Positions 1-64,000 of a DNA stretch of 64,000 nt are shown here, piece by piece. The position numbers and the translations under genes were made by a program. The DNA comes from Chitinophagales bacterium (GTDB lineage: Bacteria; Bacteroidota; Bacteroidia; Chitinophagales; CAIOSU01): contig JBBDNB010000008.1 of NCBI GenBank assembly GCA_040877935.1, positions 67,348-131,347 of the forward strand, read 5' to 3'. Position 1 is the first letter of the stretch. Every line of letters begins with the position of its first letter. The notes beneath the pieces were generated by a model. That model was not told the origin of the DNA and did no database searches. It saw only the letters and a list, made by a program, of their open reading frames with translations.

Positions 1-108
1 ACCTATGTTATTGCTTCATTCCTATGTTTCCTCAATACCTATGTTGTTGCTTCATTCCTATGTTTCCTCAATACCTATGTTGTTGCTTCATTCCTATGTT
101 TTCTCAAT
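1..108. repeat. Three tandem copies of a 36-bp repeat
   Basis: Positions 1-36, 37-72 and 73-108 are near-identical 36-bp units, differing at single bases. Each unit is built from two half-units that both contain CCTATGTT. A degenerate fourth start (TTCTATGTGGTT) follows at 109. The array may continue left of the window. It lies just downstream of the stop of the last gene of the PhyH operon. No spacers separate the units, so this is a simple tandem repeat and not a CRISPR array. Confidence 0.9.
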
Positions 109-142
109 TTCTATGTGGTTAAACATACTATGCTGTAATTGA

Positions 143-1099
143 TTACTCAACAAACAAACTTTTAAGCTTGCTGAATAATCCTTTGTTGTTGCTATCAACT
201 ATAACAGGCTCCTCTGTTTGAGCTTTTTCTTTTGGCTTCGCTCCTTCTATCAGTTCCCTTGAATTTGTTCTCTCATATCGCTCTGCTATATAATCAAAAT
301 CAACCTTAGGGAAATTATAATCAACCAAACCCAGTGATTTACCTACTTTGGGGCGATCTTGGATATTCTCGCCAAACTGCTCGAAATTGGTCATAAAATC
401 ATCGTCTTGCGCAAAAGCCTCCAATTTTGCATCACCGTGCTCTTCTTTGTTCCAGTAATAAGTCCTGAATTCAGTGTCTTTATGGGTGAAGTAGGTATTG
501 GTCACTATTCTTAACTTATCGGAATAATTGGGCGGGGAATAGTGCATTATGCTTTGGTCGAAAAAAACAGCTTCACCAGCCTTCAGTAACAATGGCTGCA
601 TGTAATCCAGTAAATCTTCTTCTTTAACAGGACTGAAAAACTCTGGTATTGATGACCCTCTGTAAGTAGGGAAAAGCCTGTGGCTGCCAGGTAACACGAA
701 AATAGCCCCATTTTTAATACTTAAATCGCAAAGCGGCACCCAGATATTAATCCCCGTAAAACGCGACTCATCTACAAGACTCATATCCTGATGTACGCAC
801 ATGCCACTCTCCGGGCCGGGATTTTTGACAATAAAGGAGCCGCAAACGACTTTTATATCTTTGCAATATTTTTCAATACTTCTTTCACATATTCTTTTGA
901 TTTCCTTATCGGCAGTCTGTCTATATGCTTTGTCTTTTGAAAAAGTACTCGGAAAAAATCCCTTTTCATCTTCGGGATGCAGACGATGGTAGAGTTCGGT
1001 CAATTCTTTGATTTCCCCTTCATTAAAAAAAGGCAGGGCGATAAATCCGTTTTTCTCAAATTCTTCCTGGTGTCTTTCATCTTGAAACACCGTTTTCAT
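143..1099 (-). CDS. Phytanoyl-CoA dioxygenase (PhyH) family protein
   Basis: This looks like a 2-oxoglutarate/Fe(II)-dependent oxygenase of the PhyH family, about 318 residues, with no signal peptide, so presumably cytoplasmic. The iron site is readable: HQD at H103/D105, the distal His in MHYSPPN (H186), and a candidate 2-oxoglutarate-binding Arg in KLRI (R197). The start is chosen because its N-terminus (MKTVFQDE...) aligns with the other PhyH domains of this operon. An ATG at 1120 and a TTG at 1165 are alternatives; the TTG would overlap the gene before it. It is the last gene of the operon. The substrate is unknown; PhyH enzymes hydroxylate diverse small molecules, and the neighbouring permease suggests a glycan or lipid-linked product. 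The C-terminus is Lys-rich. Confidence 0.85.
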   Translation of the reverse strand: MKTVFQDERHQEEFEKNGFIALPFFNEGEIKELTELYHRLHPEDEKGFFPSTFSKDKAYRQTADKEIKRICERSIEKYCKDIKVVCGSFIVKNPGPESGMCVHQDMSLVDESRFTGINIWVPLCDLSIKNGAIFVLPGSHRLFPTYRGSSIPEFFSPVKEEDLLDYMQPLLLKAGEAVFFDQSIMHYSPPNYSDKLRIVTNTYFTHKDTEFRTYYWNKEEHGDAKLEAFAQDDDFMTNFEQFGENIQDRPKVGKSLGLVDYNFPKVDFDYIAERYERTNSRELIEGAKPKEKAQTEEPVIVDSNNKGLFSKLKSLFVE

Positions 1100-1130
1100 T
1101 TTATCGGGGAACTGGAACATAATTCTTTTT

Positions 1131-3050
1131 TTAGCTGACCAATTTCTTTTTGATTTCCCTTGCAATATTCAGGGGTGTATATTTTTGGAAAAAACTTCTG
1201 TCATCTATCCATACATATTCCTCTTGCTCTTTTGGCTTTTCCTCATGTTCAACTGTTTTTTCTTCCTCTTCTTTTTGCTCTTGTTGTTTTTCCTGCTGAC
1301 TAAATAATTTTGCCAATTTCTCAGTCATGGGCACATTGTATTCATTTCCAGCTGATTTTATCATTTCAACCAATTCATCACTTGTAAACTGAGGGCAATC
1401 GTATGGCACTTCCTTGGGCTCACCATAGCCTTCAATCAACTCACCATTTTCATACATTTTTGCCAGCCTTGCATTTTCATATTTAAGAAAAAAATCTTCA
1501 TCAACTTTGTATTTAAGTAAAGTGTCATTTTTACCATCAGGTTTTAAATAGTAATGAACCAATTGCGCATCTTTTTGGGTCACTCCTACTCCCGCTGCCA
1601 ACCTTATTCCATCTGTAGTATTGGGCGGTGAGGCATGAAAAGTACGGTTGTCAAACATCAAGACTTCTCCGGCTTTCATTTCTATGGTTTTCAAATAAGG
1701 GAATATACTGAACATATGATCGCTCAGCGGCACAGGCGTTTGAGGTGATGGTGATGGCCTGTTGTACTCCATAAAACGGTGGCTGCCTTTGATTACGCCC
1801 ATACAGCCATTATCGAGCGTGGTATCCACCAATGCTACCCAGCAGGTAATGGAACAATAACCATCTTCCTCTTTATCTACAAAGCTCCAATCCTGATGGG
1901 CAGGAACTACGCCTTTGGGGTTGGACTCTTTGATCACAAAACTGGAAACATAGGGTTTAAAATCCTTCAAATGGTTTTCAAGTGCCGGTACTACAGCACC
2001 CCATATCTTTTCCCTAATGCTTCGGCACATATCCTTGTCCTTTTGATCCATGCTCACATGAAAACCGAAGCCATTTTCATCTTTCAAATTGAGGTTTTCA
2101 TAATAACGCTTTAAATCATCCACCTCATTTTGGTCAATCAGCGGGAATACCGCATAGCCTTCATTTTCAAAAAACTGCTGTTTTTCAACATCTTTAAATA
2201 AAGGCTTCATTTTAAAATTTTCTGCTCTTTCCTCTTGCATAAACGCTATTTTTTTTGTTCGATAAGCCTCTAATGTAAGCGGCTTTCTATCATATTTAAA
2301 TGTATCAATCAATTTGCCATTCTTGGGCCGCTCTCCAATTTGAGTATTGTACTCCTGAAAAAAATTGGTACCCACTGCATATTGCTCCACTTTTCCATCT
2401 TCCGCCCCGTGATAAAAACGCAAATCAGCATCGGCATGAATCAAACCATAAGTTACGGCTAATCTTGGACTTTCGCTAAAATTTGGAGGTGAGGCATGTA
2501 ACAAAGCCTGGTTAAAGATAAATGCTTCTCCTGCCTTCATCGGCAAAAGCTTTAGGTCTTTTCTTATCACATCCCTAATATTGTTAAACGGGTCGGTAAG
2601 GGATGGTGAGCGCAAGGCATCTGAGAATTTATGGCTGCCATCAATTACTTGTATGGCACCATTCTTTTCACCTACATCCTGAAGTGGAATCCAAATGGTT
2701 ACGGAAGCAAACCTATTCTCATCAACTACCGTCCAATCCTGATGTATGGGCATTTCGCTTTCTGGTCCTGGTTGTTTGTTCAAAAAGCAACTGCCCAACT
2801 TTTTAACTTCGGTAAACTTGCTTTCTACTTTATTTCCAAGTAGCGATTCTACCTTTTGATTGATTTTTTCTTTGTGCTTTGAATCTTCATTAAAACTTGA
2901 AGAATAAAAACCATTGGGGATTTCGGGGTGTGTTTCATGAAAAAAATCTTTTAATTCTGCTACCTCTTTCTCTGAAAGAAAAGGCACTACCACATAGCCG
3001 TACCTTTCAAAATCTGCCTGTAAGTTTTTGTTTTTGAATAATTGCTGCAT
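1131..3050 (-). CDS. Tandem two-domain PhyH-family dioxygenase
   Basis: About 639 residues holding two complete PhyH domains. Domain 1 (roughly 1-275) has HQD at H103/D105 and the distal His in LLHASPPN. Domain 2 (roughly 280-520) begins MKPLFKD and has AHQDW and FHASPPN. Both therefore keep the 2-His-1-carboxylate iron ligands. The tail is rich in Glu, Lys and Gln and is probably a flexible or coiled linker. The start at 3050 is supported by a strong Shine-Dalgarno (GGAGGT, 6 nt before ATG) and by alignment with its paralogues; an upstream ATG at 3074 overlaps the permease stop by 8 nt. Two fused dioxygenase domains suggest two oxidations on one product or an internal pseudo-dimer; this is inference. 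Confidence 0.85.
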   Translation of the reverse strand: MQQLFKNKNLQADFERYGYVVVPFLSEKEVAELKDFFHETHPEIPNGFYSSSFNEDSKHKEKINQKVESLLGNKVESKFTEVKKLGSCFLNKQPGPESEMPIHQDWTVVDENRFASVTIWIPLQDVGEKNGAIQVIDGSHKFSDALRSPSLTDPFNNIRDVIRKDLKLLPMKAGEAFIFNQALLHASPPNFSESPRLAVTYGLIHADADLRFYHGAEDGKVEQYAVGTNFFQEYNTQIGERPKNGKLIDTFKYDRKPLTLEAYRTKKIAFMQEERAENFKMKPLFKDVEKQQFFENEGYAVFPLIDQNEVDDLKRYYENLNLKDENGFGFHVSMDQKDKDMCRSIREKIWGAVVPALENHLKDFKPYVSSFVIKESNPKGVVPAHQDWSFVDKEEDGYCSITCWVALVDTTLDNGCMGVIKGSHRFMEYNRPSPSPQTPVPLSDHMFSIFPYLKTIEMKAGEVLMFDNRTFHASPPNTTDGIRLAAGVGVTQKDAQLVHYYLKPDGKNDTLLKYKVDEDFFLKYENARLAKMYENGELIEGYGEPKEVPYDCPQFTSDELVEMIKSAGNEYNVPMTEKLAKLFSQQEKQQEQKEEEEKTVEHEEKPKEQEEYVWIDDRSFFQKYTPLNIAREIKKKLVS

Positions 3051-3066
3051 TTTCTGACCTCCTGTA

Positions 3067-3900
3067 TCAGGCATAATCTACCATTTTATCTTCGTTTCTA
3101 ATCAACATAAATGTGGCTAAAAAGGCACCTATTACTACAATGGCAATTGCAGGCCAGTATTGCCACACCGGAAAAGTTTCTCCCAGCAATGCAAAGCGAT
3201 AACCTTTGATAATTCCAGCCATTGGATTAATGTACACAAAAAACTCATAACCCTTTGGGATTATAGTAGTCGGATAAAAGACGGGGCTTACCCATATGGC
3301 TATACCAATTATTGCAGGTACGATCTGGTTCAGATCGCGAAAACGAATATTCAACACATTCATCCACAGCGCTACAAACAAACCACAGAAAATATTCAAC
3401 AGTATGAAAAATGGCAAACTCATTATCTTAATACTCAAAATTTCCCCTTCTAAAATCATCATTATAAAAAGTATGGCCAGGGAAACTAAAAAATCGACAC
3501 CGGTAACAAGTACGGTAGACAATGGCAATATCAATTTCGGAAAGTACATTTTCTTTAAAAGATCCTGTTTTTCAATCATAATATTGGAACCAATATTTGC
3601 CAACTGGGCAAAATAATTCCAGGCTATCATGCCTGTAAAAGCAAAAATATAATAAGGCTGCTCGGTGGGTACTTTTAAGAAAAAATTGAAAATAACAGTG
3701 AAAATGGCAACCGTAATCAAAGGCCTGAGTACAGACCACAACAAACCAAAATAGGTTTGTGCATAGGCTGATTTTATCTCCTGTTGGGCAAATACACCTA
3801 TCATTGAATAATATTTCAGCAATTCATGCCAATACTCGCTAATAGTAGGTGCCTGAGCAGTTATTACTTTAACATGTTTAGTACCTTTGTTGTGATACAT
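3067..3900 (-). CDS. ABC-2 type polysaccharide export permease (Wzm/TagG-like)
   Basis: A 277-residue inner-membrane protein with about six hydrophobic segments and the family layout of O-antigen/teichoic-acid exporters: an N-terminal stretch on sheet-like QEIKSAYAQTYFGLLWSVLRP, a central FRDLNQIVP loop, and WVSPVFYPTTIIP followed by the NPM motif. Such permeases work with an ABC ATPase (Wzt/TagH) to move undecaprenyl-linked glycans across the inner membrane. No ATPase gene is present in the window; it may lie left of position 1. The gene begins directly after the stop of the upstream PhyH gene and overlaps or abuts the next one, so it is co-transcribed and probably translationally coupled with them. 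The family call is secure; the cargo is not known. Confidence 0.9.
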   Translation of the reverse strand: MYHNKGTKHVKVITAQAPTISEYWHELLKYYSMIGVFAQQEIKSAYAQTYFGLLWSVLRPLITVAIFTVIFNFFLKVPTEQPYYIFAFTGMIAWNYFAQLANIGSNIMIEKQDLLKKMYFPKLILPLSTVLVTGVDFLVSLAILFIMMILEGEILSIKIMSLPFFILLNIFCGLFVALWMNVLNIRFRDLNQIVPAIIGIAIWVSPVFYPTTIIPKGYEFFVYINPMAGIIKGYRFALLGETFPVWQYWPAIAIVVIGAFLATFMLIRNEDKMVDYA

Positions 3901-4818
3901 CTATGAAAAAACGGCCTTTAACTTTTGAAGAAAATTACGCTCTTCAGGTAATTCATCAATTTTTCTTTGTTTCATTCTCCCAACGAATTCTTCTTCGTCA
4001 ATCATTCTATTCTGAATATCGAATTCCTTTACAAACTTAACATTGCCGGGTTTGGCCCAGGGATTGAATTCCATGTAAAAATCCTTATCAACCTCCAGCA
4101 TTTTAATTGTTTGAGGCCTGGATGATTCCATGTGATAATGCACAGAAGGGAAATCAGAAGGTATGAGTATCAGCTGAATGGCCAGGCGCAAGCCGGGTGT
4201 TTTGTTCACCGCAGAATAATGCACTATACTATCGTCAAGTACTACACAGTCACCGGCTTTGGTTTCCAATGGAACCAAATGGTTTTCAATGATCTCTTTT
4301 TTGATACCGTCTAACTCCCAGGGTACCATTGGCCCCCTGAACTCTCCAAATCTTTTATGACTACCAGGCACAACCTGAAGCGTTCCATTTTCAACTGTGG
4401 AATCTACCAAAGGACACCAAATGGATACGGATGTACATTTTCGTTCTTCAACAAAAGCCCAATTCTGGTGCAAAGGCACTTCGCCTGCTTCGGGCTTCTT
4501 GCGGATATAATTGGCTATTATTGGTTTGTAATCTGCCAGCACACGCTCTACATGCGGTTGGAAGTATTTTGTGATTATATCAAAAACCTTTCGTTTGTAT
4601 TGAGGGTTTTTGTCAATAAATGTAAAATCATAGGTTATGGCATTTCCGCCTTCCACACCTGTTTCATCTGCTGTGATTTGCCCCCCACTGGCCGGAAGTG
4701 TATCGAAAAAATTTTGTTTTAATTCTTCTACTTCTTCTTGGGATATGAAAGGAATGCTTACATACCCATCCTTTTGAAAACGAGCTTCCAACTCATCATT
4801 CCTTAATATTCTTCTCAT
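3901..4818 (-). CDS. PhyH-family protein with altered iron motif (HQN)
   Basis: A 305-residue PhyH-like protein and the first gene of the operon. The fold landmarks are present: WCPLVDSTVENGTLQVVPGS, the distal His in IVHYS (H200), and the Arg in GLRLA (R211). The expected HxD metal motif reads H117-Q118-N119, with AAT at 4462-4464, whereas the other three PhyH domains of this operon have HQD. Loss of the carboxylate ligand could make the protein inactive, regulatory or chemically different; some Fe/2OG halogenases also lack this carboxylate, but they carry Ala or Gly there. The start ATG at 4818 aligns with the paralogues (MRRILRNDE). The stop abuts the permease start with no gap. Confidence 0.85.
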   Translation of the reverse strand: MRRILRNDELEARFQKDGYVSIPFISQEEVEELKQNFFDTLPASGGQITADETGVEGGNAITYDFTFIDKNPQYKRKVFDIITKYFQPHVERVLADYKPIIANYIRKKPEAGEVPLHQNWAFVEERKCTSVSIWCPLVDSTVENGTLQVVPGSHKRFGEFRGPMVPWELDGIKKEIIENHLVPLETKAGDCVVLDDSIVHYSAVNKTPGLRLAIQLILIPSDFPSVHYHMESSRPQTIKMLEVDKDFYMEFNPWAKPGNVKFVKEFDIQNRMIDEEEFVGRMKQRKIDELPEERNFLQKLKAVFS

Positions 4819-5283
4819 GACAAATGATGTTTTAATAAAATACCTGTACTAAAAATCGAAATACACTCCTTTCTACAAATTTAACCTAAACAAATTACAC
4901 TATTGGTATTACTTGTAGGTATATTCAAAGTTTGTCTATAAAGTGGAAAATACAATTATCTTTAGATTAATTCAAATAGCATTTTACTGACAAAAATTTC
5001 AAAAACGCCTAAAAAAAACCACTTTTATCATCAGCAATAAAGCACAACACAATGCCTCATCGGGAATGGTATATTTTCTCGGATTTATCGGGGCTGCGAT
5101 CTATTAACCTATCATATAACTAAACTGCTTTCTTCCTGATAATCAGATAAAATATTGTTATCAAAATAGATAATAGGAGCATCGCTCATAGGTGAACTGA
5201 GTTCGATAATTATTTAAGAGCTCACCTGCCCGATAAAGTCCTGCCCGAACTGGGACAGGCGGGCATTCAGGCGGGGAAATTCA
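4819..5283. other. Intergenic region upstream of the PhyH operon
   Basis: A 465-bp stretch without a convincing gene. The left part carries the probable promoter of the PhyH operon. The right part holds one copy of a 26-nt interspersed motif (5197-5222) enclosed by a 6-bp stem AGGTGA/TCACCT at 5190-5195 and 5222-5227. It also holds GC-rich CCTGCCCG / CAGGCGGG inverted words at 5230-5275, which sit just past the stop of the glycosyltransferase gene and may act as its terminator. Confidence 0.6.
4876..4883 (-). promoter_or_regulatory. Candidate -7 box for the PhyH operon
   Basis: On the minus strand the sequence is TAAATTTG, a full match to the Bacteroidota -7 consensus TAnnTTTG, about 57 nt before the first ATG at 4818. 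No TTTG -33 element is found at the usual 19-21 nt spacing, so this is a candidate only. Confidence 0.4.
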
Positions 5284-6564
5284 CTAAAACGCAATAGGCA
5301 AGGCGCGTTTGACATTTGCCAGTTTTTCCAGTTCACTAATGGCATAATCCTGGTTTGAAGCTGCAAGTACCGCTTTCTGCATTTTAGCTACATTTTCCTT
5401 AAATCGTTTATTGTTTAAAATTTCATCCACCGCTTTCTGAATTCTTCCAGTTTTTTCATTTTTACCCAACTGTATTCCACAAGCGTGATAAGCCACTTTT
5501 GCAGCATTATCGTTTTGGTCGCGTCCCATAGGCATACAAATCAGTGGCGCCCCATGAGCAAGGCTACGCATTACCGTGCCATGACCAGCATGGGTGATCA
5601 TCAAATCTGCCATTGGCAATACCTGTGAATGTGGTGCTGATTCAACGACTACCACATTTTCCGATACCTGAAATTGCCCGGGCTGCATTACAGGCCCTAA
5701 GGTAACCAATGCCCTTACATCCCTTTCGGCAAGTGCATCAATACAGCGTTGAATAACAGCAGCCTGATTCTGAAAAGTAGATGAAAGACTGACCACAACT
5801 AAAGGTCGCTTGTCATTTTCCGGCCAGGGATTTTCCCAGGGTTCTACCCAATCCGGATCGTCAAGAATGGGACCGGTATATCGCACATTGCTTGGCGCAG
5901 GTTTGAGTGGAAAATCAAATTTCTCAGCCGTTTGGATAATTCTTAGATATGCATTTAAAATAAGGTCTGCCAGATTGTTCAATTCACCCAACCCATAAGA
6001 CTTTCTCAATTGATTAATCTGTGGCAAATACTTGTTCAATGTTTTATGAAAAACCTTAGCCAGAATTTTATCCCGCAGTTTTCCGAAAAATGAAGTACCG
6101 GGTAATAATCCCATTACACCGGGAGGTCTGTTGTCCCCGGGAAAGTATTCCGGCATGTGAAAGACCACTACAGAAGGCACTTTTAAATACTCCCCTGCAA
6201 TAAGTGCAGTTGGCATCATACAGTCCACCATTAAAACATCTGCAGGATTGTTTTTCAATGCTTCAATGGTTTCTGCTATCACAATGGATGCAGGGCCGAA
6301 AACAATATTATCAAAAGCAGGTTGCGAGAGTGGCGAAGCATTCCAATCTTTACAGATATCCTCTTTTCTGTCGGTTCGGGTAAAATGCTTTTTAAAACAA
6401 ATAAAATTGAAACCATTGGCTTTAACTACTGATTCAAGACAGGGTTCTGTTAAAAAACTCACTTTGTGACCGTGCTTTGCCAATCGCTTAGCCAGACCAA
6501 ACACAGGAGGAATATTCCCACCGGCATCGACAGTAACAAACAAGTAATGCTTCAAATTTTTCAT
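5284..6564 (-). CDS. GT1-family glycosyltransferase (UGT/MGT-like)
   Basis: 426 residues with the two-Rossmann GT-B layout of UDP-glycosyl/macrolide glycosyltransferases. The N-terminal acceptor half begins FVTVDAGGNIPPVFGLAKRL, and the C-terminal nucleotide-sugar half carries the signature ITHAGHGTVMRSLAHGAP followed by MGRDQNDNA. It should transfer a sugar from an NDP donor to a small lipophilic or natural-product acceptor in the cytoplasm; the acceptor is not known. It sits 11 bp downstream of a TetR-type regulator gene and is very likely in the same operon, which suggests induction by a small molecule that the enzyme may modify. The N-terminal His of the family is not obvious at its usual place, so activity is inferred from the C-terminal signature. 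Confidence 0.9.
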   Translation of the reverse strand: MKNLKHYLFVTVDAGGNIPPVFGLAKRLAKHGHKVSFLTEPCLESVVKANGFNFICFKKHFTRTDRKEDICKDWNASPLSQPAFDNIVFGPASIVIAETIEALKNNPADVLMVDCMMPTALIAGEYLKVPSVVVFHMPEYFPGDNRPPGVMGLLPGTSFFGKLRDKILAKVFHKTLNKYLPQINQLRKSYGLGELNNLADLILNAYLRIIQTAEKFDFPLKPAPSNVRYTGPILDDPDWVEPWENPWPENDKRPLVVVSLSSTFQNQAAVIQRCIDALAERDVRALVTLGPVMQPGQFQVSENVVVVESAPHSQVLPMADLMITHAGHGTVMRSLAHGAPLICMPMGRDQNDNAAKVAYHACGIQLGKNEKTGRIQKAVDEILNNKRFKENVAKMQKAVLAASNQDYAISELEKLANVKRALPIAF

Positions 6565-6575
6565 GGTAAATTGTT

Positions 6576-7172
6576 TTAAGGTTTATTTTTGATCAGTCCT
6601 TCCACCATAGTCCATAATACTGCGTATGTTTCTTTTTTGCTCTTTCCCAGGTCTTTTCTGAGTAGTTTCCACAGATAAAAGTCCGTGGCGGCAAAAAAAG
6701 CGTGCAATCGAGTTTCGTATTCCTTTGTGTTCTTTTTCGGTAAATGTTCCTCAAAAACTTTTGCACACCATTCCCTGTGAAATGCCCTGCCTTTGATTAG
6801 TGCTTTTTTAGCTACTGCCAATTCTTCTTCAATAGCCAGTGTACGTATTGCCGCCTCTCCTATTTCTTCATAATTATCAAGCAAAACCTGTAAAGCCTGC
6901 TCTACCCCCCCTTCAATAGCTACATTTCTTTTATGACTGATCTTCCCAATATCATTGTCAATGCAATATTCTATCAAACCTTCTTTTGAGCCGTATTTTC
7001 TAAGAATTGTGCGAACAGTCACTCCTGCATTCTCTGCCACCATATCCAGGGTGATTTCATGCATCGAATATTGCTTCCAAAGTGAAAAAGTGGCATCCAA
7101 TATTTTTTGCTCATTGCGGTTCACCTGCTCTGCCCGCTTTGTCATCTTGTAATTCCTTTTCACTTGCTTCAT
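6576..7172 (-). CDS. TetR/AcrR-family transcriptional regulator
   Basis: 198 residues. The N-terminal helix-turn-helix lies at about residues 18-65 (ILDATFSLWKQYSMHEITLDMVAENAGVTVRTILRKYGSKEGLI, quoted in part by its ends). It is followed by an all-helical ligand-binding domain with no recognised ligand. It precedes the glycosyltransferase gene by 11 bp. Upstream lies a textbook Bacteroidota promoter crossed by perfect inverted repeats, so autoregulation as a repressor is likely. The start ATG at 7172 is 6-7 residues into a Lys/Arg-rich leader; a slightly later ATG (MTKRAEQ) is a possible alternative. Confidence 0.88.
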   Translation of the reverse strand: MKQVKRNYKMTKRAEQVNRNEQKILDATFSLWKQYSMHEITLDMVAENAGVTVRTILRKYGSKEGLIEYCIDNDIGKISHKRNVAIEGGVEQALQVLLDNYEEIGEAAIRTLAIEEELAVAKKALIKGRAFHREWCAKVFEEHLPKKNTKEYETRLHAFFAATDFYLWKLLRKDLGKSKKETYAVLWTMVEGLIKNKP

Positions 7173-7535
7173 CTGCTTATATCAATTTGGTTTCCCTGAA
7201 CAAATTCATGTCACAAATATAGACATCAATTTATTTAATGTCAAATAAGGTGACATTAAAATCAACAAGAAGCTTACCGTTGATTTACATTCTGCAATAT
7301 CCAAACTTTCTCTTTCAGTATTTAACTCCTATTTTAGCTATTTAAAAACACCAATTTGCATACACCATAGCAGCCATGTTTAATTTACGGGCATTTATTG
7401 ATGCACCAATTTTTCATGTTTCGAAATCAATCGGCTTTCGGCTGGAATCACAGTTTTTGAAAATACTGCTATGATTGGCATTCATGCGTTTATCATGCTT
7501 ATGAACATTTTGAAAGGTAAAAACAAAGGCTGTAT
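7173..7535. other. Divergent intergenic region between tetR-like gene and bestrophin gene
   Basis: 363 bp. The left third contains the TetR/glycosyltransferase promoter and operators. The right two-thirds show no ORF, tRNA or strong hairpin, and no clear consensus promoter for the rightward bestrophin gene was found. Confidence 0.5.
7208..7260 (-). promoter_or_regulatory. TetR-controlled promoter with two overlapping operator dyads
   Basis: Read on the minus strand there is TTTG (plus 7242-7245), a 20-nt spacer, then TATATTTG (plus 7214-7221): an exact match to the Bacteroidota -33/-7 arrangement, about 42 nt before the ATG of the regulator gene. A perfect 10-bp inverted repeat TTTAATGTCA / TGACATTAAA (7234-7243 and 7251-7260, 7-nt spacer) covers the -33 box. 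A second dyad ATGTC / GACAT (7208-7212 and 7222-7226) brackets the -7 box. Both share the half-site TGTCA, which fits a TetR-family dimer operator. Confidence 0.75.
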
Positions 7536-8425
7536 ATGCTACTAAACAAAAAGATTCCATTTGCTTATATAATCAATAAAGTAAAATATCAGATTATATA
7601 TGTAACGGTGTTTTCATTACTGGTTTATTTTTTAGCTAACAGATACCAGGAAATCCTGCCCAATATACAGCTGGGAGTACCGGCATTTATAGGTACAGCC
7701 ATTTCAATTCTACTTTCATTTAAACTCAATCAATCATACGATCGCTGGTGGGAAGCCCGAAAAATCTGGGGCAGTATTGTCAATGATTCGCGCAGTTTTG
7801 TCATCCAGTTGCAAAGTTTTATCAAGCCTGGAAATGAAGCTGCGATAAAAAAAATAGCCTATCGACAAATTGCATGGTGCTATGTTCTGGGTGATGCCCT
7901 TAGAGGCAAAGACCCCCTCAAAGATGTACGGGAATTTATAGCACAAAAAGATTTTGATTCAGCTGAAAGGCACAAAAATAAAGCACTGGCACTTTTGCAA
8001 ATGCACGCTCGCGATCTTGTAGATTTAAGAAAAGATACCCAGATCGAATTTACCACACACAAATTGACAGTACGCTTGTAAGGCTCTGCGAATCTATGGG
8101 AAAAGCCGAACGCATAAAAAGCACTGTTTTTCCGCTGACCTACCGGTTATTTTTGCTTTTTGCCATTTACCTTTTTATTACCACTTTCACTATTTCTTTG
8201 AGTGATTTTGAACTTTATTTTCAACTGCCCCTCTCTCTTTTGATATCCCTGATCTTTTTGCTGCTTGAAAAATCGGCCAGACACATGCAAGACCCTTTTG
8301 AAAACCGACCAACCGACACTGCGATGACTGCCACTGCGCGAAATATTGAGATCAATATCAGGCAATTGTTGGGCGAGGAAAATGTCCCTGCCCCCTACCC
8401 TGCACAAGGTTATTATCTGATGTAA
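7536..8425 (+). pseudogene. Bestrophin-family (UPF0187) channel gene, frameshifted
   Basis: Two adjacent reading frames together make one bestrophin-like anion channel. 7536-8081 encodes the N-terminal part (FKLNQSYDRWWEARKIWGSIVNDSR, the family signature region, with TM segments). 8096-8425 encodes the C-terminal part beginning MGKAERIKSTVFPLTYR. Continuing the second frame upstream gives QIDSTLVRLCESMGKAER, the expected conserved segment, so the protein is continuous apart from a frame change near 8053-8063. The break lies in the run ACCACACACAAA; removing one CA unit restores a single frame. This could be a real inactivation, slippage-based switching at a CA repeat, or an assembly error. 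If repaired it would be a roughly 295-residue inner-membrane protein. Confidence 0.85.
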
Positions 8426-8555
8426 AACCATTCAAGCTTCAATGCTGCTGTAAAAAAAACATTTAGCATTTTACTTTCAGTACTATCTGCTTTTAACTAT
8501 TCACTTATAAGCTTTATTTTAGCCCGCAGTTTCAATAATTAAACACAAAAACAAA

Positions 8556-9767
8556 ATGAACATTCACGAATATCAGGCAAAACAAATTTTCAAGGACAAT
8601 GGCGTAACAATTCAAGAAGGCTATGCTGTAGATTCAGTAGATGCTGCAAAAGAAGCTGCTGAAAAACTCAATAAAGACACTGGAACAGAATGGTTTGTGA
8701 TAAAAGCACAAATCCATGCCGGAGGAAGGGGAAAAGGAAAAGTACAGGAAACAGGATCTGCCGGAGTGGTCATTGCCAAGGGAAAAGATGAATTGCCCGA
8801 AAAAGTGAAAGGCATATTAAACGGTACTTTGGTAACTGCACAGACTGGCGATGCGGGTAAAAAAGTAAGCAAAGTGCTTATAGCTCAAGATGTTTATTAC
8901 CCGGGCGACAATGAGCCAAGTGAAATTTATTTAAGCGTATTGATGGATAGGGACAGCGGTAGAAATGTTATCATCTATTCTACCGAGGGAGGAATGGATA
9001 TTGAAACAGTAGCCGAAGAAACACCGCATTTGGTCCATAAAGAATTCATAGATCCAAAAGTGGGATTACAGGCTTTTCAAGCCAGAAAGATTGCCTTCAA
9101 CCTGGGCTTGAGCGGAAATGCCTTCAAAGAGATGACCAAGTTTGTCGCCAATATTTACAAAGCCTATTTAAGTGCTGATGCTTCCATGATTGAAATCAAT
9201 CCGGTATTGAAAACATCTGATGACAAAATCTTGGCTGTAGATGCCAAAGTTTCCATTGACGACAATTCATTGTTCAGGCACAAAGACATTGCCGAATTGC
9301 GCGATGTTACGGAAGAAGATCCTACAGAAGTAGAGGCTGGAAAATACAATCTCAATTTCGTAAAACTGGACGGCAACGTAGGCTGTATGGTAAACGGAGC
9401 AGGTCTGGCCATGGCAACCATGGATATCATTAAATTATCTGGCGGTTCTCCTGCCAACTTTTTGGATGTAGGCGGCACGGCCAATGCCAAAACAGTGGAA
9501 GCTGGCTTTAGGATCATCATGCAAGATCCCAATGTAAAAGCTATTTTGGTCAATATTTTTGGTGGAATCGTTCGTTGCGACAGAGTAGCCCAGGGCGTTG
9601 TGGAAGCCTACAAAAACATTGAAAACCTTGATATTCCAATTATTGTAAGACTACAGGGCACCAATGCTGAAGAAGGTAAAAAAATCATTGACGACTCAGG
9701 CCTGAAAGTAACCTCTGCTATTTTATTGAAAGAAGCTGCCGAACAGGTGAAGAAAGTGGTGGGGTAG
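8556..9767 (+). CDS. sucC: Succinyl-CoA synthetase, beta subunit (ADP-forming)
   Basis: 403 residues, close to the usual length. It begins MNIHEYQAKQIF as in SucC. The ATP-grasp domain carries KAQIHAGGRGKGKV (about residues 45-60). The C-terminal CoA-ligase part includes NGAGLAMATMD and NIFGGIVRCDRVAQG. The enzyme interconverts succinyl-CoA and succinate with substrate-level phosphorylation in the TCA cycle. The alpha subunit gene sucD is not adjacent. A MazF-like gene converges on its 3' end with only 2 bp between stops. Confidence 0.97.
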   Translation: MNIHEYQAKQIFKDNGVTIQEGYAVDSVDAAKEAAEKLNKDTGTEWFVIKAQIHAGGRGKGKVQETGSAGVVIAKGKDELPEKVKGILNGTLVTAQTGDAGKKVSKVLIAQDVYYPGDNEPSEIYLSVLMDRDSGRNVIIYSTEGGMDIETVAEETPHLVHKEFIDPKVGLQAFQARKIAFNLGLSGNAFKEMTKFVANIYKAYLSADASMIEINPVLKTSDDKILAVDAKVSIDDNSLFRHKDIAELRDVTEEDPTEVEAGKYNLNFVKLDGNVGCMVNGAGLAMATMDIIKLSGGSPANFLDVGGTANAKTVEAGFRIIMQDPNVKAILVNIFGGIVRCDRVAQGVVEAYKNIENLDIPIIVRLQGTNAEEGKKIIDDSGLKVTSAILLKEAAEQVKKVVG

Positions 9768-9769
9768 AT

Positions 9770-10141
9770 TTAGAGCACTTTTAATCCACCCAAGCCCAAT
9801 TGAAAAGATAAAGCTTCTATAATTTCAAGTTGCTTTTCTGTTCTATTAATTATACCATATTTAGATAGGAGTCTTCTTTTATCAAGCGTACGAATTTGAT
9901 GGCATAACACAATCGATTCTTTTGGTATGCCAAATTCACCCGCATTTAAAAGCGTTTCATTTGGGTAAATGATTTTTCTTCCTGCCTTTCTACTGGTAAG
10001 AGGTATTACATTTACAACATTTAATAAATCATTGATTTCTGTTTCGCTTATAACTAAGACAGGACGTGTTTTGCCTTGTTCTGATCCAATTACAGGATCA
10101 AGCCCAGCCATCCAAATACTCCATCTTTCGACATTTTTCAT
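9770..10141 (-). CDS. Type II toxin, MazF/PemK family
   Basis: 123 residues with the MazF/PemK landmarks: an N-terminal basic-aromatic strand followed by GSEQGKTRPVLVIS (about residues 20-33), the central NVIPLTSR, and the ESIVLCHQIRTLDKRRL strand. MazF toxins are ribosome-independent endoribonucleases that cut single-stranded RNA at short sequences. It overlaps the upstream antitoxin gene by 4 bp, the usual order of antitoxin then toxin. The stop is 2 bp from the sucC stop. Confidence 0.9.
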   Translation of the reverse strand: MKNVERWSIWMAGLDPVIGSEQGKTRPVLVISETEINDLLNVVNVIPLTSRKAGRKIIYPNETLLNAGEFGIPKESIVLCHQIRTLDKRRLLSKYGIINRTEKQLEIIEALSFQLGLGGLKVL

Positions 10142-10365
10142 AATGTCTCGGAATCAATTTTATTGAAATCATTTTCTACTTCTTCAATATCTTGTAGAAA
10201 ATTAGAATCCTTTGAAGCCTGTTTTAAAAGATTGAGCTTTGATTTTTTCTCATCAATACTGTCATCAATTATTACAAGCACTTTTTTGTGTTCTCCAAAA
10301 TTCTCTGGCAGCTTTATAATAAGCTTCTTATTCTCCGGAACATCATATATTTGCTCATGTCTCAT
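10138..10365 (-). CDS. Antitoxin of the MazF-like module
   Basis: A 75-residue small acidic-basic protein directly upstream of, and overlapping, the toxin gene. The N-terminal half (YDVPENKKLIIKLPENFGEHKKVLVIIDD) is beta-rich. The C-terminal half is acidic and helical (DIEEVENDFNKIDSETL) and is the probable toxin-neutralising arm. I do not recognise a specific antitoxin family with confidence; the assignment rests on position, size and overlap. Confidence 0.75.
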   Translation of the reverse strand: MRHEQIYDVPENKKLIIKLPENFGEHKKVLVIIDDSIDEKKSKLNLLKQASKDSNFLQDIEEVENDFNKIDSETL

Positions 10366-10609
10366 TGTGTGCTGTTCTTTTAATTAGCCTAAATATTCAG
10401 ATAAAACTACAATATTTCCAATTTATTGGTTTCAATTTATTTTGCGAATTATCGATTGACTGAATATCCTGCAATTCTTCAAATATTTGTGGATAAATCT
10501 TAGCAAAGTACCGCTATCTTCTTCTAATTTTGCTTTTATCTTGTAAAGAATACCGCAAAATTCATTTGCTTTTCTATGCTATTGGCATCTGAATTTCCCG
10601 ATATTCGCG

Positions 10610-12949
10610 TTGCAATCATTTTTAAAGCTTTTTATTAAAATCAGCCTTTTGTTTTTCTACAAGAATATTTACGTACACGGGTTCTGTCTTTTTCTGCTAA
10701 TTTTTATGTGCAATATTTTTGAGCTAAGTGCCCAGGAAAAAGGCACAGTTCGGGGGATAGTCTATAACAAGGAAGATGGTGAGCCGGTCATCTTTACCAA
10801 CGTAATATTAAAAGGCACTACATACGGCTCCTCAACCAATATCAATGGCCTTTATTCAATAACAGATGTACCGGTGGGCAATTACACATTGTTTTGCACA
10901 GGTATTGGCTACGATACAGCTACAGTTCAAATTCGAATTGAACCAGATAAGATCACATCGCAAAACCTCTACCTGGGTGAGCAGGATGTGAAAATCAAAG
11001 AAGTGAGTATTTCTGCCAAAAGACAGGAAGCGGTAAGCGAAGTCCAGGTTTCTACCATCCAAATTGAGCCAAAACTGATCAAGCAAATACCATCGGTAGG
11101 TGGCGAACCTGATATCTCCCAATTCCTACAAGTTTTGCCGGGCGTAGTTTTTACGGGTGATCAGGGTGGGCAATTGTACATTCGTGGCGGCTCTCCTATT
11201 CAAACCAAAGTACTGCTCGATGGGGTAACCATTTACAACCCATTCCATTCCATTGGTTTTTTCTCCGTTTTTGAAACAGATATCATCAGGAGTGTAGATG
11301 TAGTTACCGGAGGCTTTAATGCCGAACAGGGCGGCAGAATTTCAGCATTGATCGATATTAAAACCAAAGATGGCAACAAAAAGGAACATGATGGTAAAAT
11401 TTCACTAAGTCCTTTTATGGCCAAGGCTGTTTTTGAAGGGCCGCTTAAAAGGCAAAAAGAAAACTCAGGTGCCAGCATCACTTATTTGCTAACAGGCAAG
11501 TACTCCATTTTAGATCGCACAAGCGAAGCCTTGTATCCTTATGTAAATGAAGGAGATGGTATTCCCTTTCAGTTCAGGGATTTTTACGGGAAATTGTCCT
11601 TCAACTTTGACGGTGGCTCAAGGCTCTCTCTTTTTGGTTTTAATTTCCACGATGTAGCAGATTTTAAAGACGTAGCCCGCTATGAGTGGAATTCCCTGGG
11701 TTTCGGAACCAATTTCTCGGTAGTTCCTGGAAAGTCTTCAACCATTATTGATGGGTTCATAGCCTATTCCAATTATGATGTAGAGCTGCGTGAAGCAGGA
11801 CAGCAACCGCGCAGCAGCTCTATAGGTGGTTTTAATATCGGCATGAATTTCACTTATTTTCTTAGAGCAGGTGAAGTAAAATACGGTTTGGCCATTAATG
11901 GATTTTCTACAGATTATCGCTTTTTCAATAGCATAGGAACTATCGTTGAGCAAAATCAAAATACTACAGAACTCGGAGCTTTTGTACAATTCAAAAAAAT
12001 CGTGGGAAAATTTGTACTGGAACCGGGAGTGAGGTTTGACTACTATGCATCGCTGGGCACTATTTCACCGGAACCACGCCTCGGCATCAAATACAATGCA
12101 CTCGATAAATTCAGGATAAAACTGGCCGGAGGCGTTTATGCACAAAACTTTATCAGCACCAAAGCCGACCGGGATGTTGTGAATTTATTCAATGGTTTCC
12201 TATCTGCACCCGATGAAAGATTGACAGGAATAAATGGCGTACAATCCAATTCCAAGCTTCAAAGAGCTTACCATGCAATTCTTGGTTTTGAGGTTGATGT
12301 CACCCGTTTTATTGAATTTACTTTTGAGCCTTATTACAAACGCTTTGGTCAGTTGATCAATATCAACCGCAACAAATTATTCCCCAATGATCCGGACTTT
12401 ATGATTGAAACTGGCAATGCCTATGGCACAGATTTTCTTGTGAAATACGACTACAAAAACCTGTTTATCTGGGCAGCCTATTCACTGAGCTGGGTAGATA
12501 GAAATGACGGCAACCAAACTTATCCCCCGCATTTCGACAGAAGACACAACCTCAATTTAACCACTACCTATACTTTTGGCAAAGGGAAAAATTACGAAGT
12601 AAGTGCGCGATGGAATCTCGGTTCAGGTTTTCCATTTACCCGAACACAGGCCTTTTATGAAGATGTAAATTTCAATGATGGAATTAATACCAATTATGCA
12701 GGGCAAAATGGAGACCTCGGAATACTGTATGAAGAGGAGCTCAATGCAGGCAGATTGCCTTATTACCATAGACTGGATTTTTCACTGAAAGCAACCTATG
12801 CATTATCGGTAAATACAACTTTGGATATTGTAGCAAGTGTAACAAATGCTTACAACCGGAACAATATTTTTTACTTCGACAGAGTTCGCTATGAGAGAAT
12901 AGATCAACTTCCAGTTTTACCAAGTTTAGGGGTGTCATTATCTTTTTAA
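10610..12949 (+). CDS. TonB-dependent receptor with carboxypeptidase-like N-domain
   Basis: About 779 residues. After a hydrophobic export signal ending near LSAQ comes a CarboxypepD-reg-like domain (GTVRGIVYNKEDGEPVIFTNVILKG), then a plug domain (QFLQVLPGV, YIRGGSPIQTKVLLDGV, GGFNAEQGGRIS). The rest is a 22-strand-type beta barrel ending in Phe (GVSLSF). Such outer-membrane receptors import bulky ligands with TonB energy; the ligand is unknown. The start is uncertain: TTG at 10610 precedes the whole signal peptide, while the first in-frame ATG (10706) would leave too little of it. A TAATTTTG -7-like box at 10525-10532 lies upstream. The TPR gene follows after 10 bp. Confidence 0.9.
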   Translation: MQSFLKLFIKISLLFFYKNIYVHGFCLFLLIFMCNIFELSAQEKGTVRGIVYNKEDGEPVIFTNVILKGTTYGSSTNINGLYSITDVPVGNYTLFCTGIGYDTATVQIRIEPDKITSQNLYLGEQDVKIKEVSISAKRQEAVSEVQVSTIQIEPKLIKQIPSVGGEPDISQFLQVLPGVVFTGDQGGQLYIRGGSPIQTKVLLDGVTIYNPFHSIGFFSVFETDIIRSVDVVTGGFNAEQGGRISALIDIKTKDGNKKEHDGKISLSPFMAKAVFEGPLKRQKENSGASITYLLTGKYSILDRTSEALYPYVNEGDGIPFQFRDFYGKLSFNFDGGSRLSLFGFNFHDVADFKDVARYEWNSLGFGTNFSVVPGKSSTIIDGFIAYSNYDVELREAGQQPRSSSIGGFNIGMNFTYFLRAGEVKYGLAINGFSTDYRFFNSIGTIVEQNQNTTELGAFVQFKKIVGKFVLEPGVRFDYYASLGTISPEPRLGIKYNALDKFRIKLAGGVYAQNFISTKADRDVVNLFNGFLSAPDERLTGINGVQSNSKLQRAYHAILGFEVDVTRFIEFTFEPYYKRFGQLININRNKLFPNDPDFMIETGNAYGTDFLVKYDYKNLFIWAAYSLSWVDRNDGNQTYPPHFDRRHNLNLTTTYTFGKGKNYEVSARWNLGSGFPFTRTQAFYEDVNFNDGINTNYAGQNGDLGILYEEELNAGRLPYYHRLDFSLKATYALSVNTTLDIVASVTNAYNRNNIFYFDRVRYERIDQLPVLPSLGVSLSF

Positions 12950-12959
12950 TAACAAATTC

Positions 12960-15900
12960 ATGAAAAACAGCTTTTTTTTGTCCTTAATACTATTGTGTAG
13001 TAGCCTATTTCTTCAGGCTCAAAAAACAATGGATTATGAGCATTACCTGAGCAGTTTTCAGGATGCCAATGAGCTTTTTAAGCAAAAAAACTTTGTCCGC
13101 GCCAAACAGCTTTTCACCCAACTAAAAGGCACGACTCCTCACCCACTGCCGGTTGACAATTCAAATATGACCCTGCAATCTGCTGCGCAGTTTTACGAAG
13201 CTGTTTGTGCATACGAGCTTTTTCAGCCCGATGCAGAAAAGCTCTTACTGGATTATTACAATCATCACTACAAGACATCCTACCACCAAATAGTCCCCTT
13301 TTACCTGGGCTCTTATTATTTCAGAGAAAAAAAATATAAAGATGCCCTGGAATATCTCAAAAAGGTCAATGTGCTGGAGCTGGACAATGAATTGCTCACA
13401 GAATACAAATTTCAGCTGGGCTATGGCTACTTCAGGGAACAGGAGTTTGACAAAGCATATACCCAGTTCAATGCCATTAAAAACATAAAAGGCAAATACT
13501 ACTACCCCACCAATTATTACCTGGGCTACATACAGTTTGAAAAAAAACAGTACGATGCCGCTTTGCGCTCATTCGAGCCGCTTAAAGAATCTAAGGTCTA
13601 TCAGAAAATCATTCCTTATTACCTGGCGCAAATCCATTTTTTCGAAAAAGATTATGAAACACTCATTGACTATATCGAAGAGATTGAAGGCGACAGAAAT
13701 GTGAAGTATCAGGAAGAACTCGGGCAACTTGCAGGCCAGGCATATTATGAGCAAAAAGACTATGCCAAAGCATTGCCCTATTTAGAAGATTATGCAAAGC
13801 AAAGCCGCAGCTTGAGAGAATCGGATGTTTACCAGCTCGGATTTGCACACTACAAAAACAAAGACTGGCCGGCTGCCATTAAGTATCTTGAAAGACTGGA
13901 CAGCAGAGAAGACAGCCTGGGGCAAAATGCACTCTACATACTTGCAGATTGCTATATGCAGGAAGGCAACAAAACCAATGCGCGCAGTGCCTATCAAAAA
14001 GCTGCGGAAATTGGTATTGATCCCAAAATCAATGAGTACAGCCATTTTAATTATGCCCGGCTTTCCTATGAACAAGGTTTTTTGAATGAAGCACTGGAAA
14101 GTCTGCAAAATTTTATCAGAGACTATCCAAACAGTGACCTCACTGTTGAAGCAAAAGAAATTCTCACAGAAATACTCCTGAACAGCAGAAACTATGCCCA
14201 GGCACTTCAAATAATTGAAAGCATTTCAAACCCTTCCAATAGAGTAAGGGCAGCCTATCAGAAAGTAGCCTATTTCAGAGCGCTTGAACATTATAATACC
14301 GGGGATTATGAAAAAGCCATTTTGCTTTTTAATACTTCTCATAAAAATCCAATTGACGAACAAATTAAAGCGGAAACCTACTTCTGGAAAGCTGAAGCAC
14401 TCTATGCACTTGACAGATATGCTGACGCCATTAAAGAATACGATAATTTCAACTGGCTGGCTTCAAGTAACAAGCTTGAAAACTCAGCTTCACTTGTAGC
14501 ACAATCAAGTTATTCTGCCGGCTATGCTTATATCAAATTGGACGATTATCCTGCTGCTCGTCCCTATTTTGCCAAAAGCATAGAAAATCTTGAAAAATCC
14601 AGAAACAGCGATTTGGTCAATAAAATATACAGCGATGCTATTTTACGCTTTGGCGACTGCTATTTTATTATGAGAAATTATCCCAAAGCGGCCGAGCAAT
14701 ACAATATTATAGTTGACAGAAAACTCAAGGGCGCGGACTACGCATTGTATCAAAAAGCAATCATAGCTGGGCTCAATGGAGAATATGATAAGAAAATCAC
14801 CCTGATCAATCAGATTCAAAACAGTTATGCTCAATCTCTTTATCTGGATGATGCGCTTTTCGAAAAAGGCAAAACACTTATAAATACCGGGCGGGCAAAT
14901 GAAGCTGTAACTGTTTTCAAAAACATTACTCAAAATATGCCAAACAGTAAATATGCTCCAGAAGCGTATTTGAAGCTTGGATTGATCTATTACAATACCG
15001 ATAAAATCAGGGAAGCACTGGAAAGTTACAAAAGTGTGTTGGACAAATATCCCAAAAGCAGCTATGCAAAAGAGGCACTGCGCGGTGTAAAGGATATTTC
15101 TGTAAGCGAAGGCAATCCTGATATTTACTTGAGTATGGTGAAAAACAGGGCTGGATTTAACGTAAGTGAAGCTGCTCAGGACTCTTTGCTTTACGAGGCA
15201 GCTGAGGCACAATTCGTCAGCGGTAAAACAGACAAGGCCATTGCCGGTTTTGAAAAATACCTTGAAAGCTATCCGAATGGATTCAACAGCACTTCAGCTC
15301 ATTTTTACCTGGGAGAAAGTCTATACAAGAAAAATGAGTTTGACAAAGCACTGGAAAATTATAAAGTAGTCATAGAAAGCGGTGAAAATAAATTTTTAGA
15401 AAAAGCCCTGGCTAAAGCTTCTAAAATTTCATTTGAGCGGGTAAAAGATTTTAATCTATCTTATGATTACTTCAAGAAATTGCTGGAAATAGCTTCTTTT
15501 AAAGAAAATACAAAATCTGCGCATGTAGGGCTTTTGCGCAGTGCATATAAAACAGACAATTTCAGGGATGTGAAAACAGAAGCCATGTATATCCTGAACA
15601 ACAAGGCTCAGTTCAATCAGGGAGATGTGGAAGAAGCCAAATATTACCTGGCTAAAATACTTTACAAAGAAAATGAGATCAGCAAAGCAAAAAACCATTT
15701 TGAAGAATTAAGCAAGATTAATTCAGAATACGGTGCTGAATCTATTTTCAGGCTTGGTGAAATTGCTTTTAACAATAAAGATTACGAAGCTTCTATGAAT
15801 GAATGTTTCCGGCTTATAGAGGAAATGCCTTCTTATGAAAAATGGCGGGTAAAAGCTTTTATACTGCTGGCGGAAAATTATGCTGCACAGAAAAATTATT

Positions 15901-16124
15901 TCCAGGCCAAAGCAACTTTAGAAAGCATTATCAATAATTATTCCGGTGAAGAATTGAAGCAGGAAGCACAACTGAAATTAGAGAATATCAAAAAACAGGA
16001 AGCTGCAGAAAGTGACCGAATACAAATCAAATCTGATACAAGCAATGTATTTAATTCAGATACCAGTGAACAAATTGAATTTATAGAACCCGAAAATCAA
16101 AACGATGAAGTGGACGATTTTTAA
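12960..16124 (+). CDS. Large secreted TPR-repeat protein
   Basis: 1054 residues. A signal peptide (FFLSLILLCSSLFLQAQ) is followed by serial tetratricopeptide-like repeats over nearly the whole length, seen as recurring patterns such as YAKALPYLEDYAKQ, AIKYLERL, DKALENYKVVIES and KAKNHFEELSKI. The C-terminus is acidic (IEFIEPENQNDEVDDF). No lipobox is visible, so it is predicted to be periplasmic. TPR arrays are protein-interaction scaffolds. The gene is 10 bp after the TonB receptor gene and overlaps the next barrel gene by 20 bp, so a shared envelope complex is plausible, but no enzymatic role is visible. Confidence 0.88.
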   Translation: MKNSFFLSLILLCSSLFLQAQKTMDYEHYLSSFQDANELFKQKNFVRAKQLFTQLKGTTPHPLPVDNSNMTLQSAAQFYEAVCAYELFQPDAEKLLLDYYNHHYKTSYHQIVPFYLGSYYFREKKYKDALEYLKKVNVLELDNELLTEYKFQLGYGYFREQEFDKAYTQFNAIKNIKGKYYYPTNYYLGYIQFEKKQYDAALRSFEPLKESKVYQKIIPYYLAQIHFFEKDYETLIDYIEEIEGDRNVKYQEELGQLAGQAYYEQKDYAKALPYLEDYAKQSRSLRESDVYQLGFAHYKNKDWPAAIKYLERLDSREDSLGQNALYILADCYMQEGNKTNARSAYQKAAEIGIDPKINEYSHFNYARLSYEQGFLNEALESLQNFIRDYPNSDLTVEAKEILTEILLNSRNYAQALQIIESISNPSNRVRAAYQKVAYFRALEHYNTGDYEKAILLFNTSHKNPIDEQIKAETYFWKAEALYALDRYADAIKEYDNFNWLASSNKLENSASLVAQSSYSAGYAYIKLDDYPAARPYFAKSIENLEKSRNSDLVNKIYSDAILRFGDCYFIMRNYPKAAEQYNIIVDRKLKGADYALYQKAIIAGLNGEYDKKITLINQIQNSYAQSLYLDDALFEKGKTLINTGRANEAVTVFKNITQNMPNSKYAPEAYLKLGLIYYNTDKIREALESYKSVLDKYPKSSYAKEALRGVKDISVSEGNPDIYLSMVKNRAGFNVSEAAQDSLLYEAAEAQFVSGKTDKAIAGFEKYLESYPNGFNSTSAHFYLGESLYKKNEFDKALENYKVVIESGENKFLEKALAKASKISFERVKDFNLSYDYFKKLLEIASFKENTKSAHVGLLRSAYKTDNFRDVKTEAMYILNNKAQFNQGDVEEAKYYLAKILYKENEISKAKNHFEELSKINSEYGAESIFRLGEIAFNNKDYEASMNECFRLIEEMPSYEKWRVKAFILLAENYAAQKNYFQAKATLESIINNYSGEELKQEAQLKLENIKKQEAAESDRIQIKSDTSNVFNSDTSEQIEFIEPENQNDEVDDF

Positions 16125-17769
16125 TGGCATATTCATCAGCCTGATTGTTCTGAATCCGCTCTTCGCACAAGATACTGATCAGCAAAGAGACAGAGATGAT
16201 TTGGGCAATGAACAGGTAGAAGTGGTCAAGGAATTCAACCCTATGGTCAGTGATGCCGTAAAGGAAAAATTTCGCGCTTCACTCCCCGAATACAAAGGTG
16301 AGAAGCTGGAGTTTATTTATGATGATGCCCCTGAAAGAGTCATTGTTTTTCCTTTTAGCCCTGAAGCGGCCAAACCACTGTCCATCCCGAGTCAGAAGGC
16401 TGAAAATTTTGCTTCCTCATACATTAAAGCCGGATTTGGAACGCAGCTCAGTCCATTGGTAGAGGTACTTTTTAACGAAGGTAAAAAAGGAAAGAATGAT
16501 GGGAAATTCGAAAAAATGAACTACGGTGCGTTTTTCAGGCACCATTCAGCACGCGCCAGTAAAATTGAGCACCAGGATTTTTCAGAGAATTACGGGAAAG
16601 TATTCAACAACATGTATTTTAAAAATGCACGTTGGAACACAGAGCTCAGCTACAAACGCGATGCGGTGTTTTACTACGGACACAATATTGCCTCAGACAC
16701 CTCTTTTGCGCGAAAAGACATCAAACAGCACTACAATGATTTTAATGTAAAAACCCAGGTGCTGAATACCCAAAACAACAAAAAAGCCTTCAATTATCAG
16801 GTCGATCTGGAATTTGATTATTTCAGTGACAGGCGGGATATGAAGGAATATTTTATAAACTTCGACATTGCTACTGAGAAAATTTTTAAGGAAAAACATT
16901 TCCTAAAGATCAATTTCAGCGAAGATTATTCTGCATTGGACAGAAGTGCGGGGCAGCTCAACAGAAATATTGCCAGCCTGGCGCCAAAATATGAATTCAA
17001 CGACCAAACCTGGCGGGTTTTCGGTGGTGTGAATTTCACCTATGAAGACAAGACTTTTCACGTTTTCCCAGATTTAGGACTGGAACGGCAATTGTGGAAG
17101 GAATACATCCTTTTCTACAGTGGCTGGAAAATGGAACTGCGCAAAAATAGTTTTCGCTCCTTTGCCAGAGACAATCCCTGGGTTGGTGAAGATTTCACAT
17201 TACTCAACACACGTGTTGAAGACCGTTTTATGGGCGTGAAAGGTAAAGTGGGCAAATTTTATTACAATGGAAAGTTGGCACAAAAAGCCATTCGCAAATT
17301 ACCTGTATTTATCAATGACAGCACACGCAATATGCAAACATTTGATGTGCTCTACGACAGAAAAACCAATATTTTAAATCTCCACATAGAATTGTCCTAT
17401 GATATAAATAAAAACATTGGTTTTGATTTTTTTGGAGACTATTACATGTATGAAATGGATCAGATCAGAAAGGCATATCACCTTCCGCGCTTTGATATCC
17501 ACTTCCTGGCACGCTACAATTATGGCGATAAGGTATTTATCAACTTCGATATGTTTGCCCGCGATGGCGTTTATGCTCTGATACCCGGCAATGAAGATAT
17601 CCGCCTGAAAGGTTTTGCTGATTTTAACATCAGGGGCACTTACAAGTTTTCCGATTATTTGTCTTTCTTTGCCGACTTTAATAATATTGCCTCAATGAAA
17701 TACCAGCGTTATTATTTATACCCTGGTTATGGATTTAATTGTAAATTAGGTGGTATTTTAACTTTCTAA
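16105..17769 (+). CDS. Outer-membrane beta-barrel protein, function unknown
   Basis: 554 residues. A short signal peptide (FIGIF-like start, cleaved near LFAQ) is followed by a periplasmic stretch containing VEVVKEFNPMVSDAVKEKF. The remainder alternates in the manner of an outer-membrane barrel, with many YxF/WxL strands, and ends in a Phe (GGILTF). It resembles the TonB-receptor-like barrels without plug that follow TPR genes in Bacteroidota. The start overlaps the TPR gene by 20 bp, which argues for translational coupling. The specific substrate or partner is not known. Confidence 0.8.
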   Translation: MKWTIFNGIFISLIVLNPLFAQDTDQQRDRDDLGNEQVEVVKEFNPMVSDAVKEKFRASLPEYKGEKLEFIYDDAPERVIVFPFSPEAAKPLSIPSQKAENFASSYIKAGFGTQLSPLVEVLFNEGKKGKNDGKFEKMNYGAFFRHHSARASKIEHQDFSENYGKVFNNMYFKNARWNTELSYKRDAVFYYGHNIASDTSFARKDIKQHYNDFNVKTQVLNTQNNKKAFNYQVDLEFDYFSDRRDMKEYFINFDIATEKIFKEKHFLKINFSEDYSALDRSAGQLNRNIASLAPKYEFNDQTWRVFGGVNFTYEDKTFHVFPDLGLERQLWKEYILFYSGWKMELRKNSFRSFARDNPWVGEDFTLLNTRVEDRFMGVKGKVGKFYYNGKLAQKAIRKLPVFINDSTRNMQTFDVLYDRKTNILNLHIELSYDINKNIGFDFFGDYYMYEMDQIRKAYHLPRFDIHFLARYNYGDKVFINFDMFARDGVYALIPGNEDIRLKGFADFNIRGTYKFSDYLSFFADFNNIASMKYQRYYLYPGYGFNCKLGGILTF

Positions 17770-17778
17770 ATAAATCAG

Positions 17779-18819
17779 ATGGAGAAGTACAATGAAATAA
17801 ACAAGCTGATAAAGGAATTGCTTCGCAGTCAAGATTGTGTTGTAATCCCCGGTTTTGGTGCTTTTATCTGTACGACTGAATCGAGCAGGATCGACAAGAA
17901 AACAAATTTTATTCTGCCTCCTCAGAGAGTGATCTCCTTCAACAGAAGTTTACAAAGAAATGATGCTATTCTGACTAAGCAATATGCGGCACAAAAACCC
18001 TGTTCCTATGCTGCCGCCCTGGTAGAAATTGATTTATATGTCAATCACATTAAAACTGAACTGGAGAAAAATAAAACCTATACAATTCCAGAAATCGGGA
18101 GTTTTCAATTGGAAAACGAGGGAAGATTGGTCTTTAAATCAACAGATGTTTCGATTCAACCGCTGGAGTCATACGGATTAAGACCTGTACATATTGCTGA
18201 ACCTGTTACCAAGCAGAAGGAAACGGCACCTGTAGAACAAGAAGCAAAAACTGCTGTAGCTACAGAAACACCAACACCAAAAACTTTTCTTGCAGAAAAG
18301 AAAGAAAAAAGGGAGAAACGCAAAACAGAAAAATCAGAGAAAAATCAAAGCAGGAAATATGCACTGGGTTTTGTTATAGCGGCATTGATACTGCTTTCAC
18401 AATTGGTGCTGTGGGATATTCATCCAAAAGGTCTGGAGTTAAGTTCATTGAATCTACTGAATTTTAATCCTATAGAACACAGTGAAATTTTAAGCAAAGA
18501 AAAAGCGGAAGTTACAGCAACAGCTTTAAAACCAGACTTTGAGGTACAAAGCTATATTGCAATTCCTGAAATTAGTGATGCCTCTATTGACCAGGGCTAT
18601 TATATTGTATTGGGAGCTTTTTCAAAATGGAAATATGCCAATCGCTTAGGTCAAAAACTGAAAAATAGTGGTTTTGAAGCAGAGCTTATTCGCAACGAAA
18701 ACAATCTGATTCGAGTGGCCGTTCCTGTGGGTGCTTTTCAGGAAAATGCAGTGGACAATCTCACTTTTTTCAAATCTGCCTGGAATGAACAGGCCTGGCT
18801 GCTGGAGAATCGGATTTAA
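17779..18819 (+). CDS. HU-CCDC81-like and SPOR domain membrane protein
   Basis: 346 residues. Residues 1-65 (IKELLRSQDCVVIPGFGAFICTTESSRID) and about 70-135 resemble the paired HU-CCDC81 bacterial domains. Next come a Lys/Glu-rich linker (EKKEKREKRKTEK), a TM helix near 197-215 (YALGFVIAALILLSQLVLW), and a C-terminal SPOR domain (GYYIVLGAFSKWKYANRL...LIRVAVPVG). SPOR domains bind denuded peptidoglycan at division sites. The cytoplasmic HU-like part could bind DNA or protein, making this a candidate link between nucleoid and septum. It lies 9 bp after the barrel gene. Confidence 0.87.
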   Translation: MEKYNEINKLIKELLRSQDCVVIPGFGAFICTTESSRIDKKTNFILPPQRVISFNRSLQRNDAILTKQYAAQKPCSYAAALVEIDLYVNHIKTELEKNKTYTIPEIGSFQLENEGRLVFKSTDVSIQPLESYGLRPVHIAEPVTKQKETAPVEQEAKTAVATETPTPKTFLAEKKEKREKRKTEKSEKNQSRKYALGFVIAALILLSQLVLWDIHPKGLELSSLNLLNFNPIEHSEILSKEKAEVTATALKPDFEVQSYIAIPEISDASIDQGYYIVLGAFSKWKYANRLGQKLKNSGFEAELIRNENNLIRVAVPVGAFQENAVDNLTFFKSAWNEQAWLLENRI

Positions 18820-18858
18820 CCTGCTCTTCTTATTTTCGCAGTCAATTAACAATAGTAA

Positions 18859-19746
18859 ATGCATTCCGAATCACTATTTGCCGAAACAGCCGATGGAGAA
18901 AAACTGCACCTCAAACGTTTTTATACCGATGAAGACAAGCCAGCAGTATTTCTGCTACACGGCTCTATAGAAAACGGGAAAATATTTTATTCAAAATCAG
19001 GAAAGGGCTTAGCTCCCTGGCTGGCCAAACAGGGATTTGATGTATTTGTGGGCGATATCCGGGGCAGGGGAAAAAGCCAACCAAAGATCTCCAAGCACAG
19101 TAAGCACGGGCAATGGGAGATTATCACAATTGATATTCCGGTTTTTTTGGACAAAATCAGGAAAATAAAAGGCAATGTGCCCGTTTCAGCAATTGCACAT
19201 TCCTGGGGTGGCGTATTATTGTTGGCATACATTGCAAGACATAAAAATCACCCGATAGATAAAATGGTGTTTTTTGGCAGCAAACGCAGGATATCGGTTT
19301 TCAATAAAGATCGATTGATAAAAATAGACTTGGTATGGAATTTTACGGGCTATATCATCAGTTTGTTCAAAGGTTATTTCCCCGCTGTGGAATACAATAT
19401 AGGTGCTGACAATGAATCGCGTAAATATTTCCAGGAACTGAACCACTGGATTTACTGCAAAAAATGGATTGATCCCAGAGATGGGTTTGATTATAACAAA
19501 GCTCTCAAATCCATAACTACCCCTCCTACACTTTATCTTACCGGAACTGACGACCGCTGTCTGGGACACCCCACTGATGTAAAACTACTGATGGACGAAG
19601 CCAATAACGAGGGAGATCAATTTCATCTGCTGGGAAAAGCCAATGGTCATAAAAAGGACTATGGCCACATTGATACCCTTACCGACCCTGGAGCTGTTGA
19701 GGATATTTTTCCGTTGGTGGTGGGGTGGTTGAAGAAAATTAATTGA
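18859..19746 (+). CDS. Alpha/beta hydrolase
   Basis: 295 residues with the alpha/beta-hydrolase fold: an oxyanion-hole strand FLLHGSIENG, the nucleophile elbow AHSWGG (about residues 114-119), a candidate acid in LTGTDDRCLG, and a late His in KDYGHID. The strand-helix segment DVFVGDIRGRGKS is typical of lipase- or esterase-like members. No signal peptide, so cytoplasmic. The substrate cannot be read from the sequence. It follows the HU-SPOR gene by 39 bp on the same strand, possibly by its own promoter. Confidence 0.88.
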   Translation: MHSESLFAETADGEKLHLKRFYTDEDKPAVFLLHGSIENGKIFYSKSGKGLAPWLAKQGFDVFVGDIRGRGKSQPKISKHSKHGQWEIITIDIPVFLDKIRKIKGNVPVSAIAHSWGGVLLLAYIARHKNHPIDKMVFFGSKRRISVFNKDRLIKIDLVWNFTGYIISLFKGYFPAVEYNIGADNESRKYFQELNHWIYCKKWIDPRDGFDYNKALKSITTPPTLYLTGTDDRCLGHPTDVKLLMDEANNEGDQFHLLGKANGHKKDYGHIDTLTDPGAVEDIFPLVVGWLKKIN

Positions 19747-19832
19747 GTTTGTCTATCAAACTTCAGTATCTGATTAATTTAAGTAACTTACATTAGCGTT
19801 GGTAAAAGTTTAAAATCAAGTATATTAGCAGC

Positions 19833-21128
19833 ATGGCAAATGAAGTAAATGAACCTCAATTGGAATTGTTCAAAACTGAAACGAACAATAAAAAAATAAA
19901 TTTAACTTCAACCTTTGCTGATAATATGAAATTGCCTATACACAGGTGGTACAGATATACAGCAGGCTTTTCAGGACCTTGGGTTAGAGAATTAATTAAA
20001 AATGAAAATGGGCAAAATGTACTTGATCCATTCGGTGGCTCAGGCACAGTTATGCTTGAAGGTGAATTTGCAGGTATCAATACGATTGGAATTGAAGCTC
20101 ATCCATATATTTACAAAATTGCAAGAGCAAAACTGTCTTGGCAAATTGACCCCAAAGAGTTTAAAGACGCTGCAAGAAATATGCTCCAAAGAGCCAAAGA
20201 AAAGAAAATCAATAAATCTGAATATCCTAAACTGATTGAGAAGTGTTACCCTATTGAAATTCTAAAAAAATTAGAAGCTCTGAAAGAAGCTTGGTTCGAA
20301 TCAACGGACAGCACCGAATTAAAAGAGCTCAATTGGTTTGTAATAACAGCAATTCTCCGAATTACCTCTCCAGTAGGAACTGCTCAGTGGCAATACGTTC
20401 AGCCTTCAAAAACTAAAGGAAAAGTAATTGACGCGTTTCATGCTTTTGAAGCAAAAGTATATGAAATGGCTCAAGACATGCAAAATATGCAAAGAAGGTA
20501 TCCAAATGCAACAAGAAGTGAAGTTTTCATGGAAGACGCTCGAAATATGCCTTCTGTCCCAGATGATTGGGCTGACTTGGTCATAACCTCACCGCCCTAT
20601 GCAAACAACTATGATTATGCTGATGCAACAAGATTAGAAATGACTTTTTGGGGAGACATTAAGGGGTGGGGAGATTTACAGGAAAAGGTCAGAAGGTTTT
20701 TAGTTACTGCTTGTACACAACATGTGACAAATCTCAAGGATAAGGCTGATGAAATTTTAGAATCACCATTATTAACCCCTATTCGGCAAGAAATCAAAGA
20801 TGTTTACAATGAATTAGCAAAAACGAGACTTACAAGGGGCGGTAGAAAGAATTATCACTTGATGATAATTGCTTATTTCAATGACTTGGCAAAAGTATTT
20901 CATGAATTACGAAGGGTTACCAAAAAAGACTGTAAAGTTTGTTTTGTTATTGGAGATAGTGCACCTTATGGTGTTTATGTCCCTGTAGATAAATGGTTGG
21001 GCGAACTAGCAGTTTATGCAGGCTTTGATTCTTACGAATTCGAAAAACTAAGGGATAGAAACACCAAATGGAAGAATAGAAAACACAGAGTTCCTTTACA
21101 CGAAGGAAGACTTTGGATAAACGGATAA
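19833..21128 (+). CDS. Type II DNA methyltransferase (amino-type, TSPPY)
   Basis: 431 residues. Motif I reads LDPFGGSGT at residues 64-72 and motif IV reads TSPPY near residue 250, followed by ANNYDYADATRLE. A TSPPY motif is typical of N4-cytosine methyltransferases and also occurs in some N6-adenine enzymes, so the modified base is probably an exocyclic amino group. Motif I precedes motif IV with about 180 residues between, room for a target-recognition region. It overlaps the nuclease gene that follows by 16 bp, the usual arrangement of a restriction-modification pair. The target sequence is unknown. Confidence 0.92.
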   Translation: MANEVNEPQLELFKTETNNKKINLTSTFADNMKLPIHRWYRYTAGFSGPWVRELIKNENGQNVLDPFGGSGTVMLEGEFAGINTIGIEAHPYIYKIARAKLSWQIDPKEFKDAARNMLQRAKEKKINKSEYPKLIEKCYPIEILKKLEALKEAWFESTDSTELKELNWFVITAILRITSPVGTAQWQYVQPSKTKGKVIDAFHAFEAKVYEMAQDMQNMQRRYPNATRSEVFMEDARNMPSVPDDWADLVITSPPYANNYDYADATRLEMTFWGDIKGWGDLQEKVRRFLVTACTQHVTNLKDKADEILESPLLTPIRQEIKDVYNELAKTRLTRGGRKNYHLMIIAYFNDLAKVFHELRRVTKKDCKVCFVIGDSAPYGVYVPVDKWLGELAVYAGFDSYEFEKLRDRNTKWKNRKHRVPLHEGRLWING

Positions 21129-21997
21129 TGGCAAAATCACCAGCACATAAATGGGGGCAAATTATTGGGGACTTTCTCGAAAAAGTCTTTTCAACAGAAC
21201 TTGTAAAATTTGCCAGGAAGCACAAATTATATTTGGACACTCAGGGAGAACGACCAGCAAGGACAGGGAAAAAAGTGAGTTGGATTGACTCTTTTGAAAA
21301 TTCGCATGACTTAGATTTTGTTCTTGAACGTAATGGGACCAAAAATAAAATCGGGGATCCAGTTGCATTTATCGAAAGTGCATGGAGACGTTATACAAAA
21401 CATTCCCGGAACAAAGCGCAAGAAATTCAAGGGGCTATTCTTCCTCTCGTTGCAACACACAAAAATTATGCTCCCTTTATGGGGGTAATGTTAGCTGGTG
21501 AATTTACAGGGGGAGCTTTGAACCAATTAAAATCACTTGGTTTCAATGTTCTATATTTTCCATATGACCTTATTCTCCAAGCCTTCAAAAAGTATGGTAT
21601 TGACGCAAGTACAGAAGAGAATACAACTGAAAAAGACTTTCAAGATAAAATCAATAAATGGGAGAATTTCGATAAAAAGAGGAATTTAGCTCGGTATCTA
21701 CTTAAATTAAACAAACAGGAAGTTGATACATTTTTTGAAAATCTTGAAAAAGCAGTTTCCAGGTTTATTGAGTCAATTAGTGTTTTACCCTTGCACGGAG
21801 CGTCCTCAACCTTGCCCACAGTGAAAGAAGCAATTGACTTTATTGAAAGTTATCAAAATAAAAACGGAAGCCTGCCTGTCTTGAAATACGAGATAGTTGT
21901 GCGATATAACAACAAAGATAAGGTTGAAGGCATATTTAACTCCAAAGAGTCGGCAATTGAGTTTCTTGAATCGTATGCTGCACCTAAACCAAAATAA
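21113..21997 (+). CDS. Probable type II restriction endonuclease
   Basis: 294 residues, immediately downstream of and overlapping the methyltransferase gene. The N-terminal third has a plausible PD-(D/E)xK-like core: HDLDFVLERNG (residues 60-70) followed by GDPVAFIESAWRRYTKHS (residues 76-93), with acidic residues D61/D63 and E83 and nearby basic residues. The family is not one I can name; the function is inferred from gene position and this motif. The C-terminal half contains a helical region (DFQDKINKWENFDKKRN) and no recognised domain. Confidence 0.75.
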   Translation: MDKRIMAKSPAHKWGQIIGDFLEKVFSTELVKFARKHKLYLDTQGERPARTGKKVSWIDSFENSHDLDFVLERNGTKNKIGDPVAFIESAWRRYTKHSRNKAQEIQGAILPLVATHKNYAPFMGVMLAGEFTGGALNQLKSLGFNVLYFPYDLILQAFKKYGIDASTEENTTEKDFQDKINKWENFDKKRNLARYLLKLNKQEVDTFFENLEKAVSRFIESISVLPLHGASSTLPTVKEAIDFIESYQNKNGSLPVLKYEIVVRYNNKDKVEGIFNSKESAIEFLESYAAPKPK

Positions 21998-22058
21998 CAT
22001 TCAAGAAATGACCTTATAATCATAAATAATTTCACTTTAGTCAGCTAACTTTTAGTGA

Positions 22059-22529
22059 ATGCCCTATCCCAAGAAAAAAATAAAAGTGCCGCGCTTTGAG
22101 GAAGCTGCCGGTTTTTACACTACGGCTAAGCGTTCAAAAATCATGAGCAAAATCAAGGGTAAGAATACCAAGCCCGAATTGATTTTTAGGAAGGCACTGT
22201 GGAAAGCGGGCCTTAGATATAGAATCAATAATAAATTGCCCGGTAAACCTGATATTTCTATCAAAAAATACAAATTGGCCATATTTATTGATGGGGAATA
22301 TTGGCATGGCTATAATTGGAAAGAGCGCAAAAAGAAGATTAAGAAAAACAGGAAATTCTGGATCCCGAAAATTGAGCGGAATATGCAGCGAGACAGGGAA
22401 GTCAATGAAGAGCTGAAGGAAATGGGCTATACCGTTTTCAGGTTTTGGAGCAATGAAATCAAAACAGATCTGGACAGGTGCATTGACGATATTTTAATAT
22501 TTATTGCAACGGGAAGCAATGATTGGTGA
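22059..22529 (+). CDS. Vsr-like very-short-patch repair endonuclease
   Basis: 156 residues matching the Vsr fold: SKIMSKIKGKNTKPELIFRKALWKAG at residues 27-52, the catalytic Asp in LPGKPDISI, and FIDGEYWHGYNW, then NMQRDREVNEELKEMGYTVFRFWSNEI. Vsr nicks next to T:G mismatches left by deaminated 5-methylcytosine. In E. coli Vsr the WHG region is zinc-bound through Cys/His; here the Cys positions are Glu and Tyr, so the structural zinc appears absent, as in some homologues. It follows the R-M pair by about 60 bp although that methyltransferase looks like an amino-type enzyme. Confidence 0.88.
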   Translation: MPYPKKKIKVPRFEEAAGFYTTAKRSKIMSKIKGKNTKPELIFRKALWKAGLRYRINNKLPGKPDISIKKYKLAIFIDGEYWHGYNWKERKKKIKKNRKFWIPKIERNMQRDREVNEELKEMGYTVFRFWSNEIKTDLDRCIDDILIFIATGSNDW

Positions 22530-22613
22530 GAACATTCCAATTCCAATTCCAAATTCTAACTTCTATTTTCTAATTTCTAACCTCTAACTTCTATATTCTA
22601 ATCTCCAAAATTC

Positions 22614-23666
22614 TCAACCCTCCTTCAAAGATTGCATATCAATCACAAAGCGGTATTTCACATCTGCTTTTACCACGCGATCCCAGGCCGTGTTGATGTC
22701 TTGTATTTTTATCATTTCCACATCGGGCAAAACATTGTGCTCCCCACAAAAATCAAGCATTTCCTGGGTTTCAGGTATGCCTCCAATCAAGGAACCGGCA
22801 ATGTTTTTCCTTTTAAAGACAAGCAAACCACCATGCACATTTTCCAACGGTTCTATCGCCCCAACCATTACCATGGTCTTATCTCGTTTTAGCAAATTCA
22901 AATAAGGGTTTACATCGTGGCCTACAGGAATAGTGTTCAATAAAAAATCAAAGGAATTGTACTGTTCTTTCATTGCAGCAGCATCAGTGGAAAGCAAAAT
23001 TTCATCCGCGCCCAGAGCTTTAGCATCATTGGTTTTTTCCGGTGAACGTGTAATCATCACTACATGTGCCCCCATGGCATGGGCAAATTTTATTCCCATG
23101 TGCCCGAGGCCGCCCAATCCAATTACTCCAACTTTATCTCCCTTTTTCACTTCCCAATGGCGCAGTGGCGACCAGGTGGTAATTCCTGCACACAACAACG
23201 GTGCTACTTTGGCAGTATCTAAATTTTCAGGTATGCGCAATACAAAATCTTCATCCACCACTATTTTCTCGGAATAACCTCCAAAGGTGTGGCCTCCTGT
23301 ATGAGGATCGGGACTACCATATGTAAAAGTCATGCCATTTTCACAATACTGCTCCAGGCCTTCTTCGCAAGAACTGCAAGTTCTGCACGAATCAACCAAA
23401 CAACCTACTCCAACTAAATCACCGGCTTTAAAATTGCTTACTTCGCCACCCACGCCTATCACTTTTCCTATGATTTCATGGCCCGGCACTACGGGATATT
23501 CCACTGCGCCCCATTCCTCTCTGGCGGTGTGAATATCGCTGTGGCAGACCCCACAATACAAAATTTCAATTTGTACATCTTTACCTGTCAATGTCCTTCG
23601 TTCAATATTCAGTTGTTCTAAATCTTTCCTAGCGGATTTTACTCCGTATGCTTTTACTTTTTCCAT
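22614..23666 (-). CDS. Zinc-dependent NAD(P) alcohol dehydrogenase (YahK/cinnamyl-type)
   Basis: 350 residues of the medium-chain dehydrogenase family. The catalytic zinc site is GVCHSDIHTAREEW with GHEIIGKV. The structural zinc cysteines are in the CLVDSCRTCSSCEEGLEQYC stretch. The Rossmann motif is GLGGLGHMG. These reduce a broad range of aldehydes with NAD(P)H. It is transcribed alone toward low-complexity sequence (22530-22610). Upstream of its ATG are two inverted repeats: TCACAGC/GCTGTGA (23701-23707, 23730-23736) and the palindrome CTCAAATTTGAG (23753-23764), possible regulator sites. Confidence 0.93.
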   Translation of the reverse strand: MEKVKAYGVKSARKDLEQLNIERRTLTGKDVQIEILYCGVCHSDIHTAREEWGAVEYPVVPGHEIIGKVIGVGGEVSNFKAGDLVGVGCLVDSCRTCSSCEEGLEQYCENGMTFTYGSPDPHTGGHTFGGYSEKIVVDEDFVLRIPENLDTAKVAPLLCAGITTWSPLRHWEVKKGDKVGVIGLGGLGHMGIKFAHAMGAHVVMITRSPEKTNDAKALGADEILLSTDAAAMKEQYNSFDFLLNTIPVGHDVNPYLNLLKRDKTMVMVGAIEPLENVHGGLLVFKRKNIAGSLIGGIPETQEMLDFCGEHNVLPDVEMIKIQDINTAWDRVVKADVKYRFVIDMQSLKEG

Positions 23667-23879
23667 TTTGCTTTCTTTTAGTACAATAATAATGAATTGA
23701 TCACAGCTCTATGAAACAATAAATTAATTGCTGTGAACAAATGCAATGACAGCTCAAATTTGAGACATTAAAAAAATCTGTAAAAAAACAGGCGAAGTCT
23801 TTTTTAGTTCTAAAAAAAAGCTTAACTTGAATTTATCAGACAAGTTCTTAGACAATAATAAAGACATAGGCTTTCAGGC

Positions 23880-24087
23880 CTAAACCCATGCAGGTGATAA
23901 AAGTTTGTGAAACTTAACACTTACCATTAAAGGGGCGTTTGAAGCAGTTAGAGCGGGCCTCAATTCATCTTCGGATGGATTCTTTCAGGAGACAAGAGGA
24001 TTATCGACCTGTTTCTGCAAACCTAAACCTGATTTCCAGAGGTTTCAACGAACCTCCTTATCACCTGTGTGGGTTTATTTATTTTGT
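23880..24087 (+). ncRNA. Candidate structured RNA, about 200 nt (possibly 6S-like)
   Basis: A 19-bp closing helix pairs 23882-23900 with 24058-24076. It is perfect except for two adjacent positions that read TG opposite TG, which are G-U wobbles in plus-strand RNA but A-C mismatches on the minus strand. Inside are a 6-bp hairpin with a 3-nt loop (23901-23915), a 7-bp hairpin capped by a cUUCGg tetraloop (ATTCATC/GATGGAT, 23963-23980), and a 6-bp hairpin AAACCT/AGGTTT near 24024-24044. The helix is followed by TTTATTTATTTTG, a terminator-like tail. Size and long closing stem resemble 6S RNA, but I could not match any conserved family sequence; tmRNA, SRP and RNase P hallmarks are absent. Confidence 0.65.
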
Positions 24088-25152
24088 CAAATCTATCCGC
24101 TCCGATCCTTTAAATTTCATAATATAATCCGGGCCTAATAAGCCCGAAGGTGTTTGATAGCCCACTTTAAAATTACCTTCACTTACTTCAATTGCAATAT
24201 CAGTGGCTGTTTTAGCGGTTAAAGTATAGCCCTCAAGTGTTTTTTGCACAGTAATAAATTCATTTCCTGCATTGTCCGTTACTTTGCCCCAGAAATAACT
24301 ATGTGTCTTTTTTCGAGTTTTCTCATCAGGTCCTTCAGGCTTTTGCTCTACTTTTTTTCTTAAATAATTTTTCACAAATTCTTTTCGCAAGAGCCATGAA
24401 AGCCGTCTGCCCCACTTTAAACTGGAAAGCATTTTAGGATCCATACCCATAAATACTTCAATATCTGGAATACCTGTACTGCGATAGGCAGTAGAAATAT
24501 CTCCCCAGGGAATAGCTGCACATTCTTGTTGCAACCAGTGGAAATTGATTTTTTTCACTTTGTGATCTACCGGCACACGCATCAATTGATGGTCTTGTCT
24601 GATCATTCCTCCATAACCAAGGCCTTCTATAGCACTTTTAGCAGTTCCTCTTGAAACCCCTCCTCCATCAGAAGTAAAGGCCAGTTGCAAGTTAATTGCA
24701 GTTGGCAAACGCTCAACAAGATGCTTAGCCAGACAATCTGAAGGAACAACATCAAATCCAACACCGGGCATTAACATAATTCCCGCAGCCTTTGCTTTAT
24801 CATTCCATTCTGCCATTTGTTCAAAAACCTGAAATTCACCGGTAATATCCAGATAATGGGTTTTAGAGAGCATGCAGCCCTGTGCCATAATATTTGCGGT
24901 ATGTATAAAAGGACCTGCACAGTGCAAAACCACATCTACTCTTTTCAATGCCTTGGCAACCTCATTTTTATCTTTTAAATCAAAAACCCTGTAGGGCCAG
25001 TCGTATTTCACAGCAAGGGCTTTCAGAGGTTCTTCCCTCCTGCCTGCAAGAATAGCTTCAGCTCCCTGTGCATTAAATTCTTCAATAATAAGCTTACCGG
25101 TGTAACCATAAGCACCGTAAATCAGTATAACAGGCATAGTACTTTGTTTCAT
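24079..25152 (-). CDS. Saccharopine dehydrogenase-like NAD(P)-binding protein
   Basis: 357 residues. The N-terminal Rossmann fold reads ILIYGAYGYTGKLIIEEF (about residues 9-26), followed by ILAGRREEPLKALA and VVLHCAGPFIHTA, as in saccharopine dehydrogenase-like / trans-acting enoyl reductase proteins. The middle has GVGFDVVPSDCLAKHL. The substrate is unknown; members act on diverse substrates, including lipids. The start is either ATG 25152 or 25137 (MPVILIYG). Its 3' end comes up against the candidate structured RNA on the other strand. Confidence 0.85.
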   Translation of the reverse strand: MKQSTMPVILIYGAYGYTGKLIIEEFNAQGAEAILAGRREEPLKALAVKYDWPYRVFDLKDKNEVAKALKRVDVVLHCAGPFIHTANIMAQGCMLSKTHYLDITGEFQVFEQMAEWNDKAKAAGIMLMPGVGFDVVPSDCLAKHLVERLPTAINLQLAFTSDGGGVSRGTAKSAIEGLGYGGMIRQDHQLMRVPVDHKVKKINFHWLQQECAAIPWGDISTAYRSTGIPDIEVFMGMDPKMLSSLKWGRRLSWLLRKEFVKNYLRKKVEQKPEGPDEKTRKKTHSYFWGKVTDNAGNEFITVQKTLEGYTLTAKTATDIAIEVSEGNFKVGYQTPSGLLGPDYIMKFKGSERIDLTK

Positions 25153-25188
25153 AAGTTGAAATAAAGCTAAAATTTAAGAAAAAAAAGG

Positions 25189-25674
25189 ATGATGAACTTA
25201 TACAGTCGTGAAGAATATGTGGAAAGACGCAAAATGCTTCGGTGGTTTCTTGACCAGGTGAATACTGATAATATGCGCAGTAGTGAAACTGATGAAATGA
25301 TTGGTTTTGTAATTGATCAGCTGGGCTTGAGTTTCAGCGATCTTGAAATTATCTGCATTAGTCCTGACTCATACAATATAGCAGCATTTGAAGACGAGGA
25401 AGAGAAATGGGTATTTTATTATCAATTTCTTTCGGCAATGAATTTTGAGAAAAATCTATCCGCTAAAGAATCTGAAATTTGTAGGCTTATCGCATTCAAA
25501 CTAGAAATGGAAGAGAACTTTGTAAATGCCTTATTGACCATTTTACCTCAATACATCAGGAGAAAGATTCCAGACACTGTGATAAAACATTCGGTTGGAG
25601 CCATTAAAAAAAGTATGGTTGCCGCTGCAATGGTGGTTCCAATAGGTTATGTAATTGGAATGAGCTATTCCTAA
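25189..25674 (+). CDS. Hypothetical protein with C-terminal hydrophobic segment
   Basis: 161 residues, begun by two consecutive ATG codons. I do not recognise the family. The bulk is predicted helical and acidic (DNMRSSETDEMIGFVIDQLG, FEDEEEKWVFYYQF). A C-terminal hydrophobic stretch (MVAAAMVVPIGYVIGMSYS) follows a basic segment, so it may be tail-anchored. It is divergent from the saccharopine-dehydrogenase-like gene with only 36 bp between, so the two promoters must overlap. Confidence 0.7.
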   Translation: MMNLYSREEYVERRKMLRWFLDQVNTDNMRSSETDEMIGFVIDQLGLSFSDLEIICISPDSYNIAAFEDEEEKWVFYYQFLSAMNFEKNLSAKESEICRLIAFKLEMEENFVNALLTILPQYIRRKIPDTVIKHSVGAIKKSMVAAAMVVPIGYVIGMSYS

Positions 25675-25703
25675 AATGAATACCGATCATCATCCTGAAG
25701 ATA

Positions 25704-26162
25704 TTATTGCTTATCATCGGGCAATTCGAACCGAATAGGCAAAATCTGCTTAACGGCAACTTTCTCTCCCTTGTGTTCTCCGGGAATCCATTTTGGCATT
25801 GATTTTACAACGCGCAAGGCTTCATCATTCAAATCTGAATAAATGCCCTTTTCAATTTTGGCATTTCGCACACTGCCATCTTTAGCCACTACAAAAGAAA
25901 CCTGAACAGTTCCTTCAATTTTCATATCCTTAGCATTGCCGGGATATTTCACTTCTCTGCTGATGTATTCAATAAGCTTTTCATTCCCGCCTTTGTATTC
26001 AGGCATTTTATCAGCATTGGTCAGCGGAGTATCTTTATCTGATTCATCATTATCTCCCTGTAATAGCTCAGCACAGCCTGTAATGAACAAAGAGCATACA
26101 ATCAATATTGTAAATCTATAGCGCGTTGATAAGCTTTTAAGTAAATATAAACTCAATAACAT
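25704..26162 (-). CDS. TonB C-terminal-domain lipoprotein
   Basis: 152 residues. A hydrophobic N-terminus ends in a lipobox-like FITGC (about residues 26-30), predicting a lipoprotein. After an acidic linker the C-terminal 90 residues match the TonB/energy-transducer domain: YPGNAKDMKIEGTVQVSFVVAKDGSV and ALRVVKSMPKWIPGEHKGEKV. In Bacteroidota, proteins of this shape may contact TonB-dependent receptors or act as peptidase-linked modules. The length is shorter than full TonB because the proline-rich span is missing. Confidence 0.85.
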   Translation of the reverse strand: MLLSLYLLKSLSTRYRFTILIVCSLFITGCAELLQGDNDESDKDTPLTNADKMPEYKGGNEKLIEYISREVKYPGNAKDMKIEGTVQVSFVVAKDGSVRNAKIEKGIYSDLNDEALRVVKSMPKWIPGEHKGEKVAVKQILPIRFELPDDKQ

Positions 26163-26289
26163 GACATTCTAATTATACAGAAATATGAGCTGCAAAGATA
26201 GAACATCAAAGCAAGAAGATAGAGGAACTAACATAATTTAAGAATTGATAGAACTCTTGCTCAGTACAATCAGGTAATTATTGAAACTA

Positions 26290-27243
26290 TTAATTCAACT
26301 CAAACTTTTGCTCTTTGAGCAGATGTCCGTCCTGATAGAAATAAGCAATGTAAGTACCACTTGAGTAGGGGTTGGTTTGATTCCAATACATGCAAACACT
26401 TTTACGCTTGCCTTCATACTCAAAAGTTCCTTTGGTAGTATATTGCATTTGCTCTCCTGTTTCAGCAACTACAAATATCCCCGATCCTTCCGATTTTATA
26501 GCAACTGTAGCTCCTTCAGGATTAAGTAAACGAAGCAGAATGGTTTTCTCCCCTTTTTCAGCTACCGGATTTTCCGGGATATCAAAACAGAAACGCAATT
26601 TATCTGTACGATTAGAGCGGTTGGTCTCTCTTTCACTTCCATTTCCACGTATGCGAATTCCAGTAGCTTCAATATTTTCAGGACGCAATAATGAACCTAA
26701 AGCAACTTTTTCGCTCAGTAAGGTTCTTTCAGACTGCAATTGTTTATTGGCCTCTCTTTCAGAAGCAAGATCAGTAGAAAGTGAATCTTTAACAAGAGTA
26801 AGGTATTCGACTTCTGCACTTAAAGAATCAATCTGAGCCAAATATGCTTTGTTGTCCTGATTCAATTTAAGGATTTTCTTCTTCAGATAGCTGATCTCAT
26901 TCAAATTGAGCTTATTTTTACGCATCAATTCTTCAATTTCAGCTTTAGCAGCTGAAAGCTCGGCCACACGCAGTTCCAAGAGACTATCCACTTGAATATA
27001 CTGACCGGTCATAGAGTCTAATTTCAACTCATTGGCATTCAATTCTGCTTGTACATAATTGTACAATGAATCCAATTCGTTTCGTTCCCCTTCAACTTTT
27101 TGCAGTTCTTTTTTTGTGGACCAATGATTGAAAGCAAAGAATCCATTTAAAAGTATTAACAATACTATAAGTACCAGGTAAAATGACTTTTTATTGCCGC
27201 CTTCCTGCTCCTCTTGTTGATTGGTGTTATCTACTTCTGCCAT
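26290..27243 (-). CDS. Membrane-anchored coiled-coil protein, function unknown
   Basis: 317 residues: an acidic cytoplasmic N-terminus, one TM helix at about 20-40 (FYLVLIVLLILLNGFFAF), a long coiled coil at about 45-185 with heptad-like Leu spacing, and a C-terminal beta-rich domain (KLRFCFDIPENPV, GTYIAYFYQDG). The topology suggests a periplasmic scaffold held at the inner membrane. A TAGCTTTG -7-like box lies on the minus strand at 27277-27284, about 34 nt before the start, without a clear -33 element. The family is known in Bacteroidota only as hypothetical. Confidence 0.75.
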   Translation of the reverse strand: MAEVDNTNQQEEQEGGNKKSFYLVLIVLLILLNGFFAFNHWSTKKELQKVEGERNELDSLYNYVQAELNANELKLDSMTGQYIQVDSLLELRVAELSAAKAEIEELMRKNKLNLNEISYLKKKILKLNQDNKAYLAQIDSLSAEVEYLTLVKDSLSTDLASEREANKQLQSERTLLSEKVALGSLLRPENIEATGIRIRGNGSERETNRSNRTDKLRFCFDIPENPVAEKGEKTILLRLLNPEGATVAIKSEGSGIFVVAETGEQMQYTTKGTFEYEGKRKSVCMYWNQTNPYSSGTYIAYFYQDGHLLKEQKFELN

Positions 27244-27276
27244 AAGTGCTTAATTTAAAGGTTTATATGAGCTCAA

Positions 27277-27284
27277 CAAAGCTA
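27277..27284 (-). promoter_or_regulatory. Candidate -7 box TAGCTTTG
   Basis: Matches TAnnTTTG on the minus strand 34 nt before the start at 27243. No TTTG lies 19-21 nt further upstream, so it is a half-match only. Confidence 0.4.
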
Positions 27285-27474
27285 ATCTTAATTTATTACT
27301 AATTGCGCTTAAAATTATAAATTAAAATACAAAATACAATTGTCTCTATTAATCTTCTGAAAATTCTTTGCAATATGCTAAAGTATCTTCAATAAAATTC
27401 ACACATTTATAAACTTATAAAGTACTAACTATAATCGATAAGAAAGAATTTTAAAAACCATAAATTAAGGTATT

Positions 27475-28215
27475 ATGCTGAATCAGCTTAAACTTAAAAA
27501 TGCACTTTTTTTTGACATAGAATGCGTTCCAACAGTAGAGAAATTTGAAGATCTCACTCCTGAATTCCAAGAATTATGGGCACTCAAAGCCAAAAGAATA
27601 GACAAAGAAAATGAAAATCCTGCAGCTTTATATTCCCAAAAAGCGGGAATATATGCTGAATTTGGAAAGGTGATATGCATTTCAGCTGGCATCCTCGTTT
27701 CTGAAGGCGGGTCACCAAAACTCAGAATCACCTCATTTGCCGATGATAATGAAAAGAAAGTATTGGAAGGGTTCAAAACCTTGTTGGACAAATACTTCAA
27801 TCAACCGGGGAAACACCTGCTCGTGGGTCACAATATTAAAGAGTTTGACATCCCTTATGTGTGCCGAAGAATGCTTGTTCACGGCATTCAATTGCCTGCT
27901 ATAATAGATATTGCAGGCAAAAAACCATGGGAAATTGCACATTTAGATACCTTGGAATTGTGGAAATTTGGTGATTATAAAAACTACACCTCACTACGCC
28001 TGCTTGCTGCCCTTTTCGATATTCCCACACCAAAAGACGACATTGACGGCAGTCAAGTGGCTTCAGTGTATTATGATGATGGAGATTTAGAAAGAATTCG
28101 CATTTATTGTCAAAAAGATGTGCTTACTGTTGTACAGCTCATTCGAAAATATCGGGGAGAAAGTTTGTTGGATGAAACTGAAGTAACAATAGCAGGAGAA
28201 GAACATCAAGCGTAA
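27475..28215 (+). CDS. 3'-5' exonuclease, PolB-like (DEDDy superfamily)
   Basis: 246 residues of the predicted PolB-like 3'-5' exonuclease family. Exo I is FFDIECVP near residue 13. Exo II is VGHNIKEFDIPYVCRRM at about residues 118-134. Exo III is IYCQKDVLTVVQL near residue 203. These motifs carry the D, E, D and D metal ligands of the DEDD nucleases; the exact DEDDy tyrosine spacing is consistent with YCQKD. It probably trims single-stranded DNA or RNA ends. It stands alone on the plus strand. Confidence 0.9.
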   Translation: MLNQLKLKNALFFDIECVPTVEKFEDLTPEFQELWALKAKRIDKENENPAALYSQKAGIYAEFGKVICISAGILVSEGGSPKLRITSFADDNEKKVLEGFKTLLDKYFNQPGKHLLVGHNIKEFDIPYVCRRMLVHGIQLPAIIDIAGKKPWEIAHLDTLELWKFGDYKNYTSLRLLAALFDIPTPKDDIDGSQVASVYYDDGDLERIRIYCQKDVLTVVQLIRKYRGESLLDETEVTIAGEEHQA

Positions 28216-28421
28216 TACACCTCTCAAAAACCATTTAGCCTCAATCCCTATTAAATATATTTTGTAAAAGCTTTTCGCAACAATTGCGGATCTACCGTAA
28301 TGCAGCTTCAGGTAATATGTTAGAAGGCAAGAAAGCACTAGTGTCCATAGCAATCTCACAGCGTGATTTGTTAAAAAATGTTGATTTTAAACAAAGGGGC
28401 TTAAACACTGTTAGAAAAACA

Positions 28422-28451
28422 TTTGAAATCTAACTATTAGCATTACCTTTG
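28422..28451 (+). promoter_or_regulatory. Promoter of the SulP / carbonic anhydrase pair
   Basis: TTTG at 28422-28425, an 18-nt spacer, and TACCTTTG at 28444-28451, an exact -7 consensus match. The transporter ATG is about 49 nt downstream. The spacing is 1 nt shorter than the usual 19-21. Confidence 0.6.
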
Positions 28452-28500
28452 ATCAGCAATAGTATTACTAACTAAATTTAAACCCTAAGATAGAAATTCC

Positions 28501-30039
28501 ATGAAAGACCTCTTCAAACACATTAAAAGTGATCTGCCCGCCAGTATTGTCGTATTTTTTGTTGCCGTTCCCTTATGTCTCGGTATTGCCTTAGCTTCTG
28601 GCGCACCGCTTTTTGCAGGTGTAATTGCAGGAATAGTTGGCGGTATAGTAGTTGGGGCAGCAAGTGGATCTCCTTTGGGCGTTAGTGGTCCAGCAGCCGG
28701 CCTTGCTGTAATAGTATTAGATGCCATCACCACCATGGGCTCGTGGGAAGCATTTTTGGTAGCAGTAGTATTGGCTGGTGTAATCCAATTGGCAATGGGC
28801 TATGCCAAAATGGGAATTATAGCCTATTATTTTCCCAGTTCTGTCATTAAGGGAATGCTCTCGGGAATTGGAATAATCATCTTTTTAAAGCAAATACCCC
28901 ATGCAATTGGGTATGACGAAAATTACGAAGGAGATTTGTCTTTTGTACAAAGAGATGGAGAAACCACTTTTTCTGAATTGATAAAAATGCTGGATTATAT
29001 TTCTCCGGCAGCAGTTATTACATCAGTTGTGTGCCTGTTCATTTTAATTTTGTGGGAGGTCGTATTGATGAAAAAACATAAAATTTTCAAAGTAATACAG
29101 GGACCTCTTGTAGCGGTGCTTGCTGGAATTGGGTTTAACTTGTTTTTTGCCAGCGGTGCAACTTCATTTAGCTTTTACGACAAACAATTGGTGAGCATTC
29201 CAGTAGCAGACGGGGTATCATCATTTTTCGGTCAATTTACCACACCAGATTTTAGCCTTTCCGTATTTACGGATATTAATTTATACTTGATTGCTATAGT
29301 ATTGGCAATAGTGGCAAGTTTGGAAACTTTACTTTGCGTAGAAGCTACTGACAAATTAGATCCCCATAAAAGAGTAACACCTACCAACCGTGAGCTAAAA
29401 GCCCAGGGACTTGGAAATATCGTATCAGGGTTTATTGGAGGTTTGCCCATTACACAAGTGATCGTTAGAAGTTCTGCCAATATCTCCTTTGGTGGCAGGA
29501 CTAAAATGTCCGCCATCATTCACGGTTTTTTACTTTTGATCAGCATTATTGCAATTCCAGGCATATTGAATTTAATCCCACTTTCTGCACTTGCAGCTAT
29601 TCTGTTTATAGTGGGTTATAAATTGGCCAAGCCCGAATTGTTTAAGCAGATGTACAAAAATGGCTGGGAGCAGTTTATTCCTTTTATGGCTACCATTGTA
29701 GGTATCGTATTTACTGACCTTCTTAAAGGTATTGGAATTGGTATGGCCGTGGGTATATTTTTCGTATTGAAAAACAACTACAAAAATCCGTTCTATTTTA
29801 CTACAAATGGAGAAAAAGACAAGCACGAGTTTGAAATAAAACTTTCAGAAGAAGTTACTTTCCTCAATAAAGGAAGCATTTTGCAACAACTAAACAATAT
29901 TCCCAAAGATTCGAAAGTAATTATTGATGGTACTCGATCAAAAGTAATAGCCTTTGATGTTTTGGAAATTATCAGGGATTTTAAAATAAGTGCTAAAGAC
30001 AAAAACATTGAGTTGGAAATAAAAGGAATTGAAATTTAA
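28501..30039 (+). CDS. SulP-family inorganic anion transporter
   Basis: 512 residues with about 10-12 membrane segments and the SulP signature region ASGAPLFAGVIAGIVGGIVVG near the N-terminus. The C-terminal 80 residues form a STAS-like domain (KHEFEIKLSEEVTFLNKGSI...VIIDGTRSKVIAFDVLEII). SulP proteins carry sulfate or bicarbonate. The carbonic anhydrase gene 25 bp downstream, in the same operon, points to bicarbonate as the likely substrate, supplying CO2/HCO3- interconversion. A promoter is visible 49 nt upstream. Confidence 0.92.
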   Translation: MKDLFKHIKSDLPASIVVFFVAVPLCLGIALASGAPLFAGVIAGIVGGIVVGAASGSPLGVSGPAAGLAVIVLDAITTMGSWEAFLVAVVLAGVIQLAMGYAKMGIIAYYFPSSVIKGMLSGIGIIIFLKQIPHAIGYDENYEGDLSFVQRDGETTFSELIKMLDYISPAAVITSVVCLFILILWEVVLMKKHKIFKVIQGPLVAVLAGIGFNLFFASGATSFSFYDKQLVSIPVADGVSSFFGQFTTPDFSLSVFTDINLYLIAIVLAIVASLETLLCVEATDKLDPHKRVTPTNRELKAQGLGNIVSGFIGGLPITQVIVRSSANISFGGRTKMSAIIHGFLLLISIIAIPGILNLIPLSALAAILFIVGYKLAKPELFKQMYKNGWEQFIPFMATIVGIVFTDLLKGIGIGMAVGIFFVLKNNYKNPFYFTTNGEKDKHEFEIKLSEEVTFLNKGSILQQLNNIPKDSKVIIDGTRSKVIAFDVLEIIRDFKISAKDKNIELEIKGIEI

Positions 30040-30064
30040 TTTTTAAATAAAAAAATAAGTAGCA

Positions 30065-30700
30065 ATGAAAAAAACAATGACCAAAGCAAATCAAGAAAAT
30101 CTTTCGCCAGCAGAGGCCTTGGAGATTTTAAAAAAGGGAAACGAAAAATTCTCCCAATCACTTGGCTACTCGAGTGAGTTGAAGCAACAATTGGAAGATA
30201 CCGCAAAGGGACAGGCACCTTTTGCCATAGTGCTGGGCTGTATTGATTCGCGCGTGCCCTGTGAAATTATTTTCGATCAGGGAATTGGAGATATTTTCAC
30301 CTGCCGTGTAGCTGGAAATATTGTAAATGAAGACGTACTGGGAAGTATGGAATTTGCCTGCAAGGCTGCCGGATCGAAATTAATAGTAGTACTTGGCCAC
30401 AGCAAATGTGGAGCTGTGAAAGGCGCCTGTGATAATGTTGAGCTCGGAAATCTTACTGCCCTGGTGAATAAGATAAAACCGGCTATTGAAGCTGAAACCA
30501 CTACTAAAGAAAATCGAAATTCGAGCAATGCTGAGTTTGTAGAAAATGTAGCAAAACTCAATGTAGAGCATGTGCTGAAACAAATCAAAGCTAAAAGCCC
30601 CGACCTGGCTGAGATGATCAATAGCGGAGCTGTTGGACTTGTAGGAGCCATGTACGATGTAGAGAGCGGAAAAGTAAATTTTTATAACAAAGCTGTTTAG
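30065..30700 (+). CDS. Beta-class carbonic anhydrase
   Basis: 211 residues. Zinc ligands are readable: CIDSRVP (Cys with the Asp-Arg dyad) near residue 59, and GHSKCGAVKGA (His and Cys) near residue 117. The enzyme hydrates CO2 to bicarbonate. Located 25 bp after the SulP transporter gene, it likely works with it in bicarbonate uptake or pH balance. No signal peptide, so cytoplasmic. Confidence 0.95.
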   Translation: MKKTMTKANQENLSPAEALEILKKGNEKFSQSLGYSSELKQQLEDTAKGQAPFAIVLGCIDSRVPCEIIFDQGIGDIFTCRVAGNIVNEDVLGSMEFACKAAGSKLIVVLGHSKCGAVKGACDNVELGNLTALVNKIKPAIEAETTTKENRNSSNAEFVENVAKLNVEHVLKQIKAKSPDLAEMINSGAVGLVGAMYDVESGKVNFYNKAV

Positions 30701-30789
30701 TATATTTTCGCTACTTTGAAATAAGCTGGCAAGAGATATCAATTCAAACCAGGTAAATAGAGGTATTTCTTCAAAACACAGGTTATGTG

Positions 30790-31470
30790 ATGCAGGACGA
30801 AGGTATAAAGGTTGTTCTTAATATTGATGACAGACTTTTTCTGAAAGATCCCAATTCTTCTGAAGTGGGCAAAAGCATTATTGAACACAGCATTTTGCTG
30901 ATCAGTAAAATAGGTTTTGAATCTTTTACTTTTAAAAAATTGGCGAAAAAAATAGGGATTACAGAGCCTTCTGTTTATCGCTATTTTAAAAACAAGCACA
31001 AACTGCTTTTTTACCTTTTGTCCTGGTATTGGATTTGGATGAAATACAAAATTGATACAGCTTCCTACAATATTTCATCAGCAGAGCAACGACTGAAAAT
31101 TGCAATTAAGAAACTTTCCGAGCCGATTGAAAAAGACGACAACTACAAATACATTGATGAAGTAGCACTCTATAACATTGTAATTGCAGAGTCTTCAAAA
31201 GTATATCTCACAAAAGAAGTGGATAGGGAAAACAAAGAAGGGCTGTTTAAAAGCTACCAAAGATTATGTCAGCAGATTTCGGACATCATAAAAGAGATCA
31301 ATCCCGAATACCGCTTTCCTACAGCGCTGGTTTCTACTACTATTGAAAGTTCACACAGCCAGAAATATTTTGCAGAGCATCTGCCCTATCTCACAGAAGT
31401 CACAAAAGATCAGATAAAAGACACCACCGAATTTCTCACAGAACTGATTTTGAAAACGATCAAAAATTGA
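30790..31470 (+). CDS. TetR/AcrR-family regulator
   Basis: 226 residues, with a HTH at about 45-75 (FTFKKLAKKIGITEPSVYRYFKNKHKLLFYLL). The upstream stretch is longer than usual. GTG at 30787 directly precedes ATG 30790; the ATG is taken. The ligand domain is unrecognised. The DUF2490 gene starts 7 bp after its stop, so it probably controls that gene or is co-expressed with it. Confidence 0.85.
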   Translation: MQDEGIKVVLNIDDRLFLKDPNSSEVGKSIIEHSILLISKIGFESFTFKKLAKKIGITEPSVYRYFKNKHKLLFYLLSWYWIWMKYKIDTASYNISSAEQRLKIAIKKLSEPIEKDDNYKYIDEVALYNIVIAESSKVYLTKEVDRENKEGLFKSYQRLCQQISDIIKEINPEYRFPTALVSTTIESSHSQKYFAEHLPYLTEVTKDQIKDTTEFLTELILKTIKN

Positions 31471-31477
31471 TTTTTAA

Positions 31478-32170
31478 ATGCACCACACACTTTGCACTGC
31501 ATTGTTTGTTCTGCTGGCGAATGTTTTATTTTCACAAAATAATGAAAGTAAGCTGGGCTACTGGCTAATGGGCTTCAACCAAACCCGTTTTCACAAAAAC
31601 TGGAGTCTGCACAGCGAAATACAATACCGAAGCTATGAAGTGTTGCCCAATACAGAGCAGCTTTTGCTCAGAGGAGGCATCAATTATCATATCAATTCAG
31701 AACACTCAGTAACAGCCGGCTATGGCCGTATCCATAATCATGCTTTTGATAAAGATGCAAATCCCGGTATTCAAGTCTCAGAAAACCGGATTTGGCAGCA
31801 ATACTTGATGCTCAATAACATTAGCCGGGTCTTTTTTCAGCACCGCTACCGAATTGAACAAAGATGGCTAAAAACAGAACATTCGAGCAATTACCTCAAT
31901 CGCTTCAGATATTTCCTGCGTGTTAGTGTTCCCATAAATAATGCTGAGTTGAAAGCTAAAACACTCTATTTAACACTTTACGATGAAATTTTTATACATA
32001 TAGATGAGCAGCCTTTTGACAGAAATCGCTTGTATGGTGCCTTGGGTTTCAGGTGGACTTCAATGCTGTCCATTGAAGTCGGATACCTTGCTCAAACTAC
32101 TGCAACAACACAACACCTGCTTCAAACTGCTGTTTTTTACAATATTGATTTCAGAAAAAGGGATAAATAA
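31478..32170 (+). CDS. DUF2490 outer-membrane-like protein
   Basis: 230 residues. A signal peptide ends near LFSQ. The body matches DUF2490: YWLMGFNQTRFHKNWSLHSEIQYR and LLLRGGINYHIN near residues 55-75, with alternating strands ending in YNIDFRKR. Predicted to be a small outer-membrane barrel. Its function is not known. It is 7 bp downstream of the TetR gene. Confidence 0.88.
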   Translation: MHHTLCTALFVLLANVLFSQNNESKLGYWLMGFNQTRFHKNWSLHSEIQYRSYEVLPNTEQLLLRGGINYHINSEHSVTAGYGRIHNHAFDKDANPGIQVSENRIWQQYLMLNNISRVFFQHRYRIEQRWLKTEHSSNYLNRFRYFLRVSVPINNAELKAKTLYLTLYDEIFIHIDEQPFDRNRLYGALGFRWTSMLSIEVGYLAQTTATTQHLLQTAVFYNIDFRKRDK

Positions 32171-32412
32171 TTTTAGAAGGCAAATTATTTATAAGACAAT
32201 TGCCTTTTCAAAGAATCACTCAGGTAACAAAGGCTAATGTGCAGTCTTATTTTTCCTCCGGGAATCCGAAATATATTTTTCCTACTCTAACAATAAGATA
32301 TTCAAGACTATGTATTCTACTTGGGGGAAAATTATTTTTTTGCGCTTTTCACTTAAAACTTTCTAAGTCTTTTACCGTAAAAGAACACATCTAATATTCA
32401 AAAGCAAATCAA

Positions 32413-34848
32413 ATGAGCATTTCTTTCATAGACAAATTATTCAAGGATGGCTCAAGAACCAACTATAAGCTCATATTTTCATTAGCATGTGTCTTATATT
32501 TTTCTTTTGGTATTTTTATCAATATACTGAATACTGAAGGAAATGATCCACTGTGGATGCGACTGGGACTAAGTCTGATTGGATTATCTACAGTTGCCTA
32601 CTCTTACAAATCAGCCTGGGCAAATAAAAATTTCGAGACCCTGCTGACCTTCATCATGTTCATGTTCAATTTCCACTTCTACTATCTCCTGCTAATAAAT
32701 GATTTTGATCCGGGTTACAAAATGGGGCTGCTTGTAGGAGTTGTGTCAACCCTTATTTTTATCAACAACAAAAAAATACTTAGCGCATACATCCTCTTTA
32801 ATGTACTGGAATTTACTTTTTTAGTAGCCCTAACACAACAGTTCAACTGGCCTAATACAACTTTGGGCTTTCTGATTTTCACTGTTCTGATACTGGGATA
32901 TTTGACCAATAACGAGCGCCAGGCAGCATTTGTAAAACTCCGGTCGAATGAAGCACTTTTAAAATCCATTAACAATAATGTGTTGCACGGTATTTACAGG
33001 ATGGACGCACATCATCATCTTATATACTGCAACGAGCACTTTTTAAGCATGCTCGGCTTTCGTAAAATGGAAAATATCAATAAACAGAATTACCCTATCA
33101 ATTTCGCACAAAAAACCACTTGCAATAATTTTTTGTGGGCTATGGAAAGGAATGAAACTGTAAGAAATAAAGAAGTATTGCTGCTGAAAAAAAACGGGCA
33201 GGCATTTTGGGCCATTATTAGCCAAACACCTGTGTGTGATTCAAGGGGCAATGTCATTTATTATGACGGCTCTATCATAGACATTTCAGAGCAAAAGAAA
33301 ACAGAAAAAGACCTGCAAATATTCTCAGCGGCTATCAATTACTCTCCCTCTGCTGTTGTAATTCTTGAAAAAGACGGCTGCATTAAATATGCGAACCCGG
33401 AATTTGTGAACTTCACGAAAACACCTGACAACGAGGTGGAAGGACGTAAAATTTGGGAATTTGGTTTAAAAGGAGAAAAAAACCTTAAAAAGCTGGTCGA
33501 AAAAATGAACAATGGAAAAAACTGGAAGGGCGAGATCAGTTTTATTGACAATCAGAACCAGATAAAAACCCACCTGGCTAGTATTGCACCTATTATAGGG
33601 GATAAAAATCAGGTATTAAACTATGTGCTTGTTTCAGAGGATATTACTGCTATGAAAGAAAAAGAGCGCGAACTCAATTTTGCTAAAGAACTGGCTGAAG
33701 ATGCTATGAAAGCCAAGGAACATTTCCTTTCTACTATGAGTCACGAGTTGCGTACTCCTATGAATGCAGTTATCGGATGTACCAATTTACTGATGGATCA
33801 AAATCCTGACAAGGAAGAACAGGAAAATCTGGAAATCCTGAAATTTTCTGCAAATAATCTATTGGCTATTATCAATGATATTCTTGATTTATCGAAAATT
33901 GATGCAGGAAAATTAAGCTTGAGCAATGAGGCATTTGACCCAAGGAAACTCTTTAGCAAGATCGAAAAGCTACATTCTGTAAGTGCTAAGGAAAAAGAAA
34001 TAGCACTTGAACTGCATTTCGATAAAAATATTCCTCAGCAATTTAATGGTGATCCTAACAGACTCAATCAAATATTGAACAACCTAATTTCTAATGCCAT
34101 CAAATTTACCCATAAAGGCAAAGTGAGCATACATGCAAATTGTAATTTCAATAAAAACAACAAAGCAGAACTCACTGTAAAAGTAAAAGACAGTGGTATT
34201 GGTATTCCAAAAGAAAAACAGCAAAACATCTTTGACAGCTTTACACAGGTTCACTCTCACAAGAACGACAAGCTCTATGGAGGAACTGGGCTGGGACTTA
34301 CCATCACAAAAAAACTTATAGAACTTCAAAATGGAAGTATCAGTATTGAAAGCAAAGTAGGTAAAGGTTCAGAATTTACTTTCACACTTCCTCTGAGTTA
34401 CAGTCAGGTTGGAGTAAAAGAAGCTGTAAAAGAACTGAACAGCAACAAGAAGTCACTGAAAGGGATACATATACTCGTTGTGGAAGACAATCCTATCAAC
34501 AGGAAAATCGCTACCCGCTTTTTAGAAAAATGGGACATTACAATAAGTATAGCTGAAAATGGTGTTCAGGCCATTGACAGCATAAAAGAAAACACTCCCG
34601 ATTTGATATTGATGGATCTTCAAATGCCTGTAATGGATGGATATGAGGCTACCAAAAAGATTCGCAAAATCAGAAATGCCAAAATCAAAAAACTACCTAT
34701 CATAGCACTTTCAGCATCAGCTACTACCGTTGAGAAAAAACGCGCTATAGAAAGTGGTGTAAATCATTACATCACAAAACCTTTCAAGCCCGAAGAATTG
34801 AGAAGTAGTATAGAAAAGCTTGTACTCAAAAAAGTAAATGCCGCTTGA
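32413..34848 (+). CDS. Hybrid sensor histidine kinase with receiver domain
   Basis: 811 residues. The N-terminal ~160 residues are hydrophobic, with several TM helices. Two PAS domains follow (about 180-295 and 300-420), then HisKA with FLSTMSHELRTPMNAVIG (about 438), HATPase_c with DPNRLNQILNNLISNAIKFT and GGTGLGLTITKKL (about 540-650), and a C-terminal receiver domain with the phosphoacceptor in LILMDLQMPVMDGYEAT and the ITKPFKPEEL end. The receiver can relay phosphate onward. No cognate partner lies adjacent. A perfect 12-bp hairpin beyond the stop is a likely terminator. Confidence 0.95.
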   Translation: MSISFIDKLFKDGSRTNYKLIFSLACVLYFSFGIFINILNTEGNDPLWMRLGLSLIGLSTVAYSYKSAWANKNFETLLTFIMFMFNFHFYYLLLINDFDPGYKMGLLVGVVSTLIFINNKKILSAYILFNVLEFTFLVALTQQFNWPNTTLGFLIFTVLILGYLTNNERQAAFVKLRSNEALLKSINNNVLHGIYRMDAHHHLIYCNEHFLSMLGFRKMENINKQNYPINFAQKTTCNNFLWAMERNETVRNKEVLLLKKNGQAFWAIISQTPVCDSRGNVIYYDGSIIDISEQKKTEKDLQIFSAAINYSPSAVVILEKDGCIKYANPEFVNFTKTPDNEVEGRKIWEFGLKGEKNLKKLVEKMNNGKNWKGEISFIDNQNQIKTHLASIAPIIGDKNQVLNYVLVSEDITAMKEKERELNFAKELAEDAMKAKEHFLSTMSHELRTPMNAVIGCTNLLMDQNPDKEEQENLEILKFSANNLLAIINDILDLSKIDAGKLSLSNEAFDPRKLFSKIEKLHSVSAKEKEIALELHFDKNIPQQFNGDPNRLNQILNNLISNAIKFTHKGKVSIHANCNFNKNNKAELTVKVKDSGIGIPKEKQQNIFDSFTQVHSHKNDKLYGGTGLGLTITKKLIELQNGSISIESKVGKGSEFTFTLPLSYSQVGVKEAVKELNSNKKSLKGIHILVVEDNPINRKIATRFLEKWDITISIAENGVQAIDSIKENTPDLILMDLQMPVMDGYEATKKIRKIRNAKIKKLPIIALSASATTVEKKRAIESGVNHYITKPFKPEELRSSIEKLVLKKVNAA

Positions 34849-35142
34849 TTCCCCGCTCCCCTATCCGATAATTATACTTTTATTTTGGCTGTGTAAACCC
34901 CTTATAATTTTAACCCTCATTATGCAATTGAAAAGCAATTGCATAATTTGACGAATGAAAATCAATAATTTATCATGAAACGAACATGCCAAAAAATTTT
35001 GGCATACATGAGCTTATTAAAATTTTTTGGTATTGTGAGTTCCCTGCCTTTGCCGAAACAGCTAGTACAGGCAGGCATCTGACCGCTAAAAATAAATTTT
35101 AAACAGATGAAATGGAAAATACCAAAATGGTGATTTTCATTG
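34849..35142. other. Intergenic region with two strong hairpins
   Basis: Nearly 300 bp without an intact gene. It contains the histidine kinase terminator hairpin (34919-34947) and a second dyad CCAAAAAATTTT / AAAATTTTTTGG (34989-35000, 35019-35030). A GC-richer tract with AGTACAGGCAGG follows. Confidence 0.6.
34919..34950 (+). terminator. Hairpin after the histidine kinase gene
   Basis: A perfect 12-bp stem, ATTATGCAATTG / CAATTGCATAAT, with a 5-nt loop AAAAG lies about 70 nt past the stop of the kinase gene. The T-tract after it is short (TTG), so termination efficiency is uncertain. Confidence 0.5.
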
Positions 35143-35325
35143 TCATGGTGAAACCTGTACAGGTTTTACACTAAAATAAGCAGCAAGTATTTCAATCACA
35201 GCTTTATTGGCTTTGTTTCCCTCAGCAGGTACATTGACCTTTACTTTTAATCCATTACCAAATTCACTTACTTCTGGCTTTTTGGCATTGGGAATGACTT
35301 TAATTTTAATTATATTTTCAGGCAT
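35143..35325 (-). CDS. DUF167/YggU-family protein, C-terminally shortened
   Basis: 60 residues matching the N-terminal two-thirds of YggU: IIKIKVIPNAKKPEVSEFGNGLKVKVNVPAEGNKANKAVIEIL. Full members run to about 75-95 residues with a terminal segment of the type ISGExSRxK, which is missing here: the frame stops at VQVSP. None of the other frames restores the missing end. It may be a decayed gene or a short functional variant. The function of the family is not established. Confidence 0.75.
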   Translation of the reverse strand: MPENIIKIKVIPNAKKPEVSEFGNGLKVKVNVPAEGNKANKAVIEILAAYFSVKPVQVSP

Positions 35326-35440
35326 AATGTAAAGTTATGGCTTTATATTCCTTCGATTATATTAAACCTCCTGTGAGTCTGACACATCCCTTGGGTAGTC
35401 CGGCATGACAATAAAAATCACAGTGGAACAAGAATCAGCT

Positions 35441-35642
35441 ATGAAATCATACAAAGTATTCTATCATTGACACACCAGGTTCTGTAATTGAACTTGAAAG
35501 AATACTGAATAAACACGCTGCCAAAGCTTGGGAATTGAAAAGCATTACAAATAATACAGAATTAAGTACCGGCCTTTTGAGCAGTGAAAACTACAGTTCC
35601 GTACTTGTAGTTTTGGAAAAAGAAAAAGACCGCTCCAGTTAA
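35441..35642 (+). pseudogene. Frameshifted DUF4177-like small gene
   Basis: ATG at 35441 gives MKSYKVFYH then a stop at 35468. In the next frame, beginning about 35454, the sequence reads YSIIDTPGSVIELERILNKHAAKAWELKSITNN (in part) to TAA at 35640. The second part, with the NKHAAKAWELKSI helix and a terminal VLVVLEKE strand, looks like small DUF4177-type proteins. A single-base change near 35454-35466 separates the frames. The 3' end overlaps a hairpin shared with the next gene. Confidence 0.55.
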
Positions 35643-35656
35643 TGAAGCAGTCTTTC
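35615..35656 (-). terminator. Hairpin downstream of the ice-binding-like gene
   Basis: AAAGAC (35625-35630) pairs with GTCTTT (35650-35655), reinforced by GCT/AGC inside. On the minus strand it is followed by TTTTTCTTTTT, so it would end transcription of the DUF3494 gene that stops at 35685. Confidence 0.6.
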
Positions 35657-35684
35657 AGGTTGTTAAGCGATTTGTTGTTTTAAT

Positions 35685-36437
35685 CTACTTTTTCACAATA
35701 GTATTGGCTTGCATGGTTACTGCACCATTTCTCGCCAATGCCCTGCCATCAAGCGTTGCACCAGTATCAAAAGTGATAGATTCAAGTGCCATAACTGTAC
35801 CTTTCATAACAGTAGTCGTTCCAAAACTTGCAGAACTGGATACTTGCCAAAAGATATTTGATGCCAAAGCACCACCACTAAGAATAACTTTACGTCCGGG
35901 CGTTGTAGTAAACGTAGATGCTATTTGAATGATAAAAGTAGCATTTGCATTTCCCTTTGCATCAAAAGTAAGATCTCCTGAAGAAATCTCAAGTGATGAA
36001 GTGGATTTGTATAGTCCTGGTGTAAGTGTAAGACCACCTATATTTCCATTTAAAGCAACTATATCCGTGGAAGTTCTTCCGGCAGCATCATTGTAAGCTG
36101 CTGTTAAATCCAGCTTTGCAAGATCTGTCAATGGCGTATTAATGTATTCTGTGCCATTTAATATTCCGGGAGGAAATCCATCGACCGAAGAACCTGGGTC
36201 TAATCCAAGATCACCGGTAATAGTTGTTTCACCGGTATTGGTAATGGCCGAACCACCAAGCACTGCAAATGTAGAAGCGGATGTTCCCAGCGATACTTTA
36301 TCTTGATTATCTTTTTGTGAAGGAATCTCAAAAGGATTGTCTTTATTCCCAACAGTTGTATCATCGTCTTTTTTGCACCCGTAAAGCAACACTGCCGCTA
36401 CCATTACAAGGGTTGTTAATAATTTTTTACTTGTCAT
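35685..36437 (-). CDS. DUF3494 ice-binding-like lipoprotein
   Basis: 250 residues. A lipobox-like VLLYGCKKDDD near residue 20 predicts a surface lipoprotein. The body matches DUF3494 (ice-binding proteins): FAVLGGSAITNTGETTITGDLGLDPGSSV (in part), GLTLTPGLYKSTSSLEISSGDLTFD, ATFIIQIASTFTT and the SNIFWQV motif, ending in TMQANTIVKK. This domain forms a beta-solenoid that in studied members binds ice, giving freeze or adhesion properties; some non-cold organisms also carry it. Ice binding here is inferred from family only. Confidence 0.9.
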   Translation of the reverse strand: MTSKKLLTTLVMVAAVLLYGCKKDDDTTVGNKDNPFEIPSQKDNQDKVSLGTSASTFAVLGGSAITNTGETTITGDLGLDPGSSVDGFPPGILNGTEYINTPLTDLAKLDLTAAYNDAAGRTSTDIVALNGNIGGLTLTPGLYKSTSSLEISSGDLTFDAKGNANATFIIQIASTFTTTPGRKVILSGGALASNIFWQVSSSASFGTTTVMKGTVMALESITFDTGATLDGRALARNGAVTMQANTIVKK

Positions 36438-36614
36438 TTTATTAGAATTTTTGTTCCCACTATTTGTGGACTTGTGTGAATAATTTCACAGCATGAAGTT
36501 GCATACCTTTTAACCTTTAATCTTACACAATTTTAGAAAAGAGTTACATCATTCACACATAATCCAGAGTAACAAGCAGAGTTCGGAATACAGTGAAACC
36601 ATGAACAGTCTCAC

Positions 36615-36651
36615 GAAAAAAAACCGCTCCAAAACTAATTGAAGCGGTTTT
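36615..36651 (-). terminator. Rho-independent terminator of groEL
   Basis: Perfect 9-bp stem AAAACCGCT / AGCGGTTTT (36620-36628, 36643-36651) followed on the minus strand by a T-run, 28 nt past the groEL stop codon. Confidence 0.85.
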
Positions 36652-36678
36652 TCAGATTTATAATATGGGATTAACCCA

Positions 36679-38349
<1,671 letters not shown>

Positions 38350-38380
38350 TTAATTGGTTAATTAAATTTTAAACTTTTTT

Positions 38381-38662
38381 TTAAACTACTGCGATTACAT
38401 CGGATTCACGCATGATCAAGTAATCTTCTCCATCGATACTGATTTCTTGCCCCGCATATTTTCCGTAAAGTACAGAATCACCTACTTTCAATTCTGTAGG
38501 TTCGTCTTTTTTACCCGGACCCACTGCTAATACTTCACCTTTTTGTGGTTTCTCCTTTGCTGAATCGGGAATGATCAATCCTGATTGAGTTTTTGATTCT
38601 GCCGGAGCAGGTTTTACCACTACTCTATCGGCAAGCGGTTTAATAGCTAATTTTTTTGCCAT
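38381..38662 (-). CDS. groS: Co-chaperonin GroES (10 kDa)
   Basis: 93 residues, the expected length. It has the N-terminal strand [11 protein letters not shown], the mobile loop around [19 protein letters not shown], and the C-terminal [13 protein letters not shown]. It caps the GroEL folding chamber and is the first gene of the groESL operon. No clear CIRCE dyad was found upstream. Confidence 0.97.
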
Positions 38663-38884
38663 TTTTCTTAATTTTTTATTTGGTTAATTATTGAATGATT
38701 CAATGTCCTCCTTATAGCATTAGTTGTGCCAAAGCAGAAATACTGTCATTATTGCTGTTTAAGTGGATTTTTTTCAGCTTCTCAGTTATTTCCCTGTCAA
38801 TATTTCAGAGCATTGTATTGATTTTCTAGAACCTGACAGTAGCGGTATATAATTCCTTAATTTCGCAGTACAAAAAATACTCTA

Positions 38885-39424
38885 TTGATGCGTCAACTTA
38901 TTGTATATTTCTGCTTGTGTTTTGTTTTCTTTTCCTGCGGAAAAAAAGAGAAAGAAATCAGTGAATTTGATATGTCTTTTGACAGTGGCATTAAAGTGCC
39001 TGCCGGTTCTTCTGTAGATGTTCCACTCAATCGCTATACTTCAGATATCAGTACCAATGCAGAGCAGGAATTTAAAGATCAGGATACACGGGCAGAACTG
39101 ATTGAGTACATAAATATTGATGCCTTTAGCCTGGGCATTTTAAGCCCAAACAATCAGAGTTTTGGTTTTGCTAAATCTATTAAAGTGTATATTGATGCCG
39201 AAGGACTGGACGAAACACTTATTGCTTCTATTAGCGATATTTCGGAGGAAGTGGGCAGAAGTATCGAGCTGGAAATGCAAAGCAGCAAAAATTACAAAGC
39301 ATACCTGAGCAATGAAACATTTGTTTACAGAGTGAATATTGTGAACAATACAACAGTAAGCCGGGATATTGAAATCAATATCAGCAGCAGTTTTAAAGTA
39401 AGAGGTGACATTTACAGGGAATAA
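38885..39424 (+). CDS. Hypothetical lipoprotein
   Basis: 179 residues. The N-terminus LIVYFCLCFVFFSCGKKEK ends in a lipobox-like FFSC, predicting a lipoprotein. The rest is beta-rich with no family I recognise (VPLNRYTSDISTNAEQEF, FVYRVNIVNNTTVSRDIEINI). A TTAATTTCG -7-like element lies about 25 nt upstream. Divergent from groES. Confidence 0.75.
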   Translation: MMRQLIVYFCLCFVFFSCGKKEKEISEFDMSFDSGIKVPAGSSVDVPLNRYTSDISTNAEQEFKDQDTRAELIEYINIDAFSLGILSPNNQSFGFAKSIKVYIDAEGLDETLIASISDISEEVGRSIELEMQSSKNYKAYLSNETFVYRVNIVNNTTVSRDIEINISSSFKVRGDIYRE

Positions 39425-39635
39425 CCTGGGGTGAAAATTCATAGCCCTAAAAGGATGAAATATTCATAAGGATGTGTGTTAGCGCATCATCAGTGCAATT
39501 TGTCAAACCCTAAATACCAAGCACTAAACCCTAAACAAAATCAAAATCCTAAATCTCAAATGTTTAAAACATTGATAAATTAGATATTGGAGCTTGTTTA
39601 GGATTTAGATATTAGAGCTTAGGATTTCTTGAGAA
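39425..39635. other. Low-complexity intergenic tract
   Basis: About 210 bp of degenerate short direct words (AATCCTAAAT, AGATATTAGAGCTT and related) between convergent genes; nothing gene-like is seen. The repeated TTAGGATTTAG / CTAAATCCTA words could form weak hairpins. Confidence 0.5.
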
Positions 39636-39968
39636 CTATTCATCTCCCAGATCGGGGAAGCCTTCATCAGAAGGTAGTGTGGGAATATTGTCATTCACCT
39701 TGTCTTCAATAGCAGATTTTTCCTGTTGCTTTTTCATATTGGAATCGGGAATGAAGAATCCTGAAGCCAGGCTTAATACAAGCAGCCCAATTACAAGCGA
39801 CCAAGTTGATTTTTCGAGGAAATCCGAAGTTCTCTTTACCCCCATGATCTGACTGGTAGAACCGCCAAACCCAGCGCCCAATCCACCGCCTTTGGGGTTT
39901 TGGATCAGTACTACTGCAATGAGCAGCACGCAAATTATAATCATGATGACTGTGAGAAAAACGTACAT
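39636..39968 (-). CDS. secG: Preprotein translocase subunit SecG
   Basis: 110 residues with two TM helices (FLTVIMIIICVLLIAVVLIQ and WSLVIGLLVLSLASGFFI) and the SecG signature NPKGGGLGAGFGGSTSQIMG. It joins SecY and SecE to form the SecYEG channel. An acidic C-terminal tail is longer than in E. coli, as usual in this phylum. It is the last gene of the miaB-secG operon, directly abutting the previous gene. Confidence 0.93.
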   Translation of the reverse strand: MYVFLTVIMIIICVLLIAVVLIQNPKGGGLGAGFGGSTSQIMGVKRTSDFLEKSTWSLVIGLLVLSLASGFFIPDSNMKKQQEKSAIEDKVNDNIPTLPSDEGFPDLGDE

Positions 39969-40849
39969 TATAGTTTATTTTTTAGATTTTCAATTTTCCC
40001 TGCAAAGAAACTGCTTTTTTCAGGATATTTCAAACTTAAAAATTCGTAAGCCTCTATGGCTTTGGTGTATTTATTCTGATTTTCAAATATTATGGCCAAA
40101 GTTTCTGTAATATTACTTTGTTGTTCGTCTGAACTTTTTCGCGCCATTTCATCCACATCCTTCTCCAGCACTTCATTTTTTTGGTCTTCGGCTTTAGATT
40201 TTTTATCGGCAACATCCTTAAGCTCTGCAGCTGTTTTTATCAGTTCGGCTTCATAGGCATGTGCTTTGATTTGATCATCCATCTCCTGAACTTCTTCTTG
40301 TGTATGATCTTCTTGCTCTATTGTGGTTTTGTTGTTTTTTACAAAATTCAGCCAGCCGATAAACGAATATTCAGAAGCTTTATCTTGCTTTGCCTTTTTC
40401 TTTTTTTCAGGAACAGCAGCTTTAGTTTTTTCCACCGGTTGTTCTGCTGTTTTTTGAACTTTTGGGCTTGTATTTTTCACTTCAGAAACAGCCTTTTTTT
40501 GTGCAACTGCTTTTTCTTTTGTTTTACTTGAAGCACCCTTTTTCAAACTGTCTATCAAATCAGGGGAAATATCTTGTTCTATATTTTGCTTATCCGATGT
40601 GTTTTTCTGCTGTGCTGTTTCTGTCTCTATAAAATAATACAGCTGCTTTCTATCACAGGCATGTAATGCGGCATTAAAAAGGAGATCAGCCTGATTCTGC
40701 TTATTTAGCAGACGCGCTTTTTTGGCTGCGAGCAAATGCAAACTATTGCAATAGGGGTATTGCTCCAAAGCAGTTTCAAGCTGGGTTTTTTCCAATATGC
40801 CAGATTGTGCAGGATACTTGAGTAGTTCTATTAATTGTGCCTTTTCCAT
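39968..40849 (-). CDS. Conserved operon protein with TPR-like ends, function unknown
   Basis: 293 residues. The N-terminal ~90 residues (QLIELLKYPAQSGILEKTQLETALEQYPYCNSLHLLAAKKARL) resemble a helical repeat. The middle is a Lys/Glu-rich, low-complexity stretch. The C-terminus is one or two TPR-like helices (SNITETLAIIFENQNKYTKAIEAYEFLSLKYP). This arrangement recurs in Bacteroidota operons between lptE and secG and is annotated as hypothetical. A scaffold role is possible; no motif supports more. Confidence 0.8.
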   Translation of the reverse strand: MEKAQLIELLKYPAQSGILEKTQLETALEQYPYCNSLHLLAAKKARLLNKQNQADLLFNAALHACDRKQLYYFIETETAQQKNTSDKQNIEQDISPDLIDSLKKGASSKTKEKAVAQKKAVSEVKNTSPKVQKTAEQPVEKTKAAVPEKKKKAKQDKASEYSFIGWLNFVKNNKTTIEQEDHTQEEVQEMDDQIKAHAYEAELIKTAAELKDVADKKSKAEDQKNEVLEKDVDEMARKSSDEQQSNITETLAIIFENQNKYTKAIEAYEFLSLKYPEKSSFFAGKIENLKNKL

Positions 40850-41355
40850 TACCAGTTTACCAGTGCTTTATTGAAAATCTCAATGGCCAGCTGTTCAAAA
40901 ATATCATTGTAAAGTTCATCTTTCACATTTTCAAAACTTTGACTGTCATCAAATTCAGCAAATCTTGAAAATGTGGTTTTATAACCTTTACCTTCTTCTT
41001 TATTATTGAAATATTCCACCGAAACTCCTATGGTCAATCGCTGAGCAGCAGTGGTCTGATCTCCTGTGGGTGCCTGTCCACTCAACTGATAGTTAACTAT
41101 TGTACCTGTAAATTCAATATCGCCATTGAAATCCACCATTCTCAGATCTGTTTCCCTGATAAATTTGTCTTTCAGTTCATTGGTCAGCAATTGTGAAAGC
41201 TCTACCGATCCATTTTGCGAGCGGTTTTCAAAAGTATTGACGGTAACGGATTTTATTTCAGGGGAAATAGAAGCACCGGTAAATGAATAAACACCACAGC
41301 TTTGCCATACCAATGAAAAAACAACAATTGCTGTGTATTTTATAAAATGCACCAT
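40849..41355 (-). CDS. lptE: LPS-assembly lipoprotein LptE-like
   Basis: 168 residues with a lipobox in WQSCGVYSF (about residues 18-22). The body shows the LptE-type fold: ISPEIKSVTVNTFENRS, LTNELKDKFIRETDLRMVD and FTGTIVNYQLSG. LptE works with LptD to insert lipopolysaccharide into the outer membrane. Its position between the sigma-54 regulator and the secG partner gene is a conserved Bacteroidota arrangement. Confidence 0.87.
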   Translation of the reverse strand: MVHFIKYTAIVVFSLVWQSCGVYSFTGASISPEIKSVTVNTFENRSQNGSVELSQLLTNELKDKFIRETDLRMVDFNGDIEFTGTIVNYQLSGQAPTGDQTTAAQRLTIGVSVEYFNNKEEGKGYKTTFSRFAEFDDSQSFENVKDELYNDIFEQLAIEIFNKALVNW

Positions 41356-42623
41356 TATTCCTGAATTTTATATTCCTTGATTTTGCGGTACAAAGTGCGT
41401 TCGGAAACACCCAGGTCGAGGGCTGCATCCTTGCGCTTGCCTTTGTGCTTTTTCAACGCCAGGATAATCAGTTCGCGTTCTTTTTCGGCAATATTCAAAG
41501 ATTCTTCCACATCCTCGTCTTCATAATTCGGACTGTTGATGATAATTGGGTTTTCTTTTCTTGAAGCTATTGATGCCTGCCGCTCTTCACGGGATTCGTA
41601 ATCCTGTTCCTGAGCTCCCGGCATGTAACTTGATGAAGGAGGTGTAGAAGTGCTGCCCGTATAATGGTCAAAAAGAAATTTTTTCATATCGTTGATGTCC
41701 TTCTTAATATCAAAGAACAGTTTGTACAATATATCCCTTTCGGTAAAATCTCCTGAAAAACCTTGCCCTTTTTCTGAGCCGGAGCCTTGTCCACCATTTT
41801 CCGATCTGTAAAAAGAGGCCACAGCAGGAAGTTTGGAAATCCCAAATTCGGGGATGTATTTTTTAAGCTCTTCTGCACCCACTGTTTTGCTTTGTGCCAA
41901 AACTGAGATTTGTTCTGCAATATTTTTCAGCTCGCGAATGTTTCCGGGCCAACTGTGTTTCTCCAATAAACTTTGTGCTTCTTCATCCAAATGAATGGGC
42001 GTGGTTTTGTGCCGGTCGGAAAAATCTGCTACAAATTTTCTAAACAGTAAATGAATGTCTTCTTTCCGGTCGCGCAGTGGCGGCACGATAATGGGAACCG
42101 TACTCAGCCTGTAATAGAGGTCTTCCCTGAATTTTCCTTTTTTCACGGCTTCCATCAAATTCACATTGCTGGCAGCAATCACGCGCACATCCGTTTTCTG
42201 CACTTTGGAAGAGCCCACGCGAATGTATTCGCCAGATTCCAATACACGCAACAAACGAGCCTGTGTGGAAAGCGGCATCTCCCCTATTTCATCCAGAAAA
42301 ATAGTGCCGTTTGCCACATATTCAAAATATCCTTTTCTACTGTCCGATGCCCCGGTAAAGGAGCCTTTTTCGTGACCAAACAATTCAGAATCAATCGTGC
42401 CCTCGGGAATGGCCCCGCAGTTCACGGCTATAAAAGCATTGTGCTTTCTTGTGCTCAGGTTATGGATCACTTTGGAGAATATTTCCTTGCCCACACCGCT
42501 TTCTCCCGTAATCAATACCGTAAGATTGGTGGGCGCTACCCGCTGTGCAATGCTCAGGGCATAGTTCAATGCGGGAGAATTCCCTATGATTCCAAATCGT
42601 TGTTTTAATGCTTGTAATTCCAA
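41355..42623 (-). CDS. Sigma-54-dependent transcriptional activator
   Basis: 422 residues. The AAA+ domain contains Walker A GESGVGKEIFS, GSFTGAS (the GAFTGA loop that contacts sigma-54, with Ser for Ala), Walker B TIFLDEIGEMP, and WPGNIRELKN. A Fis-type HTH lies at the C-terminus (KRKDAALDLGVSERTLYRKI). There is no receiver domain at the N-terminus, so activation must be by another route. The stop codon is adjacent to the start of lptE, and the gene is followed closely by it in the conserved operon. Confidence 0.92.
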   Translation of the reverse strand: MELQALKQRFGIIGNSPALNYALSIAQRVAPTNLTVLITGESGVGKEIFSKVIHNLSTRKHNAFIAVNCGAIPEGTIDSELFGHEKGSFTGASDSRKGYFEYVANGTIFLDEIGEMPLSTQARLLRVLESGEYIRVGSSKVQKTDVRVIAASNVNLMEAVKKGKFREDLYYRLSTVPIIVPPLRDRKEDIHLLFRKFVADFSDRHKTTPIHLDEEAQSLLEKHSWPGNIRELKNIAEQISVLAQSKTVGAEELKKYIPEFGISKLPAVASFYRSENGGQGSGSEKGQGFSGDFTERDILYKLFFDIKKDINDMKKFLFDHYTGSTSTPPSSSYMPGAQEQDYESREERQASIASRKENPIIINSPNYEDEDVEESLNIAEKERELIILALKKHKGKRKDAALDLGVSERTLYRKIKEYKIQE

Positions 42624-42626
42624 ATA

Positions 42627-44099
42627 TTATGCTTTTATCACTTTTCCTATCAATGTGGCAGAAGTACATGTTTCTACTTTTACCATTACATAATCCCCTT
42701 TTTGATAATCCTCGCGGGGAAATACAATCACTTGGTTTTTGGTATTTCTACCGTACAATTCTTGGTCTGATTTTTTGGAAACGCCTTCTATCAATACTTC
42801 AAAGGTTTTTCCCAATTCCCTGATATTGCTTTGCTCGGAATTTATTTTTTGAATATCGATCACTTCCTGCAATCTTCTCTTTTTGGTGGCCAATGGAATA
42901 TTGTCTTCAAATTTTCGCTCCGCCATCGTACCCGGGCGTTCGGAATAGAAAAACATATAGGCCATATCATAGCCCACTTCCTTCATCAGGCTCAAAGTAT
43001 CCTGGTGCTCTTCCTCTGTCTCATCGCAAAAGCCAGTGATGATGTCGGTAGAAAGTCCACAGTCGGGAATGATTTTGCGAATGCGTCCGACCAAATCCAA
43101 ATACCACTCGCGATTGTGACCACGGTTCATGCGCTCCAGCACATTGCTATTGCCCGACTGAACGGGAAGGTGGATATAATTGCAAATATTGTCGTATTTG
43201 GCAATCATGTGCAGCACATCGTCCACCATATCGCGGGGATTGGAAGTAGAAAAGCGCACACGCAGTTTGGGACTGATTTTCGCCACCATTTCCAATAGAT
43301 CGGCAAAGTGCACTGCGGCATCTTTTACATCTTGCGTTTGTTTGTCAAAATCCTTTTTGGCACCACCGCCATACCACAGATAAGAGTCCACATTTTGCCC
43401 CAAAAGGGTGATTTCCTTAAAGCCCCTTTCAAACAATTCCGTAGCTTCCTTTACGATCGATTGCGGATCTCTGCTGCGCTCCCTGCCCCGTGTAAAGGGC
43501 ACCACACAGAAAGAACACATATTGTCGCAGCCCCGGGTGATCGACACAAAAGCCGACACACCATTGCTGTTCAAGCGTACGGGATTGATCTCGGAATAGG
43601 TCTCTTCCCTGGAGAGCAGCACATTTACGGCCTTTTGCCCCGCATCGGCTTCCTCTACCAATTTTGGCAAATCCCTGTAGGCATCGGGGCCGACCACTAT
43701 ATCTACGAGTTTTTCCTGTTCCAAAAATTTGGATTTCAATCGCTCGGCCATGCAGCCCAGCACGCCCACCAACATTTCTGGTTTTTGCTTTTTTACTTTA
43801 TTGAATTGCTTGAGCCTGTTGCGCACCCGCTGTTCGGCATTCTCGCGAATGGCGCAGGTATTGATCAAGATCAAATCGGCAGTGTCATAGTTTGCTGCTG
43901 CGCTAAAGCCATTTTCCTGTAAAATGGAGGCCACCACTTCGCTGTCGGCAAAGTTCATTTGGCAGCCATAGCTTTCTATGTAAAAACGCTTGCCGTTTTC
44001 ATTCGATGCTTTTGAGGATTCGGGCTGGTAAACCGCTCCCTGCTTGCTTTCGTCTATCTGCTTATCAGTAGTTTTAAATAGTATTTCTTCCTCCGGCAT
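42627..44099 (-). CDS. miaB: tRNA-2-methylthio-N6-isopentenyladenosine synthase MiaB
   Basis: 490 residues. The N-terminal UPF0004 part has [11 protein letters not shown] and [12 protein letters not shown]. The radical-SAM domain has [22 protein letters not shown] (CxxxCxxC). The C-terminal TRAM domain ends at [10 protein letters not shown]. It methylthiolates adenosine 37 of tRNAs reading UNN codons. A TAACTTTG -7-like box lies 21 nt upstream. It is the first gene of the operon. Confidence 0.96.
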
Positions 44100-44119
44100 T
44101 GCACTTCATTTTGAATGCG

Positions 44120-44127
44120 CAAAGTTA
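44120..44127 (-). promoter_or_regulatory. Candidate -7 box for the miaB operon
   Basis: On the minus strand TAACTTTG, an exact TAnnTTTG match 21 nt before the miaB ATG. A TTTG lies only 12 nt beyond it, not at the usual spacing, so support is partial. Confidence 0.45.
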
Positions 44128-44274
44128 TGCATTTTCTGTCAAAATGTCATTTGGTGGGTGAGGGATTTTTGGTGAAGAAAAACCAATCAATCTACATTCA
44201 ATAATCAAATGAATAAATAGCCAAATAAAGCAATAAACAGGGTGTCCCCTATCGGGCGGGCTTTTCGCTCTATC

Positions 44275-44373
44275 TTTTGGGCTGGGGACAAAGTGTTGCA
44301 AATGGGCTTTAAAAAGAGCTTCCTCTGGTCGCTTTCTTAAAGCCCGCAACACTAAAATTGTCCCAGCCCAAAA
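44275..44373. repeat. 99-nt nested inverted repeat element
   Basis: Three nested arms pair: TTTTGGGCTGGGGACAA with TTGTCCCAGCCCAAAA (one bulged G), AGTGTTGC with GCAACACT, and GGGCTTTAA with TTAAAGCCC. Together they could form one imperfect hairpin about 99 nt long with a short loop (CTTCCTCTGGTC). The sequence lies between miaB and the T9SS gene and is more GC-rich than its surroundings. The overlapping ORF at 44125-44352 is a by-product. It may be an extragenic palindromic element or a structured RNA. Confidence 0.7.
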
Positions 44374-44572
44374 GTATGCCGCTTCAATCCCTTACACGGG
44401 TTTGCATTTTTTAATACATTTACGGAAATGGAGGTTATTGAGTGCTGCCAAGACGGGCAGGGAATCTTGAAGTTTTTCCCGATTTATAATATTTTATATC
44501 TTTATGAATCTTTAAAAATGAGTAGCAAGTTTACGTTAACTCGAAATTAGAAAACATTATAAATTTATAAAT

Positions 44573-46882
44573 GTGACCAGATTAATTTTATTCGTTTTTA
44601 CGATTATTTCCTTGAATACTCTCGGACAACAAGGACAACCTACACATATTCATGATTTAGGAGTTAGTGTTCCAACAAACTTGTATGTTTTCAATGACAA
44701 ACTTTATTTCTCAGCTTCTTCACCAAGTAGTGGTAATGAAATGTGGGTTTATGACAATAGCATGTCAATATCAGCTACAAACCCTAAAATGCTTATTGAT
44801 TTAGACACTTCATCAACTAGCACTTTCCCGCGAAAGTATTTTGAATATAATGGAAAATTATTCTTCACCACCAATAATGCGTTATATTCATATGTTGACA
44901 ATCAACCTATTTCTCAAACTAATCCTCGATATATTTGCCCAAGAGCAAACGGCTTAGCTATACAAGACAATAAGTTGTATTTTGAAATATCAGCCAATAC
45001 CCCACGAACAATTTGGGTGTTTGATGACAGTCTACCTGTTAGTGGAACAAATCCACAACAGTTGGTAAATCAATTTGTTAATCCAATAAAAACTTCAAAT
45101 AATTTTAAACCATTTGTTTTCCAAGATAAAATGTACTTTTCGGCAACAAATAACACATCCACCGGTGACGAACTTTGGGTTTACGATAACACAATACCGA
45201 CTTCTGCCACTAATCCAGTGATGCTGATGAATATCAATCCTAATAATAGTTCAAGTGTTTCTTCAAATGGTTCTAATCCTTCTGATTTTATTTTATACAA
45301 AAACAACATGTATTTTAGTGCGGATGATGGAACAGGTTCTGAGTTGTGGGTCTATGATGGTACTTTACTACCACAAAAAGTATATGATATTGATCCAAGT
45401 CCTTACGGTGGACTTGCATTATATAAAACAATCTTAGATGACACATTATACTTTGCCGGTCATGATCAATTTGGTACCGAATTATGGAAATATGATGGTA
45501 TTAATACCCCCACATTAGTCGCAGATATATATGCTGGCAGCAATTATTCAATTCCAAGCAATTTAAAAGTTTTTGGTAACAGATTAATATTCAATGCTAA
45601 CAATGGGACTAATGGAAGAGAATTATGGTGCTATAATAATTCACTTTCAGTTTCTAATTCAAATCCATTCCTAATTTACGACTTAAATAGCGGCACATCT
45701 AATTCTGTTTCTAATGGTGCAGACAATAGCTATGTAATATATGATAATATTTTATACTTTGGTGCGTCTGGTGGTTCTAACATTGGTGGTCTTTGGGCAC
45801 TTACGCTATGTGACATAGGCGCTGCAAATCCGCCTGTTTTTTCATTAGGAAATGACACAACTATTTATGTAGGCGATTCAATAGAATTGACTGGGCCTGT
45901 ACAAATGAACTCATATTCTTGGTCAAACAATGCAGCTAATAATTATCAGATGTACTTCATTGGTGATATTAATAACATTGGAAACAATAACATTTCATTG
46001 ACTGTTGTGGATTCAAATTTTTGTTCATACTCTAATAACATAAACATTATAGTGTATTCATTAGAGGATTTTAATCTTGTTAGTCCTGCGAACAGCTCAA
46101 CAAACCAAAAATATTCATCACTAGTATTGGATTGGTCGGACAACACCGGTGCCATAAATTACGAATTACAAATTGATACTACGCAAAGTTTTACAACAAA
46201 CCCACAAACATACACAACATCGAATTCAATGTACTCAGTTACACTTCTGCCTTCAAAAACATATTATTGGAAAGTCCGTGCTTCTAATGGTTCAACTTGG
46301 GGGCAGTGGACGACACCTTGGAGTTTTACAACAAACTCATTAGAAAATTTCAATCTTATCAGCCCTGCAAACAGTTCAACAAATCAAGAGTATTCGTCAT
46401 TAATATTTGAGTGGTCAGAGAATGTTGGTGCTACAAGTTACGAACTACAAATTGATACAACACAAAGCTTTACAGCGAGTCCACTGAGCTATACAACATC
46501 AGACTCAACTTATACTGTTACACTTCTACCATCAAAAACATATCATTGGAAAGTTCGTGCTTCTAATGGTACAACTTGGGGGCAGTGGTCATCAGTTTGG
46601 AGTTTTACAACAAAAGAAGATGTTTCTACATCAATACACGAAATATATTTTTCTGACATAAAAATTTATCCCAACCCTGTATTAGACATAATCAATATTG
46701 AAACAAACAACATTCTATTTAACAAGCCATTTAATTTGTTTGACAACACTGGAAGAGTAATATATTCAGGTTTTATTAATAGAGAACAAGTAACTATAAG
46801 TTTAAAAGCTCTTTCAACAGGAATTTATTTTCTACAAATAGGTGACTATCCACAACAGACATACAAACTTTTAAAAGAATAA
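44573..46882 (+). CDS. Secreted protein with ELWxYD repeats, FN3-like pair and T9SS sorting domain
   Basis: 769 residues. GTG start (the ATG at 44571 runs into a stop). A signal peptide ends at TLGQQ. At least six ELW-type repeats (NEMWVYD, DELWVYD, SELWVYD, TELWKYD, RELWCYN, TIWVFD) fill the first ~430 residues. A PKD-like segment follows, then two near-identical ~92-residue FN3-like repeats (about 496-585 and 591-680) sharing YELQIDTTQSFT and YWKVRASNG. The last ~75 residues (IKIYPNPVLDIINIE...YKLLKE) match the type A sorting domain of the Bacteroidota T9SS, predicting export and cell-surface or medium localisation. It is AT-rich; an adhesin or surface role is possible, not shown. Confidence 0.9.
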   Translation: MTRLILFVFTIISLNTLGQQGQPTHIHDLGVSVPTNLYVFNDKLYFSASSPSSGNEMWVYDNSMSISATNPKMLIDLDTSSTSTFPRKYFEYNGKLFFTTNNALYSYVDNQPISQTNPRYICPRANGLAIQDNKLYFEISANTPRTIWVFDDSLPVSGTNPQQLVNQFVNPIKTSNNFKPFVFQDKMYFSATNNTSTGDELWVYDNTIPTSATNPVMLMNINPNNSSSVSSNGSNPSDFILYKNNMYFSADDGTGSELWVYDGTLLPQKVYDIDPSPYGGLALYKTILDDTLYFAGHDQFGTELWKYDGINTPTLVADIYAGSNYSIPSNLKVFGNRLIFNANNGTNGRELWCYNNSLSVSNSNPFLIYDLNSGTSNSVSNGADNSYVIYDNILYFGASGGSNIGGLWALTLCDIGAANPPVFSLGNDTTIYVGDSIELTGPVQMNSYSWSNNAANNYQMYFIGDINNIGNNNISLTVVDSNFCSYSNNINIIVYSLEDFNLVSPANSSTNQKYSSLVLDWSDNTGAINYELQIDTTQSFTTNPQTYTTSNSMYSVTLLPSKTYYWKVRASNGSTWGQWTTPWSFTTNSLENFNLISPANSSTNQEYSSLIFEWSENVGATSYELQIDTTQSFTASPLSYTTSDSTYTVTLLPSKTYHWKVRASNGTTWGQWSSVWSFTTKEDVSTSIHEIYFSDIKIYPNPVLDIINIETNNILFNKPFNLFDNTGRVIYSGFINREQVTISLKALSTGIYFLQIGDYPQQTYKLLKE

Positions 46883-46985
46883 ACAGCTCCACTCGCGCAA
46901 GGCGCGCTGGCTATAGAGATTAGCCATCTTGTGCGTTTTCAAATATCCCCTAAGCCATTCAAGGATGCGCGAAAATGCTTCGGCC

Positions 46986-47018
46986 AATCCTTCAAGGTTT
47001 TGAAAACCTTGAAGGATT
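46986..47018. repeat. 33-bp perfect dyad
   Basis: Two 16-nt arms, AATCCTTCAAGGTTTT and AAAACCTTGAAGGATT, flank a single central G (47002). As RNA it would extrude as a stable hairpin and may act as a bidirectional terminator between the T9SS gene and the ORF6N gene. Confidence 0.8.
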
Positions 47019-47106
47019 TTAGACATCAATCCGAAAACCAAACACTCATTTTCATAGATGGAGACCCCGTACTTTAGATCCGGTAGGTCTAAAGTCGGGG
47101 TGACGG

Positions 47107-47245
47107 GGTTATTTTGGCTGTCTGCTAATAAGAGATGGGGTTTCTCTGGCAACGCTTAGTCATCCGATGACTATGACCATTAGTTACTCGGAAAGTTTGA
47201 GTTTGCAGAAATCCCATGAACAGCAGTCATCGGATGACTTGCATG
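47107..47245. repeat. REP-like element, copy 1
   Basis: Begins GGTTATTTTGGCTGTCTGC. AGTCATCCGATGACT (47158-47172) and its exact reverse complement AGTCATCGGATGACT (47225-47239) lie 67 nt apart start to start and can form a 15-bp stem, extended by TGC after the second. Each 15-mer is itself a 7-bp dyad around one base. Located directly 3' of the ORF6N gene. Confidence 0.85.
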
Positions 47246-47287
47246 GTTTAGAGCCAAGTCTTGGTTGTACCAATGTTTTTATAATTA

Positions 47288-47841
47288 TTACTCAGAAGAC
47301 CTGGTTTTAAATCCAATTGGCCTTCTTTCAGGCTGCGGGGGATTTAAAAGTTCTTTTAGCGCATTAAATATTACCTGAATTTCTTCTTCATGCTTATTTG
47401 TTTCCTTTTTTTGGGCAAGGATCATTTTTTCCAGTTTTTCCATTCTAAGCAACAAATCCTTATTGCCCAAAAGCACTTCCCTAATCCTGGTGAAAATGCG
47501 AATGATCTGTATATTCACTTCAATGGCCGTTTCACTGTTTAAAACACTTGACAACATTGCCACACCCTGTTCTGTAAATACATATGGCAGCTTGCGCATC
47601 CCCATCTTTTCCTTATTGGATGTCGCATATTGCGATTTCCAATCTTCCAGTTCTTTTTCAGTCAATTGAAACATGAAATCTTCAGGAAAGCGTTTATTAT
47701 TGCGCTTAACTTGCTCGTTTAGGCGTCTTGTCTCAACTCCGTACATTTCGGCTAGATCTCTGTCCAACATTAATTTTTACCCCTAATGTGATAAATTTTA
47801 TCTATGACCTTTTCATCCGTAATATCAATGGATTTTCTCAT
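47288..47841 (-). pseudogene. ORF6N-domain protein gene, frameshifted near its start
   Basis: The main frame (47288-47770, 160 residues) has LDRDLAEMYGVETRRLNEQVKRN and FTEQGVAMLSSVL, a clear ORF6N domain. The usual start of such proteins lies upstream, and in another frame: MRKSIDITDEKVIDKIYHIRGKN from ATG 47841, stopping at 47770-47772. Adding one A to the run of five Ts on the plus strand (47774-47778) joins both frames into RGKKLMLDRDLA, the conserved sequence. It may be truly inactive, use the inner ATG, or reflect a homopolymer assembly error. ORF6N domains occur in phage and mobile-element proteins and may bind DNA. Confidence 0.8.
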
Positions 47842-48042
47842 TGATTACATGTATTGTAGATTCTTAAAAACAACTTATAATCTTGAATTTAATCAAATGT
47901 TTTAATATTTCCTTGAAATAGAGAAAGTAAAAGCTTGTTGTGCAATCCAACTATTTTATAATCCAAGCGGAAACAAACGGTTCGTTTTCATAGATGGAGA
48001 CCCAGTACTTTAGACCTACCAGACCTAAAGTTGGGATGGCGG

Positions 48043-48184
48043 GGTTATTTTGGCTGTCTGCTAATAAGAACGGGGGGTTCTCAGGCAACGCATAGTCATC
48101 CGATGACTATGGTCTATTGGTTACACGTGTAGCTTAGGAGTTTCAGGAATTCCACAAACAGCAGTCATCGGATGACTTGCACGG
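48043..48184. repeat. REP-like element, copy 2
   Basis: Same architecture as copy 1: GGTTATTTTGGCTGTCTGC start, AGTCATCCGATGACT at 48094-48108 and AGTCATCGGATGACT at 48163-48177. The inter-arm sequence has diverged from copy 1 while both 15-mers are unchanged. Confidence 0.85.
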
Positions 48185-48185
48185 C

Positions 48186-48260
48186 TGTCCTGATGATAAA
48201 GAAAATGTCTTGTGCTTTCACTGTGGTCTGACTTTGGCTCATACAGGAAAAAAATCGTAA
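48186..48260 (+). pseudogene. Possible 3' remnant of a zinc-ribbon-type gene
   Basis: An in-frame run of 24 codons ends in a TAA: CPDDKENVLCFHCGLTLAHT and KKS. CFHCG looks like a zinc knuckle, and the frame has no start. It may be the 3' fragment of a gene interrupted by the repeat. This is speculative. Confidence 0.3.
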
Positions 48261-48284
48261 ATTCAGTTTATAAAACAGTTTATC

Positions 48285-48518
48285 ATGATCACTTTAAGAA
48301 TTCGGGTTCACGAAAAAGTTTACAAACATCTAATGTGGCTTTTCAGCAAGTTTAAAAAAGATGAAATAGAAGTCTTTGAGGAAAGCGGTGATTTTGTTTC
48401 CGTTCAAGCTTACATGGAAAGGGAGTTGAAAAAAGTTGAAAACGGTACTACCGAAATAATAGACCTTGATCAATTGGATCAAAATTTAGAAGCTGTAATT
48501 AAAAAACATGAAGATTGA
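48285..48518 (+). CDS. Antitoxin of a ParE/RelE-type module
   Basis: 77 residues. The N-terminus ITLRIRVHEKVYKHLMWLFSKFKKDEIEVFEE is typical of small antitoxins encoded before ParE/RelE toxins. The acidic C-terminal half (TTEIIDLDQLDQNLEAVIKKHED) is the likely toxin-binding part. It overlaps the toxin gene by 11 bp. Confidence 0.75.
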   Translation: MITLRIRVHEKVYKHLMWLFSKFKKDEIEVFEESGDFVSVQAYMERELKKVENGTTEIIDLDQLDQNLEAVIKKHED

Positions 48519-48792
48519 TGTCCTCAAATCTTTTAGTAATAAGTTGGAGGAACAAGTGGATTACATTGCCCAGGACAAACCTGGAGCAGCAAGAAAATTC
48601 AAGAACGATGTACTACAAAAACTCAAAAAGCTGAAAAGGCTGCCCTATGCACATCGTAAATCAATATTTTTCAACCGTAATAATATTCGTGATTTAATTT
48701 TTAAGGGCTACATTATTGTGTACAAAGTAGATGAGAGAAATAAGAAAATAATAGTGTTCGGTCTTTCAAAGTACAAGGATGACATTAAGTAA
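48508..48792 (+). CDS. ParE/RelE-family toxin
   Basis: 94 residues. Small basic protein with the ParE/RelE pattern: SNKLEEQVDYIAQDKPGAARKFKNDVLQKLKKL, a buried YAHRKSIFFNRNNIRDLIFKGYIIVYKV strand set, and KIIVFGLSKY near the C-terminus. Members block DNA gyrase or cleave mRNA in the ribosome; which one applies is not clear. Overlaps the antitoxin gene by 11 bp. Confidence 0.88.
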   Translation: MKIDVLKSFSNKLEEQVDYIAQDKPGAARKFKNDVLQKLKKLKRLPYAHRKSIFFNRNNIRDLIFKGYIIVYKVDERNKKIIVFGLSKYKDDIK

Positions 48793-48923
48793 ATTTTGGC
48801 TGTCTGTTATTAAGAGAGGGAGGAGGCAGCACTCAGTCATCCGATGACTATGGTCCATAAGCTGCTCGGTAAATTGGAAGTTGCACAAATTCCACAAACA
48901 GCAGTCATCGGATGACTTGCCTG
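48791..48923. repeat. REP-like element, copy 3
   Basis: AAATTTTGGCTGTCTGTTAT start, AGTCATCCGATGACT at 48835-48849 and AGTCATCGGATGACT at 48903-48917. Most diverged copy outside the 15-mers. It starts immediately after the toxin stop codon. Confidence 0.8.
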
Positions 48924-48952
48924 GCTTGTAGCAAAACTCTTTACAACTTCAT

Positions 48953-48990
48953 TCAGAAGACCTGGTTTTAAAAATAGGAGTGAATTGTGG
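48953..48990 (-). pseudogene. Remnant of an ORF6N gene 3' end
   Basis: On the minus strand the codons read S I P Q F T P I F K T R S S E then stop. The 20 nt at 48953-48972 are identical to the 3' end of the ORF6N gene at 47292-47311 (FKTRSSE). No further homology is visible upstream. So a second ORF6N gene once lay here next to REP-like copy 3. Confidence 0.6.
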
Positions 48991-49010
48991 AATGGATGAG
49001 CTGAAAACAC

Positions 49011-49376
49011 TCATTTATTGTTTTGTCCATTTCCCTTTTTGTATTGGGCTGATGGTTCATTTACACCCACTTTAAGATTACTGAACAAGACCTCGTGCTC
49101 AACTTCAATATTGCAGTGAAAACTTTCCGGAAGGCGTGCCCAGTCAAACAATTCTACTACAATAGGAATATTGCTTTCTCGTATGTTTTCTTTTAAACTC
49201 GATAAAATATCAAAAGGTAATTCTTGCAGATTTTGGGTACGTATCACCAAATCCAGGTCGCTTCCCTCATGTGCCTTACCATTCACACGACTGCCATAGG
49301 CCCAGACTTCAAAGGGCAATTCCACTTTATTGAAAATTTCCAATAAACGCACTCTGTCTTTATCCCTCAGCAACAT
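49011..49376 (-). CDS. Minimal nucleotidyltransferase (MNT) domain protein
   Basis: 121 residues. The active-site motif GSRVNGKAHEGSDLDLV (about residues 25-41), the GSx10DxD pattern, is conserved. In MNT/HEPN toxin-antitoxin pairs this enzyme adds AMP or other nucleotides to the HEPN toxin and neutralises it. It overlaps the upstream HEPN gene by 17 bp. A basic C-terminal tail (YKKGNGQNNK) is present. Confidence 0.85.
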   Translation of the reverse strand: MLLRDKDRVRLLEIFNKVELPFEVWAYGSRVNGKAHEGSDLDLVIRTQNLQELPFDILSSLKENIRESNIPIVVELFDWARLPESFHCNIEVEHEVLFSNLKVGVNEPSAQYKKGNGQNNK

Positions 49377-49791
49377 CGTTCTGTTCTTTGATTGCTTTTG
49401 CTAATAATTTCGTGTCATCAATAAAACTGGGTAATAGCTTCAGTGTTTCCTCTGCAAATTTAACTCCATAATCGTGAGCAGTGTTGTTTCTATTGTCCCT
49501 GTATTCCAAAAACCGCTCGCTAACTTCAGTGCTAATAATGCTTTTAAGTACAGCCTGTCTGAACAAATCCTTGAAATACAATTTATCCACTGCTTTTGAG
49601 GAATGGAAATAAGGCTTCAATACTTTACGAAGCAACTTTCCACTTTGCTCAAGAATAATTTCAAATTCCTTAATACATGCCGAACGATACATGTCATAAT
49701 CAATATTCTTAGAATCTGATTTCAACAGCAAAGAATGAGCCTTTTCAAGCGTGCTAATACAGCGTTCATAAAATGTAGTGTCTATTTTCAT
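49360..49791 (-). CDS. HEPN-family nucleotidyltransferase partner (HI0074-like)
   Basis: About 143 residues, all-helical. The HEPN RNase-like motif RDNRNNTAHDYG (Arg-x4-6-His) is complete near the middle, which in toxin HEPN proteins is the RNase site. The start ATG 49791 (MKIDTTFYERC) fits homologues better than an upstream ATG at 49824. It overlaps the MNT gene by 17 bp; the two most likely form a toxin-antitoxin or regulatory pair. Confidence 0.85.
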   Translation of the reverse strand: MKIDTTFYERCISTLEKAHSLLLKSDSKNIDYDMYRSACIKEFEIILEQSGKLLRKVLKPYFHSSKAVDKLYFKDLFRQAVLKSIISTEVSERFLEYRDNRNNTAHDYGVKFAEETLKLLPSFIDDTKLLAKAIKEQNDVAEG

Positions 49792-49926
49792 AATGAAATA
49801 CCCAATTACCTGATGCAAAAACAAATATAAGCTAATTCGGGCTTTTGTATTGGGCAGGTATTGTTTTCATTTGAAAAGATGAAGGTACCCACTTACCCTC
49901 AAAGCTGGCGCAAGCAAGATAATCAA

Positions 49927-50172
49927 TCATCGCTGCTTTCTTTTTGCCTCTCTCAAGGAAAACAAATAAAGACTTTCAACTTTATCCCTGGCCCAGGGTG
50001 TTTTTCTCAAAAATTTCAAGCTTGATTTGATAGATGGATCATAATTAAAACAGCGGATATCAATCTTTTGTCCGAGCATTTCCCAGCCATAGGTATCTAC
50101 CAGGTGTCCTAAAATATCTGCCAGCTTTACACCATGCAGTGGATTGTTGGGTTGTTTTGAGCTGTCGGGCAT
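49927..50172 (-). CDS. VF530-family DNA-binding protein (DUF2132)
   Basis: 81 residues matching VF530: [33 protein letters not shown] and [25 protein letters not shown] small helical fold known from structures to be DNA-binding-like; its role is not established. The N-terminal [10 protein letters not shown] is disordered. It lies on the same strand as the MNT/HEPN pair but about 135 bp away. Confidence 0.9.
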
Positions 50173-50264
50173 ATTTTTAGCTTTTTTATTTGCTATAAAC
50201 CTGAATGCAAAGATATTTTGAATTTATTTTCCGCATAGCAAAATTATTCAACCGCGATTTTCAA

Positions 50265-50298
50265 ATAAAAAAAGGTGACCGTATTGCACAGCCACCTT
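50265..50298 (-). terminator. Terminator of katG
   Basis: AAGGTG (50272-50277) and CACCTT (50293-50298) form a 6-bp stem with a 15-nt loop. On the minus strand the T-run follows, about 75 nt past the katG stop. Confidence 0.7.
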
Positions 50299-50349
50299 CA
50301 GTTGATTAAGCAAGGACTTCAACCTGTGCTCGGAAATTATTTATTGCTC

Positions 50350-52636
<2,287 letters not shown>

Positions 52637-52887
52637 TTATACAGATAAACTTATGATAAACTCAGCAGATTATTATCTAAAGCCCCATAGATATTTAAGA
52701 TAAGCGTATTGACTTCAATTATATTGGCAGAGATAATATTATTGCTTTCTTTCTAAGAATAAGTTAAATGTGGCAAATGTTTAGTTAAACAGCATTGTTT
52801 TTTGCTATAAATTATTTACCCTATACCATTAACTATTCCGAAAGCAAGCTTGTAGTTATGAAAATTGGTTTTTGACAAAAACCAAAG

Positions 52888-53955
52888 CTACCCCTCATCC
52901 CCAACAGAAACCCTCGGATCGAGCAATGCATAAATCAAATCCACAAAAATATTGACCAGCACAAAAATTACAGCGGTAAACAACACAGAACCCATAGCCA
53001 CCGGAAAATCAAAATTCAGCAGTGCCTTCACGGTTTCATAGCCCAGACCTTTGAAGTCAAATATTATTTCCACAAAATAGGCTCCTGCCAACAGGCTGGC
53101 AAACCAGCCCGAAACAGAAGTCACAACAGGGTTCAGTGCATTGCGCAATGCGTGTTTGAAAAGCACTATATTTCCGCTCAGTCCTTTGGCCCTGGCTGTG
53201 CGCACATAATCCTGCGACAATACATCGAGCATACTGCTGCGCGTCAATTGAGTGATAATGGCTACCGGACGTATGCCCAGCGCAATTGCTGGAAGAATTA
53301 AATTTCGCCAGTTGATGACTTCTTCGCCATAATCATTGAGCTCGAAAAGTGCCCCCACATGATTCAGCCCGGTATAATCGTGCAGTAAAAAGCCAAAAAC
53401 AAGTGCAAGGATAATCCCCGAGAAATAAGAAGGCTGGGAAATGCCCACAACCGAAAGCGTAACGGCCGTATTGTCAATAAATTTATTGTGGTTGATAGCA
53501 GCAATCACGCCAAGAATAATCCCCACAATAGCGGCAAACAATATTGCGGTAAATGCCAAAATCAGTGTAGGGGGTATTTTTTCAATCAATATTTCAGAAA
53601 CAAGCCTGCGGGTTTGATAAGAACGCCCCATATAGGGTGCTTTCCAGGCCAAAACCGAATTTTCTCCAATATGAAACAAGGGGGAATAACTCAGGCGCTC
53701 CTGTTCAGCTTCTGTGGCCTCGTGCACCCAGATTGGCGACAATTCGCTTACATATTTCAAAAGACGCAAATGCAGGGGCAAATTCAAGCCCAATTCTTTT
53801 TCAATAATTTCTACCGAAGCCACATCTGCTCTTTGACCTAATGTCATCCGAGCTGAATTTACAGGGAGTACATTGAACAGAAAGAAAACGATCAATACTA
53901 CGCCAAGTAATACCAAAACTCCGTAAAATGAGCGCTTGAGCAGAAATTGAAACAA
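52888..53955 (-). CDS. ABC transporter permease, DppB/OppB type
   Basis: 355 residues. Six TM segments with the dipeptide/oligopeptide permease landmarks: N-terminal FFLFNVLPVNSARMTLGQRAD, the central NHNKFIDNTAVTLSVVGISQPSYFSGI, the EAA-like loop YVRTARAKGLSGNIVLFKHALRNALNPVV, and the end LIYALLDPRVS. Its DppC, ATPase or substrate-binding partners are not in the window, so it is an orphan here. It starts 4 bp after the BT_3928-type gene and is in the same operon. Confidence 0.9.
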   Translation of the reverse strand: MFQFLLKRSFYGVLVLLGVVLIVFFLFNVLPVNSARMTLGQRADVASVEIIEKELGLNLPLHLRLLKYVSELSPIWVHEATEAEQERLSYSPLFHIGENSVLAWKAPYMGRSYQTRRLVSEILIEKIPPTLILAFTAILFAAIVGIILGVIAAINHNKFIDNTAVTLSVVGISQPSYFSGIILALVFGFLLHDYTGLNHVGALFELNDYGEEVINWRNLILPAIALGIRPVAIITQLTRSSMLDVLSQDYVRTARAKGLSGNIVLFKHALRNALNPVVTSVSGWFASLLAGAYFVEIIFDFKGLGYETVKALLNFDFPVAMGSVLFTAVIFVLVNIFVDLIYALLDPRVSVGDEG

Positions 53956-53959
53956 TGTT

Positions 53960-55267
53960 TTATTTTAAATAGTTTGAATTAATTTCTTCATAATCAGGAA
54001 TATGCCGATGATGCCATTTCATTAGCACATTTCCATCTTTCAAAATTACCAAACCGGGATTAGATCTTACAATGGTTTTCAGGAAAATATCATCTGCCAG
54101 GTAAAAAGGGTGGTTTGAATCAATTTCCTGTTCAAAACTTTCGGGGGATGTACTTGTAACAGTAAAAAACATATAACCCGCTTTTTGGGCTTTCTCAGCC
54201 AGTGGATTTATTTTTTCTATAAAGGCTTCTTTTGCAGTATGCCTGAGATCATAAGCCACAACCATAAACACATAGTCGGGATTGTAAAGAATTTCATCAT
54301 CCATACTTTCCCCGTCTTTATTCACAATGGAAAAATTGTTTATAGGTGGAGTTTCTCCTTCTTTGATCACTATATCTTTGCGGTCAACAAATTCCCATTT
54401 GTCCCCAGAAGGCATGTTGTTGGCGTTGAATTCTTTCTCTTCACCGGTTTCTTTGTTTTTATAGGTGAATACGAACTCAACTATTGGCTGTTTGTCTTTG
54501 GGCACTGTCATTTGCTCTGGTATATTCTTTCCGGGTTTGTATGGCCTGAAATCCATTGCAGGCAAATCGAAATAGAAATTTGAAAAGCAAAACCAGGTAA
54601 AAAACAAGGTTGCCAAAACACTGATTGGTCCGGCTATATAGGTGCTAAAAAATGGTTTGATGTATTTCTTGTTGTAATACAATACCAGTATCATCACCAG
54701 CAAAACAAGATCCTTAATAAAGGACTGGAAAGGCTCTAATTTCAAAAAATCCCCAAAACATCCGCAATCGGTTACATTACCTGTTACGGTAGTGTATCCG
54801 GTAAGGAATGTGAAAAATAAAATCAGCAGGAGTAAAAGCCTGAGCGTCCAGTTGCGCATATAACCCAAAAGCAATGTAATCCCGAGCACAATTTCCAGCA
54901 CTATCATAAATACGGACATTGCTAAAGTAAATGGTTCGAAAAAACCGAGCCCAAACTCAACAAAATATTCTGTGATCTTATAAGCTGTTCCGAGCGGATC
55001 TATGGATTTCACAAAACCCGAAAAAATAAAAAGCACACCGACAAATATCCTGAAAGCCATAGTAAGCGCCTCTCCAGGCTTGTAATAATCACCAGCTACG
55101 TGCATCATCATTGATATTGCCAGGCCAGCAAGCGCGATGATCAAAAAAGTACCGCTGCCAATCAGATCAATAAAACCAAATTGATTGAGTAGGGAAATGC
55201 CTAAAGCTACGAATGACAGCAGCAATACTGCTCTTCCCGCTTTTACTAAAGTGTTTTTTTCTCGCAT
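53960..55267 (-). CDS. BT_3928-type DoxX-domain membrane protein
   Basis: 435 residues. The N-terminal half has 5-7 TM segments and a DoxX-like region (GEALTMAFRIFVGVLFIFSGFVKSIDPLG) with a CGCFGD motif in NVTDCGCFGDFLKLEP. The C-terminal half is thioredoxin-like without an obvious CxxC (FMVVAYDLRHTAKEAFIEKI, PGLVILKDGNVLMKWHHRHIP). Such proteins may link membrane-bound quinone or redox functions to disulfide chemistry; the phylum family is uncharacterised. Co-transcribed with the downstream permease. Confidence 0.88.
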   Translation of the reverse strand: MREKNTLVKAGRAVLLLSFVALGISLLNQFGFIDLIGSGTFLIIALAGLAISMMMHVAGDYYKPGEALTMAFRIFVGVLFIFSGFVKSIDPLGTAYKITEYFVEFGLGFFEPFTLAMSVFMIVLEIVLGITLLLGYMRNWTLRLLLLLILFFTFLTGYTTVTGNVTDCGCFGDFLKLEPFQSFIKDLVLLVMILVLYYNKKYIKPFFSTYIAGPISVLATLFFTWFCFSNFYFDLPAMDFRPYKPGKNIPEQMTVPKDKQPIVEFVFTYKNKETGEEKEFNANNMPSGDKWEFVDRKDIVIKEGETPPINNFSIVNKDGESMDDEILYNPDYVFMVVAYDLRHTAKEAFIEKINPLAEKAQKAGYMFFTVTSTSPESFEQEIDSNHPFYLADDIFLKTIVRSNPGLVILKDGNVLMKWHHRHIPDYEEINSNYLK

Positions 55268-55390
55268 GATTTTATTTTATCTACAAAAGAAACAAACTGA
55301 TCGGTGTAGAATGACTGTTTAAGTATTTTTAACCTTTATTCTCAAGCTTATTTATGTGGGTAATTTAGTCAATTAAAAAGAAAATTGAGT

Positions 55391-55942
55391 TCAATTCTTC
55401 TGCCCTTCACTCAACTTGATCAAGCCAAAAGCAGCATAATTCACAATATCCATATAATGCGATTCGGCTCCTTCGGATATCAGTGTCTTGCCTTTATTGT
55501 CTTCAATTTGCTTCAGGCGCATGAGTTTCATCAGAATTAGGTCGGTATAGGAATTGATACGCATATCACGCCAGGCCTCGCCATAATCATGATTTTTGGC
55601 CATCATAAGGGCTTTGGTCTGTTTGGTTTCCAGGTCATAATGTTTCATGGCTTCAGTTTCACTCAGCTCCATTGGCGCATTATTGGCAATATGCATTTGT
55701 ATCAACGCAATAATACCGTAATTGAACATGCCTATAAATTCTTCTTCTATGCCCTCTTCTATTTTGGCATTGCCCAACTCTTCAATTGTTTTTACCCGCT
55801 TAGCTTTGATAAAAATCTGATCGGTGAGCGACATGGTGCGCAGTACCCGCCAGGAGGTTCCGTAATCTTTGATCTTCTTTTCAAAAATCTGACGACACTT
55901 GTCCACTACCTGATCGTATTGCTCTGATGTTTTATTTGCCAA
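55391..55942 (-). CDS. DUF1599 protein
   Basis: About 183 residues, with a duplicated DUF1599 unit: KKIKDYGTSWRVLRTMSLTDQIFIKAKRVKTIEELG and KNHDYGEAWRDMRINSYTDLILMKLMRLKQIEDNKG. The two repeats share DYGxxWRxxRxxSxTDxIxxK, suggesting a MazG-like-helix fold. The start is taken as TTG 55942 (LANKTSEQYDQ), because the only ATG (56011) overlaps divergent folP. Function unknown. Confidence 0.8.
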   Translation of the reverse strand: MANKTSEQYDQVVDKCRQIFEKKIKDYGTSWRVLRTMSLTDQIFIKAKRVKTIEELGNAKIEEGIEEEFIGMFNYGIIALIQMHIANNAPMELSETEAMKHYDLETKQTKALMMAKNHDYGEAWRDMRINSYTDLILMKLMRLKQIEDNKGKTLISEGAESHYMDIVNYAAFGLIKLSEGQKN

Positions 55943-55966
55943 CTTATCTTTATTTTTAGGAATTCT

Positions 55967-56836
55967 ATGGAAATGGATAAAATTAAAACTTTTCACAAAA
56001 AGACCTTGCAAAGTAAAGGACGGCTCATGGATTTTTCAAGCCCAAGGATCATGGGAGTGATTAATTTAAACCGCGACTCATTTTATGCAGGCTCACAGCA
56101 ACATTCTACTGATGCTGCATGTAAAGTTGCTGAAAAAATGATTGAGGAAGGGGCTTATATTTTGGATATTGGCGCAATGTCCTCGCGCCCGGGCGCTCAA
56201 ATTTCCGATTCTGATGAAGAAGCTGCACATCTTTTACCCACATTAAAAGCCATTCGAAAAGCATTTCCCGAGCTATTTATTTCCATTGACACTGTTCACG
56301 CCAAAGTAGCCGATGCTGCTATTTCTGAAGGGGCAGATCTGATCAATGACATATCCGGTGGCGCATTTGACCCCAATTTGCTGAAAATTGTTGCAGCGCA
56401 AAAAGTGCCCTATGTACTGATGCACATGCGCGGAAAACCGAAAAATATGCAAGCACTCAATCAATATGATGATTTAATTGCAGAACTACTGGACTATTTC
56501 AACAAAAAAATTCAGCAACTTTACGCTATGGGTATTTCAGATATTATTGTTGATCCCGGTTTTGGATTTGCCAAAAATATTGAGCAAAATTTCCGCCTTT
56601 TAAAAGCTTTAAAGACCTTTGAATTCATTGGATGCCCAATATTAGCAGGATTATCGCGCAAATCTATGATCTGGAAAACACTGGAGTCTTCTCCTGAAGA
56701 AGCTTTAAACGGAACTACAGCCCTGAATATGCTCGCATTGCAAAACGGAGCCAATATCCTGCGTGTACACGATGTGAAAGCTGCTCAGGAATGTATTCAA
56801 TTGTATGAAAAATATGAAAATTCCACTATAGAATGA
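55967..56836 (+). CDS. folP: Dihydropteroate synthase
   Basis: 289 residues. The pterin and sulfa-binding barrel is evident: RIMGVINLNRDSFYAG, EGAYILDIGAMSSRPGA, FISIDTVHAKVADAAISEGADLINDISGG, PYVLMHMRG and IVDPGFGFAKNIEQNF. It condenses pABA with dihydropterin pyrophosphate in folate synthesis. cdaA begins 4 bp before its stop, a conserved Bacteroidota pairing. It is divergent from the DUF1599 gene with 24 bp between the starts. Confidence 0.96.
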   Translation: MEMDKIKTFHKKTLQSKGRLMDFSSPRIMGVINLNRDSFYAGSQQHSTDAACKVAEKMIEEGAYILDIGAMSSRPGAQISDSDEEAAHLLPTLKAIRKAFPELFISIDTVHAKVADAAISEGADLINDISGGAFDPNLLKIVAAQKVPYVLMHMRGKPKNMQALNQYDDLIAELLDYFNKKIQQLYAMGISDIIVDPGFGFAKNIEQNFRLLKALKTFEFIGCPILAGLSRKSMIWKTLESSPEEALNGTTALNMLALQNGANILRVHDVKAAQECIQLYEKYENSTIE

Positions 56837-57654
56837 TGGTCGATTTGTTTATTAAAATAGGTTTTTTCGAAATTCGATTTCTCGATATCATCGATATTTT
56901 ACTGGTAGCTTTTCTTATTTACCAGGCCTACAAATTGATCAAGGGCAGTTTTGTGGTAAATATTTTTCTTGGGATTGCACTGGTATTTATTGCGCGCTGG
57001 ACGGTTAAAGCTTTAGACATGGAACTCACCGGTTTTATTCTGGGCAACTTCACTGAAGTAGGTGTGATAGCCCTGCTTATTGTTTTTCAGCCTGAAATCC
57101 GCAAATTCCTGCTTATTCTCGGTAAAGAAAGTCGATTTACTGAAAACAACTGGATCAAAGACCTGATTTTCAGAAAGAAAAAAAATGCTCCTACAAAAAT
57201 CCCGATGATAGGTGAAATAATTCCTGCACTGCGCAGTATGAAATCGAGGAAAATCGGAGCTATACTGGTCTTTTCGGGCTCTTCACGAATGCAGCTTACC
57301 GCAAATACGGGAGTGCTGCTCAATGCCAATATTTCCAGCAAATTGATAGAAAGTATTTTTGAAAAAAACAGTCCATTGCACGATGGAGCTATGATAATAG
57401 CTGAAAACAAAATTATTGCCGCAGGATGTGTTTTGCCGGTTTCTGAAAATCCCGAATTGCCCTCGCGTATTGGCATGCGCCACAAAGCGGCAGTAGGCAT
57501 CACAGAGCAAAGTGATGTGATTGCTTTAACGGTTTCTGAAGAACGGGGAACGATCAGCTATGCAAGAAACGGGCGCATTATTCAAGACCTGACACTGAAA
57601 GAAGTAGAAAGCATATTGCAAAGCTATTTCGAAAAACTAAGCACCAACAAATAA
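56833..57654 (+). CDS. cdaA: Diadenylate cyclase CdaA
   Basis: 273 residues. Three N-terminal TM segments (about 10-80), then the DAC catalytic domain with DGA (PLHDGAMIIAEN, about residue 180) and RHR-type (PSRIGMRHKAAVGITEQSD). It makes c-di-AMP from two ATP, a second messenger for osmolyte and cell-wall control. It overlaps folP by 4 bp, so the two are translated together. No CdaR partner is visible. Confidence 0.94.
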   Translation: MMVDLFIKIGFFEIRFLDIIDILLVAFLIYQAYKLIKGSFVVNIFLGIALVFIARWTVKALDMELTGFILGNFTEVGVIALLIVFQPEIRKFLLILGKESRFTENNWIKDLIFRKKKNAPTKIPMIGEIIPALRSMKSRKIGAILVFSGSSRMQLTANTGVLLNANISSKLIESIFEKNSPLHDGAMIIAENKIIAAGCVLPVSENPELPSRIGMRHKAAVGITEQSDVIALTVSEERGTISYARNGRIIQDLTLKEVESILQSYFEKLSTNK

Positions 57655-57666
57655 CCTGGTGCCCGA

Positions 57667-57790
57667 GTAAACAACCTCGGGGCAAGCCCACGAGGCATTT
57701 ATTTGGAAAAAATACTTTTGATTACGAGGCAAGCCTCGGAGCACCCGCCTGCTTAGTCGGGCAGGTTTAAATCTCGATTATCGAATAAAA
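57667..57790. repeat. 125-bp direct repeat, copy A
   Basis: Starts GTAAACAACCTCGGGGCAAG and ends TTATCGAATAAAA. Near-identical to 63515-63640 with only a 2-nt insertion and one substitution. Contains the inner dyads CGAGGC/GCCTCG (57725-57738) and CCTGC..GCAGG. It lies between cdaA and a hypothetical gene. Confidence 0.9.
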
Positions 57791-57797
57791 TCAAGCC

Positions 57798-58361
57798 ATG
57801 ATTTCATCAGAAGAATTGCAACTTATCAAAAATGAAGAATGGATTCAGCGAAAAAGAATTGTGCTGGATAAAATTGAAAAATTGTTTTATCAAAGTGCTC
57901 AAAAATTGCAATCCACAAATGAATACCAACAATTCTGCACTGGCTTTCCCGAATTAAAAAACTTGCCCAAAGTAAACAAGGGCGAAATGCTACGCGGCCT
58001 TCCCTGGCGCATGCTCGACTTTCCTGTGCATTTCAGTAGTGATCATGTACTGGCCAATCGCCTGCTTTTTTGGTGGGGACAACCGCTTTATAATATTCTG
58101 CATTTAAAAGGGGCTTATCTGCAAAATCTTGATTTTGATAAATTGAGCAATGTGCTGCTGGATAATCCAAATCTTAAATTCAGAACTGAAGGCGAAGAAT
58201 GGGATTTTTCGTTTGTAGAAGAAAACATCATTACCAAAGAAATAATAGAAAGCTCTGCATTTCTGCAAATCTGGAAATCTTATCCACTAAAAACATTGGA
58301 GCAGATGCCTGTTAGATTTGTTGAGGATTTTAAAATTTGGAAAGCTTTGCTTTTGGATTAG
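57798..58361 (+). CDS. Hypothetical protein
   Basis: 187 residues, start ATG 57798. No recognised domain; the sequence is rich in Trp, Phe and charged residues (GEMLRGLPWRMLDFPVHFSSDHVLANRLLFWWGQP) and predicted globular, cytoplasmic. I could not name the family. It is convergent with the following methyltransferase-like gene. Confidence 0.75.
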   Translation: MISSEELQLIKNEEWIQRKRIVLDKIEKLFYQSAQKLQSTNEYQQFCTGFPELKNLPKVNKGEMLRGLPWRMLDFPVHFSSDHVLANRLLFWWGQPLYNILHLKGAYLQNLDFDKLSNVLLDNPNLKFRTEGEEWDFSFVEENIITKEIIESSAFLQIWKSYPLKTLEQMPVRFVEDFKIWKALLLD

Positions 58362-58378
58362 AAATCCGTGCTTTTGTA

Positions 58379-58981
58379 TCAAAACACAAAGGGAATCAGC
58401 ATTTTCACCTTTCGTCTATATTCAATATAGCTTTTACCAAACTCCTCTATCAATTTTTGTTCTTCCAACCTGACACCAATTGGCAGATAAATAAAAGTAA
58501 TGCCCGTGAAAATAAGCATGGCAATAGTAGGCCTGAAAAGCAAAGCGCCCAAAAACATCAGTATCACTGCAAAATATAGTGGATGCCTTACATAGGCATA
58601 CATTCCACTATCAGTAATTAATTCAGAAGTATTTGCTTGTCCTCTGTCGGTAGAATTCAGCTGTTCTATTCCTGCAAATTCCAATTTATTGAATGAGGAA
58701 AAAGCAATAAGTAAAAGTACAGTCCCTGCAAGGAAAATAATTCCGCCTGCAAGCTGTGTGAATAAATTTACCGATAGAAAATACTGCTCAGGTATGGAAA
58801 ACTGAAACCATAAAATACCTGCAAACAGCAATATACTTATGAAATTGAATGCCAACCTGTAAAAGCGATAATGACTTTTCAACACATTTTCTACGCGAGA
58901 TTTAATGTATGAATTGGCCATAAAACTGTGCAAGGCATAGAAAAATATCCAGGCAATTGAAAGCAGAAAATATGGATTCAT
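58379..58981 (-). CDS. Isoprenylcysteine methyltransferase / NnrU-like membrane protein
   Basis: 200 residues with about five TM helices. The C-terminal YAYVRHPLYFAVILMFLGALLF and RLEEQKLIEEFGKSYIEYRRKVKMLIPF carry the HP.Y and E..L...FG..Y.EY pattern of ICMT-like and NnrU-like integral-membrane methyltransferases (PEMT/ICMT superfamily). The donor is likely SAM; the acceptor is unknown. It converges on the previous gene. Confidence 0.87.
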   Translation of the reverse strand: MNPYFLLSIAWIFFYALHSFMANSYIKSRVENVLKSHYRFYRLAFNFISILLFAGILWFQFSIPEQYFLSVNLFTQLAGGIIFLAGTVLLLIAFSSFNKLEFAGIEQLNSTDRGQANTSELITDSGMYAYVRHPLYFAVILMFLGALLFRPTIAMLIFTGITFIYLPIGVRLEEQKLIEEFGKSYIEYRRKVKMLIPFVF

Positions 58982-59060
58982 AGCATGGCTATTTATTCAC
59001 AAGATAAAAAACAAAAACCGGCTTGGTTGCATAGGGAAAATGAGGTTTCCTACAAGTTTC

Positions 59061-59080
59061 CAATGGGTCATGACCCATTG
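59061..59080. promoter_or_regulatory. Perfect 20-bp palindrome
   Basis: CAATGGGTCATGACCCATTG reads identically on both strands. It lies in the spacer between the ICMT-like gene and the PLC-like gene, 135 nt before the latter. A dimeric regulator site is possible, but no regulator is adjacent. Confidence 0.4.
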
Positions 59081-59129
59081 AAAGAGCAATTGGCGGAATT
59101 AGCTTGTTATATTTATTGTAAAAACCTGA

Positions 59130-59154
59130 TCTCTTAAATAATTCTCGAGCTCAG
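59130..59154. repeat. Interspersed 26-nt motif, copy 3
   Basis: CTCTTAAATAATTCTCGAGC and flanks resemble the copies at 5197-5222 and 50350-50375. Here AACCTGA (59123-59129) and TCAGGTT (59151-59157) enclose it as a stem. Confidence 0.65.
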
Positions 59155-59215
59155 GTTATACAGCAGCAAAACTATTTATTGACTTATTGCTATTTTAGCA
59201 AAAACAAATTTTTCC

Positions 59216-60157
59216 ATGTACAGAATACTATTCTTTTTTTTCGCACTTATCTTGATATTCACAGCCTGCAAAAAAGAACCTGTAGAAAATAATGAGGAAG
59301 AAGAGCAGGAAGAAATCAACGACAGTATTCCTGAAAATGAAAAAGACAGCACTCTGGTTTTCCCCTGCAATGGTGATACTTCACTCTGCGACCAACGCTA
59401 CAATGAAATCAGTTATGCTACCACACACAATGCACATGCCGTGCAAGGCGAATTCAATGCACTTGCTGCCAATCAAGATTTAGAAGTTACTGCCCAATTG
59501 GAGCTTGGTATTCGCTGCCTGAACTTTAAAAGCTACTGGACTGACGACAATAATTGCGGCCCGGAAGGACATTACCTGTATCATGGAATTCCACTTGGGG
59601 GCTGTGTTCCTCTTGCCGGATTTCTTTCAGATATAAAAACATGGCTGGACGGAAACCCTTATGAAGTAATTACTTTCACCATAGAACCCGGAGCCAGTGT
59701 CGCTCAACTCGACCAGAGTTTTACCGATGCAGGATTAAAACCATTCATGTACCAACATACTTTTGGAGAGCATTGGCCAACATTGAAAACTTTAATTGAA
59801 AGCGAAAAAAGACTTATTGTTTTCACCAACAAAGGCAGTGATAATGAGAATTATGAAGGCTTTCACGATTACTGGAATTATACTTTCGATACCGATTACC
59901 GTGCCAAAAGCAGAAGTGATTTCGATTGTGATAAAGACCGCGGCAATGCCAATGGTGACTTCTTTTTGCTGAACCACTTTCTGACCAATAACGCGCCACA
60001 ACCTGATAGTGCCGCTGGCATTAATGATTACAGCTATTTGCTGCAAAGAGCCGAACTTTGCGCCTCGGAACACGGCAAACAGCCCAATTTTGTGATGGTA
60101 GATTTTGCAGGGCAGGGCAATTTAGTGGATGTAGTAAATACACTAAACGAACAATAA
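59216..60157 (+). CDS. PI-PLC-X-like lipoprotein
   Basis: 313 residues. Lipobox-like LIFTACKKEP near residue 17 and an acidic stretch (EEEEQEEINDSIPENEKDS). The body matches the PLC-X-like phosphodiesterase fold: NEISYATTHNAHAVQ (first catalytic His), HYLYHGIPLGGCVP (second His), YEVITFTIEPGA and RLIVFTNKGS. Predicted to be an outer-membrane or surface phosphodiesterase acting on inositol or glycerophospho-type lipids; the substrate is not shown. Confidence 0.85.
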   Translation: MYRILFFFFALILIFTACKKEPVENNEEEEQEEINDSIPENEKDSTLVFPCNGDTSLCDQRYNEISYATTHNAHAVQGEFNALAANQDLEVTAQLELGIRCLNFKSYWTDDNNCGPEGHYLYHGIPLGGCVPLAGFLSDIKTWLDGNPYEVITFTIEPGASVAQLDQSFTDAGLKPFMYQHTFGEHWPTLKTLIESEKRLIVFTNKGSDNENYEGFHDYWNYTFDTDYRAKSRSDFDCDKDRGNANGDFFLLNHFLTNNAPQPDSAAGINDYSYLLQRAELCASEHGKQPNFVMVDFAGQGNLVDVVNTLNEQ

Positions 60158-60174
60158 TTAAGCAAACTCAAAGC

Positions 60175-60585
60175 ATGAACCCAATTCTTAGAAATTTTTT
60201 GGCAATTATTGTAGGTGCTGCGGTTGGCAGTTCAGTAAATATGGGCATCATCATGGTTAGCGGCACTATTATCTCTCCTCCGGAAGGCGCTGATGTCACT
60301 ACAATGGAAGGTCTAAAAGCTTCCATACATTTGTTTCAGCCCAAACATTTTATTTTCCCTTTTCTGGCACATGCACTTGGCACATTTGCGGGTGCAGTGC
60401 TGGCGGCATTAATAGCTGCAAATCATAAAATAAAATTTGCACTTGGTATAGGTGCCTTTTTCCTAATTGGTGGCATAGCCAATAGTTTTCTGCTTCCTGC
60501 ACCGCTTTGGTTTAATATTGTAGATATTCTTGGTGCCTATATTCCTGTAGCATATTTTGCCGGAAAACTGGTTGCAAAAAAATAA
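60175..60585 (+). CDS. Small integral membrane protein, function unknown
   Basis: 136 residues with four TM helices: FLAIIVGAAVGSSVNMGIIM, a loop (SPPEGADVTTMEGLKASIHLF), then FPFLAHALGTFAGAVLAALIAA, ALGIGAFFLIGGIANSFLL and WFNIVDILGAYIPVAYFAG. The start is ATG 60175; a longer frame upstream only overlaps the PLC gene. I do not recognise the family with certainty. Confidence 0.82.
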   Translation: MNPILRNFLAIIVGAAVGSSVNMGIIMVSGTIISPPEGADVTTMEGLKASIHLFQPKHFIFPFLAHALGTFAGAVLAALIAANHKIKFALGIGAFFLIGGIANSFLLPAPLWFNIVDILGAYIPVAYFAGKLVAKK

Positions 60586-60696
60586 AACGAACTGCAGGAG
60601 AAACAAATGCAATTTCCAAAGCAATATTCTACAAATGATCACGCCATGTAAACCGTTATATTTTATTAAATTCGTTGCAATATTTAACTTTCATGC

Positions 60697-61569
60697 ATGG
60701 CGCACCAAGCTGGAAAATCCGTTTCTAAAAAATCCGGTCAATCATATCTCTACTCAATCATCAGTATTACACTGGTGCTCACCATGTTCGGTATTCTGAG
60801 CTCAATTTTGATTTTTTCAAATAAAATTTCATCCTACCTGAAAGAAAATGTAGAGATTTCACTGATTTTAAAAGACAAGCTCAATGAAGTAGATGTACTT
60901 CAATTTCAAAAGAAACTGGATATTCAGCCCTATATTCTGAACAGCGAATATGTCTCCAAAGAGGATGCTGCAAAAATCCTACAGGAAGAATTTGGTGAAG
61001 ACCTGGATATACTCGGCTACAACCCGTTGTATTCATCCATCAATATTCACCTGAAAGCAGCATATGCCAACCCCGACAGCCTGGTAAACATAGAAAACGA
61101 ACTGCGCAATCACATTGAAGTACAGGAAGTGCATTATTTCAAAGGCCTGATAGATATTTTGAGCAAAAACATCCGCAATATTTCTATAGTACTGTCTTCA
61201 ATATTGCTGGTCCTTTTGTTAATTACCATTACACTGATAGACAATACCATAAAACTGGCCATGTACTCCAATCGCTTTTTGATTAAAAGTATGCAACTGG
61301 TTGGTGCCACGCGCTGGTTTATCATTCGCCCTTTTATTTTGAGGGGATTTTTGAATGGAGTGGTGAGCGGGCTTTTGGCAGTTTGCCTTTTACTGGGATT
61401 GGCCTACTATTCTCAAAATTTTGTAAATATGCTCTTTGACCAAAAAGACATCATAGAGTTCAGTATTTTATTTATTGGACTAATTATTGTAGGCGCACTG
61501 ATAAGTGGATTGAGCACATTTTTTGCAGTGCACAAATACTTAAGAATGAAATTAGACGATTTATACTAA
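60697..61569 (+). CDS. ftsX: Cell division protein FtsX
   Basis: 290 residues with four TM helices and the FtsX layout: N-terminal TM (YLYSIISITLVLTMFGILSSILIF), the extracellular/periplasmic ECD (NVEISLILKDKL...YVSKEDAAKILQEEFGED), then three TMs with YSNRFLIKSMQLVGATRWFIIRPFILRGFLNG. FtsEX couples division to peptidoglycan hydrolases. ftsE is not adjacent. It heads the ftsX-DUF3098-uppP cluster. Confidence 0.93.
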   Translation: MAHQAGKSVSKKSGQSYLYSIISITLVLTMFGILSSILIFSNKISSYLKENVEISLILKDKLNEVDVLQFQKKLDIQPYILNSEYVSKEDAAKILQEEFGEDLDILGYNPLYSSINIHLKAAYANPDSLVNIENELRNHIEVQEVHYFKGLIDILSKNIRNISIVLSSILLVLLLITITLIDNTIKLAMYSNRFLIKSMQLVGATRWFIIRPFILRGFLNGVVSGLLAVCLLLGLAYYSQNFVNMLFDQKDIIEFSILFIGLIIVGALISGLSTFFAVHKYLRMKLDDLY

Positions 61570-61580
61570 AAGCATAAAGC

Positions 61581-61826
61581 ATGAGTAAGAAAAAAACAAC
61601 AATTGAAGAACCGGAATTGCTCTTTACAAAGAAAAATTATGCCCTTGTAGTTCTTGGCTTTGCAATAATGATTATAGGCTATTTTTTGATGATTGGTGGC
61701 GGAAATCCCGAACCCCATATTTTTAATGCAGAAGAAAAATACAGCTTTGTCAGAACCACATTGTCGCCCATTTTTATCCTCGGAGGGCTATTTATAGTGG
61801 GTATGGCTATTTTCACAAAACGCTGA
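61581..61826 (+). CDS. DUF3098 small membrane protein
   Basis: 81 residues, two TM helices (ALVVLGFAIMIIGYFLMIGGG, with PEPHIFNAEEKYSFVRTTLSP and IFILGGLFIVGMAIF). A Bacteroidota family always or nearly always between ftsX and uppP; function not known. 12 bp after ftsX and 11 bp before uppP. Confidence 0.92.
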   Translation: MSKKKTTIEEPELLFTKKNYALVVLGFAIMIIGYFLMIGGGNPEPHIFNAEEKYSFVRTTLSPIFILGGLFIVGMAIFTKR

Positions 61827-61837
61827 TACAGACCTGA

Positions 61838-62632
61838 ATGAGTTTACTTGAGGCAATTGTCCTTGGTATTGTCCAGGGATTAACAGAATTTCTTCCTGTA
61901 AGCAGCAGCGGGCATCTTGAGCTGGTCAAACACCTTTTTGGAAGTAAACTTGTGGCAGAAGAAAGTCTGCTTTTTACTGTAGCTGTTCACGCTGCAACTG
62001 CACTCAGCACCATAGTTGTTTTTAGAAAAGATCTTGTAGAAATATTTCGCGGATTGTTTCAATTCCAGTGGAATGAATCAGCGCGCTTTTCCTGGTTTAT
62101 TGTTCTGTCAATGATTCCTGCCGCATTTGTGGGATTGTTTTTTGAAGATTTTCTCGATCAATTGTTTTCAGGGCAAATACTGCTGGTAGGTTTAATGCTT
62201 TTGCTTACTGCACTTTTATTGATACTCGCTGATCGGGCTAAATTCACCAATAAAAGTGTAGGATGGAAAGAAGCACTCCTTGTGGGAGTAGCACAGGCCA
62301 TTGCTATTCTGCCTGGAATTTCCCGTTCTGGAGCTACTATTTCAGCCTCTGTGTTGCTGGGTATTGATCGCACAAAAGCTGCGCGCTTTTCTTTCCTGAT
62401 GGTCGTGCCTTTAATACTTGGGAAAATAGCCAAAGATATTCTGAGCGGAGGTTTTAATCTGGAAGGTGATAAGCTTCTGGTTATTTTGGCTGCATCCCTG
62501 GCCGCTTTTATTGCCGGACTGCTGGCTTGCAAATGGATGATCAGCCTGGTGCGCAACAGCAATTTGTATTACTTTGCCATCTATTGTTTTATTGTTGGCA
62601 CAATAGCTATAGCAAGTCAACTTATAATTTGA
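61838..62632 (+). CDS. uppP: Undecaprenyl-diphosphatase
   Basis: 264 residues with about seven to eight TM helices. Signatures: GIVQGLTEFLPVSSSGHLEL (residues 11-30), PGISRSGATIS (about 150-160) and the acidic E residues in the first motif. It recycles undecaprenyl pyrophosphate to the monophosphate for peptidoglycan and glycan synthesis, and confers bacitracin tolerance. It ends the ftsX cluster. Confidence 0.96.
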   Translation: MSLLEAIVLGIVQGLTEFLPVSSSGHLELVKHLFGSKLVAEESLLFTVAVHAATALSTIVVFRKDLVEIFRGLFQFQWNESARFSWFIVLSMIPAAFVGLFFEDFLDQLFSGQILLVGLMLLLTALLLILADRAKFTNKSVGWKEALLVGVAQAIAILPGISRSGATISASVLLGIDRTKAARFSFLMVVPLILGKIAKDILSGGFNLEGDKLLVILAASLAAFIAGLLACKWMISLVRNSNLYYFAIYCFIVGTIAIASQLII

Positions 62633-62786
62633 GAATTCCAATTTCTGTTTCTGATTATCCAACTCGCCTAATTTCCAATAATCTCATAGAAATGATAGTA
62701 GCTGTGCATTAATGTTGGTTTGGAAAAATACTTTTTCATTAGCTTATTAGTTTTTCTGATTGAATGTTTGTATAATTCAATTTGAA

Positions 62787-63500
62787 ATGATCAGGCTGTA
62801 TTTAATTGTATTTTTATTGTCAATTGGACTTAAGCTGAAAGCTGGAGATACAACTGTTACAGTAATTGGACAAGTTACTCAAGAGCCTCATGTCGGATTT
62901 ACAGATTTGTTAATTGTCAATACTTCTACGGGAAAAGGTTTTTTTGGAAATACGGATGGTTCCTTTAAGATTAACGTCAAAAAAAATGAGCTTATTAAAG
63001 TATTAAGCCATGGCTTCACAACCGCGACTATAAGTCTTAAAGATTCAACGCTTAAAGATATTTACCATGTTATCGTGACATTAAAAGCCCTTGAAATAAA
63101 AAGAAAAGATCCAGTTATCATCCGACCTAAACCCACCCAAGAAGAAATATCAAAATCAAAGTCAAAAATAGGCGAACTGGAATACGACCCATGGGTAATG
63201 ACCTCAAAGCCTGGTATTTTAAGCCCCGTCAGCCTTTTCTATTATTTATTCAGTAAAAAAGAAAAAGAAAAGCGGGCTTATATCAATTTACTTATTGAAG
63301 ATCAATATATGCAAGCAATGAAAAAAATCATTCGTTTTTTCATAGATGCAGAACTTATATCCCTTGAAGAAAATGAAATAGAAAAATTTATTGATCATTG
63401 TGCCATTGACCCTGAATTCGTCAAATATGCCAGCATATACGAAATTGGTGAAGCATTAGATAGTTGTTACAAGGAATACAAAACAAAGGAAAAATATTAA
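62787..63500 (+). CDS. Secreted protein with carboxypeptidase-like regulatory domain
   Basis: About 237 residues from ATG 62787 (TTG 62760 is a longer alternative). A signal peptide (YLIVFLLSIGLKLKAGD) precedes a domain resembling CarboxypepD-reg-like (VTVIGQVTQEPHVGFTDLLIVNTSTGKGFFGNTDGSF, then VLSHGFTTATISL). The C-terminal half is helical (EKRAYINLLIEDQYMQAMKKIIRFF) and unrecognised. Similar two-part proteins occur in Bacteroidota as hypothetical. The 125-bp repeat starts 15 bp after its stop. Confidence 0.8.
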   Translation: MIRLYLIVFLLSIGLKLKAGDTTVTVIGQVTQEPHVGFTDLLIVNTSTGKGFFGNTDGSFKINVKKNELIKVLSHGFTTATISLKDSTLKDIYHVIVTLKALEIKRKDPVIIRPKPTQEEISKSKSKIGELEYDPWVMTSKPGILSPVSLFYYLFSKKEKEKRAYINLLIEDQYMQAMKKIIRFFIDAELISLEENEIEKFIDHCAIDPEFVKYASIYEIGEALDSCYKEYKTKEKY

Positions 63501-63514
63501 CCCAAGTGCTCAAA

Positions 63515-63640
63515 GTAAACAACCTCGGGGCAAGCCCACGAGGCATTTATTTGGAAAAAATACTTTTGATTACGAGGCAAGCCTCGGAGCACCCGCCTGC
63601 TTTTAGTCGGGCAGGTTTAAATCTCGATTATCGAGTAAAA
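63515..63640. repeat. 125-bp direct repeat, copy B
   Basis: Same sequence as 57667-57790, differing by a 2-nt insertion (CTTTTAGTCGG for CTTAGTCGG) and TCGAG for TCGAA. It ends 64 bp before the stop of the enoyl-CoA hydratase gene. Confidence 0.9.
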
Positions 63641-63703
63641 CATGCAAATAGACAATAGAATCTTCCAATCCATTATTCACATTTTACATCAAAACATACT
63701 CCC

Positions 63704-64000
63704 CTACCTCCCCTTAAACTCCGGCTTTCTTTTTTCTACAAAGGCATTCATGCCCTCTTTTTGATCTTCGGTGGCAAATAGCGTGTAGAAGTTTTTACGC
63801 TCAAATACGAGCCCTTCATCCAAACTGCTATTGAAAGCTTTTAATACGGATTCCTTGGCCAATTGAACCGCAATGGGCGATTTATCTGCAATGTTTTGTG
63901 CCAGCCTTACCGCTTCCTTCAAATACAATTCTACAGGCACTACTTTATTGATCAAACCAACGCTGAGGGCTTCTTCAGCTTTTATAAAATTACCCGTAAG
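63704..64000 (-). CDS. Enoyl-CoA hydratase/isomerase family protein, 5' truncated by window edge
   Basis: C-terminal part only; the frame is open to position 64000 and reads LTGNFIKAEEALSVGLINKVVP (in part) before LAQNIADKSPIAVQLAKESV. This is the crotonase C-terminal region, ending KRKPEFKGR as in enoyl-CoA hydratases. The catalytic N-terminal part lies to the right of the window. It would add water to 2-enoyl-CoA esters in beta-oxidation or related CoA pathways. Confidence 0.9.
   Translation of the reverse strand, partial: LTGNFIKAEEALSVGLINKVVPVELYLKEAVRLAQNIADKSPIAVQLAKESVLKAFNSSLDEGLVFERKNFYTLFATEDQKEGMNAFVEKRKPEFKGR

Follow-up and report, generated by a model that had tools for sequence, protein, structure and literature searches.

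A stretch of 64,000 nucleotides from a Chitinophagales bacterium (referred to throughout as the window, and located on contig C8 of a 4.03-Mb assembly of 63 contigs) carries, close to its left edge, PhyH-type oxygenase genes packed around a single gene for a Wzm/TagG-type ABC-2 permease. This arrangement raised the question of what a set of Fe(II)/2-oxoglutarate (2OG) enzymes might do beside a glycan exporter, and whether the association extends to other genomes. The features of the operon, listed in the order of transcription (PhyH, permease, double PhyH, PhyH) and followed by the adjoining repeat, were as follows.

3901..4818, minus strand: HxN PhyH-family protein of 305 aa, first gene of the operon (Pfam PF05721, E 5e-24), with a short helical C-terminal tail
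3067..3900, minus strand: Wzm/TagG-type ABC-2 permease of 277 aa (ABC2_membrane, E 9e-12)
1131..3074, minus strand: double PhyH protein of 647 aa with two PhyH stretches (E 7e-51), both having HxD...H...R, and a C-terminal amphipathic tail
143..1120, minus strand: single PhyH protein (E 8e-22) having HxD...H...R, a flexible linker and an amphipathic tail at the C-terminus
1..120, no strand assigned: 36-bp tandem repeat in 3.3 copies, running on leftward beyond the window edge

Gene content of the operon and of the region to its left

All four PhyH domains of the window scored above the curated cut-off of the PF05721 profile (79 to 174 bits per protein versus a cut-off of 22). The HxD...H iron triad and the 2OG-binding Arg were complete in three of these domains, while the protein encoded at 3901-4818 has an Asn in place of the Asp and retains both His residues and the Arg. 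The original prediction had counted the four domains alike, and they are not equivalent. Its description of three genes with four PhyH domains and one Wzm/TagG-like permease on a single strand was accurate; the zero or overlapping junctions that it reported were present at two positions (0 bp at 3901/3900 and an 8-bp overlap at 3067-3074) but not before the last gene. The start of that gene, conserved in 14 orthologues, was the ATG at 1120 and not the TTG at 1165, and hence a 10-bp gap precedes it.

The permease matched the NCBIfam Wzm/RfbD and KpsM models below their cut-offs, and its relatives in the PDB were TarG (E 4e-18) and an O-antigen Wzm permease (E 6e-16). Two window proteins gave weak matches (26 to 36 bits versus a cut-off of 150) to TIGR04324, the sporadic carbohydrate cluster 2OG-Fe(II) oxygenases; members of this family are likewise Fe/2OG oxygenases within sugar gene clusters, but the window proteins score far under its cut-off. 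An AlphaFold2 model of the protein encoded at 143-1120 had a pLDDT of 82.5 and a disordered tail. For every gene of the operon, other genomes had orthologues at the corresponding place in their operons, and these positional orthologues, together with the strong E-values, placed the matches far above chance. Chance or an annotation artefact was ruled out as the source of the operon, as the genes, their order and the motif recur in many genomes. Elsewhere in the window (5284-7172), a macrolide-family glycosyltransferase gene and an adjacent TetR regulator resemble a free-standing pair of the resistance type that has nothing to do with the operon.

No ATPase gene accompanies the permease in the operon, and it had been suggested that this gene might lie left of the window. 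An ABC ATPase of the Wzt/TagH type was found there at L003:14978-16258, 3.9 kb from the window and on the same strand as the operon. This protein matched a galactan Wzt/RfbE model (E 3e-47) and TagH (E 6e-41), both below the cut-offs, and TarH (E 2e-39), and carries approximately 190 extra residues with no match to Wzt_C (PF14524) in Pfam. Reading leftward on the operon strand, the order was the 36-bp repeat array, a 137-aa gene, a PhyH gene, a DUF6056 membrane protein gene, a small gene and the ABC ATPase gene. The oxygenase genes in this region were as follows.

L003:18251-19216, operon strand: PhyH, first PhyH gene left of the window
L003:13957-14826, operon strand: PhyH, next gene after the ATPase, leftward
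L003:12232-13938, operon strand: double PhyH, left of the ATPase
L003:11307-12197, operon strand: PhyH, left of the ATPase
L003:10396-11250, operon strand: WelO5-like 2OG protein, left of the PhyH gene at 11307-12197

Glycan genes were also present beyond the left edge, a GT2 gene and a gene for an FdtA-like sugar isomerase being located further leftward than the WelO5-like gene. Inspection of the WelO5-like protein detected HCE where WelO5 halogenases have HxG, and therefore its motif looks like that of a hydroxylase. There were 14 PhyH matches in the whole genome, ten of them in the cassette region. A compact wzm-wzt-phyH operon was present on contig C39 (L016:12045-14921), where the PhyH gene follows a second wzm-wzt pair after 8 bp.

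Two further observations concern this genome. The 36-bp tandem repeats (L003:19810-19961 and window 1-120, partly N-masked) and the 137-aa gene (L003:19262-19675) lie between the window operon and the next same-strand PhyH gene and resemble sequence inserted into the cassette. A second sugar gene region (L018 and L019; C43:172000-211000) contains four PhyH or AspH-type oxygenases, several B12-type radical SAM proteins, a carbamoyltransferase and a methyltransferase (MT)-UbiA pair.

Linkage of PhyH genes to Wzm in other genomes

Location of PhyH genes beside Wzm-type permeases in other Bacteroidota, as implied by the original prediction, was observed repeatedly and extended even to fusions with the ATPase. 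Neither of the two outcomes named as refuting the original prediction was thus observed, which supports that prediction in part; its proposal that the oxygenases oxidise the exported glycan or its lipid carrier, or mark the chain end, describes a possible role. In six genomes of the source's own family, the closest permease homologue was followed by PhyH genes, and in G003 to G006, where the contig was long enough, wzt came after three or four of these. The gene order in relatives was wzm, phyH, (MT-)phyH-phyH, phyH, wzt. Second, canonical wzm-wzt pairs in five of the same six genomes had no PhyH genes. A scan for Wzm loci with one genome per species yielded 80 loci, 45 of which contained PhyH genes, often three to eight and mostly directly downstream of wzm; because the query set was mostly PhyH linked, this proportion does not apply to Wzm proteins at large. 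The organism labels of the loci covered Bacteroidota classes and single Verrucomicrobia and Neomarinimicrobiota bins, whose labels may be wrong. In a tree built from 85 Wzm proteins, the presence of PhyH required 9 changes versus 22.7 in shuffles, with 0 of 500 shuffles as low, and in a 22-row clade including the window permease PhyH genes were present in all of the labelled rows (21/21). Genes of the GT2, GNAT, WelO5-like and KAS III-like types were enriched near PhyH-linked Wzm, and relatives of the WelO5-like protein occurred at 9 PhyH-linked and 0 unlinked loci.

The paralogous PhyH domains of the window were 25 to 32% identical to each other, while orthologues at the same position in close operons (L046, L048, L051, L076, L088 and L103) were colinear and 48 to 75% identical. 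Each half of the double protein at 1131-3074 had its own orthologous family, with identities of up to 60% and 75%. As the positional orthologues are far closer than the paralogues, the array is, judged on these identities, a set of distinct conserved genes and not a recent tandem duplication. The suggestion that the paralogues have position-specific roles gained support from these fixed orthologous positions.

Two proteins combined a PhyH domain with a Wzt. At L042:14147-16090 a single protein consisted of an ABC ATPase, Wzt_C and then PhyH, and at L067:10174-12330 of PhyH, an ABC ATPase and then Wzt_C. Both fusions were in-frame, and a shared assembly error is unlikely because the domain orders are opposite. 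At the level of sequence, these fusions support a coupling of PhyH to the exporter. A methyltransferase was fused to two PhyH domains at L034:9010-11562 and was encoded by a separate gene before them in L032. Overall, the PhyH cassette is real, conserved and more interesting than first reported, owing to the Wzt fusions and to the HxN family described below.

The HxN member and its iron site

The protein encoded at 3901-4818 has His117-Gln-Asn119 in place of HxD, and H117, N119, H200 and R211 were conserved in 22 aligned orthologues. Among 220 PhyH domains from Wzm loci, 180 had HxD...H...R and the HxN group comprised 27 complete and two truncated domains, with the distal His kept and the Arg kept where covered. 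All of the HxN rows (28/28) formed one clade with full support in a FastTree domain tree with long branches elsewhere and with a single change, and Asn was present in all 28 clade members. One HxN domain per operon was observed in 48 of 49 loci, approximately 4 of the 49 being repeats of the same contig, and the exception was a split gene. The HxN gene usually adjoins wzm. In an alignment with PHYHD1 and PHYH the Asn fell at the iron-ligand Asp, and the AlphaFold2 model had a complete PhyH fold (pLDDT of 89.6). Identity between HxN orthologues in the nearest operons was 65 to 69%, in line with the values for the HxD paralogues. Decay of the HxN gene was ruled out by the uniform Asn in one clade of 28, by the retention of both His residues and the Arg and by this HxD-like level of identity. 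The known HxG/HxA halogenase type did not fit the HxN protein either, which has Asn where halogenases have Gly or Ala. Apparent loss of the iron site was observed in the second domain of a protein at L053:1494-3317, a PhyH domain whose four key positions are Q, Q, G and V, in contrast to the HxN family.

Fe/2OG catalysis without a carboxylate is possible, since AspH and the halogenases achieve it: AspH has two His residues and water at the iron (PMC13168262), and halogenases have Gly or Ala for the iron-ligand Asp, which allows halide to bind (PMC12346261, PMC7170919). The HxN family resembles AspH and the 2OG halogenases SyrB2, WelO5 and BesD in lacking a carboxylate iron ligand but differs from them at the ligand position, where AspH has water and the halogenases have Gly or Ala (PMC13168262, PMC12346261) whereas the HxN family always has Asn. 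By analogy with these enzymes, the HxN member is probably functional, with a two-histidine iron site without carboxylate; a role as a substrate-binding partner instead of an enzyme is less likely. No description of an invariant HxN family was found in a limited literature search. It is possible, although at well under even odds, that the HxN family represents a new natural Fe/2OG class (with a 2-His-1-Asn or a 2-His-only site), fixed as one member of a set of oxygenases that together produce an oxidised glycan (in some lineages a cap) unlike any described polysaccharide, with PhyH acting at the ABC exporter itself, an arrangement to which the Wzt fusions point. The invariant Asn at the iron site offers a natural test of how a metal ligand steers Fe/2OG chemistry.

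Proposed role of the cassette and alternative explanations

The nearest solved proteins by sequence and fold included PHYHD1, PHYH, SnoK, SnoN, EvdO2, AviO1, HygX, EvdMO1 and MysH, several of which are sugar acting. EvdO2 matched the protein encoded at 143-1120 by sequence (E 4e-7), and EvdO2, AviO1, HygX and EvdMO1 were among the Foldseek matches. The best structural match of the HxN model was SnoK (Z of 18.4 over 223 residues, 3.4 A), with SnoN at a Z of 17.6 and with PHYHD1 and FtmOx1 tied with SnoK (within 1 Z unit). SnoK and SnoN, of nogalamycin biosynthesis, share with the HxN model the PhyH fold and are sugar acting; both are HxD enzymes of polyketide antibiotics. Near structural relatives also act on terpenoids (AndA, PrhA and SptF), amino acids and alkaloids, and as the fold family is broad, with many ties on terpenoid, alkaloid and amino acid enzymes, the fold is a guide to the substrate without settling it. 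The orthosomycin enzymes EvdO1/EvdO2, AviO1, HygX and EvdMO1 resemble the cassette in being PhyH-fold Fe/2OG enzymes with several per cluster. EvdO, AviO1 and HygX have been linked to orthoester formation (PMC8234114), and EvdMO1, a methyltransferase-oxidase fusion according to work cited in PMC10338323, joins a methyltransferase to an oxygenase as do the MT-PhyH-PhyH proteins of relatives. The substrates of the orthosomycin oxygenases are, however, secreted actinomycete antibiotics, and their likeness to the window proteins, at approximately 20% identity, is one of sequence and fold.

From these observations we infer catalysis, substrate, place of action and timing relative to export as follows. 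The most probable reading, to which we assign a probability of about 0.5, is that soluble PhyH enzymes at the inner membrane oxidise specific positions of a sugar or lipid-linked oligosaccharide, and that a cognate Wzm/Wzt usually exports the finished glycan. The cassette would extend from the HxN PhyH, Wzm, PhyH-PhyH and PhyH genes of the window to the PhyH, DUF6056 membrane protein, Wzt and additional PhyH genes to its left. Most likely the PhyH proteins are soluble and use Fe(II) and 2OG, and each would act at its own position of this sugar or oligosaccharide on the cytoplasmic side of the membrane, in a mode likened to that of the orthosomycin oxygenases (EvdO and EvdMO1). These reactions may yield sugars that are hydroxylated or have undergone oxidative cyclisation (orthoester or methylenedioxy type), and oxidation would precede export by the Wzm/Wzt pump. 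The enzymes are probably held at the membrane through short amphipathic tails. A C-terminal amphipathic motif was present in 53% of 156 PhyH proteins, with a mean net charge of +2.6; as only 11% beat shuffles at p<0.05, this is a moderate signal. Tails of this kind would suit enzymes working at the membrane.

The main alternative is that the PhyH core forms a general pathway to a modified sugar or nucleotide sugar in glycan clusters, the ABC transporter being one of several possible users and export being coupled to it neither physically nor mechanistically. The distribution of the HxN core bears on this explanation. An order-level search independent of Wzm gave matches at E 1e-50 in 52 of 396 genomes, HxD paralogues accounting for some of these, while an evenly drawn search of the phylum at a strict threshold gave 1 of 395, the window's own HxN gene alone, and hence the cassette is rare across the phylum. 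Among the best 30 HxN loci, Wzm was located within 1.5 kb in 13 and within 8 kb in three more (16/30), versus approximately 1% expected by position alone (binomial 6e-24, a value overstated since the genomes are related). In the other 14 the core was alone or beside a UbiA-MT pair, and some Wzm-free loci had an HxN-PhyH2 pair or a lone HxN gene surrounded by unrelated genes, as a general sugar pathway would allow. Also in its favour, family f73 had UbiA-MT-linked HxN forms and distant Wzm homologues only, and G448, a 100% complete genome with the HxN core, gave no Wzm match at E 1e-20; G417, G457 and G476 had canonical-like Wzm only, and in these genomes the HxN core adjoins a UbiA-MT pair. 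Strict dependence of the PhyH core on an ABC transporter was ruled out by the Wzm-free HxN loci, and the counts of 16/30 loci with Wzm nearby, distant homologues in f73 and none in G448 indicated that export coupling of the HxN core is common but not obligatory. The two PhyH-Wzt fusions, the zero-gap or overlapping gene junctions and the tight clustering of the PhyH trait on the Wzm tree argue against a pathway without coupling, as does the presence of a strong Wzm homologue elsewhere in most f63 genomes that lack local linkage. We consider this alternative rather unlikely.

Position-specific oxidation, as preferred here, may also be compared with the ABC-dependent O-antigen pathway, in which Wzm/Wzt are accompanied by WbdD-type terminators. 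WbdD caps the chain with methyl or phosphomethyl groups. The cassette shares with this pathway a Wzm permease and Wzt ATPase beside glycan-modifying enzymes, Wzt_C in some members and basic amphipathic C-terminal tails on many modifiers; it differs in that its modifiers are a PhyH oxygenase array, some members of which are fused to a methyltransferase or a Wzt, and in that no kinase or known terminator was identified. These similarities raise the further explanation that the chain is cleared for export by a terminal cap, made in this case by the oxygenases and methyltransferase in the manner of WbdD, with Wzt reading the oxidised cap. Known ABC-dependent systems need a cap that is read by the carbohydrate-binding domain of Wzt (PMC9445017, PMC11231755), and the basic tails on many PhyH proteins recall the C-terminal amphipathic membrane helix of WbdD (PMC11231755). 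Furthermore, a methyltransferase is fused or adjacent in many loci, and both PhyH-Wzt fusions contain Wzt_C. Capping is nevertheless improbable and not favoured, because only 6 of 16 cassette Wzts had a Wzt_C match in Pfam; in addition, four to eight oxygenases exceed the need of one cap, and the HxN core exists without Wzm.

The least probable explanation, an outside chance, is that UbiA, a cyclopropane/UbiE-like methyltransferase and PhyH build an oxidised prenyl or glycolipid that Wzm/Wzt flips, for while MT-UbiA pairs recur beside the HxN core, some near structural relatives (AndA, PrhA and SptF) act on terpenoids and UbiA-family enzymes can charge polyprenyl phosphate (PMC11127046), UbiA was near only 11 of 49 HxN loci, the UbiA matches were far under any NCBIfam cut-off and the neighbourhoods were rich in glycosyltransferases and sugar genes.

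No mention of PhyH oxygenase arrays was found in literature on ABC-dependent glycan export, and no description joining PhyH or phytanoyl-CoA dioxygenase to Wzm, O-antigen, lipopolysaccharide or exopolysaccharide clusters was found in a search that covered few subscription papers. If position-specific oxidation is correct, multi-enzyme oxidation by an Fe/2OG cassette would join the short list of bacterial modifications of ABC-exported glycans, and an oxidised surface sugar would be predicted in many environmental Bacteroidota. The cassette provides a defined gene set for knock-out.

A KAS III-like ketosynthase family (L045:11938-12993) was detected at 9 PhyH-linked Wzm loci and at none of the unlinked loci, which suggests an acyl group on the sugar.

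Follow-up and report, generated by a model that had tools for sequence, protein, structure and literature searches.

The window, by which we mean the whole 64,000-nucleotide stretch that was analysed, contains an element on the plus strand whose parts are collected in Table 1. It is flanked by an alcohol dehydrogenase gene at 22614-23666 and, on the other side, by a saccharopine-dehydrogenase-like gene at 24079-25152. Because these two genes are encoded on the minus strand, neither is read out of the RNA, and as the next gene of annotated size downstream has that orientation, the RNA is not its leader. A genome scan with the neighbouring protein returned relatives of that gene only and gave no useful synteny.

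Table 1. Parts of the element and of its leader, in window positions
Feature	Position	Strand	Basis
BoxA-like leader element GTTCTTAGACAAT, one mismatch to GTTCTTT	23844..23856	+	Class-wide enrichment; rRNA and tmRNA leaders
Small palindrome TAGGC-TTTCAG-GCCTA, between the boxA-like site and the predicted 6S RNA	23867..23882	+	Sequence
Predicted 6S RNA body, full length	23880..24080	+	Covariance models R2 (144.1 bits) and R1 (166.6 bits); Rfam 6S-Flavo and Bacteroidales-1
Closing helix, 5' arm	23881..23900	+	Window-wide helix search; two-sided changes in homologues
Second helix, 5' arm (partner 24040-24051)	23905..23915	+	Models R1 and R2
Presumed central bubble, 5' strand	23916..23930	+	Unpaired in the consensus
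Conserved GCGGGCC of the apical stem	23953..23959	+	Near-invariant in alignments; also present in the Bacteroidales-1 alignment
Apical hairpin with cUUCGg loop	23962..23981	+	Sequence and fold; relatives have other stem sequences
Conserved GAGACAAGAGGATTA, 3' side of the apical stem	23989..24003	+	Alignments
Presumed central bubble, 3' strand, region of conserved CCTGATTT	24026..24039	+	Alignments; R1 model
Second helix, 3' arm	24040..24051	+	R1 model; homologue alignment
Closing helix, 3' arm	24058..24077	+	Window-wide helix search; homologue covariation
T-rich tail past the closing helix, terminator-like	24074..24085	+	Sequence; T-runs of homologues at the same place

Fold of the element and its surroundings

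An earlier note on this DNA had proposed a structured RNA here, and we found its sequence and coordinates to be correct. The plus strand folds at -67.9 kcal/mol (z = -3.4), and none of 200 shuffled sequences folded as well. The closing helix is the longest perfect helix in the window when G-U pairs are allowed and the span is limited to 300 nt or less. It exists as the note had described it, except that it comprises 20 bp, two of them G-U, rather than 19. Its pair-strength score was equalled by 2 of 200 shuffled windows; taken alone, the closing helix has a window-wide p of about 0.01. Inside it follow a second stem, a bubble and an apical stem that bears two hairpins. In the window one of them has the cUUCGg loop; this hairpin and the T-rich tail had both been pointed out before. 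By analogy with E. coli, the 5' strand of the bubble may be the template for short product RNAs (pRNAs). At the position of the small palindrome, relatives from the same family carry GACGC-TTT-GCGTC.

We also considered whether the structure belongs to the minus strand, as the leader of the alcohol dehydrogenase gene or as a structure at the 3' end of the saccharopine-dehydrogenase-like gene, rather than to a free RNA. Both neighbours are encoded on that strand, which folds too, although more weakly (z = -2.7), and which has a terminator-like palindrome at 23891-23864. However, both covariance models described below match 23880-24080 on the plus strand only, the two G-U pairs of the closing helix fail on the minus strand (as the note had observed), and the homologues lie beside unrelated genes. 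We give the minus-strand reading almost no credence.

Several other features of the window were recorded. An open reading frame of 161 amino acids without a Pfam match (25189-25674, plus strand) adjoins the saccharopine-dehydrogenase-like gene. At 19833-22529 on the plus strand, a DNA methyltransferase-like gene, an adjoining gene with the look of a restriction enzyme and a Vsr-like mismatch endonuclease (Pfam Vsr, E = 1e-28) stand in a row, probably a restriction-modification cluster. Three dispersed copies of a repeat, spaced by about 936 and 740 nt, lie among small open reading frames at 47025-48972; the repeat holds AGTCATCCGATGACT ... AGTCATCGGATGACT palindromes and had zero Rfam matches.

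Homologues and relation to the 6S families

Model R1 was built from nine sequences, the window included, and was used to gather 39 homologues with the window left out; model R2 was built from those 39 homologues without the window. R2 finds the window on the plus strand at 144.1 bits (E = 4e-28, a rough value, as are all E-values of these models, because calibration was shortened), and its next match scores 15 bits. The structure of R2 was taken from R1, which included the window, so that the structure is not wholly independent of it while the sequences are. A second R1 match at 50957-51077 (19.9 bits) lies inside a katG-like gene on the other strand and is absent with R2; we rejected it as chance.

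Pairing is well kept among the 39 homologues: 91.3% of cells are in standard pairs, whereas shuffles reach 64.8% and slid controls 36-52%, and two-sided changes occur at 39 of the 40 pairs, in an alignment that was fitted to the model and is hence biased towards it. A MAFFT alignment of nine sequences, itself the source of the consensus structure, has two-sided changes at 26 of 40 pairs. The second helix is paired in 93% of cells across the 39 homologues, and the outer helix in 97%, with two-sided changes in all 9 of its counted pairs. Homologues that keep the sequence and break the helix, which the note had named as grounds for giving up its proposal, are thus not what we see; instead, the compensatory changes it had called for are present. 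Together with the fold and the plus-strand-only model matches, they bear out its claim of a structured RNA on this strand.

At Rfam's own cut-offs the window contains no known RNA. In a permissive Rfam scan, 6S-Flavo (RF01685) matches from its first to its last model position at 37.3 bits (E = 4e-4), compared with a gathering cut-off of 85 bits, and Bacteroidales-1 (RF01693), whose Rfam title reads '6S-Bacteroidales RNA suggested', matches weakly over its full length at 20 bits, compared with 60; by gathering cut-off the element is a member of neither family. The general 6S model RF00013 has zero matches at E <= 10 in the whole genome, where the element is also the sole 6S-Flavo match at E <= 1. 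This is the covariance search that the note had suggested, and its remark that no sequence match could be made does not survive it: two families align end to end, below their cut-offs, and homologues occur in many families. The same-family relatives G001 and G003-G006 align with Bacteroidales-1 over its whole length at 36-42 bits, and an alignment with the window shows that they share with it GCGGGCC, GAGACAAxGGGATTA, CCTGATTT and the two ends of the closing helix. Other results of these scans were set aside. Matches to snoRNA, RybB and similar families were weak or taxonomically absurd, RF01685 matches in G003, G019 and G023 did not resemble the RNA, and a DNA similarity search of relatives returned short pieces only, mostly by chance.

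Across the class, R2 matches 161 of 396 Bacteroidia-like genomes, with one copy per genome among the matches listed for R1 and R2. In Flavobacteriaceae-like genomes, so called from their 6S-Flavo scores, R1 falls on RF01685 loci that are above the cut-off; one such locus, matched by RF01685 at 3084971-3085077 with 115.9 bits, is matched by R1 at G246:C1:3084940-3085109. RF01693 matches four loci in the same sample, and R1 also falls on three of these. The two Rfam families look like parts of one phylum-wide family. Neither family has a match above cut-off in any of the 61 genomes of the order. The 6S RNA of this order thus escapes Rfam at its cut-offs, yet one model detects 6S across the class.

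Gene order gives a further point of comparison. In E. coli the order is zapA-ssrS. A gene encoding ZapA ends just upstream of the RNA in 29 of 98 loci, representing 14 of 42 families (six of these calls were tested against Pfam, with E-values of 1e-14 to 1e-18, and the rest were read from the same sequence pattern), and the sampled Flavobacteriaceae-like 6S loci lie beside zapA. The window's own copy does not, and its family is without ZapA directly upstream.

It might be argued that the element founds a new and unrelated family of structured RNAs that resembles 6S in size and shape only, given that its scores are under all Rfam cut-offs and that RF00013 finds nothing. Against this stand the end-to-end matches to two 6S-type families of Bacteroidota, the coincidence of the order's own model with 6S-Flavo loci above cut-off, and the zapA synteny of many homologues; we judge an unrelated family very improbable. 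The earlier note had left the choice between a new family and a diverged 6S open, and the evidence favours the latter. The element is homologous to recognized 6S RNAs from the phylum, its layout of stem, bubble and apical stem is backed by covariation, and its gene context and copy number are those of a single-copy free RNA gene. We are highly confident that this bacterium, a member of Bacteroidota, has its 6S RNA gene (ssrS) at this locus. In other words, the element is a diverged 6S RNA: the class is known, but this form of it is new to RNA libraries at the cut-offs they apply.

A boxA-like word in the leader

The leaders of these RNAs have a word in common. GTTCTTT occurs within 120 nt upstream of the RNA in 42 of 98 loci, from 21 of 42 families, where the background is 1.35% per 120-nt window, and it is the 7-mer common to most families. 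In the nearest 86 nt it stands on the RNA's strand in 40 of the 98 loci and on the reverse strand in 1, and its distance to the RNA ranges from 10 to 113 nt. The site in the window is GTTCTTA rather than the consensus and is less clear than in relatives, with no clear -7 box (TAnnTTTG) ahead of it. In family f54 the 6S leaders of four of seven loci (L116, L117, L119 and L120) have GATCTTT instead, which from its sequence may be a lineage variant of the site; as a boxA variant GATCTTT is not phylum-wide.

The same word appears in front of other untranslated RNAs. The genome's own 16S gene was not found in the assembly, and the comparison with boxA was made with the rRNA leaders of relatives. 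In G003, which belongs to the window's family, AAAGTTCTTTGAAATATTGG precedes 16S and contains GTTCTTT in the place and with the likeness of a boxA; at L110, GAAGTTCTTTGACATATTGG lies a few hundred nucleotides beyond the 16S end, where one would expect 23S, and is boxA-like in the same two respects. Of 28 genomes, 15 have GTTCTTT or a close variant of it in the tmRNA leader; the 28 were chosen mainly for their boxA-type 6S leaders and are not a random sample. In most of the 15 leaders the word lies just downstream of a TAnnTTTG -7 box, i.e. inside the transcript. The tmRNA leader of the genome itself (L197, contig C39, tmRNA at 141773) contains GATCTTTGACATATTGG, one base away from the likely boxA of the L110 23S leader.

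A competing explanation, which concerns the leader and not the identity of the 6S RNA, is that GTTCTTT acts at the DNA level, for instance as the -33 portion of an alternative promoter, and not as boxA in RNA. The word lies 18-36 nt upstream of the RNA in many loci, and only 1 of 98 combines it with a canonical -7 box near the RNA. However, the distance between word and RNA varies as given above, most of the word-bearing tmRNA leaders have it downstream of the -7 box, TAnnTT(T/A)G is found 5' of the word in 10 of 22 zapA-free 6S leaders (background 2.4%), and rRNA leaders carry the same extended word. On balance we think a DNA element unlikely.

We lean towards the view that in much of Bacteroidota the 6S and tmRNA precursors carry a boxA in their leaders, so that the machinery for rRNA antitermination and RNA chaperoning also makes the polymerase-throttling RNA, and that the 6S of the window has a variant site. 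If true, the boxA-like leader ties the production of 6S and tmRNA to the rRNA antitermination machinery. This leader may be the new part of our observations. No paper joining boxA with 6S was found in an incomplete set of literature, the titles and abstracts on boxA and tmRNA held nothing relevant, and a published survey of boxA states that non-coding RNAs were not considered (PMC5725501).

Proposed mechanism and known systems

6S is a bacterial RNA that clamps onto RNA polymerase as growth slows. The RNA of about 200 nt from the plus strand would form the closing stem, the central bubble and the apical stem with its two hairpins; by homology, it would mimic an open promoter and occupy the holoenzyme of RNA polymerase with the housekeeping sigma factor at slowed growth, until synthesis of a short pRNA by the polymerase, with the bubble as template, sets it free. 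A 6S RNA and its pRNAs have been reported in Bacteroides thetaiotaomicron (PMC7366714). Transcription of the precursor probably begins 5' of the boxA-like site. From the leaders we infer boxA-dependent antitermination of this precursor, which would proceed as follows. The site probably recruits NusB-S10, by which the untranslated transcript would escape Rho and fold properly, and the nascent boxA perhaps aids the pairing of the transcript's two distant ends, as has been proposed for the leader-trailer helix of rRNA (PMC10250234). The leader would be trimmed afterwards.

Compared with known RNAs, the element shares with 6S-Flavo (RF01685) a full-length match, the conserved blocks, the single copy and the core of the apical stem, and is linked to it through R1, but it has two apical hairpins, a longer body and no adjoining zapA, and it scores 37 bits where the cut-off is 85. 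With Bacteroidales-1 (RF01693) it aligns end to end, with the GCGGGCC and GGATTA blocks and two apical hairpins in common, although the window's score is 20 bits and the cut-off 60. Like the 6S RNA of E. coli (RF00013, ssrS), it has a closing stem, a bubble and an apical stem, and zapA adjoins many of its Bacteroidota homologues; unlike that RNA, the window is without an RF00013 match. We know of no boxA-like leader for E. coli ssrS. The boxA of E. coli rRNA leaders is GCUCUUUAACA. The leader word described here differs from the boxA of rRNA leaders in preceding 6S and tmRNA, and in the one mismatch of the window's copy, and resembles it in having a TTCTTT-type core before an untranslated RNA, probably within the transcribed leader.
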